36,487 nucleotides of DNA from Amylibacter sp. (GCA_016764475.1 JAESRV010000005.1:1-36487); one strand, 5' to 3'. Numbered from the stretch's first letter, positions 1-36,487 are shown. A program made the numbers and translations. The notes: generated from the sequence alone by a model not told the origin.

Positions 1-126
1 ACCAATGATTACACGCCTGTAAGTGTGCATTAAGCTTTCGCGGCTTGCAGAACATAACACATCGGTAATTGTGCGGGTTGGTTTTCATAGACCGCATAAT
101 CCGCTTCGCAGTTGCCACCATAAAAA

Positions 127-154
127 ACGGGCCGCCCTGTAAAGAGCCGCCCGT
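127..154 (-). terminator. Probable rho-independent terminator downstream of the sat-cysC fusion
   Basis: On the minus strand: ACGGGC-ggctctttacagggcg-GCCCGT followed by TTTTTTA, just after the stop of the minus-strand gene ending at 178. Confidence 0.6.
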
Positions 155-177
155 CAGAAACAATTATAGTGGTGCGA

Positions 178-1902
178 TTATCCCGCAATCAACCCCATGC
201 TTTCCAGCATCAAAATCACCTGATGGGCACAGTCATCAACCCCTACATTTTCGGTCTCTAAGCTGATTTCAGGGTTTTCAGGTACATCATAAGGGTCTGA
301 AATACCTGTGAATTCCTTGATTTTACCGGCGCGGGCCAGTTTATACAGGCCCTTGCGGTCACGGCGTTCGCATTCCTCGATTGATGTGGCGACATGCACC
401 TCGATAAAGGCCCCGAATTCTTCAACGTCTTCACGCACTGCGCGGCGCGTGGTGGCATAAGGGGCGATGGGTGCACAAATTGCGATGCCACCGTTTTTGG
501 TGATTTCAGAGGCCACATAACCGATGCGCCGAATATTCAGGTCGCGGTGTTCTTTGGAAAAGCCCAGCTCGGATGACAGGTTTTTACGCACGATGTCGCC
601 GTCCAGCAAGGTCACGGGACGGCCGCCCATTTCCATCAATTTGACCATCAAGGCGTTGGCCACAGTGGATTTACCAGAACCGGAAAAGCCGGTGAAAAAC
701 ACAGTGAAACCCTGTTTCGAACGGGCCGGTTTTGATTTGCGCAATTCGTCGACCACAGCAGGGAACGAGAACCATTCGGGAATTTCCAGACCTTCGGATA
801 GGCGGCGGCGTAATTCGGTGCCTGAAATGTTCAGGATGGTGACATTTTCTTTATCTTCAATCTCGTCAATGGCTTCATATTGGGCGCGTTCCTGCACAAA
901 AACCATGTGCTTGAAAGGGACCATTTCGATGCCCATTTCCTCTTGATGTTCGCGGAACAGATCTTGCGCATCATAAGCCCCGTAAAAATCTTCGCCTTGG
1001 CTGTTTTTGCCGGGGCCTGCATGATCACGACCCACAATAAAGTGGGTACAGCCGTGATTGCGCCGTATCAGCCCGTGCCATACCGCTTCACGCGGGCCTG
1101 CCATACGCATGGCCAAGTTCAGCAGGCTCATGGATGTGGTCGATGACGGATATTGATCCAGCACGGCTTCATAACAACGCACACGGGTAAAGTGATCAAT
1201 GTCGCCGGGCTTTGTCAGGCCCACAATCGGATGGATCAACAGGTTGGCTTGGGCCTCTTTGGCCGCGCGGAAGGTTAATTCCTGATGCGCGCGGTGCAGC
1301 GGGTTGCGGGTTTGAAACGCCACGATACGGCGCCAACCAACTTTGCGGAAAAACGAGCGCAACTCGTTCGGGCTATCACGACGGGCGCGAAAATCGTAAT
1401 GGGTCACGGTGTTGATGCCAGTTATTTTACCGCCCAGATACACAGCCCCCGCCGTGTTATGCAGGTAATTCACCGCTGGATGTGCGCTGTCATCGGCACC
1501 GAAAACCATTTCGGCTTCTTTGGTTTTATCGGGTGTATAGATGTCTGATACATCCAGTATCGCCAAAATCACGCCTTCCAGATCACGCAGGGCAATTTTT
1601 TGGCCCGCTTCCAGTTTAGCCGCGAAATCTGTACCCACATCCAGTGTGATCGGCATTGGCCAAAGTGCGCCGTTTGCCAAGCGCATGTTTTCCACAACGG
1701 ACGTATAATCAGCCTCGCCCAAGAAACCTGTAAGCGGATAAAATCCGCCGTTCATCAGCAATTCCAGATCACAGATTTGACGCGCTGTCAGATCCCATGA
1801 CGGCAATTCGCCAGCTTCGGTTTTCAGCTTGTCGGCCTCATCAAAGGGGGCATAAAGTTCGGGGACGGGTAAAAGATTTTCTGCGGTCATTGTGGTTTCC
1901 AA
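178..1902 (-). CDS. sat: Bifunctional sulfate adenylyltransferase / adenylylsulfate kinase
   Basis: 574-aa ORF. N-terminal ATP-sulfurylase motifs (QTRNPLHRAHQELT, GRDHAGPG); C-terminal APS kinase with P-loop GFSGSGKST and LLDGDIVRKNLSSELGFS. Confidence 0.95.
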   Translation of the reverse strand: METTMTAENLLPVPELYAPFDEADKLKTEAGELPSWDLTARQICDLELLMNGGFYPLTGFLGEADYTSVVENMRLANGALWPMPITLDVGTDFAAKLEAGQKIALRDLEGVILAILDVSDIYTPDKTKEAEMVFGADDSAHPAVNYLHNTAGAVYLGGKITGINTVTHYDFRARRDSPNELRSFFRKVGWRRIVAFQTRNPLHRAHQELTFRAAKEAQANLLIHPIVGLTKPGDIDHFTRVRCYEAVLDQYPSSTTSMSLLNLAMRMAGPREAVWHGLIRRNHGCTHFIVGRDHAGPGKNSQGEDFYGAYDAQDLFREHQEEMGIEMVPFKHMVFVQERAQYEAIDEIEDKENVTILNISGTELRRRLSEGLEIPEWFSFPAVVDELRKSKPARSKQGFTVFFTGFSGSGKSTVANALMVKLMEMGGRPVTLLDGDIVRKNLSSELGFSKEHRDLNIRRIGYVASEITKNGGIAICAPIAPYATTRRAVREDVEEFGAFIEVHVATSIEECERRDRKGLYKLARAGKIKEFTGISDPYDVPENPEISLETENVGVDDCAHQVILMLESMGLIAG

Positions 1903-2034
1903 ATATGAATACTAAGTGTCAAATACACTCACGCGCGGATAATACAAGTTTAGGTGACCAAAATAGGACGGAATCGTGGTGAAAATGCCCCTGTTGGAAC
2001 AGGGGTTCACGGTCTGGTTTGCAGGTAGAACCGT

Positions 2035-2976
2035 TTACTCTTGTTCCGACAAAAACCGCTCTGCTTCCAATGCAGCCATGCACCCCATGCCCGCAGAGGT
2101 TACCGCTTGGCGGTACAGGTGATCGGTCAAATCACCCGCCGCAAAGACGCCGGGGATTGAGGTGGCGGTACTGTCTGGCTTGGTCACAACATAGCCGCCC
2201 ATGTGGGTTTCCAGCTGGTCTATCACCAGTTCATTGGCCGGCGCGTGGCCGATGGCGACGAACACGCCTTTACAGGCAATTTCAGTGATTTCACCGGTTT
2301 TCGTATGTTTGACCTTGATACCTTCAACACCCAACGGCATGTCGGTGCCTGTGACCTCGATCAATTGGTGAAACCACAAGGGTTCAATCTTGTCGTTTTT
2401 CATCAAACGGTCGATCAGGATTTTTTCGGCGCGCAGCTCGTCACGGCGGTGGATCAATGTCACCTTAGAGGCAAAGTTGGTCAGGAACAAAGCTTCTTCC
2501 ACAGCCGTGTTCCCACCCCCGATCACAACGATTTCCTGCCCTTTGTAAAAGAACCCGTCGCATGTGGCACAGGCCGATACGCCAAAGCCCTTGAACTTTT
2601 CTTCCGTGTCCAGCCCCAGCCATTTGGCCCGCGCACCCGTGGCCAGAATGACCGCGTCGGCCATGTATGTGGTGCCGCTGTCACCAATGGCTGTGAACGG
2701 GCGTTTTGACAGGTCAAGATCGGTGATAATATCGCCGATTATTTCGGTGCCCATAGCCTTGGTGTGGGCCTCCATCCGCAGCATCAGGTCGGGGCCTTGC
2801 ACTTCGGTATCACCCGGCCAGTTTTCCACTTCGGTCGTGGTGGTCAACTGCCCACCCGGCTCAATGCCCTGCACCAAAATCGGGTCAAGCATGGCACGAG
2901 AGCCATATACGCCTGCGGTATATCCCGCAGGGCCGGAACCGATGATCAGAAGTTTTGTGTGGCGGGTATCAGACAT
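2035..2976 (-). CDS. trxB: Thioredoxin-disulfide reductase
   Basis: 313-aa ORF with FAD motif [12 protein letters not shown], redox [12 protein letters not shown] motif [13 protein letters not shown] and C-terminal [31 protein letters not shown]. Confidence 0.97.
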
Positions 2977-3103
2977 GTTAGGGACTCACTTAAATTTCGC
3001 TTTTATGATCTATATACGCAGGCCGATTGAAAAGGGAAAGCCATGCTGGAAGAGGGCTGATTTCAGGGTTGGTGTATTATAAAACTTTATCTTTAGCGCA
3101 AAA

Positions 3104-3122
3104 TATGTAATAAAATTACATA
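3104..3122. promoter_or_regulatory. 19-bp perfect palindrome (TATGTAAT-AAA-ATTACATA), candidate operator of the Lrp/AsnC gene at 3151
   Basis: Directly visible 8-3-8 perfect dyad 29 bp upstream of the regulator start codon. Confidence 0.6.
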
Positions 3123-3150
3123 AATACGAAACAAATGAAAAGGCCAGACC

Positions 3151-3633
3151 GTGGTATCATCTAAGCTGGATGCAATAGACCTGAAGCTTTTGTCCCTGTT
3201 GCAAGAAGACGGGCGTATGACCAATGTTGATATGGCCAAAGCTGTGGGCATTTCGGCCCCGCCTTGCCTGCGCCGTATCCGCGCTTTGCAAGATAACGGG
3301 TTAATTCAGGGGTTTCATGCGGATGTGAATGAAAAGGCACTAGGCTTTGAGGTCAAGGCATTTGCCATGGTCGGGCTGCATTCGCAGGCGGAAGTGGATT
3401 TAAGTGCTTTTGAGGAACGCTGCCGTAACTGGCCACTGGTGCGCGAATGCCATATGCTGAACGGCGAGATCGATTTTATATTGAAGTGCCTGTCGCCTGA
3501 TCTATCCAGTTTTCAAAGCTTTATTACAGAAGAACTGACATCCGCCGATAACGTGGCAAGCGTGAAAACATCGCTGGTGATACGCGGGGCAAAAGATAAG
3601 CCGGGCGTGCCGTTTTCAGTGATTAAACGTTAA
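3151..3633 (+). CDS. Lrp/AsnC family transcriptional regulator
   Basis: LDAIDLKLLSLLQEDGRMTNVDMAKAVGISAPPCLRRIRALQDNGLIQGF HTH plus RAM-type C-terminal domain. Confidence 0.93.
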   Translation: MVSSKLDAIDLKLLSLLQEDGRMTNVDMAKAVGISAPPCLRRIRALQDNGLIQGFHADVNEKALGFEVKAFAMVGLHSQAEVDLSAFEERCRNWPLVRECHMLNGEIDFILKCLSPDLSSFQSFITEELTSADNVASVKTSLVIRGAKDKPGVPFSVIKR

Positions 3634-3644
3634 GTAGCAACGCT

Positions 3645-3782
3645 TTAAGCGGCTTTGGTGCATGTATCTTGATGCAGGCCAATGAAGGCCGCTGGGCGGG
3701 TGTTTTGTTGCCACGGCATATCAAAATTATTGTCTACTGCTTCTTTTAAGATCTGTTTTAACCAACGTTTTTCAGTACGCAT
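3645..3782 (-). CDS. Small uncharacterised protein (45 aa), not in the supplied ORF track
   Basis: Minus-strand ORF MRTEKRWLKQILKEAVDNNFDMPWQQNTRPAAFIGLHQDTCTKAA*; GGAG Shine-Dalgarno-like sequence upstream (gatGGAGtagtatcATG). Confidence 0.6.
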   Translation of the reverse strand: MRTEKRWLKQILKEAVDNNFDMPWQQNTRPAAFIGLHQDTCTKAA

Positions 3783-4103
3783 GATACTACTCCATCTACT
3801 CTTGTTTCACCGCTTACCTGATACTGATTTTACTTTTTACAATGCGGTTGGCATGTTGTTTACCATGATGTCTAATCTAAGGATTATTGGGGCATGAAAA
3901 GGGCGGATTGGAAAAGGTTGAAATTATTTTTAGACAAATAAGTGTCAATTGTGTCAAAATTGGAAACAGTAGAGTACTGGGTTGATAGTAAAGGGTAAAA
4001 TATATAATTTTTTGCAATTATATAGCTTATTTTAGTTAATTTCTTAATACTTTATGGCAGAAATTTGGCTGTTGTTCGACTAAGGTTTGTCTGCTTTTGA
4101 TAT

Positions 4104-4856
4104 TTACAAACGAATAACCGAAATCAAACGGCCATAGTCAGCTTTATTTTGATGACAGGTGCGCCGGTATGAATAGAAACGGTCGGGATCTGAATAGGTG
4201 CAATGCCCTGTCCATGTAGCGTGTCCCACGCCTGCGGTGCGTAATTGGTGCAGGCAAAAAGACGGCAGGTCAAATTGCATGCGGTCATCGGTGCCTTGGG
4301 CAAAGAAACGGCTGTATTCCATATCTTGGGCAATGAAATCTTCAAAAAACTCTGGCCCCACCTCATATGCGCGTTGGCTGATTGTGGGGCCGACCACGGC
4401 TGTGATGTTTTCGCGTTTGGCGCCTATTGCTTCCATAGCCGCAATCGTTGCTTGCGCAATCCCGCCCATAGCGCCTTTCCAGCCGGAATGGGCGGCACCC
4501 ACAACGGCGGCTTTCGGGTCGTTGAATAGGATCGGTGCGCAATCGGCGGTTAAGATGCCAAGGGCAATGCCTTTGGTTGCGGTGACCATGGCGTCAGCCT
4601 TGATGCCTTTATCGCTAGGCTGTGTCAGGGTGATAACATCGGCAGAGTGTACCTGATGCACCGATTGCAGGGCGGCCAGCTCAACTTGTACGGTGTCAGC
4701 CACAAGGCTGCGGTTGGCCAGCACAGTTTCGCGGGTATCATCTGACCCCAGACCGCAGTTCAGACCCGCATAGATACCGCCCGACCCACCGCCTTTGCGG
4801 GTAAAGAACCCGTGTTGGGCAGATAGGGCATCAGAGGTCAGTATTTCCAGTGTCAT
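4104..4856 (-). CDS. pgeF: Peptidoglycan editing factor / polyphenol oxidase family protein (YfiH/PgeF, laccase domain)
   Basis: Family motifs LSAQHGFFTRKGGGSGGIYAGLNCGLGSDD, TADCAPILF, GAAHSGWKGA, VGPTISQRAYEVG. The longer ORF start (5042) is rejected: the extra N-terminus is encoded by the repeat element. Confidence 0.9.
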   Translation of the reverse strand: MTLEILTSDALSAQHGFFTRKGGGSGGIYAGLNCGLGSDDTRETVLANRSLVADTVQVELAALQSVHQVHSADVITLTQPSDKGIKADAMVTATKGIALGILTADCAPILFNDPKAAVVGAAHSGWKGAMGGIAQATIAAMEAIGAKRENITAVVGPTISQRAYEVGPEFFEDFIAQDMEYSRFFAQGTDDRMQFDLPSFCLHQLRTAGVGHATWTGHCTYSDPDRFYSYRRTCHQNKADYGRLISVIRL

Positions 4857-4858
4857 TA

Positions 4859-5122
4859 GGGCCTGTTGACGTTCACCACTTCGCATCAGTTTACCCCTGT
4901 TTCGTGTCCTACAATGAATTAAAGTACAGGAATATCCGGATATTTCCAGCTTTAATGAAGCCGTAGGGCGCGAAACAGGGGTAAACCCGTAGGGCGGGGC
5001 GTATTTTGTCCACAATCCTCCCAATAATCGATTGCGTAGCAACAGTACGCCGCACGCTCATTGGAACAATTCTGAACAAAATACACTTCCGCTGATGCGA
5101 AGTGGTGAACGTCAACAGGCCC
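4859..5122. mobile_element. 264-bp non-coding MITE-like element with perfect 31-bp terminal inverted repeats and apparent TA target duplication
   Basis: GGGCCTGTTGACGTTCACCACTTCGCATCAG at 4859-4889 and its exact reverse complement at 5092-5122; flanking TA at 4857-4858 and 5123-5124. Internal hairpins: 16-bp arms 4889-4904/4971-4986 and 9-bp arms 5001-5009/5076-5084. No transposase ORF inside. Confidence 0.85.
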
Positions 5123-6174
5123 TAATCAAACCCCGCCGGATGGGCCGCCCCGTTGGGGGTGATGGCTATTGCCTTGAAAAGCTGCCCCATTTCAGCGGGG
5201 TGGGTCAAGCGGCGATGGGCGGTGATGTGGTTTTCCAATGCAGCACCTTGTAATTTTGCGGCCAAAGATTGCGCACGCGCGGTAATGCCCAAGCGTTCCA
5301 GTAGAATGCCTTGCGCGGTCAGCCCGCTGACCTGCGCGAAAGCTTCCGCTGCCTGTGTCAGGGATTGAAAGTTTACATGGGCGGTCAGGTCGGCGATGCC
5401 ACAATCCTTCAAAGGATCGACTTTTTCGTGATTGTGTACCGCCTGAAATGTATCGCCCTTTGGCTGGTAGTCACCATAATCCAGTATCAGGGCAGCCCCG
5501 CCATGTGCGCCGATAATACGGGCAACATCTGCCGTGAGTGCCACCGCACTTGGGCAAAGCTCCAGAACTGTGCCAAGGTCGGCGTCTTTAAACACGGTTG
5601 TCGGGGTAAGACCCGCCAGAATAAAGCCCAATGCGCCACCGTTTGCCCCCACCATCTGTTGCTGCCAGCCGTGTTCAGTGCGGATATGCTGGCTGATCGG
5701 CAGGCAATCGAAAAACTCATTAGCGACTAAGTATAGGGCTTGTTCCGGTAATTCTGTTACACTGCCGGCCCATTGCACATTATACCCATCCAGAGTTTTT
5801 TCTTGCACGGTGCGCAGTTCCGGGCTGACCTCTACCAGAATGATCTTGGCGGCGGCGTGAAACCCTGCCACAGCTTTGGTTGCCCGCAGTATATCGGCCA
5901 TTAAAGTACCGCGCCCCGGCCCAAGTTCAGCCAGCGTAAACTGTTCAGGTGCCCCTTGATCCATCCAAGCCTGTGCCAGACACAGCCCCAGCATTTCGCC
6001 GAACATCTGGCTTATTTCGGGGGCGGTTACAAAATCCCCTGTGCTGCCAAGCGGTTGATGGGTTGTGTAATAGCCGTGTTCGGGGTGCAGCAGGCACTGG
6101 GTCATGTATTCGGCAATGGTAATCGGGCCGGAACGGGCGATTTGTGCAAGTATTATATCCGTCAGTTCTGTCAT
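5122..6174 (-). CDS. Class I SAM-dependent methyltransferase, MidA/NDUFAF7 family
   Basis: ITIAEYMTQCLLHPEHGYYTTHQPLGSTGDFVTAPEISQMFGEMLG ... LAELGPGRGTLMADILRA ... VANEFFDCLPI are typical of this family. Confidence 0.9.
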   Translation of the reverse strand: MTELTDIILAQIARSGPITIAEYMTQCLLHPEHGYYTTHQPLGSTGDFVTAPEISQMFGEMLGLCLAQAWMDQGAPEQFTLAELGPGRGTLMADILRATKAVAGFHAAAKIILVEVSPELRTVQEKTLDGYNVQWAGSVTELPEQALYLVANEFFDCLPISQHIRTEHGWQQQMVGANGGALGFILAGLTPTTVFKDADLGTVLELCPSAVALTADVARIIGAHGGAALILDYGDYQPKGDTFQAVHNHEKVDPLKDCGIADLTAHVNFQSLTQAAEAFAQVSGLTAQGILLERLGITARAQSLAAKLQGAALENHITAHRRLTHPAEMGQLFKAIAITPNGAAHPAGFD

Positions 6175-6184
6175 GCCAGTGCGG

Positions 6185-7084
6185 TCATGCCCGCCAGCGT
6201 ACGAACAGTAATATCGCCAAGCCTACCACGATCATCGGGATCGACAGGATTTGGCCCATGGATAGGCCCAGGCTGTCAATATCCTGCCCAAAGCGGATGA
6301 CATGGCCCCATGGATTTGTTGGCCCTGTGAACTGTGCGTCCCCTTGACGAAAGCCTTCAACGATTGTGCGCGCGATGCCGTAACCGATGAAAAACACGCC
6401 GATGATTTGGCCGGGTATCTTCAGCCAACCGCGCCTGAAGATCAGGAAGGTGATGATTGCGAATAGAACAATGCCCTCAAGGGCGGCTTCATATAGCTGT
6501 GACGGGTGGCGGCCGCAGGTGTCACTTAGCCACCAGATAGGGCAGTCTGCCCCCGGAAATTCCATCGCCCAAGGCACATCTGTCGGGCGGCCCCACAGTT
6601 CTGCATTGATGAAATTGGCCAAGCGGCCCAAGAACAACCCGATTGTAACGGATGCGGCCAGCGTATCACCGACAGCCCAGGGGTTCAGTTTGTTTTTCCA
6701 ACAGAATATCAGCCCTGCGGTGATGACGCCCAGAAAACCACCGTGAAAAGATAACCCGCCTTCCCAAACCCGCATGATATTGCCTGGGTTTTGCAGGAAA
6801 AAATCAAGATTATAGAACACCACATAGCCAAACCGCCCGCCCAATATGGTGCCGATAATCATCCACGTCAGCATGTCTTCGACCTGTAATTTCGTCAGCG
6901 GCGGGGTGCCGTTTTTCCAAAGGTTCGTGTTTTTGATCAAACGGTTGATCCACCATGTTGCCAGTAAAAAGGCCGCGATATAGGCAAGTGCGTACCAGCG
7001 GATCGCCAGTGTGAAGCCAAAAACCTCAAATGAAAACAGGATCGGGTCGATCTGCGGAAACGGGATTAGGTATGTATATATCAT
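6185..7084 (-). CDS. lgt: Prolipoprotein diacylglyceryl transferase (ORF extends to 7120; likely start MIYTYLIPFPQIDP at 7084)
   Basis: Multi-TM ORF with IRWYALAYIAAFLLATWW, GGRFGYVVFYN, GGLSFHGGFLG, GRLANFINAELWGRPTDVPWAMEFP, RHPSQLYEAALEG. Confidence 0.95.
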   Translation of the reverse strand: MIYTYLIPFPQIDPILFSFEVFGFTLAIRWYALAYIAAFLLATWWINRLIKNTNLWKNGTPPLTKLQVEDMLTWMIIGTILGGRFGYVVFYNLDFFLQNPGNIMRVWEGGLSFHGGFLGVITAGLIFCWKNKLNPWAVGDTLAASVTIGLFLGRLANFINAELWGRPTDVPWAMEFPGADCPIWWLSDTCGRHPSQLYEAALEGIVLFAIITFLIFRRGWLKIPGQIIGVFFIGYGIARTIVEGFRQGDAQFTGPTNPWGHVIRFGQDIDSLGLSMGQILSIPMIVVGLAILLFVRWRA

Positions 7085-7190
7085 GGGGTGCATGAATGGC
7101 GCGAATGGTCGCAAAGTCAAGTGGGCCTATTGGCTTTTTGTGTTATAGGCGGCATATAGTAATTAACAGTTTTTACGGAGCCCACAAATC

Positions 7191-7481
7191 ATGCAAACCC
7201 GCAGCAAAATATTCGAAGATGTAAGTAAATTGATGACAAACGCCTTGGGTGTGGCCCAAGGGGCCAAGGATGAGGCCGAAAATGCGGCGAAATCACTGGT
7301 TGATCGCTGGCTGGCAGACCGCGATTTTGTCACCCGCGAAGAGTTTGACGCAGTGCGTTTGATGGCGCAAAAGGCGCGTGAAGAAAACGCGGCTTTGCTG
7401 GCGCGCATTGAAGCACTTGAGGTGAAGAAAAAACCTGCGGCGAAGAAGCCTGCGGCGAAAAAAACGGCTGCTAAGAAATAG
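7191..7481 (+). CDS. ubiK: Accessory factor UbiK family protein (BMFP domain)
   Basis: MQTRSKIFEDVSKLMTNALGVAQGAKDEAENAAKSLVDRWLADRDFVTREEFDAVRLMAQKAREENAALLARIEALE, then a Lys/Ala-rich tail. Confidence 0.85.
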   Translation: MQTRSKIFEDVSKLMTNALGVAQGAKDEAENAAKSLVDRWLADRDFVTREEFDAVRLMAQKAREENAALLARIEALEVKKKPAAKKPAAKKTAAKK

Positions 7482-8139
7482 GCTGATCAGGGCTTAGGGC
7501 TGCTTGTAATTTAGCAAAACCGTATGCAATGAAGTTGCGCTGGGTATAACCGACCGCAACTGCATCGCGTTTGTGCAAGGCACGAACCACTTCACTTAAT
7601 TCAGCCACTAAATCACCCGCGACCCCTTCAGGCGCATGGCTGGCTTCACGATACCAAAAACGCGCTGACCTATAATACAACTGATCCCATGTTTCGCGCA
7701 GTACAGCGTTGCCGATCAGATCGGCAATCAGGGCATGTTGCGCATGGTTTATTTGCCAATATTCCGACGCGCTATAGTCCTTTACCAGTCGCTTAGCACG
7801 ACCCAGTAAATCTATTGCAGCCTGTTCATCCGCATAGGTGATTTCACGCGGTGACAGAACGCCAATCAATTCGGCCATTTTCTGGCGCATTTCATAGATG
7901 TCTTTCAGCTCGGTGCTATCCAGATCCGTGACGATCGTGCCGACCCCGTCGCGTACAGCCACCAAGGCACCGTGTTCTAATCTTTGTAAAACGGCCCGAA
8001 TAGGTGTGCGGCTGATACCGAATTCCTTGGCCAGTGCCGCCTCTCGTAACACGGTACCGGGGGGATAATCCAGCAGGCATATCCGATCGCGAAGCGTGTT
8101 GAAAATAACCGCCGTTGTATGCTTATTCTGCGCCATCAA
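7471..8139 (-). CDS. GntR family transcriptional regulator (FCD subfamily)
   Basis: LRDRICLLDYPPGTVLREAALAKEFGISRTPIRAVLQRLEHGALV wHTH and all-alpha C-terminal domain. Confidence 0.92.
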   Translation of the reverse strand: MMAQNKHTTAVIFNTLRDRICLLDYPPGTVLREAALAKEFGISRTPIRAVLQRLEHGALVAVRDGVGTIVTDLDSTELKDIYEMRQKMAELIGVLSPREITYADEQAAIDLLGRAKRLVKDYSASEYWQINHAQHALIADLIGNAVLRETWDQLYYRSARFWYREASHAPEGVAGDLVAELSEVVRALHKRDAVAVGYTQRNFIAYGFAKLQAALSPDQPIS

Positions 8140-8549
8140 TGATCTTCCAGTAATTGGCCGTGGCCTGTAATCGGGTCTGTAATGCCTGCCAACCGCAATA
8201 CATCCCAGATCATTGCCTGATTGGAACAGATCGCGGGTTTTCCGGTGGCTTTTTCAATCGCGTCGATCACATCAAGTGTGCCGTCAGGCAACAGGCTTGC
8301 CGCCGCAGGGGCCAGCATATCGCCTGCGGCCAGCAAGGTTTCCGCGCTGATATTGTCAGGCGTTGCAATGCGCGCAAAATGCATGCCCACACCCTTGGGG
8401 CGCAGGGCCATAACATCGTCCTGGATGGTTTGTTCGGTGGCCAGCAACACAAATCCGATCTTGGCGCGGTGATGACGCCCTTGATCAAATTCGATATTAT
8501 ATGTCGCTGACTGAACAGTCTTTGTCGTGGACATCAAGTGCATTTCCAA
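8136..8549 (-). pseudogene. Asp/Glu racemase / maleate isomerase-like protein with an apparent in-frame internal deletion
   Basis: N-terminal part (RAKIGFVLLATEQTIQDDVMALRPKGVGMHFARI) and C-terminal part (DVIDAIEKATGKPAICSNQAMIWDVLRLAGITDPITGHGQLL) of the family are joined directly; the middle, with the first catalytic-Cys region, is absent. A start at the second Met (8537) is also possible. Confidence 0.6.
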
Positions 8550-8556
8550 TGATAGA

Positions 8557-8626
8557 TGTATACACCTATAGATAATAATGCAGAATCAGTCAATGATATG
8601 CGCTTGATTTTGAATAGGTGCATACA
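8557..8626. promoter_or_regulatory. Divergent-promoter operator pair: TGTATACACCTAT (8557-8569) and ATAGGTGCATACA (8614-8626)
   Basis: Inverted repeat matching at 12 of 13 positions, between divergently transcribed units; the left copy contains the palindrome TGTATACA. Confidence 0.55.
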
Positions 8627-8646
8627 GCAAGATCAGGAGAGATAAG

Positions 8647-9804
8647 ATGTTAGAACAGGCAAAAGCCAGAACCGCCGCATTGCAACGCAAAATGGCGGCA
8701 AGCAATATTGATGTGGCAATTTTCACCGATGAGAGTTCAATCGCTTATCTGGCTGGTTTTTGGGGCTATCTGTCTGTCGAATTTGGCCGCCCCAGCATGT
8801 TGGTTGTCTGGCCAGACAAGCCCCCCGCGATCATCACGCCCCTGATGGAAAGCGAAATGGTCGAAGCGATGACTTGGGTCAAGGATATCCACACTTGGGA
8901 GGATTTTGGGCCGAACAGCTGGCAAAACGTTTTGTCTGCAACATTGGGGTCGAACCCCACGCGGGTGGGTGTGGAAATAAACCTGATGCCCGCGATTGTG
9001 CGCAACTGGATGGATGATGCGCTGGCCAATGCCGGGGTCACTGATATTGCACCTGTTTTGGGTGAAATGCGTATGATCAAGTCGCCTGAAGAAATAGAAG
9101 TGATGAAACAGGCAGGTTTAATTGCCGGTGATATGATGGCCGCCGCCGAAGGGGCATTGGCCGCAGGTGTACCCGAATATGAAGCCGCGCTTGCAGTGAT
9201 CAATGCAGGTACGCGCAAGGCGGCGGGATTTCTGACCGATAAGGGCTGGGAAGCGTTCGTATCACCGATGATCCACAACTTGCAGATCATGCAGTCGGGT
9301 AAAGACACATCCATGGTGCATCGCCGTGCCAGTGTTAAGAAATTGGAAAAATTCGACCCTGTCTATTTCTGTTTTTGCAATATGGCACAATTCAAGTTGT
9401 ATAAACTGGGCTTTGACCGGATGTTTTTTGTCGAAGCAGTATCGGATGAGGCAGCTAAGGTGCAGCAGGCCGCACTGGACGCGCAACAAGCTGCGATTGT
9501 CGCGATTAAACCGGGTGTGACAGCCGAAAGCGTGGCAGAGGCGGCCAATGTGATTTACCGTGATCGGGGCTATGAGACGGGTTATCGCACGGGGCGTTCC
9601 ATTGGTATGTCTTATTTGGAAGCCCCTGAACTGAAGGCAGGTGATAAAACCATTTTGCAACCGGGCATGACCTTTGCCGTGGATGGCGGCATATCTGTGG
9701 ACGGCGCATTGGGCGGGCGTATTGGTGACAGTATTGTAGTGACGGATACGGGGTTTGAATATCTGACTGATTATCGCCGCGATATTCTGATTGCAGGTAA
9801 ATAA
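8647..9804 (+). CDS. M24-family (pita-bread fold) protein, Xaa-Pro peptidase/creatinase-like, metal ligands degenerate
   Basis: Creatinase-type N-terminal domain (ARTAALQRKMAASNIDVAIFTDESSIAYLAGFWGY) and M24 C-terminal domain (AIKPGVTAESVAEAANVIYRDRGYETGYRTGRSIGMSYLEAPELK...LQPGMTFAVDGGI...GGRIGDSIVVTDTGFEYLT). Confidence 0.88.
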   Translation: MLEQAKARTAALQRKMAASNIDVAIFTDESSIAYLAGFWGYLSVEFGRPSMLVVWPDKPPAIITPLMESEMVEAMTWVKDIHTWEDFGPNSWQNVLSATLGSNPTRVGVEINLMPAIVRNWMDDALANAGVTDIAPVLGEMRMIKSPEEIEVMKQAGLIAGDMMAAAEGALAAGVPEYEAALAVINAGTRKAAGFLTDKGWEAFVSPMIHNLQIMQSGKDTSMVHRRASVKKLEKFDPVYFCFCNMAQFKLYKLGFDRMFFVEAVSDEAAKVQQAALDAQQAAIVAIKPGVTAESVAEAANVIYRDRGYETGYRTGRSIGMSYLEAPELKAGDKTILQPGMTFAVDGGISVDGALGGRIGDSIVVTDTGFEYLTDYRRDILIAGK

Positions 9805-10575
9805 ATGAAACTGGCCGTCTTTCAATCGGCAGGCGGCGGCTTGACGGTTCAGGAACGCCTAGCCAAACTTGGCGATGCTTTGGCGCAAACCGATTGTGAT
9901 CTGATGATCTGCCCTGAACTTTATGTATCTGGCTATAATGTAGGCGATATGGTCGGGCAGGTGGCGCAAACCGAAAGTGCCAGTTTTATTGAACAGGCTA
10001 CGGTTTTGGCTAAATCCACTGCGACGGCATTGGTCTTTGGGTATCCAGAACGGGCTGACGGGGTGCTCTACAATTCGGTATTGTTTGTGGATGCAACAGG
10101 TCAGATCAGTGCCAACCACCGAAAACTGGCCATTCCTCCAGGGTTTGAACAGGGTCACTTTGCGGCAGGCCACGCGATGACCGTATTTGACTACATGGGG
10201 CTGAAATGCGCTATTTTGATCTGCTATGATGCTGAATTCCCTGAAACTTTGCGTAAAGTGGCCCAAATGGGGGCGCAATTGGTGATTGTAGCCACGGCAT
10301 TAAATGTGAACTGGCCTGTTGTGGCAGACAAGGTCATGCCAACACGGGCGTTTGAAAACGGGGTCTGGCTGGCTTATGCGAACCATGCGGGTGTGGAAAA
10401 TGGTTTGGAATATTACGGCCATAGTTGCATCGTGTCACCCACCGGGGAAGAGGCCGCGCGCGCAGGTCTGGCCGAAGAAATACTACTGGCAGAAATTGCT
10501 GCGGGGGCTGTGAAAGCGGCACAAAAGCGCTTGCCTTATCTTCGGGATGTTAAGCGACTGAATTGCGTGTTATAA
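9805..10575 (+). CDS. Carbon-nitrogen hydrolase (nitrilase superfamily) amidase
   Basis: Intact Glu-Lys-Cys triad contexts: CPELYVSGYN, NHRKLAIPP, CAILICYDAEFPE. Starts immediately after the M24 gene. Confidence 0.92.
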   Translation: MKLAVFQSAGGGLTVQERLAKLGDALAQTDCDLMICPELYVSGYNVGDMVGQVAQTESASFIEQATVLAKSTATALVFGYPERADGVLYNSVLFVDATGQISANHRKLAIPPGFEQGHFAAGHAMTVFDYMGLKCAILICYDAEFPETLRKVAQMGAQLVIVATALNVNWPVVADKVMPTRAFENGVWLAYANHAGVENGLEYYGHSCIVSPTGEEAARAGLAEEILLAEIAAGAVKAAQKRLPYLRDVKRLNCVL

Positions 10576-10594
10576 CCTTCTGGTTACTGGAAGG
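10576..10594. promoter_or_regulatory. Candidate CueR/MerR-type operator CCTTC-N9-GAAGG
   Basis: ACCTTCTGGTTACTGGAAGG between the amidase stop and the cueR start; resembles ACCTTCC-N-GGAAGGT CueR operators. Confidence 0.5.
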
Positions 10595-10606
10595 AAGGGT
10601 GCAAAG

Positions 10607-10996
10607 ATGAATATTGGCGAGATTTCAAAACGATCTGATTTGCCTGTTAAAACAGTGCGTTACTATGCCGATGTTGGGTTAGTAAAGCCTGTAGGGCGCA
10701 CTGATGCGGGTTACCGTACCTATGATGACAAGGCCCTGCGCAAGTTGATATTTGTACGTCGTTCGCGGGCGATGGGCTTTTCTGTTGAGAAATGCCGCAG
10801 GTTGTTGGGGCTTTTTGAAGATCAAAGCCGCACCAGCGCAGAAGTGCGCAGCATTGCCAAGCAACATTTGCAGGAAATTGATGCAAAGCTGGATGAATTA
10901 AAGAAGCTGCAAAAAGAACTTTCAATGCTGGTCAGCAATTGCCACGGTGATGACCGCCCTGATTGCCCGATTTTAGATGCGCTGGAACGTGGATAA
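10607..10996 (+). CDS. cueR: Cu(I)-responsive MerR-family regulator
   Basis: MNIGEISKRSDLPVKTVRYYADVGLVKP HTH and C-terminal metal loop CHGDDRPDCPIL with CueR-like two-Cys spacing. Confidence 0.9.
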   Translation: MNIGEISKRSDLPVKTVRYYADVGLVKPVGRTDAGYRTYDDKALRKLIFVRRSRAMGFSVEKCRRLLGLFEDQSRTSAEVRSIAKQHLQEIDAKLDELKKLQKELSMLVSNCHGDDRPDCPILDALERG

Positions 10997-11190
10997 CCCG
11001 TAAATCTTGTGGATATCTTGAAGTTTTCTGTGGGTATTAACACATTTACCTTAAATTCTTCTTTACAGAATGCCATTTGTGGCACACCATATGTAGTAAG
11101 CAAAGCGGTATAAACCGCGACACTTAGCTAAACCTACTAATCGAGCAGGTTTTATCCTAACAAAACCAAAAGACGTTTGGGGACGGGCAT

Positions 11191-11694
11191 ATGGCAAATT
11201 CAGAGCATTATCTGGGCGCGGATGATCTACATCCCATAGATATGGTTGAAACACTGGCGCAGCATTACGACTGGGATTTTGACCGCGTCGCCGAAGATCA
11301 GATCGCGATGGTGATCGAAGGGTCGTGGCGCATCTATTCGATCACGCTGGCGTGGTCAGCCTATGATGAAACCCTGCGCATGGTTTGCACCTTTGACATG
11401 GACCCGCCAAGTGACACGTTGCCGGCCCTTTATCAGGCCTTGAATGAAGCAAACGACAGTTGCTGGGCAGGCTCGTTTGCGATGTGGGCGGATCAACGCC
11501 TGATGGTTTACCGCTACGGTTTGTTGTTGGGGGGGGACGCGACTGCCGAACCTGAACAGATCGACCAGATGTTGTCGGCAGCGGTTGCTGCGTGTGAAAA
11601 GTTCTACCCCGCATTTCAGCTGATTTGCTGGGGCAACAGCCCGGTAAAAGAAGCGATGAACATTGCAATGACCGAAGCTTACGGTCGCGCTTGA
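11191..11694 (+). CDS. YbjN domain-containing protein
   Basis: DDLHPIDMVETLAQHYDWDFDRVAEDQIAMVIEGSWRIYSITLAWSAYDETLRMVCTFDM is typical of alphaproteobacterial YbjN-domain proteins. Confidence 0.85.
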   Translation: MANSEHYLGADDLHPIDMVETLAQHYDWDFDRVAEDQIAMVIEGSWRIYSITLAWSAYDETLRMVCTFDMDPPSDTLPALYQALNEANDSCWAGSFAMWADQRLMVYRYGLLLGGDATAEPEQIDQMLSAAVAACEKFYPAFQLICWGNSPVKEAMNIAMTEAYGRA

Positions 11695-11741
11695 TTTTCG
11701 TGTGAATTTACCCGATTGTCACCTGAAAAGGGGGCAATGCT

Positions 11742-12554
11742 ATGACATTATCCAATATCAACGAAAACGGCTTGGTGCTACTGGGCTGTGGCAAAATGGG
11801 CTCTGCCATGTTGCAGGGCTGGCTGGCGCAAGGGGTGCGCCCAAGTGCCGTCACAATCCTTGATCCATACCCGTCTGACTGGTTGAAAACCCAAGGCGTA
11901 TCAATCAATACGGATTTGCCTGCCGCCCCTGCGGTTTGTATTCTGGCGGTAAAACCGCAAATGATGGGCAAGGCTTTGCCGCGTTTGCAAGCACTGGGGA
12001 ACGGGAACACCTTGTTTATATCCATCGCCGCAGGCACATCTATCGCCAGCTTTGAAGATGTTTTGGGCGCTGATACCCCGATTATCCGGGCCATGCCCAA
12101 TACGCCTGCCGCCGTTGGGCGGGGGATTACAGCCTTGATTGGCAACGATATAATCAGCGCAGATCAGATGAACATGGCCGAAACCCTGTTGGCGGCAGTC
12201 GGGCAAACCCTGCGTTTGGATAATGAAGGTCAGATGGACGCGGTCACGGCTGTATCGGGTTCCGGCCCAGCCTATGTGTTTCACTTGATTGAGACTATGG
12301 CCGCCGCTGGCGTGGCCGAAGGGTTGCCTGCTGATATGGCCATGCGGTTAGCGAAAGCGACAGTTGCGGGGGCAGGGGAATTGGCTGAGAAAGCAGATGA
12401 AGACCCGGCGCAACTGCGTATTAACGTAACCTCCCCCGGGGGTACAACAGCGGCAGCTTTGGCGGTGTTGATGGATACGGAAACAGGGTTTCCGAAAGTG
12501 GTAAGTGCAGGCGTGAAAGCGGCGGCGGATCGTAGTAAAGAGCTGGGTAAATAA
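11742..12554 (+). CDS. proC: Pyrroline-5-carboxylate reductase
   Basis: LLGCGKMGSAMLQGW, ILAVKPQMM, IRAMPNTPAAVGRGITAL, DAVTAVSGSGPAYVFHLIETM, SPGGTTAAAL. Confidence 0.96.
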   Translation: MTLSNINENGLVLLGCGKMGSAMLQGWLAQGVRPSAVTILDPYPSDWLKTQGVSINTDLPAAPAVCILAVKPQMMGKALPRLQALGNGNTLFISIAAGTSIASFEDVLGADTPIIRAMPNTPAAVGRGITALIGNDIISADQMNMAETLLAAVGQTLRLDNEGQMDAVTAVSGSGPAYVFHLIETMAAAGVAEGLPADMAMRLAKATVAGAGELAEKADEDPAQLRINVTSPGGTTAAALAVLMDTETGFPKVVSAGVKAAADRSKELGK

Positions 12555-12893
12555 ATGGCTGAGATTACTTTTGATGATTTCATGAAAGTTGACATTCGCG
12601 TGGGCCAAATCACCCGCGCTGAACCGTTTCCAGAGGCACGCAAACCTGCCTATAAACTCTGGGTCGATATGGGGCCGGAACTGGGGGTTAAAAAATCATC
12701 GGCCCAAATCACTGTGCATTACGATGTGGACATGCTGGTGGGCCGCAAGGTCATGGCGGTGGTGAACTTTCCACCGCGCCAGATCGGGCCTGTGATGTCT
12801 GAGATTTTAGTCTTGGGCGTGCCCGACAAAAACAACGAGGTGGTGTTGCTGAAACCCGATCTGGATGTGCCGATCGGCGGGCGGTTGTATTAG
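12555..12893 (+). CDS. tRNA-binding domain protein (CsaA/Trbp111-like)
   Basis: FDDFMKVDIRVGQITRAEPFPEARKPAYKLWVDMGPELGVKKSSAQITVHYDVDMLVGRKVMAVVNFPPRQIGPVMSEILVLG. Confidence 0.93.
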   Translation: MAEITFDDFMKVDIRVGQITRAEPFPEARKPAYKLWVDMGPELGVKKSSAQITVHYDVDMLVGRKVMAVVNFPPRQIGPVMSEILVLGVPDKNNEVVLLKPDLDVPIGGRLY

Positions 12894-12913
12894 GGCCTGC
12901 AAGGGGCGGTACG

Positions 12914-12925
12914 GGCTGAAGCCCT
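12914..12925. repeat. Short REP-like hairpin GGGCTGAAGCCC
   Basis: GGGC-TGAA-GCCC within a GC-rich intergenic stretch after the CsaA-like gene. Confidence 0.35.
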
Positions 12926-13014
12926 TCCTACGCCACGTTTTATCTTTTCACCCTAGCAACAAACTGTGCCACCCCCTATATTAGGTTTGTTACGAACAAT
13001 AATTGGGGGCGGGC

Positions 13015-13107
13015 ATGTCTGCCGCATCACTGCAATGGATTTCTTACTTTATTCTGGTTGCCATCATCTGGGTGGTTTCAGCCGGTGCTTATAGCGGGTC
13101 ATTGTAA
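13015..13107 (+). CDS. 30-aa single-TM microprotein, stop/start-coupled to the XpaC-like gene
   Basis: MSAASLQWISYFILVAIIWVVSAGAYSGSL*; stop TAA (13105-13107) overlaps the next ATG (13107) as TAATG; preceded by a G-rich stretch (gggggcgggcATG). Below the ORF-track size cutoff. Confidence 0.6.
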   Translation: MSAASLQWISYFILVAIIWVVSAGAYSGSL

Positions 13108-14012
13108 TGACCCAGCGTTATGGTGGAAAATTTAGCCCGCAAGGCGCGCCTGATACGGCTGCGGCCCCGCCTAAAAACAGGTTTCGCGGCAAAAAAGCCT
13201 ATCAATCCAACATCCGCGCCAAGCTGCTGTTTCTGATCCCGTTGCCTTTGTTGTTCTCTGGCATTGGGGAATTAAAGGCAGAAAACAGTATTGGCATGAT
13301 ATTTGAATGGGGTGCATTGGCGGCTTTATTATTGGCCGCATGGTTGTTGCGCGACGGGCTGGAAGCTGAGGCCACTTATAATGCGCGCAAAGTTGCCCGC
13401 CCGCCTGCGATACCACGCAAGATATTTGCCTCTGTGCTGACGGGTGCCGGTGTGACATTGGCAGCCTTTGGTGGCGCACATGTCGCGCTGTTTTCCAGTC
13501 TGGTTTTCGGGGCGGCTGCCGCGATTGCGCATAGCTTAAGCTTTGGCCTAGACCCAATGCGGCGCAAAGGCATGGAAGGGTTTGATGCGTTTGAAAACGA
13601 CCGTGTGGTGAAAGCCGTGGAACGGGCGGAAAAACTGTTGGCGGAAACCATCAGTGCTTCCCACAAATTCAACGACCGCGCCCTTGAAGGCCGCATTGAA
13701 AGTCTGGCGTCAACCGCACGCGATATGTTTCGCACTGTCGAAGAAGACCCGCGCGACTTGGCGCGTGCGCGCAAGTTCATGGGGGTCTATCTGAAAGGTG
13801 CGCGTGATGCCACGATCAAGTTTGCCGATTTATACGCGCGGAAGCGCGATACCGCCGCGCGCGCGGATTACGAAGCACTTCTAAGTGATTTGGAACAAAG
13901 CTTTGTATCCCACCAACAAACATTACTTCTGGATGACCGCAGTGATCTGGATGTTGAAATAGAAGTTTTACGAGACAGACTGAAACAAGAAGGCCTAACC
14001 GCCAAACGATAG
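13107..14012 (+). CDS. XpaC-like 5-bromo-4-chloroindolyl phosphate hydrolysis family protein
   Basis: N-terminal TM pair then a coiled region (NDRALEGRIESLASTARDMFRTVEEDPRDLARARKFMGVYLKGARDATIKFADLYA) typical of XpaC; adjacent to TelA. Confidence 0.85.
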   Translation: MTQRYGGKFSPQGAPDTAAAPPKNRFRGKKAYQSNIRAKLLFLIPLPLLFSGIGELKAENSIGMIFEWGALAALLLAAWLLRDGLEAEATYNARKVARPPAIPRKIFASVLTGAGVTLAAFGGAHVALFSSLVFGAAAAIAHSLSFGLDPMRRKGMEGFDAFENDRVVKAVERAEKLLAETISASHKFNDRALEGRIESLASTARDMFRTVEEDPRDLARARKFMGVYLKGARDATIKFADLYARKRDTAARADYEALLSDLEQSFVSHQQTLLLDDRSDLDVEIEVLRDRLKQEGLTAKR

Positions 14013-14022
14013 GAGACATTTA

Positions 14023-15207
14023 ATGTCAGATGATACCCGCAAAAAGGCCGGAACAACGCTTAAAGAAGTTGAAAAAGTAACCGCTGCGGTTTTACCCGAA
14101 CCCAAGGGTGAATTGATTGTTGTGTCTGAGGTGAAGCCGGATCAGAAAAAAGTCATCAAATCGCGTATGGCTGAAATTGACATCGGCAACACCCAGTCGA
14201 TCATCGAATTTGGCTCGAAAGCCCAAGCGGAATTGCAGCTTATCAGCCGGGAAATGTTGGCCGGCGTGCGTAACAAAGATGTAGGCCCTGCGGGCGACAG
14301 TCTGCGTGACATGGTCAGTTCCATTCGCGGGTTTTCGGTGGATGAGCTGAACCCGAACCGCCGACGCAGTTGGTGGGAACGCCTGAGGGGCAAAGCCACA
14401 CCTGTGGCAAAATTCATGGCACGCTATGAAACTGTGCAAGGCCAGATTGACAAGATCACCGATGATCTACTGGATCATGAACATATTTTGCTGAAAGACA
14501 TCAAATCACTGGATAAGCTATACGGTAAAACGCTGGCTTTTTATGATGAGCTGGCAATCTATATCGCGGCTGGCGAAGAGAAGATCAAAGAGCTGGATGC
14601 GAAAACCATCCCCGCCAAGGAAAAACAGGTGGCCAATGCGCCCAAAGACAAAGGTGTGATCAAAGCGCAGGAACTGCGCGATCTGCGATCAGCGCGTGAC
14701 GATCTGGAACGCCGGGTGCATGATTTGAAACTGACACGCCAAGTGACCATGCAATCTTTGCCCTCTATCCGCTTGGTGCAGGAAAACGATAAATCCCTTG
14801 TGACCAAGATCAACTCAACGCTGGTCAATACCGTGCCACTTTGGGAAACCCAGTTGGCGCAAGCTGTGACCATTCACCGGTCCCGTGAAGCCGCCATAGT
14901 GGTGAAAGAAGCTAATGATCTGACCAATGAATTGCTGGAAAGCAATGCCGAAAACCTGCAAGTAGCCAACCGCGAGGTGCGCAAGCAGATGGAACGTTCG
15001 GTGTTTGATATTGATAGTATCCGCAAAGCCAATGAATATCTGATCGCCACCATTGAAGAAAGTCTGGTGATTGCCGATGAAGGTAAAGCCCGACGTGCGG
15101 ATGCGGAAAAAGAGCTGGAGGTTCTGGAAGGTAAGTTGAAAGAAACTTTATCAGCGGCAAAAGCACCCAAAAAGACCACGCCGAAACCCAAAGCCGCGAA
15201 TGGTTGA
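14023..15207 (+). CDS. Toxic anion resistance protein, TelA family
   Basis: IIEFGSKAQAELQLISREMLAGVRNKDVGPAGDSLRDMVSSIRGF...LTRQVTMQSLPSIRLVQENDKSLVTKINSTLVNTVPLWETQLAQAVT is characteristic of TelA. Confidence 0.95.
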   Translation: MSDDTRKKAGTTLKEVEKVTAAVLPEPKGELIVVSEVKPDQKKVIKSRMAEIDIGNTQSIIEFGSKAQAELQLISREMLAGVRNKDVGPAGDSLRDMVSSIRGFSVDELNPNRRRSWWERLRGKATPVAKFMARYETVQGQIDKITDDLLDHEHILLKDIKSLDKLYGKTLAFYDELAIYIAAGEEKIKELDAKTIPAKEKQVANAPKDKGVIKAQELRDLRSARDDLERRVHDLKLTRQVTMQSLPSIRLVQENDKSLVTKINSTLVNTVPLWETQLAQAVTIHRSREAAIVVKEANDLTNELLESNAENLQVANREVRKQMERSVFDIDSIRKANEYLIATIEESLVIADEGKARRADAEKELEVLEGKLKETLSAAKAPKKTTPKPKAANG

Positions 15208-15220
15208 AAATAGCACAAAT

Positions 15221-15244
15221 GGAACGCGGCCCTTGCGGCGTTCC
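15221..15244. promoter_or_regulatory. Stem-loop GGAACGC-N10-GCGTTCC between telA-like and DUF2927 genes (possible processing or attenuation site)
   Basis: 7-bp perfect stem; no strong T-run follows, so not called as a terminator. Confidence 0.4.
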
Positions 15245-15268
15245 TAAATTGCTTTCATAGTCACCCCC

Positions 15269-16198
15269 ATGCGTTTCATAACCCTCATTACCAGCATATT
15301 TATCGGGCTTTCCGCCTGCACCCCTTTGCCTGGGCTGACCAAGCAGCAACCAAGACCCAAAAATCTTACCTCGCCCGGCCCTTCGGTGGAAAGCCAGAAA
15401 GTGGCCAACTATTACGCCAGCGTGCAGGCCCGCTTGCGCGCGCGTGGGCGGTTGCGTCAGGAACTTTCCCCAAGTGATGCGCGTTTTACAACACAAGATC
15501 TGATCACAAACTTTGAACGCGTGGCCCTGTTTGACGAATATTCCGAACGCGGCGGCAAATTCATTGAGCGCCAAACCCCCAGCAGTTTGCGCCGTTGGGA
15601 ACGCCCGGTGCGCATTGCTTTGCATTTCGGCCCGTCCACCAGTAAAGAACAGCGCGCGGCAGACACCGCCTATGTGCGCAACTTTGCCACCCGCCTGGCG
15701 CGGCTTTCCGGCCTTGATATCCAGTTGACGGATGCAAAACGGGCTAACTTTTCACTGCTGTTTTTGAATAAAGATGAACAACGAGATTACATATCCGAGC
15801 TGGTTGGGCAGGTGAAGTATCTGATACCGAAAATTTCCAACGAGATTAAAAATAGCCCACGGGGTATATTTTGTGTGGCTTATGCCGTGTCTGACAGCAA
15901 TTCCCTAGCCGGTTACAAAGGGGTGATTATTCTGATCAAAGGCGAACATCGCGGATTGATGCGTGAATCGTGTATTCATGAAGAAATGACCCAAGCTTTG
16001 GGTCTGGCAAACGACAGCCCCGATGCGCGGCCTTCCATTTTCAATGATGACGAAGAATTTGCCCTGCTGACACGCCATGACGAGCTGTTGTTGAAAATGC
16101 TTTATGACCCACGCTTAAAAATCGGGATGACGATAAAAGAGGCACATCCAATCGTGCAACAGATCGCACAAGAGTTAATGGCCCTAGGGCGCAGCTAA
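15269..16198 (+). CDS. DUF2927 domain-containing putative lipoprotein
   Basis: N-terminal lipobox-like IFIGLSAC; FTTQDLITNFERVALFDEYSERGGKFIERQTPSSLRRWERPVRIALHFG and a late CIHEEMTQALGLANDS motif. Confidence 0.85.
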   Translation: MRFITLITSIFIGLSACTPLPGLTKQQPRPKNLTSPGPSVESQKVANYYASVQARLRARGRLRQELSPSDARFTTQDLITNFERVALFDEYSERGGKFIERQTPSSLRRWERPVRIALHFGPSTSKEQRAADTAYVRNFATRLARLSGLDIQLTDAKRANFSLLFLNKDEQRDYISELVGQVKYLIPKISNEIKNSPRGIFCVAYAVSDSNSLAGYKGVIILIKGEHRGLMRESCIHEEMTQALGLANDSPDARPSIFNDDEEFALLTRHDELLLKMLYDPRLKIGMTIKEAHPIVQQIAQELMALGRS

Positions 16199-16213
16199 AA
16201 CAGGAGATTTACC

Positions 16214-17323
16214 ATGGGTATTCTGGATTTTATAACCGGCGAATTTATTGACGTTATCCACTGGACGGATGACACCGATGACACATTGGTCTGGCGTTTT
16301 GAACGTGAGGGGCATGAAATCAAGTACGGCGCCAAACTGACCGTGCGCGAAGGCCAAGCTGCCGTTTTGATCCATGAAGGTCAGTTGGCGGATGTGTTCA
16401 CGCCCGGGCTTTATATGCTTGAAACCAACAACATGCCGATCCTGACCACGTTGCAACACTGGGATCACGGCTTTGAAAGCCCGTTCAAGTCGGAAGTTTA
16501 TTTCGTTAACACCACCCGCTTTCAGGATCTGAAATGGGGCACGAAAAACCCCGTGATCGTGCGCGACCCCGAGTTTGGCCCCTTGCGCATTCGCGCTTAT
16601 GGTACCTATGAGGTCAAGGTCTCTGATCCTGCCCTGTTCCTGACCGAGATTGTGGGTACTGACGGCGAGTTTACCATGGATGAAATATCTTATGCGATCC
16701 GCAACATCATCGTATCGCGGTTTTCTGCCGCCGTGGCTGCAAGTGGCATTCCTATCTTGGATATGGCCGCTAACACGTTTGATCTGGGCAAATTGCTGGC
16801 TACACGGATTGCGCCCGAGGTTGCTGAATTCGGGCTGGAACTGCCGAAACTTTATATCGAGAACATCTCTATGCCGCCCGCCGTTGAGGCGGCGTTGGAT
16901 AAGCGCACCTCAATCGGGATTGTCGGGGATTTGAACAGCTACACGCAATATGCCGCCGCCGAAGCAATGTCGGATGCCGCCAAAAACCCAAGCGGTGGCA
17001 TGGGGGCAGGGCTTGGTATGGGCATGGGCATCGCAATGGCCGCAAGCGGCCCTTGGGGGCCGCGCCCGACCGTTGCCGCAAGCGTAGCGCCGCAAATGCC
17101 GCCACCGCCGCCGCCTGTGGAACGGGTTTGGCATATAGCGGATCAGGGTAAAACCACAGGGCCGTTTTCTAAGGCCCATTTGGGCCGTATGGCGGCAGAC
17201 GGCAGCTTGCAACGCGGTACATATGTTTGGTCAGTCGGGCTGGACGGATGGCAAACGGCGGGCGATATTAATGAGCTGGCACAGCTGTTCACCATCGCGC
17301 CACCCCCCTTGCCAAAAGGTTAA
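16214..17323 (+). CDS. SPFH-domain (YdjI/virion-core-like) protein with C-terminal GYF_2 domain
   Basis: MGILDFITGEFIDVIHWTDDTDDTLVWRFEREGHEIKYGAKLTVREGQAAVLIHEGQLADVFTPGLYMLET SPFH region; Gly/Met-rich then Pro-rich linker; C-terminal VWHIADQGKTTGPFSKAHLGRMAADGSLQRGTYVWSVGLDGWQTAGDI GYF-like module. Confidence 0.9.
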   Translation: MGILDFITGEFIDVIHWTDDTDDTLVWRFEREGHEIKYGAKLTVREGQAAVLIHEGQLADVFTPGLYMLETNNMPILTTLQHWDHGFESPFKSEVYFVNTTRFQDLKWGTKNPVIVRDPEFGPLRIRAYGTYEVKVSDPALFLTEIVGTDGEFTMDEISYAIRNIIVSRFSAAVAASGIPILDMAANTFDLGKLLATRIAPEVAEFGLELPKLYIENISMPPAVEAALDKRTSIGIVGDLNSYTQYAAAEAMSDAAKNPSGGMGAGLGMGMGIAMAASGPWGPRPTVAASVAPQMPPPPPPVERVWHIADQGKTTGPFSKAHLGRMAADGSLQRGTYVWSVGLDGWQTAGDINELAQLFTIAPPPLPKG

Positions 17324-17329
17324 TGCAAT

Positions 17330-18439
17330 ATGGCCGATACGGTCGAAGAACATAAATTTCCCTGCGATACCTGCGGCTCTGACCTGCGTTACAGCCCGGG
17401 CGAAACCCATTTGGAATGCGATCATTGCGGGGCGATAAAAGAGATCACCCATCAGGGCGGTTGGCGCGGGCAATCCATTCGTGAAATGGATTTTCGCAAG
17501 GCGGTAAAAGACCAACTGGCAGAGTTTGATATGGAAGAACTGCGCACGGTTTCTTGTGAAAACTGCGGCGCACATGTGACGTTTGAACCCAACACCCACG
17601 CCGCTGAATGCCCGTTTTGTGCCACCCCTGTGGTCACGGATACAGGGCTTGATCGCCAGATCAAACCCAAAGCTTTGCTGCCCTTTGGTCTGTCGGAACG
17701 GGATGCGCGTAAAAATATGACAGACTGGTTGGGAAAACTTTGGTTTGCCCCAAATGGTCTACAGAATTACGCCCGTAAGGGGCGAAAAATGCAGGGTATT
17801 TATGTGCCTTACTGGACGTATGATGCCGAAACAAAATCCACCTATTCGGGGGAACGCGGCACGATTTATTATGTCACCAAACGGGTCAGCGTCATGGTCA
17901 ACGGCAAACGTCAAACCCAAACCCGCCAAGTGCCAAAAACACGTTGGCGGTCCGCACGGGGCCGTGTGGCGCGGTTTTTTGATGATGTACTGGTCTTGGC
18001 TTCTAAAAGCCTGCCCAAGAAATACACCGATGCGCTGGCCCCTTGGGATCTGTCCGAAATGGAACCTTATCGCCCCGAGTATCTGGCAGGGTTTCGCGCC
18101 GAAAGCTACACCGTGGCACTGGATGAGGGCTATGATGAGGCCCGCGATTATATGAACCGTATGATCGTGCGTGATGTGAAATTCGACATCGGCGGGGATC
18201 GTCAGCGCATTCATACGCTGGATACGGATGTGGGTCTGCTTACTTTCAAACACATCCTGCTGCCGGTCTGGCTGGCCGCTTATAAATACCGTGGTAAAAC
18301 ATATCGTTTCGTGGTCAATGGGCGCACGGGTAAAGTGCAAGGTGCGCGGCCCTATTCGGTCTGGAAGATCAGCTTTGCGGTAATTGCGGGTGCCCTTGCC
18401 ATGGCCGCGATTGGCTATATCATCGCCCAGAACCAATAG
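17330..18439 (+). CDS. Zinc-ribbon protein with C-terminal TM helix (YdjG-like; often labelled primosomal N'-like)
   Basis: Two CxxC-N-CxxC ribbons (CDTCGSDLRYSPGETHLECDHCG; CENCGAHVTFEPNTHAAECPFC), a central beta-rich domain and C-terminal hydrophobic helix ISFAVIAGALAMAAIGYII. Confidence 0.85.
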   Translation: MADTVEEHKFPCDTCGSDLRYSPGETHLECDHCGAIKEITHQGGWRGQSIREMDFRKAVKDQLAEFDMEELRTVSCENCGAHVTFEPNTHAAECPFCATPVVTDTGLDRQIKPKALLPFGLSERDARKNMTDWLGKLWFAPNGLQNYARKGRKMQGIYVPYWTYDAETKSTYSGERGTIYYVTKRVSVMVNGKRQTQTRQVPKTRWRSARGRVARFFDDVLVLASKSLPKKYTDALAPWDLSEMEPYRPEYLAGFRAESYTVALDEGYDEARDYMNRMIVRDVKFDIGGDRQRIHTLDTDVGLLTFKHILLPVWLAAYKYRGKTYRFVVNGRTGKVQGARPYSVWKISFAVIAGALAMAAIGYIIAQNQ

Positions 18440-18452
18440 GATAAACCGCCCC

Positions 18453-19199
18453 ATGTTCCCGATCCGCGATCACAACCCATCCGGCCGCCGCCCTTATGTG
18501 ACTTGGGGGCTGATTGCGACCAATATAGTTGTTTTTGTGATGTATTTTCCGATTATGGGCAACGATGCCGCCCTGGCATCCTTGTGGAATAATTGGGCTA
18601 TGGTGCCTGCACGGATCAGTGCGGGGATGGATTATCACACGGCTTTTACATCATTGTTCTTACATGCGGGCTTGATGCATTTAGGCGGTAACATGCTGTT
18701 TTTATGGATATTTGGCGACAATGTAGAAGATGCTATGGGGCATGTGCCGTTCTTGCTGTTTTATTTGGCAAGCGGGTTTGGTGCTGATTTTTTTCATATC
18801 CTGTCTGCCCCCAATTCGGGCATACCCACCGTGGGGGCGTCAGGTGCTATTGCGGGTGTATTAGGGGCATATTTACTGCTTTACCCCAAGGCCAAGGTGG
18901 ATGTGGTTCTGATTTTTATCATCTTTTTTAAAACCTTCAAATGGCCCGCGTGGATTGTTTTGGGCGCATGGATGGTGATGCAGATATTCGGCGGTGTGGG
19001 CACATCTGCCGCAAGCGGCGGTGTTGCCTATTGGGCCCATATTGGCGGCTTTATCACCGGGATGGCTTTGACGGTGCCAGTATGGCTGCGCTTGGGCGGG
19101 CAGGGGTTCTGGCGTAAAAACGATTTTCACCCACCCCATGCGCCCAGGTTTGAGACCAGCACAACATCCATCCCGACAGTTAGAAGGCGACTACCATGA
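18453..19199 (+). CDS. Rhomboid family intramembrane serine protease
   Basis: HLGGNMLFLWIFGDNVED, catalytic GASGAIAGVLGAYL, C-terminal YWAHIGGFITGMAL. Start MFPIRDHNPSGRRPYVTWGLI preferred over the ORF-track start at 18384. Confidence 0.95.
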   Translation: MFPIRDHNPSGRRPYVTWGLIATNIVVFVMYFPIMGNDAALASLWNNWAMVPARISAGMDYHTAFTSLFLHAGLMHLGGNMLFLWIFGDNVEDAMGHVPFLLFYLASGFGADFFHILSAPNSGIPTVGASGAIAGVLGAYLLLYPKAKVDVVLIFIIFFKTFKWPAWIVLGAWMVMQIFGGVGTSAASGGVAYWAHIGGFITGMALTVPVWLRLGGQGFWRKNDFHPPHAPRFETSTTSIPTVRRRLP

Positions 19200-19579
19200 A
19201 TGACTGGACAAAACTGACCTGCCATTGTGGCGCGGTTGAATTGCGTGTGAAACTGGCAGACGGGTTGAACTCCGCGCGACGGTGCAACTGTTCATTTTGT
19301 CGCCGTCGCGGGGCAATCGCGGCAACAGCTGCCTACCCTGACGGGGTTGAGATTGTAAAAGGCGCAGATAAAATCACGCTTTATCAGTGGGGTACAAAAA
19401 CTGCCGAGCATTACTTTTGTTCTGTTTGCGGCAACTACACCCACCACCGCAGACGATCAAACCCCAACCAATACGGTGTTAGCGTTGGCGCGTTGGAAGG
19501 TGTTGATCCGGCCCAATTAGACGATGTAATCTGGGAAGACGGGGTAAACCACCCCAGTGACCGCAAAAAACCATCTTAA
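19196..19579 (+). CDS. GFA family (glutathione-dependent formaldehyde-activating-like) zinc protein
   Basis: CHCGAVELRVKL, RRCNCSFCRRRGA, HYFCSVCGNYTHHRRRSNP; start overlaps the rhomboid stop (ATGA). Confidence 0.9.
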   Translation: MNDWTKLTCHCGAVELRVKLADGLNSARRCNCSFCRRRGAIAATAAYPDGVEIVKGADKITLYQWGTKTAEHYFCSVCGNYTHHRRRSNPNQYGVSVGALEGVDPAQLDDVIWEDGVNHPSDRKKPS

Positions 19580-19875
19580 CCATCAAACGGATCCAGCCTT
19601 TTGCGGGCTTTGGTGCTGTTGACAGGCAGGTAATTCACCTGCCCCTCTTCATCGGTCATCGGGATCAACTGATCCAGCGCATCTTTATCTTTCAATGCGA
19701 TAACAACCGCGCGCGCGCCAGCAGATGAAAACATCTTTTTCTCAGCCTCAGAAAACACAATCTGCAGCCCCATATCATTGGCAAAGCGCACAATCGCACC
19801 GTGCTTTTCCTTGAGCACCTCAATCGGTGCTCTTAAACGATAAGCCACGTCTGCGGGCATGATAATCGCAACCAT
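19576..19875 (-). CDS. Hypothetical protein
   Basis: 99-aa intact ORF, convergent with the GFA gene; stop codons share TTAA. Confidence 0.65.
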   Translation of the reverse strand: MVAIIMPADVAYRLRAPIEVLKEKHGAIVRFANDMGLQIVFSEAEKKMFSSAGARAVVIALKDKDALDQLIPMTDEEGQVNYLPVNSTKARKRLDPFDG

Positions 19876-20052
19876 AATTACACCCTAACTTCCTTACAAA
19901 GACACATTAAAACCATAATGAATCATAAATCCGCCTTATAAATATTTTACCGTATCTAAGTTGTATTTTAGTTACTTCAATCCCATCGGTAGCTATGATG
20001 TAACCGAATTTTGAGATGGCTGAGTGATAAGCAATATATTTAGTGAGGAAAC

Positions 20053-21147
20053 ATGGCTCTTATCCTGGATTGGGACAACATTGGCAGTTCAAACGGATCG
20101 ACCACCGTCACAAACGGTACCGATAGTGTTAATGTGACCATAAGTACGCCGGGCAGCCCGTTTTATAACGCTTTTGGCGGCGGGGCTATTTGGGGTTCCA
20201 ATATCAGCACACCGCAAACCTCTACCCTTACATTTGACACGCCTGTCAAAAATGTGACCTTTGAAATTTATGATCTTGATGCCAATGGTACCGCATGGTC
20301 CGACAGCGTGACAATCAATGCGATTGATAAAGACGGCAACCCTGTCAGCATTTCGTTTTCCGATCTGGAAGCTTACCATATACAAACAGGTAACACGGTT
20401 TCGGCCACCGGCAACAGTGGCACGAGTATTGATACATCAGGTGCGCCCGACAGTATTACCGTGACCATACCCGGCCCGCTTACCCAAATTCAGGTAATGT
20501 ATGATAACGGCCCAACCGCCACCTCTTCAGGGGCGTTCGGCTGGGGGGCTACCACGTTTGATGTGGTTTGTTTTACCAAAGACGTGTTGATTACCACGCC
20601 ATCAGGGGATCGCCTGGTTCAGGGTTTAGCGGTTGGCGATCTGGTATTAACCCGTGATCACGGGCTTCAGGCCATTCGCTGGATCGGGCATAAAAGCCTG
20701 ACGGGGGCACGGCTTTATGCCAGCCCGAACCTGCGCCCGGTCACGATTAAAAAAGATACCTATGGTGCAGGCATTCCGGCACAGGACTTAAGCGTGTCAC
20801 CACAGCACCGCATTCTAATAAAAAACAGTGATACTGTGCTGATGTTCAATCAGTCAGAAGTTCTGGCACCGGCAAAAGGTCTGGTCAATGACACTGATAT
20901 ATTTGTGAATGACACAGTCACCTCGGTAGAGTATTATCACATCATGTTTGATCACCACGAGGTGATCTATTCAAATGGCATGCCGACCGAAAGCTTCCAA
21001 CCCAGTGACCGCTCGCTTCTGGCTTTCGACCAAGATATCCGCAATGAGCTTTTCACACTATTCCCGGAACTGAAAGAAAACGCACATGCTGCCAATACAC
21101 CTGCGCGTCACAGTTTGAATGTGCAGGAAACCCGCCTGATAGCGTGA
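20053..21147 (+). CDS. Hint-domain (Hedgehog/intein) protein
   Basis: Beta-rich N-terminal domain (~175 aa) then VVCFTKDVLITTPSGDRLVQGLAVGDLVLTRDHGLQAIRWIG ... SPQHRILI ... YYHIMFDHHEVIYSNGMPTESF, typical of Rhodobacterales Hint proteins. Confidence 0.92.
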   Translation: MALILDWDNIGSSNGSTTVTNGTDSVNVTISTPGSPFYNAFGGGAIWGSNISTPQTSTLTFDTPVKNVTFEIYDLDANGTAWSDSVTINAIDKDGNPVSISFSDLEAYHIQTGNTVSATGNSGTSIDTSGAPDSITVTIPGPLTQIQVMYDNGPTATSSGAFGWGATTFDVVCFTKDVLITTPSGDRLVQGLAVGDLVLTRDHGLQAIRWIGHKSLTGARLYASPNLRPVTIKKDTYGAGIPAQDLSVSPQHRILIKNSDTVLMFNQSEVLAPAKGLVNDTDIFVNDTVTSVEYYHIMFDHHEVIYSNGMPTESFQPSDRSLLAFDQDIRNELFTLFPELKENAHAANTPARHSLNVQETRLIA

Positions 21148-21247
21148 TCCACAGACTGTAACAATTCATCAACCCGATTTGAAAAGATGTGCCGCCAGTG
21201 GTGGGTTTGTTATGCTATGATCCCCTGAGCAGCATAAGGATTGACCG

Positions 21248-21727
21248 ATGATTACCAAACGAAAGTTCCTGATACGAGGTGGCTTATTTATAGCCGTTGC
21301 AGGGGGCGGTATCGCCTATAAAACGCTGGTGCCAAAAACATATGCAGCGCAAACCACCTATACAGTTGACGGTGTAGCCATCGGCGGCACAGACCCTGTG
21401 GCCTATTTTACAAAGGCAAAACCCGTTGCGGGTTTTGACACATATGCGGCGGATTGGCATGGCGCGGTTTGGCATTTTGCCACAGCCGAAAACCGTGATA
21501 CCTTTGCCGCCGCACCAGAAAAATACGCCCCGCAATACGGTGGATTTTGCGCGTGGGCAGTGGCCGCACGCAAAAAACTATATTCAACACAACCCCAAAA
21601 CTGGACGATTGAAAACGGTAAGCTGTATCTGAATTACAATGATAATATTCAGGCAAAATGGGAGCAGAATAAACAGGGGTTTATTGCGGATGGTGACCGT
21701 TTCTGGCCGGGGTTAAGTCAGACGTGA
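21248..21727 (+). CDS. YHS domain-containing protein with N-terminal signal/TM segment
   Basis: VAIGGTDPVAYFTKAKPVAGFDTYAADWHGAVWHFATAENRDTFAAAPEKYAPQYGGFCAWAVA. Confidence 0.88.
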   Translation: MITKRKFLIRGGLFIAVAGGGIAYKTLVPKTYAAQTTYTVDGVAIGGTDPVAYFTKAKPVAGFDTYAADWHGAVWHFATAENRDTFAAAPEKYAPQYGGFCAWAVAARKKLYSTQPQNWTIENGKLYLNYNDNIQAKWEQNKQGFIADGDRFWPGLSQT

Positions 21728-21750
21728 AACCCGCACCCACCCAACGCTGA

Positions 21751-23532
21751 TTAATCTTCTTGCGGAATTACCCGCAAGCCCAATTCGCGCAGCTGCTCAT
21801 TGCTAGGCTCGCTTGGCCCGCCCAGCATTAAATCTTCGGCGCGTTGGTTCATCGGGAACATAATGACTTGGCGGATGTTTTGCTCATTCGCCAGCAGCAT
21901 CACGATACGGTCGATACCTGCCGCACAACCGCCGTGGGGGGGCGCACCGAACGTGAACGCGTTAACCATGCCGCCGAAGCGTTTGTTGACTTCCTCTTTC
22001 GGGTAGCCCGCAATGGCGAAAGCTTTGTACATAATTTCAGGGCGGTGATTACGGATCGCACCCGAGATCAGCTCATAGCCATTACAGGCCAGATCGTATT
22101 GGTAGCCCAGAATGGTTTCGGGATCATCCGCGTCCAACGCCGCCATGCCACCTTGGGGCATTGAAAACGGGTTGTGGGAAAAATCAACTTTGCCAGTTTC
22201 TGCATCGCGCTCATACATCGGGAAATCCACGATCCATGCAAACTCAAAACTGTCTTTGTTGGTCAGGTTCAATTGTTCGCCGATCTCAACCCGCGCACGC
22301 CCTGCAACACTTTCAAAGGTTTTTGGCTTGCCGCCCAGGAAGAACGCCGCATCACCAACTTCAAGGCCCAACTGCACGCGAATGGCTTCCGTGCGTTCCG
22401 GCCCGATGTTTTTCGCCAAGGGGCCTGCGGCCTCCATGCCTTCACCCTGATCACGCCAGAAAATATAGCCCATGCCGGGCAGACCTTCTTTTTGCGCGAA
22501 CGCGTTCATGCGGTCACAGAACTTGCGGCTGCCACCCTTGGGCGCAGGGATCGCCCGAATTTCAGTGCCGTCGTTTTCCAGAATGGACGCGAATATTTTG
22601 AAACCAGAGCCTGCGAAATGCTCACTTACAATCTGCATCTTGATCGGATTGCGCAGGTCGGGCTTATCAGTACCATACCAAAGGGCTGCATCTTTATAAG
22701 AGATTTGCGGCCAGTCTTGTGACACAGGGCGGCCTTTGCCGAACTCATCAAAGATACCTTTAAGCACCGGCTCAATCGTGTCGAATACATCTTGCTGATC
22801 AACAAAAGACATCTCTAAATCCAGCTGGTAGAAATCCGTCGGGCTGCGGTCAGCACGCGGGTCTTCATCGCGAAAACATGGTGCAATTTGGAAATACTTA
22901 TCGAACCCTGCAACCATGATCATCTGTTTGAACTGCTGCGGGGCTTGCGGTAGCGCATAGAACTTGCCGGGGTGTTGGCGCGAAGGCACCAGAAAATCAC
23001 GTGCGCCTTCAGGGCTGCTTGCGGTAATGATCGGGGTCTGAAACTCGTTAAAGCCTTGCTTATCCATACGCTGGCGCATGGATTTCACCACGTTGGAACG
23101 CAGGATGATGTTGTTGTGCAGCGTCTCACGGCGCAGATCCAGAAAGCGGTATTTCAGGCGGGTTTCTTCGGGGAAATCCGGCTCGTCAAAGACCTGCAAA
23201 GGCAGCTCTTCGGAAGCGCCCAGCACTTCCATACTTGACACAAAAATCTCGATCTCACCTGTCGCCAATTTAGAGTTCACCAACTCAGGTGCGCGCGCCT
23301 TAACCTTGCCGTCAATGCGGATACACCATTCAGAACGCACATCTTCCAAGGCCGAAAACGCCGCACTGTCAGGGTCGGCCAGCACTTGGGTGATACCGTA
23401 ATGATCGCGCAGATCGATGAACAGGATACCGCCATGATCGCGCACACGGTGTACCCAACCCGACAGGCGAACAGTGTCGCCCACATTAGAGGCATTAAGA
23501 TCGGCGCAAGTATGGCTACGGTAAGCGTGCAT
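21751..23532 (-). CDS. aspS: Aspartate-tRNA ligase
   Basis: 593-aa ORF with class II motifs: [65 protein letters not shown]. Confidence 0.97.
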
Positions 23533-23619
23533 TATTAGTGTCCCTTTCAGGGGTTATTGGATTGATGCGGGTACACAGGTTTGACGGCGTTTTGTCAAGG
23601 GAAAGCAGGCTAAAATACG

Positions 23620-23647
23620 AAAACGGCGGCCCGAAGACCGCCGTTTT
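23620..23647 (-). terminator. Rho-independent terminator downstream of the catalase gene
   Basis: AAAACGGCGG-cccgaaga-CCGCCGTTTT perfect 10-bp stem with flanking T-run, just past the catalase stop. Confidence 0.75.
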
Positions 23648-23668
23648 GCTTGGTTATTTGCGAATTGC

Positions 23669-25120
23669 CTAAGACATCCCATCCAAAGCCGCGCGAATAC
23701 CGTCCGCATATTGCGGGCTGATCTTGGCGTAATGGCTTAGGGCCAGATTAATGATTTTATCAGGCACACCCACCATGGAACGCGCCGTATTGGCGTATAG
23801 CCGTTCCTGTTGCCCTGCATCCATCAAATCATGCAACGCACGCGGTTGGCCATAATCATCGTTGCCGTCACGGTGGTTGAACCGATCCGCATCGCCGTCT
23901 ATCGGCAAGGCAGGGTCGGCAAAGGCAGGGGTTTCGGTGGCACCACCCATGGTGTTTGGTTCATAAAAAGCATCCCCAGCACCCGTCAACTGCCCCATAT
24001 GGTTCATGGTACCATCCTTATGATAATGATGCACAGGGCAAACGGGGCGGTTCACTGGTAACTGTTCATAGTGCGTACCCAAGCGATAACGGTGCGCATC
24101 CGCATATGAAAATATCCGCGCTTGCAGCACTTTGTCAGGGCTGAAACCTATGCCCGGTACAATATTGGACGGGCTATAAGCACAGTTTTCAATCTCGGCA
24201 AAGTAATTGTCCGCATTGCGGTTCAGTTCCATCACGCCCACATCGATTAGCGGGAAATCCGCGTGTGGCCAAACCTTGGTCAGATCAAACGGGTTATAGG
24301 GCGTATTTGCTGCCTCGGCTTCCGTCATCACCTGAATTTTCACGTCCCATTTCGGGAAGTTGCCATCCTCAATCCGCCCGAACAGGTCTTCTTGAAAACC
24401 CTCACGGGTCTCACCGATTTTAGCACCAGACTCAGCGTCGGTATAAAACGTATGGCCCTGTTGCGTCTTGAAGTGGAACTTCACCCATGTACGTGCGCCA
24501 TCCGCATTGATCATGCTGTAGGTGTGTGACCCGTAACCGTTCATTTCAGTGGGCGATTTCGGGCAACCGCGATCTGACATCAAAATGGTCACCTGATGCA
24601 GGGCTTCGGGGCTTTGCGACCAGTAATCCCACATCGCAGTGCCTGAACGCAGGTTGGTGCGCGGGTGGCGTTTTTGCGTGTGGATGAAATCGGGGAATTT
24701 ATAGGGATCACGCAAGAAGAACACAGGCGTGTTGTTGCCCACCATATCCCAGTTGCCTTCTTCGGTATAAAACTTCAAAGCAAAACCGCGCACGTCGCGT
24801 TCATTATCCGCCGCCCCCGCTTCGCCTGCAACTGTAGAGAAACGGCAGATCATCGGGGTTCGTTTGCCGACTTTCGAAAACACATCCGCCTTGGTGTATT
24901 GGGTGATGTCGTGGGTCACGGTCAGCGTACCGTGTGCGCCCCAACCTTTGGCGTGTACCACACGTTCAGGGATACGTTCACGGTTTTGGTGTGCCAGCTT
25001 TTCCAACAGTTGGTAATCTTGCATCAAGACCGGGCCACGGGCCCCTGCAGTCATCGCGTTTTGATTGTCCGCTATTGGCGCACCGGCCGTGGTGGTTAAG
25101 CGTTTGGTTTTATCAGCCAT
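23669..25120 (-). CDS. katA: Monofunctional heme catalase
   Basis: [109 protein letters not shown], heme-Tyr region [24 protein letters not shown]. Confidence 0.97.
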
Positions 25121-25139
25121 GTAAATACCTCTTTTAAGT

Positions 25140-25154
25140 TTAGAATGATTCTAA
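25140..25154. promoter_or_regulatory. Irr/ICE-like palindrome TTAGAAT-G-ATTCTAA upstream of katA
   Basis: Perfect 7-1-7 palindrome matching the iron-control-element pattern TTAGAA-N3-TTCTAA, 20 bp upstream of the katA start codon. Confidence 0.65.
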
Positions 25155-25222
25155 GGGCAGTTTAGATTGATATTATCATAATTAGAAATTGCATTTTTAT
25201 ACAATTTTGATAACTTAAAGTT

Positions 25223-26146
25223 ATGAAAATATCTCTACGCCACCTGCATTACTTCCAGATGCTCTGCCAATACGGTCATTTCGGCCAAGCCGCCAATGCC
25301 GCCGCCATCTCGCAACCTGCATTATCCGTAAAGATTAAGGAATTGGAAGAAATCCTTGGCGCGCCCCTGATAGACCGCTCCATCCGCCCCTACGCGCCGA
25401 CCCCCTTTGGCACTGACATATTAGCCCGCGCCAACGCCATCCTTGACCAAGTCACCGACCTTGAAAATTCCGCCCACCTGAAACGCGGCCATGAAGGCCG
25501 CTTTAATCTGGGCGTCATCCCCACCGTGGCCCCCTACCTTTTGCCCATCGCCCTGCCGATGATCCAAGCGCAACTGCCCGACCTTGATCTGCGTGTACGT
25601 GAAGCCACAACAGATGAATTGCTGGCAGAGCTGGAAACCGGCCAGCTAGATGCCTGCATTCTGGCCACCGACACAGGCAACCCCAAGCTGACGGATCACC
25701 CCTTGTTCAAAGATCGGTTTCTTTTGGCAATCCATGAAGATCAGGCAAAAGCCCTGAACATGCAAAGCGGCCATATCAGTCTGAAAGATGTGTCCTCCCT
25801 GAAACTGCTGCTACTGTCCGAAGGTCATTGTTTTCGCGATCAAACCATCGGTATTTGCCGTTATGCATCAACCGAAAGCTTAAACCAGATCGGTGCCAGC
25901 TCTTTGCAAACTTTGCTGGGCCTTGCTGCAGGTGGATACGGGGCCACATTATTACCCGAAATCGCCGTGGACATAGGGCTGACAGCCCTACCAATCCAAA
26001 TCTTGCGCCTGGCCGAACCGGAGCCTGATCGCACCATTCGTCTGGTTTCTAAATCCAACTTAAAGGGGGCGATGCAGCTTGATTTACTTGTGAGCATCCT
26101 AAGCAAGGCAGGAAACTGGAAAATTCAACAGGCCGGTAGCCTATAG
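25223..26146 (+). CDS. oxyR: LysR-family hydrogen-peroxide-inducible regulator
   Basis: LysR HTH (YGHFGQAANAAAISQPALSVKIKELEEILG) and LLLLSEGHCFRDQTIGIC, which keeps both OxyR redox cysteines at canonical spacing (C-x8-C); divergent from katA. Confidence 0.93.
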   Translation: MKISLRHLHYFQMLCQYGHFGQAANAAAISQPALSVKIKELEEILGAPLIDRSIRPYAPTPFGTDILARANAILDQVTDLENSAHLKRGHEGRFNLGVIPTVAPYLLPIALPMIQAQLPDLDLRVREATTDELLAELETGQLDACILATDTGNPKLTDHPLFKDRFLLAIHEDQAKALNMQSGHISLKDVSSLKLLLLSEGHCFRDQTIGICRYASTESLNQIGASSLQTLLGLAAGGYGATLLPEIAVDIGLTALPIQILRLAEPEPDRTIRLVSKSNLKGAMQLDLLVSILSKAGNWKIQQAGSL

Positions 26147-26154
26147 GGCAAATT

Positions 26155-27408
26155 TTATTTACGTCTAAGGTGTTTAAAAACTTTCATAAGCACTTTGCCT
26201 GTGCTGATATTTGCAGGCGGTTCTTGTAAACCCAGCACGATATTGGTCAAAGACATTCGCAGACTATCCCTTTTCGCGGCAACCCAAATCGTACAATTCA
26301 ACATGACCGAATTCAGGCCGCGTGCAGCCATACGATTGGAAAAGTTGAAAATCGCCGCATATTTTTGATCCAAAGCAAGCGCGTAGTTTGCCAACTTATC
26401 GGGATTGTCCCCATTCGCCAATATTTCGCTTAAATGTTCCGCAGCAATTTCACCGCTTTCGATCGCGTAATCTATGCCTTCGCCGGTTAGCGCATTGCCC
26501 AATCCTGCGGCCTCTCCTACCAGCAGGCTGCGGTGCCGATAAACCGTTGCCGTTAAAAAATCCGTACGAATTGGGTAGCTTTGCACCTCTGCTAATTGTG
26601 TGGCGCCAGACAAAACCTGCTTCATATAAGGGCGCTTTGCAAAATCATAAAACAGCGATTTAATATTGTGTTTCTGAATGGATTTACCTGGCATGATGCC
26701 GACGCCCACATTCACCTTGTTATCTTTCAATGGAAAAACCCAGCCGTAGCCTGGTAATGTGACTTCATTGAAATGAAAGTTAAAAACTGAGCTGTCGTGA
26801 TCCGCATTTTCAAAATAAGCCCGTGCCGCAATAATTGGCTTGGGCATATCGTTCTTATCCAAAAAGCCCAGATTTTTCAGCAGGCCCATACTTGCGCCTG
26901 TGGCAATCACTGCATATTTGGCGTGAAATTCTTGGGGTTCGCGGCCTGCAATCCCCTTAACAACCACCCCGTCTGGATTATCTTCAATTCCGACGACCTT
27001 ACAACCTTCGATAAGTTCGGCACCTGTAGCCACAGCATGCTTGACCAAAATATCATCTAACACCATGCGCGGAATCGCCAGCATATGCGCATTTTTCTTC
27101 TCGATGGCCGCCTCTTTTATAGATGAGACCATCGTTTTTCCGCTTGGGGCAATCAATTTGAAATAATCAATATGTTGCCCGGCCGCACTGACCTGATCCA
27201 AAACCCCAAGGCGATCAACGGCAGCAACACCCCTAGGGGGTAAACCATCACCACAGATTTTATTACGTGGAAAACGGGCACTGTCCAGCAATAAGACTTT
27301 CATATTTTTGCGGGCTAAATATGTGGCAGTTGTGCTGCCAGCCGGGCCTGCACCAATAATAACAACATCATAATGGGGCGTATTATCAGATGTATTTGTG
27401 TTGCTCAT
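26155..27408 (-). CDS. Geranylgeranyl reductase family FAD-dependent oxidoreductase
   Basis: YDVVIIGAGPAGSTTATYLARKNMKVLLLDSARFPRNKICGDGLPPRGVAAVDRLG ... VGEAAGLGNALTGEGIDYAIESGEIAAEHL. Confidence 0.9.
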   Translation of the reverse strand: MSNTNTSDNTPHYDVVIIGAGPAGSTTATYLARKNMKVLLLDSARFPRNKICGDGLPPRGVAAVDRLGVLDQVSAAGQHIDYFKLIAPSGKTMVSSIKEAAIEKKNAHMLAIPRMVLDDILVKHAVATGAELIEGCKVVGIEDNPDGVVVKGIAGREPQEFHAKYAVIATGASMGLLKNLGFLDKNDMPKPIIAARAYFENADHDSSVFNFHFNEVTLPGYGWVFPLKDNKVNVGVGIMPGKSIQKHNIKSLFYDFAKRPYMKQVLSGATQLAEVQSYPIRTDFLTATVYRHRSLLVGEAAGLGNALTGEGIDYAIESGEIAAEHLSEILANGDNPDKLANYALALDQKYAAIFNFSNRMAARGLNSVMLNCTIWVAAKRDSLRMSLTNIVLGLQEPPANISTGKVLMKVFKHLRRK

Positions 27409-27501
27409 CGCGCACGCCCCTCCCTATTTTTAATGAGATTTATAAAGGGCGGATATTTTCACACTTACCCGATCGCATCAAGATTAAAGCGTGGTATGCC
27501 T

Positions 27502-28095
27502 TCAAAACACCAATACCGAATAAAGCGACGCCACCAACAGCAAAGCCATCGTGACATTAAACACCCGCAGCCGCCGCTGATTGGTCAAAATTCGCTGCGC
27601 CTGTTGCCCCAACACGGCCCACAACGTGACCGACGGCAGGTTCACCGCAGCAAACACCGCAGCCACAACCGCAATTACAGTAAACTCTTGGCTAGGCGCA
27701 TAAATTGTGACCGCCGTCAGGGCCATCGCCCAGGCCTTGGGGTTCACCCACTGAAACGCGGCGGCCTGTAAAAACGTAAACGGTTTGCCCGCCTCAGCAG
27801 CCGCCTTGGGGGCCGCTGCATTGGCAATCTTCCAAGCCAGATACACCATATAAGCCACCGCCAGCACCTTCAAGGCCAGCTTCAGCACAGGATACAGTTC
27901 AAACACCTGTGCCAATCCAAGGCCCACCAAAAACACCATAAATGCAAAACCCAATGAAATGCCCAACATATGGGGTAGGGTGCGGCGAAACCCGAAATTG
28001 GCGCCAGAGGCCAACAGCATAAGGTTATTCGGCCCCGGTGTAATAGAAGACACGAGGGCAAACATCATTAGCGGCAGGATCAGTTCATAAGTCAT
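27502..28095 (-). CDS. LysE family amino-acid exporter
   Basis: FALVSSITPGPNNLMLLASGANFGFRRTLPHMLGISLGFAFMVFLVGLGL ... AYMVYLAWKIA ... FQWVNPKAWAMALTAVTIY. Confidence 0.94.
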   Translation of the reverse strand: MTYELILPLMMFALVSSITPGPNNLMLLASGANFGFRRTLPHMLGISLGFAFMVFLVGLGLAQVFELYPVLKLALKVLAVAYMVYLAWKIANAAAPKAAAEAGKPFTFLQAAAFQWVNPKAWAMALTAVTIYAPSQEFTVIAVVAAVFAAVNLPSVTLWAVLGQQAQRILTNQRRLRVFNVTMALLLVASLYSVLVF

Positions 28096-28125
28096 TCAGC
28101 AATAATTTCATATATTATACTGAAT

Positions 28126-28168
28126 TTAGTTGCTATTTATCGCGTAAACATAGAATTATAGCAACTAA
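28126..28168. promoter_or_regulatory. Inverted repeat TTAGTTGCTAT-N21-ATAGCAACTAA between divergent lysE-like and lrp-like genes
   Basis: Perfect 11-bp arms at 28126-28136 and 28158-28168; the right arm runs into the start codon at 28168. Confidence 0.65.
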
Positions 28169-28620
28169 TGACAAATATAGACCTAACCAATGAAAAGATA
28201 TTGCGTGAACTTACGCGCAATGGCCGCATCAGTAATCTTGAACTGGCTGACCGTATCGGCCTGTCACCCTCTGCCTGCCTGCGCCGGGTGCAGGACTTGG
28301 AACGCAACGGCACCATCACAGGTTACCGCGCCACCCTTAATCGTGCAGCCATTGGCACCGGTTTTGTCGCCTATATCACCGTCGGTTTGAACGACCATTC
28401 CAAAGCATCCCAAGCCGCCTTTGAACGTTCCATCGCGGCCGCCGCCCAAGTGCGCGAATGCCACAATGTGACAGGTACCATCGAATATCTTTTGCGCATA
28501 GAAGTGGCAGACCTTGCCGCCTACAAATACTTCCACACAGAAGTTCTGGGCACATTGCCACAGGTCAATGCCATCACATCTTATATCGTGATGGCCTCAC
28601 CCAAGGATGAACGGGCCTAA
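28168..28620 (+). CDS. Lrp/AsnC family transcriptional regulator
   Basis: DLTNEKILRELTRNGRISNLELADRIGLSPSACLRRVQDLERNGTITGYRA plus RAM domain. Confidence 0.94.
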   Translation: MTNIDLTNEKILRELTRNGRISNLELADRIGLSPSACLRRVQDLERNGTITGYRATLNRAAIGTGFVAYITVGLNDHSKASQAAFERSIAAAAQVRECHNVTGTIEYLLRIEVADLAAYKYFHTEVLGTLPQVNAITSYIVMASPKDERA

Positions 28621-28755
28621 ACGCAACATGATTTGCATTCGTAAAATCTAGTGGTGCAGGATTTATAGGTCTACGCCCTAGCCCCGACAGTACTTTCCGC
28701 CCATTGCAGCGCAGGCAATACCGACTGCCCAATTTAACAGGCTTATGGCCGATTG

Positions 28756-28779
28756 AAGCCCCACAAAAGCGGGGTTTTT
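28756..28779 (+). terminator. Probable rho-independent terminator in the lrp-carB intergenic region
   Basis: AAGCCCC-acaaaagc-GGGGTTTTT hairpin plus T-run. Confidence 0.6.
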
Positions 28780-28826
28780 AGGGTAGATCACATATAAAAC
28801 GCCGAACTAAAGTGCCAAACTAAACC

Positions 28827-28842
28827 AGTAAACTAGTTTACT
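28827..28842. promoter_or_regulatory. 16-bp perfect palindrome AGTAAACTAGTTTACT upstream of carB
   Basis: Self-complementary over its full length, within AT-rich promoter-like DNA 122 bp upstream of carB. Confidence 0.55.
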
Positions 28843-28963
28843 ATTAAACCTACCCAAAAACCCATTCCCCCTTGCAAGCACCCCGTCAAAATATTACACC
28901 CACAACAATTTGCTGCATCGCTGACGAATCCACGTCTGCACCATTTCAGGGGCCTAGCACATC

Positions 28964-31900
28964 ATGCCAAAAAGAACCGACATTTCATCTATCATGATCA
29001 TTGGTGCAGGCCCCATCATCATCGGGCAGGCTTGCGAGTTTGACTATTCAGGCGCACAGGCCTGCAAGGCACTGCGCGAAGAAGGTTACCGGGTCATTTT
29101 GGTCAACTCAAACCCTGCCACCATAATGACCGACCCCGACATGGCCGACGCCACTTATATCGAGCCGATCACCCCAGAAATTGTTGCAAAAATCATCGCC
29201 AAAGAACGCCCCGATGCGCTGATCCCCACAATGGGCGGGCAAACTGGCCTGAACACCGCACTTGCCTTGGACGAAGACGGCACTTTGGCGAAATACAATG
29301 TCGAGATGATCGGGGCCGACCGCAAAGCCATTGAAATGGCCGAAGACCGCAAACTGTTCCGCGAAGCCATGGATCGTTTGGGCATCGAAAACCCGCGTGC
29401 CACCATCGCCGAAAGCATGGAAGAAGCCATGGCCGCCATTGATGACGTCGGCCTGCCCGCCATCATCCGCCCCGCTTTCACCATGGGCGGCACCGGTGGC
29501 GGCATTGCTTATAACCGCGCCGATTACGAAAAAATCTGCGGCACCGGGCTTGATGCATCCCCCGTTAACCAAATCTTGATCGACGAAAGCCTGTTGGGCT
29601 GGAAAGAGTTTGAGATGGAAGTCGTGCGCGACAAAGCCGATAACGCCATCATCATTTGCGCCATCGAAAACATCGACCCCATGGGCGTGCACACGGGCGA
29701 CAGTATCACGGTCGCCCCCGCACTTACGCTGACGGATAAAGAATACCAGATGATGCGTACCCATTCGATCAACGTGTTGCGTGAAATCGGTGTGGAAACC
29801 GGCGGTTCCAACGTGCAATGGGCGGTGAACCCTGCGGACGGGCGCATGGTGGTGATTGAAATGAACCCGCGTGTGTCGCGTTCATCCGCCTTGGCCTCTA
29901 AAGCCACGGGTTTTCCGATTGCGAAAATCGCGGCCAAACTGGCCGTGGGTTATACGCTGGATGAGCTGGATAATGACATCACACGCGTCACGCCTGCGTC
30001 GTTCGAGCCAACCATTGATTATGTCGTCACCAAAATCCCGCGTTTCGCTTTTGAGAAATTCCCGGGCGCGCAAAACAACCTGACCACCGCGATGAAATCC
30101 GTGGGCGAAGTGATGGCGGTCGGGCGCACATTTCACGAAAGCATGCAAAAAGCACTGGCTTCGATGGAAACCGGCCTGACCGGCTTCGATGAAATCGACA
30201 TTGACGGTATGCCGGCAGACGCCGATATCATCCGCGCCGACGACCCGTCAGGCAGCCTGCCTTTCATCTTGCTTGGGGCCAATCCGGATGCCCAAGAAGC
30301 CATCGACAAAAATCTGACACGCGCGATGTCAGAACAAACCCCTGACCGTATCTTGTTCATAGCGCATTCCATGCGTTACGGTTTCTCGGATGAAGAAATA
30401 TTCGAGATCACCAAATTCGACCCATGGTTTCTGGCCCGCATCCGCGAGATCATCGCGATTGAACAAGACCTGCGCTTAAGCGGCCTACCAACAGAGGCCG
30501 CCCCGATGCGCCGCTTGAAAATGTACGGCTTCACCGACGCACGTTTAGCCACGCTCACAGGTAAAAAAGAACGCGATATCCGCATTGCGCGCACCAAAAT
30601 GGGCGTGGTTGCCGTGTTCAAACGCATCGACACCTGTGCCGCAGAATTCGAAGCCCAAACCCCCTATATGTATTCCACATATGAGGCCGACGCGATGGGC
30701 AGTGTTGAATGTGAAGCCCGTCCTTCCGACCGCAAAAAAGTTGTCATTCTGGGCGGCGGCCCTAATCGGATCGGCCAAGGCATCGAGTTTGATTATTGCT
30801 GCTGCCATGCCTGCTATGCCCTGACAGAGCAAGGCTATGAAACCATCATGGTTAACTGCAACCCCGAAACCGTCAGCACCGATTACGACACATCTGATCG
30901 TTTGTATTTTGAACCCGTGACGATGGAAAGCGTCATGGAAATCCTGCGGGTCGAGCAGGAAAACGGCACATTGCACGGCGTTATCGTACAATTCGGCGGC
31001 CAGACACCGCTGAAACTGGCGAATGATCTAGAGGCCGAGGGCATCCCCATTCTGGGCACCACACCTGACGCCATTGATCTGGCCGAAGATCGTGAACGCT
31101 TCCAGAAACTTCTGGAAGACCTTAAGCTGAAGCAACCCTACAACGGCATTGCACATTCACCCGAAGAAGCCTTCGTTATCGCCAAAGATGTCGGCTACCC
31201 GCTGGTGATCCGTCCGTCCTACGTGCTGGGTGGGCGCGCGATGGAAATCATCCGTGATGATGCACAACTGGAACGCTACATCAAGGAAGCCGTCAAGGTA
31301 TCGGGCGACAGCCCCGTATTGCTGGACCGCTACCTTGTAGGTGCTATCGAGGTTGACGTTGACGCACTTTGTGACGGCACATCCGTGCATGTCGCAGGCA
31401 TCATGCAACATATCGAAGAGGCAGGCGTGCATTCGGGCGATAGTGCCTGTTCCCTGCCGCCCTATTCCCTATCAACCGAACTGATAGAAGAAATGAAACG
31501 CCAGACCGAAGCCATGGCATTGGGTCTAAACGTGGTTGGTCTGATGAACGTACAGTTCGCCATCAAAGACGATGTGATTTTCATCCTAGAGGTCAATCCG
31601 CGTGCATCGCGCACCGTCCCCTTCGTGGCCAAAGCCGTAAACAGCCCCATCGCCGCCATCGCCGCGCGCATTATGGCAGGTGAAAAACTGGGTGCGTTCG
31701 ACCTGAAATCACCGCACACCGAACACTTCGCGGTAAAAGAGGCGGTTCTGCCGTTCAACCGCTTCCCCGGCGTCGACCCGCTGCTTGGCCCTGAAATGCG
31801 CTCGACCGGTGAGGTCATGGGCCTTGATAAAACCTTTGCCCGCGCGTTCCTTAAATCGCAACTGGGTGCCGGCACACCGCTGCCCGAAAGCGGCACCGTG

Positions 31901-32281
31901 TTTATATCCGTCAAACCCGCCGATAAATCGGATCTGATCCTTGAAGCTGCCCAAATCTTGACGGGCCTTGGTTTTACCATCCTTGCCACAGGTGGCACAT
32001 CGACATGGCTGGCCGACAATGGTGTTGATAATACAAAAGTCTTAAAAGTCTATGAAGGCCGCCCGAATATTGCCGATACCCTGCAAGACGGCGGCGTTGA
32101 CCTGATCTTCAACACCACCGAAGGCACCCAATCCTTAAGTGACAGCAAACCCATCCGCGCCGCCGCCCTATACAAAAAAATCGCCTACTACACCACCGCC
32201 GCCGCCGCCAACGCGGCTGCCAAAGCGATCCGAAATATGCGTGAAGGTGAGATCGAGGTTCGGGCGTTGCAGGAATACTAA
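28964..32281 (+). CDS. carB: Carbamoyl-phosphate synthase large subunit
   Basis: 1105-aa ORF with duplicated ATP-grasp halves: [49 protein letters not shown] and [50 protein letters not shown]. Confidence 0.98.
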
Positions 32282-32309
32282 AATGGAATGCGTGTAAACG
32301 CACCCGGTG

Positions 32310-32608
32310 GCTTCAAGGTTTCGATGAGCAGCAATGGCAATTGTTACGACAATTCCCTGCTCGGCAGATTTGCTGTGCAAATCGCCTGTCAGGCAATGCA
32401 TGGTCGAAACATTCTTCAAATCAATCAAGGCGAAGCTGATCCGGCGCAACCGTTGGGACACAAGACGCCAAGCTGAAGGGGTTATTTTCCAATATATCAA
32501 TGGGTTTTATAATCCACGGCGGCGGCAAAAGCCCCTTGGCATTCGAGCGAAAGGCAGCTTAAATGAGTTGAGAGACTGGAACGTAAACGGGACAAGGCCA
32601 CTTTCGTA
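32310..32608 (+). pseudogene. IS3-family transposase (OrfB, rve) C-terminal remnant, frameshifted
   Basis: GFKVSMSSNGNCYDN in one frame, then (M)VETFFKSIKAKLIRRNRWDTRRQAEGVIFQYINGFYNPRRRQKPLGI in another; matches the conserved IS3 OrfB C-terminus. Confidence 0.85.
32354..32393. repeat. 40-bp hairpin insertion inside the transposase remnant, flanked by CAAT direct repeats
   Basis: TCCCTGCTCGGCAGATTTGC-TGT-GCAAATCGCCTGTCAGG folds on itself; CAAT at 32350-32353 and 32394-32397. Confidence 0.55.
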
Positions 32609-32696
32609 AAAAAGCGGTGTACTATCGTGCCAGCAAGAAAAACACAGTGTATTCAAGATTTTTCTTGTCATGAAATAGAAATGAACTGAGCCATCC

Positions 32697-33962
32697 ATGA
32701 CCACGATTTTAGGCTGTATTGCAGATGATTTTACAGGGGCTTGCGATCTGGCAGGGTTGCTGGCGCGATCCGGTGTTAAGGTCAATCTGCGCCTGGGTGT
32801 ACCGGATACGCTGCCATCGGACACGGCCGCATTTGAAGTGATCGCCCTGAAATGCCGCACCGCGCCCGTGGATGAAGCCGTGGCCGAGTGTCGGGCCGCA
32901 TTGGCATGGTTGAAGCAGGCAGGTGCTGCGCGGTTTTTCTGGAAATACTGCTCAACCTTTGACAGTACCGCTGTAGGCAACATTGGCCCCGTAGCCGAGG
33001 CTTTGATGGCAGATTTAGGCGTATCACAAACGATTTATTGCCCGGCATTCCCCGAAAATGGCCGCAGCATATTCATGGGAAACCTGTTTGTAGGCACACA
33101 GTTATTGGCCGAAAGCCCGATGAAAGATCACCCCTTAACGCCAATGCGTGACAGCAATCTGATGCGCTTGCTAACGCCCCAAACCACAGCCCCCGTGGGC
33201 TTGGCAGATCGGTTGTGTGTGGCTTCGGGCGCAGATGCTTTGCAGGCGCGTTTGCGCGAGTTAAGCAAAGAAGGTGTGGCGCATGTGGTGGTGGATGCGG
33301 TGGCCGATGACGACTTGAAAACCATCGCAAAAGCCTGTTGCGATATGCCGTTACTGACAGGCGGCAGTGCCGTGGCAATGCCTTTGCCCGCTTTATATAT
33401 CGCACAAGGTTTGCTTGCAAAAAATGCGGATAAATCAACCGTGCCACAGGTTGGGGCAGGGGCGATTATCTTATCAGGCAGTTGTTCTGCAATGACGCGG
33501 GCGCAGGTGGAAAGCTATGCCAATATGGCCCCAAGCTATCAACTTGATCCGTTGGATTTGGCCCAAAACGGTGCGCAAAAAGCCTGTGATTGGCTGGCGG
33601 CACAACCCCTTGATGCCGCCCCGATGATTTATGCCACGGCGAAGCCTGCAACCGTGCAAAAGGCGCAAGATCAGCTGGGTGTGGCACGCGCTGGTGCCGT
33701 TATTGAACAGGCTTTGGCAGCACTCGCCATTGAAGCCCGCAATCGCGGCGCACGGCGGTTCGTCGTCGCGGGCGGTGAAACCTCAGGGGCGGTAGCCAAA
33801 GCACTTGGGGTCACGCAAATGACCATAGGGGCAGAGATTGCCCCCGGTGTGCCTTGGGGATACGGACAATCAGATGGCGTGGATATTGCTTTGGCCCTGA
33901 AATCAGGTAACTTTGGGACAACACAATTTTTCAGCGACGCTTTAACTGAATTGGAGGTCTGA
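32697..33962 (+). CDS. otnK: 3-oxo-tetronate kinase (four-carbon acid sugar kinase, former DUF1537)
   Basis: ILGCIADDFTGACDLAGLLARSGVKV ... ILSGSCSAMTRAQVESY ... FVVAGGETSGAVAKALGV ... GAEIAPGVPWG; adjacent otnC/otnI. Confidence 0.92.
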   Translation: MTTILGCIADDFTGACDLAGLLARSGVKVNLRLGVPDTLPSDTAAFEVIALKCRTAPVDEAVAECRAALAWLKQAGAARFFWKYCSTFDSTAVGNIGPVAEALMADLGVSQTIYCPAFPENGRSIFMGNLFVGTQLLAESPMKDHPLTPMRDSNLMRLLTPQTTAPVGLADRLCVASGADALQARLRELSKEGVAHVVVDAVADDDLKTIAKACCDMPLLTGGSAVAMPLPALYIAQGLLAKNADKSTVPQVGAGAIILSGSCSAMTRAQVESYANMAPSYQLDPLDLAQNGAQKACDWLAAQPLDAAPMIYATAKPATVQKAQDQLGVARAGAVIEQALAALAIEARNRGARRFVVAGGETSGAVAKALGVTQMTIGAEIAPGVPWGYGQSDGVDIALALKSGNFGTTQFFSDALTELEV

Positions 33963-34612
33963 TGTCCGAAGAAAGCCAGATGCGTGAACAAATTTGCGAA
34001 ATGGCCCGCTCACTTTACATGCGCGGGCTAACCTGCGGTGCGTCGGGCAATATTTCTGTGCGCCTAACAAACGGCCGGCTGTTGGTCACACCAACAGGCA
34101 GCAGTTTTGGCCACCTTGACCCTGCACGATTGACACTGTTCAATAAAGGTATGGCACAGGTTTCGGGCGATAAGCCAACCAAAGAAATGCATTTACATTC
34201 AGCGTTTTACGAAACACGCGGGGCGCAAACAGGGGCCGTAGTACATTTGCATTCGTGCCATTCCGTAGCCTTGTCGGTAATGCCTGATACCGATCCCGAC
34301 AACATGATCCCCGCAATCACCCCCTACGGGATTATAAAACTCGGCAAAGTGAAATTGCTGCCCTATTTCATGCCGGGCGACCCCAAAATGGGTGACGCCA
34401 TACGCGGGCTTGCAGGCAAACGCAGTGCTGTGGTTTTGGCCCATCACGGGCCGGTTGTGGCGGGCAAAGATCTGGAAGCGGCGGTAAATGCCATCGAAGA
34501 GCTGGAAGAAAGTGCCAAATTGGCGCTTCTAACCCGTGGATTGAACCCACGTGTGCTGGATCAGGCGCAAATTAACGGTCTTGTGACTAAATTTGATGTG
34601 GATTGGGATTAG
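33962..34612 (+). CDS. otnC: 3-oxo-tetronate 4-phosphate decarboxylase (class II aldolase family)
   Basis: MYMRGLTCGASGNISVRL-like glycine-rich start, TKEMHLHSAFYETR, VVHLHSCHSVALS, VVLAHHGPVVAGKDL; start overlaps the otnK stop (TGATG). Confidence 0.9.
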   Translation: MSEESQMREQICEMARSLYMRGLTCGASGNISVRLTNGRLLVTPTGSSFGHLDPARLTLFNKGMAQVSGDKPTKEMHLHSAFYETRGAQTGAVVHLHSCHSVALSVMPDTDPDNMIPAITPYGIIKLGKVKLLPYFMPGDPKMGDAIRGLAGKRSAVVLAHHGPVVAGKDLEAAVNAIEELEESAKLALLTRGLNPRVLDQAQINGLVTKFDVDWD

Positions 34613-35373
34613 TGCCCGAATTTTCAGCCAATCTGGGGTTTCTTTATACGGAATTCAGCCTGCCGGATGCCATTCGTGCAGCGGCTGAAGATGGTTTTGA
34701 TGCGGTGGAATGCCATTGGCCTTATATGGTGCCAGCAGGCACAATCAAACAGGTCTTATCTGACACAGGGTTGACAATGTTAGGGCTGAATACTGTGCGC
34801 GGCAAGACCGCTGAAAACGGTCTGGCGGCCCTTGTCGGGCGCCAAGTTGAGGCGCGCGCAGCGATAGATCAGGCAATAGAATATGCCGCCGCAATCGGGG
34901 CACTAAATGTTCACGTCATGGCAGGGATCACACGTGGGGGCGCGGCAACAGATTGCTTTGTGGAAAACCTGCAATACGCCTGCGCTAAGGCAGCCCCGTT
35001 GGGGATAACGATACTGATTGAGCCGTTGAATGACGGGGATGCACCCGGTTATTTTCTGCAATATTCAGCCCAAGCGCAAGTGATTATTGAACGGGTTGGA
35101 TCGGGCAACCTAAAGCTGATGTTTGATTGTTATCACTTGCAAATTATGGAAGGTAATCTGCTGGATAGTCTTGAAAAACTGATGCCGATTATCGGCCATA
35201 TCCAGATTGCATCCGTGCCGGATCGCGCAGAACCGGATCACGGTAATCTTGATTATAAACAGATAGTTAATAAGATTGAAACGCTGAGATATACCCAACC
35301 TATCGGGGCCGAATACAAGCCTGCCACCACAACCCGCGCAGGCTTGGGTTGGTTGCGTGGGTATCAAAACTGA
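34612..35373 (+). CDS. otnI: 2-oxo-tetronate isomerase / hydroxypyruvate isomerase family protein
   Basis: FSANLGFLYTEFSLPDAIRAAAEDGFDAVECHWPY ... ILIEPLNDGDAPGYFL ... LMFDCYHLQIMEGNL ... HIQIASVPDRAEPDHGNLDY. GTG start overlapping the otnC TAG stop (TAGTG) preferred over TTG at 34603. Confidence 0.88.
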   Translation: MPEFSANLGFLYTEFSLPDAIRAAAEDGFDAVECHWPYMVPAGTIKQVLSDTGLTMLGLNTVRGKTAENGLAALVGRQVEARAAIDQAIEYAAAIGALNVHVMAGITRGGAATDCFVENLQYACAKAAPLGITILIEPLNDGDAPGYFLQYSAQAQVIIERVGSGNLKLMFDCYHLQIMEGNLLDSLEKLMPIIGHIQIASVPDRAEPDHGNLDYKQIVNKIETLRYTQPIGAEYKPATTTRAGLGWLRGYQN

Positions 35374-35813
35374 TGAGTGCAATCTGGCAACTGACAGGGC
35401 TGTTTATCGCCGCATTTACCGCCGCAACCTTGCTGCCGGGCGGGTCCGAGGCGGTGTTGATCGGGTTGGCCGCCCTTTCCACCCATTCCATATGGGTTCT
35501 TTTGGCCGTGGCCAGCGTCGGCAACACCCTTGGGTCGGTTGTAAATTACTTCCTTGGCCGCCTTGCGCTGCACTATCAAGATCGCAAATGGTTTCCGATC
35601 TCAAGGCATGACCTGACCAAAGCACAGGGCTGGTTTTCGCGCTGGGGCCATTGGTCAATGCTGTTGGCATGGGCCCCGATAATCGGTGACCCCCTGACTT
35701 TTGCCGCAGGTGTCATGCGGATGCATTTCGGGTTATTCCTAACCTTGGTCGCGATATCTAAAACTGTGCGGTATATTGTGATCCTAGGGCTGTTCAAATT
35801 ACTCTGGCTATGA
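35373..35813 (+). CDS. YqaA/DedA-like membrane protein
   Basis: FTAATLLPGGSEAVLIGLA ... GNTLGSVVNYFLGRLA ... WAPIIGDPLTFAAGVMRM; start overlaps the otnI stop (TGATG). Confidence 0.88.
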   Translation: MSAIWQLTGLFIAAFTAATLLPGGSEAVLIGLAALSTHSIWVLLAVASVGNTLGSVVNYFLGRLALHYQDRKWFPISRHDLTKAQGWFSRWGHWSMLLAWAPIIGDPLTFAAGVMRMHFGLFLTLVAISKTVRYIVILGLFKLLWL

Positions 35814-35837
35814 CGGGTTTCTGCGTTATATTTCCTC

Positions 35838-36487
35838 ATGACCTTATCCAAAAGAAAACTCCTGACCCTGATTTCAGCCTTTGCATTGGCAATGTCTGGC
35901 TCTGCTTCCACCGCTCAAAACACGGCAATTTATAGCGGCCTTGACCGCATTCACCCCGTTGTTGCCGAACATGGCATGGTGGCGGCGCAAGAAAAAGTCG
36001 CTGCCAAAATCGGGCTAGAGATACTAAAGGCAGGCGGTAATGCGGTGGATGCCAGCGTGGCCGTGGGCTTTGCACTGGCAGTAACCTTGCCGCGTGCGGG
36101 CAATCTGGGTGGCGGCGGCTTTATGATTGTGCATGACGCTAAAGCGGGCAGCACCAAAGCGATAGATTACCGCGAAATGGCCCCAAGTGCTGCATTCAAA
36201 GATATGTATCTGGATGATACAGGCGAACCTGTGAAAAACCGCTCTCGGTTTCACGGGCTGGCTATTGGTGTGCCGGGCACGGTGGCGGGGATGGTTCTGG
36301 CGTTAAAGCAATATGGCACGATGTCATTGCCGCAAGTAATAGCACCCGCAATCAAATTAGCACGTGACGGTATTGTGGTGACGGCAAGCTTGTCGAACAA
36401 CCTGAAACGGGCGGAAAAACGTCTGAAAAAATGGCCGCAAACGGCGGCGGTTTTTTACAAAGCGGATGGCGGGTTTTATCAGGTGGG
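35838..36487 (+). CDS. ggt: Gamma-glutamyltransferase, 5' portion (truncated by window end)
   Basis: Signal peptide MTLSKRKLLTLISAFALAMSGSASTAQ then VVAEHGMVAAQEKVAAKIGLEILKAGGNAVDASVAVGFALAVTLPRAGNLGGGGFMIVHDAKAG, typical GGT N-terminus. Confidence 0.93.
   Translation, partial: MTLSKRKLLTLISAFALAMSGSASTAQNTAIYSGLDRIHPVVAEHGMVAAQEKVAAKIGLEILKAGGNAVDASVAVGFALAVTLPRAGNLGGGGFMIVHDAKAGSTKAIDYREMAPSAAFKDMYLDDTGEPVKNRSRFHGLAIGVPGTVAGMVLALKQYGTMSLPQVIAPAIKLARDGIVVTASLSNNLKRAEKRLKKWPQTAAVFYKADGGFYQV

Follow-up and report, generated by a model that had tools for sequence, protein, structure and literature searches.

A conserved XpaC-TelA-SPFH/zinc-ribbon operon in Rhodobacteraceae as a candidate membrane-surveillance module

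The analysis of a 36,487-nucleotide stretch of DNA from Amylibacter sp. (GCA_016764475.1 JAESRV010000005.1:1-36487; the window) and of related loci revealed a core unit composed of the genes for XpaC, TelA, an SPFH protein with a GYF domain and a zinc-ribbon membrane protein (ZnR). A DUF2927 gene is inserted into this unit in Rhodobacteraceae, and a microprotein gene lies ahead of xpaC. The module is a real and widely conserved combination of two known sub-modules that is, apparently, undescribed. We propose, with a probability of about 0.5, that it may be a PspA-independent membrane-surveillance or scaffold operon for envelope stress. New here are the microprotein, an operon-specific promoter-like motif, the TerC neighbor and a fold prediction for DUF2927.

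RESULTS

Organization of the locus

Translation of the window revealed eight consecutive ORFs with tight or overlapping junctions on the + strand between positions 13015 and 19579 (Table 1). The stop codon of the microprotein overlaps the start of xpaC (TAATG at 13105), and the gene for the GFA-fold protein begins within the rhomboid stop (ATGA at 19196). The gaps in between measure 10 nt (XpaC/TelA), 61 nt (TelA/DUF2927), 15 nt (DUF2927/SPFH-GYF), 6 nt (SPFH-GYF/ZnR) and 13 nt (ZnR/rhomboid). ORF translation and Pfam searches reproduced all genes, coordinates, overlaps and gaps of a preliminary description of this DNA. The seven genes that it listed as the module are present; the eighth, for the GFA-fold protein, was left out of its title and is probably a passenger.

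Table 1. Features of the operon region, in window coordinates
Feature	Position	Strand	Basis
Promoter-like dyad CCTAGC-N17-CCTATATT	12952..12982	+	Motif match
30-aa single-TM microprotein MSAASLQWISYFILVAIIWVVSAGAYSGSL	13015..13107	+	ORF; conservation tests
XpaC (PF10112)	13107..14012	+	Pfam E 3.7e-24
TelA (PF05816)	14023..15207	+	Pfam E 3.4e-106
DUF2927 lipoprotein (PF11150)	15269..16198	+	Pfam E 9.5e-59; lipobox LSAC
SPFH-GYF: Band_7_1 PF13421 + GYF_2 PF14237	16214..17323	+	Pfam E 1e-98, 9e-18
Zinc-ribbon/TM protein (ZnR)	17330..18439	+	Alignment of homologues
Rhomboid protease (PF01694)	18453..19199	+	Pfam E 2.2e-34; clade-specific extra
GFA-fold (glutathione-dependent formaldehyde-activating) zinc protein, PF04828	19196..19579	+	Pfam E 2.5e-13

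TelA is encoded by a single copy in the genome. XpaC has hydrophobic segments at its N-terminus, which are predicted to serve as a membrane anchor. The translated rhomboid contains a GASG serine motif and the C-terminal His motif AHIGG and is likely an active protease. Scans for sigma-70 promoters and terminators returned site numbers no higher than those in shuffled sequences. A role in anti-phage defense was considered and rejected, as PADLOC gave no match.

Conservation of the gene order

We read 120 Rhodobacteraceae loci in two overlapping sets (40 + 80; some contigs are in both). In all 120, XpaC is encoded together with TelA and upstream of it. DUF2927 is present in 116 loci, SPFH in 114 and the zinc-ribbon gene in 104, on the same strand throughout, and several of the missing members correspond to contig ends. 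The order XpaC-TelA-DUF2927-SPFH-ZnR is that of nearly all of these loci, with the ZnR gene adjoining SPFH, and was found again in about 100 genera, which argues against a chance arrangement. In some 39 loci, the SPFH and zinc-ribbon genes are separated by a gene of the cytochrome b561 type or by a small membrane gene that belongs to a second family.

In four other alphaproteobacterial families (loci L154; L155; L157/L160; L159), the order XpaC-TelA-SPFH-ZnR was observed in the absence of DUF2927, which is also missing from a locus of the same genus (L172) and from L076. The status of DUF2927 as a member of the module thus holds for Rhodobacteraceae and is family-specific. The rhomboid gene, proposed earlier as a possible regulator or processor within the system, occurs in just 7-8 of the 120 loci, almost exclusively in the Amylibacter clade, and in addition in L172, and the GFA gene in only a handful, fewer than the rhomboid and almost all in the same clade. 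Both genes are local additions of the near clade and lie outside the core; a place of the rhomboid in the system is not supported.

A microprotein ahead of XpaC

A short ORF with a TM segment, similar to that in the window, precedes XpaC in approximately 105 of the 120 loci. In a strict test, such an ORF was detected at 92 of 129 xpaC genes versus 5 of 1704 other genes; the thresholds were set after the site had been seen, but the contrast is nevertheless large. Between close relatives, most changes are synonymous (pS 0.22-0.61 versus pN 0.045-0.12). Taken together, the recurrence at XpaC, the contrast in the strict test and the substitution pattern indicate, at the sequence level, that the unannotated 30-aa ORF is real. 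In relatives, the microprotein has 24–33 aa and one helix. In some genera, it corresponds to the second half of a 62-73-aa ORF with two helices. Short hydrophobic ORFs also precede XpaC in modules of other families (L154, L155, L160) and in L187, which belongs to another class; they have no clear sequence similarity to the microprotein, and most failed the strict test.

Promoter-like motif, TerC and DUF2927

The sequence CTAG-N18-CCTA occurs 43 times in upstream regions of the operon versus 3 times elsewhere in 3.85 Mb. Its longer form, CCTAGC-N17-CCTAWRTT, has one match in the genome of the window, ending 32 nt before the microprotein start, and 12 of its 15 matches across 101 genomes lie upstream of the TelA operon. 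At the stringency used, these matches indicate that the promoter-like motif is specific to the operon and is not a regulon motif.

TerC (PF03741) is the upstream same-strand neighbor in 37 of the 120 loci, including those of the closest relatives (L072-L074, L172), and in relatives with TerC the promoter-like motif falls between TerC and the operon. In the genome of the window, terC is not beside the operon, which is preceded by proC and a tRNA-binding-domain-like gene; it is located on another contig (C44:41-856), 41 bases from the contig end. This separation reflects either a rearrangement or a misassembly. The terC gene on contig C44 retains its usual upstream context. A 23-nt palindrome-containing element (12909-12931) was considered as a repeat behind the separation and rejected because it is single-copy in the genome. 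TerC is not linked to the modules of other families. TerC as a neighbor, the operon-specific motif and the near-universal occurrence of the microprotein had been overlooked in the preliminary description.

The structural model of DUF2927 (pLDDT 84, pTM 0.80) retrieved in Foldseek almost exclusively MMP catalytic domains as top matches, with probabilities of about 1 and TMt values of 0.5-0.6; the best E-value was 1.2e-3, and none was below 1e-3. Sequence-profile searches with DUF2927 gave no metzincin and no solved-structure match. We therefore describe the metzincin-like fold as predicted. A helix motif, E238-E239-x-x-Q242-x-x-G245-x-x-[N/D]248, is conserved. When it is lined up, by sequence reading, with HExxHxxGxxH/D, the three zinc-binding His are replaced, whereas the catalytic Glu and the Gly are retained; DUF2927 may thus be either a pseudoenzyme or a binder of another metal. 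The literature search found no paper on DUF2927.

These observations bear on a possible function in metal handling, in which the module would aid manganese export of the TerC type and the metalation of proteins that are exported, or else resistance to tellurite/oxyanions. DUF2927 would then be a client or partner metalloprotein, with E/Q/N/D ligands that suit a hard metal over zinc. The position of TerC directly upstream of the operon, the closest relatives included, and the exchanged His residues on an MMP-like fold would fit such a role, as would reports that TerC proteins metalate secreted enzymes and that their pull-downs contain the flotillins FloA/FloT (PMC10550928). We nevertheless regard it as an unlikely, albeit serious, alternative, because TerC is unlinked both in the window and in other families, and the promoter-like motif separates it from the operon in relatives. 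Furthermore, DUF2927 is dispensable, as seen in L172 and L076, its structural matches have the modest E-values given above, and its metal binding is putative.

Co-inheritance of two sub-modules

Among 101 Rhodobacteraceae genera, TelA was present in 90, SPFH in 89 and the zinc-ribbon gene in 89. TelA and SPFH were both present in 89 genera, both absent from 11 and discordant in 1 (p 7.6e-14; since genera are not independent events, p-values for co-inheritance are indicative only). In the sole discordant genome (G099), TelA sits at a contig end. TelA and the zinc-ribbon gene were both present in 87 genera and both absent from 9. The two TelA-less genomes with a zinc-ribbon gene (G022, G096) have it at contig starts, and the three genomes with TelA and without a zinc-ribbon gene each have a completeness of at most 83%. 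The earlier claim of an operon-like unit is consequently borne out: the order is kept far beyond close relatives, and the members are lost together.

The two halves of the module can also be found apart. In genomes G018 and G062 and, it seems, in G004 and G084, XpaC-TelA and SPFH-ZnR are both retained, but at different sites. Elsewhere in the phylum, there are SPFH-ZnR pairs that lack TelA (L169, L170, L173, L175-L178, L180), as well as TelA/XpaC without SPFH (L152, L156, L161, L162, L164, L168, L188), often with a VWA protein in between. Since each pair is also found alone, the module combines two sub-modules, to which DUF2927 was added in Rhodobacteraceae. Slow rearrangement within one family could be a partial source of the operon link.

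The stand-alone pairs, and the four genera that keep the halves apart, are compatible with XpaC-TelA and SPFH-ZnR being two independent modules that have their own jobs and share an operon by history alone. This is rendered improbable by their near-perfect co-loss and co-retention, albeit in genera that are not independent events, and by the joined order in five families. Finally, the operon might be regulatory, with stress genes controlled by a signal that the rhomboid or the zinc ribbons would release through regulated proteolysis. Such a role would be in keeping with the GASG/His motifs and with the capacity of zinc ribbons to bind nucleic acid or protein, but is very improbable given the restriction of the rhomboid mostly to the Amylibacter clade, a module without a transcription factor and the single promoter-like site per genome, which implies no evident regulon.

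TelA and PspA

TelA is all-helical and is predicted to contain a long hairpin of helices (126-205 / 208-295; AlphaFold2 pLDDT 72, pTM 0.59). We considered TelA as a PspA/ESCRT-III homologue and rejected this, as the comparison of the TelA and PspA profiles gave a probability of 4%. Foldseek with this moderate model returned generic helical matches, none with an E-value below 1e-3 and with PspA/Vipp1 outside the top 50, and the solved-structure search yielded generic helical matches alone. Homology between TelA and XpaC was likewise rejected.

No match to PspA (PF04012) was detected in the genome of the window. PspA exceeded the cut-off in 21 of 101 genomes of the family, 19 of which also contain the module. 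Where positions were compared, the PspA genes were on other contigs or far off, and never near the SPFH gene. A mutual exclusion of TelA and PspA across genomes was rejected (19/90 versus 2/11, Fisher p = 1). The earlier notion that the SPFH/zinc-ribbon pair is coupled to TelA/XpaC instead of PspA is thus correct for the makeup of the operon and for this PspA-less genome; given that there is neither homology nor exclusion, for function it is putative. Because TelA resembles PspA in neither profile nor fold, a PspA-like role of TelA would be an analogy.

SPFH and zinc-ribbon proteins

According to Pfam and alignments, the SPFH protein has a C-terminal GYF_2 domain, a proline-rich tail and no evident TM segment; its GYF domain also matched a solved structure (7z3c). 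This combination is found in the SPFH proteins of TelA modules and of some stand-alone SPFH-ZnR pairs, and other C-terminal tails are present in polyamine operons (L167, L182, L184, L186, L191) and in L176-L178. With a proline tail that is conserved beside it, the GYF domain may serve in self-association or docking. PF13421, the family of this SPFH protein, also matches in the B. subtilis control genome.

At its N-terminus, ZnR has two zinc ribbons of four Cys each; a middle domain follows, and a single TM segment lies at the C-terminus. Among 33 homologues, the conservation of its cysteines 12/15/30/33 and 76/79/94/97 is complete or reaches at least 90%. No Pfam family scored above the cut-off for ZnR, and solved structures gave generic zinc ribbons alone. 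A TPM domain of the YdjH type had no Pfam match among the operon genes of the window.

DISCUSSION

In the scaffold operon that we propose, XpaC and the 30-aa microprotein would be integral inner-membrane anchors to which TelA, a long helical protein, would be recruited from the cytosolic side. There, the SPFH protein, which is soluble, would oligomerise, with its proline tail and GYF domain serving as an adaptor, and the tail-anchored double-zinc-ribbon protein would partner it at the membrane, in the way that YdjG partners YdjI in Bacillus subtilis. Together, these proteins would form membrane-associated clusters that, under envelope stress, lend stability to the inner membrane or to its protein machinery. 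The periplasmic DUF2927 lipoprotein of Rhodobacteraceae would form an outside arm, with TerC, of a manganese-transport/metalation family, as a frequent neighbor. We infer complex formation, the role in membrane stress and this division of labor from the gene order in the 120 loci and four other families, the co-loss, the co-retention when the halves are split, the PspA-less genome, the SPFH/zinc-ribbon partnership of B. subtilis and the stress-linked XpaC/TelA pairs. A more specific version is tentative: in Rhodobacterales and several other alphaproteobacterial lineages, TelA might take the place of PspA on an SPFH/zinc-ribbon platform that is nucleated by the microprotein and XpaC and reaches the periplasm through a metzincin-fold lipoprotein without zinc ligands.

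TelA and XpaC have so far been tied to envelope stress and tellurite, by a mechanism that is not known. A near-universal operon in an abundant family now offers concrete partners for them, namely, a specific scaffold of the SPFH type, a membrane protein with zinc ribbons and a conserved microprotein. Further gains are a one-helix microprotein below the routine annotation size and, for DUF2927, a structural assignment by prediction. Literature searches for TelA, XpaC and SPFH together, or for SPFH with the product name of TelA, gave no match, nor were phenotype, expression or interaction results found for this module, and TelA is unmentioned in two PSP surveys. The earlier suggestion that the system is not described as a unit is supported, in that no paper was found that names TelA, XpaC and SPFH together. 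Some TelA/XpaC neighborhoods may already be listed in a paper of 2012 on stress systems that depend on Ter.

The module shares features with several known systems. It resembles TerC/Ter stress networks in the TerC neighbor of 37/120 loci, yet none is found beside the module in the window. The TelA-(SBP_bac_11+VWA)-XpaC operons of other alphaproteobacteria (L156, L162, L164, L168, L188) have TelA and XpaC in common with it, but a VWA protein lies between the two and there is no SPFH or zinc-ribbon protein. Band-7/DUF4178/DUF350/spermine-synthase operons (PMC11237479), seen in L167, L182, L186 and L191, encode the same SPFH family; however, their SPFH lacks the GYF C-terminus, and its partners are polyamine genes instead of TelA/XpaC. 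The XpaC-TelA pairs of Firmicutes comprise the same two adjacent families (PF10112 + PF05816). For both genes of the Lactococcus (L. lactis) pair (llmg_1115-1116), a CesSR envelope-stress study lists increased values in its transcriptome table (PMC3139573); the Listeria pair lmo1966-1967 is mentioned in PMC12791056, which cites a work whose title states that Listeria TelA contributes to nisin resistance. The table and passages on these pairs describe no SPFH/zinc-ribbon genes alongside and report no microprotein.

A close parallel in architecture is pspA-ydjGHI of B. subtilis, which encodes the SPFH protein YdjI, the zinc-ribbon TM protein YdjG and the TPM-domain protein YdjH (neighborhood in PMC11237479), and in which YdjI requires YdjG/H for membrane localisation and brings PspA there (PMC8581546). 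In both systems, a TM-less SPFH/Band_7 protein is encoded beside a TM protein with two zinc ribbons (PMC8581546, PMC11237479), although the likeness between ZnR and YdjG is one of architecture (a pair of four-Cys ribbons plus a TM segment at the C-terminus). Unlike pspA-ydjGHI, the present operon has XpaC, TelA and the microprotein instead of PspA and the TPM protein, with DUF2927 added, and its SPFH protein has a GYF domain, where a zinc ribbon at the C-terminus is reported for that of B. subtilis. If the proposed function is true, SPFH/zinc-ribbon platforms can work without PspA.

Genomic context of the operon in its own genome and in relatives

In relatives, the operon follows directly after TerC, at the point where contig C44 of the window's own genome stops. 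In the window, proC and a tRNA-binding-domain-like gene occupy the position of TerC before the operon, and the TerC gene of this genome lies on C44, where it keeps its customary upstream genes. The separation of TerC and operon reflects either a rearrangement or a misassembly. The element preceding the promoter motif was present as a single copy in a search of the same genome.

In approximately 39 Rhodobacteraceae loci, the operon has an insert between the SPFH and zinc-ribbon genes that encodes a small membrane protein, either cytochrome b561-like or of another kind. An additional XpaC-like ORF was noted some 1 kb 5' of the first XpaC in L039, L052, L054, L057, L066, L123, L128, L132, L133, L143 and L147.

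Features identified in the window and in compared loci
Feature	Location	Remark
Palindrome-containing element GTAGGAAGGGCTTCAGCCCGTAC	Window 12909-12931	Immediately 5' of promoter motif
ORF with Hedgehog/intein (Hint)-like motif VCFTKDVLITTPSGDRLVQGLAVGDLVLTRDHG	Window 20053-21147	Motif spotted by eye
TerC	Own genome (G000), C44:41-856 (locus L192)	Extreme contig end
SPFH/zinc-ribbon inserts (examples)	L133 12735-13217; L044 3560-4006	
XpaC-TelA, then GYF protein	L187 6513-9332	Belongs to a different class of the phylum

Related gene arrangements

At L167, L182, L184-L186 and L191, SPFH has an altered C-terminal adaptor and is accompanied by zinc-ribbon/DUF4178, DUF350, spermine-synthase and amine-oxidase genes. 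At L187, a 27-aa hydrophobic ORF precedes XpaC-TelA, and the GYF protein matches Band_7 weakly; this arrangement is possibly an independent equivalent. L156, L162, L164, L168 and L188, and also L171 and L179, encode TelA followed by a single protein that combines a solute-binding fold with VWA, then XpaC and a member of an unassigned family of 361-374 aa. These TelA/VWA loci are a separate kind of TelA operon, distinct from that of the window.
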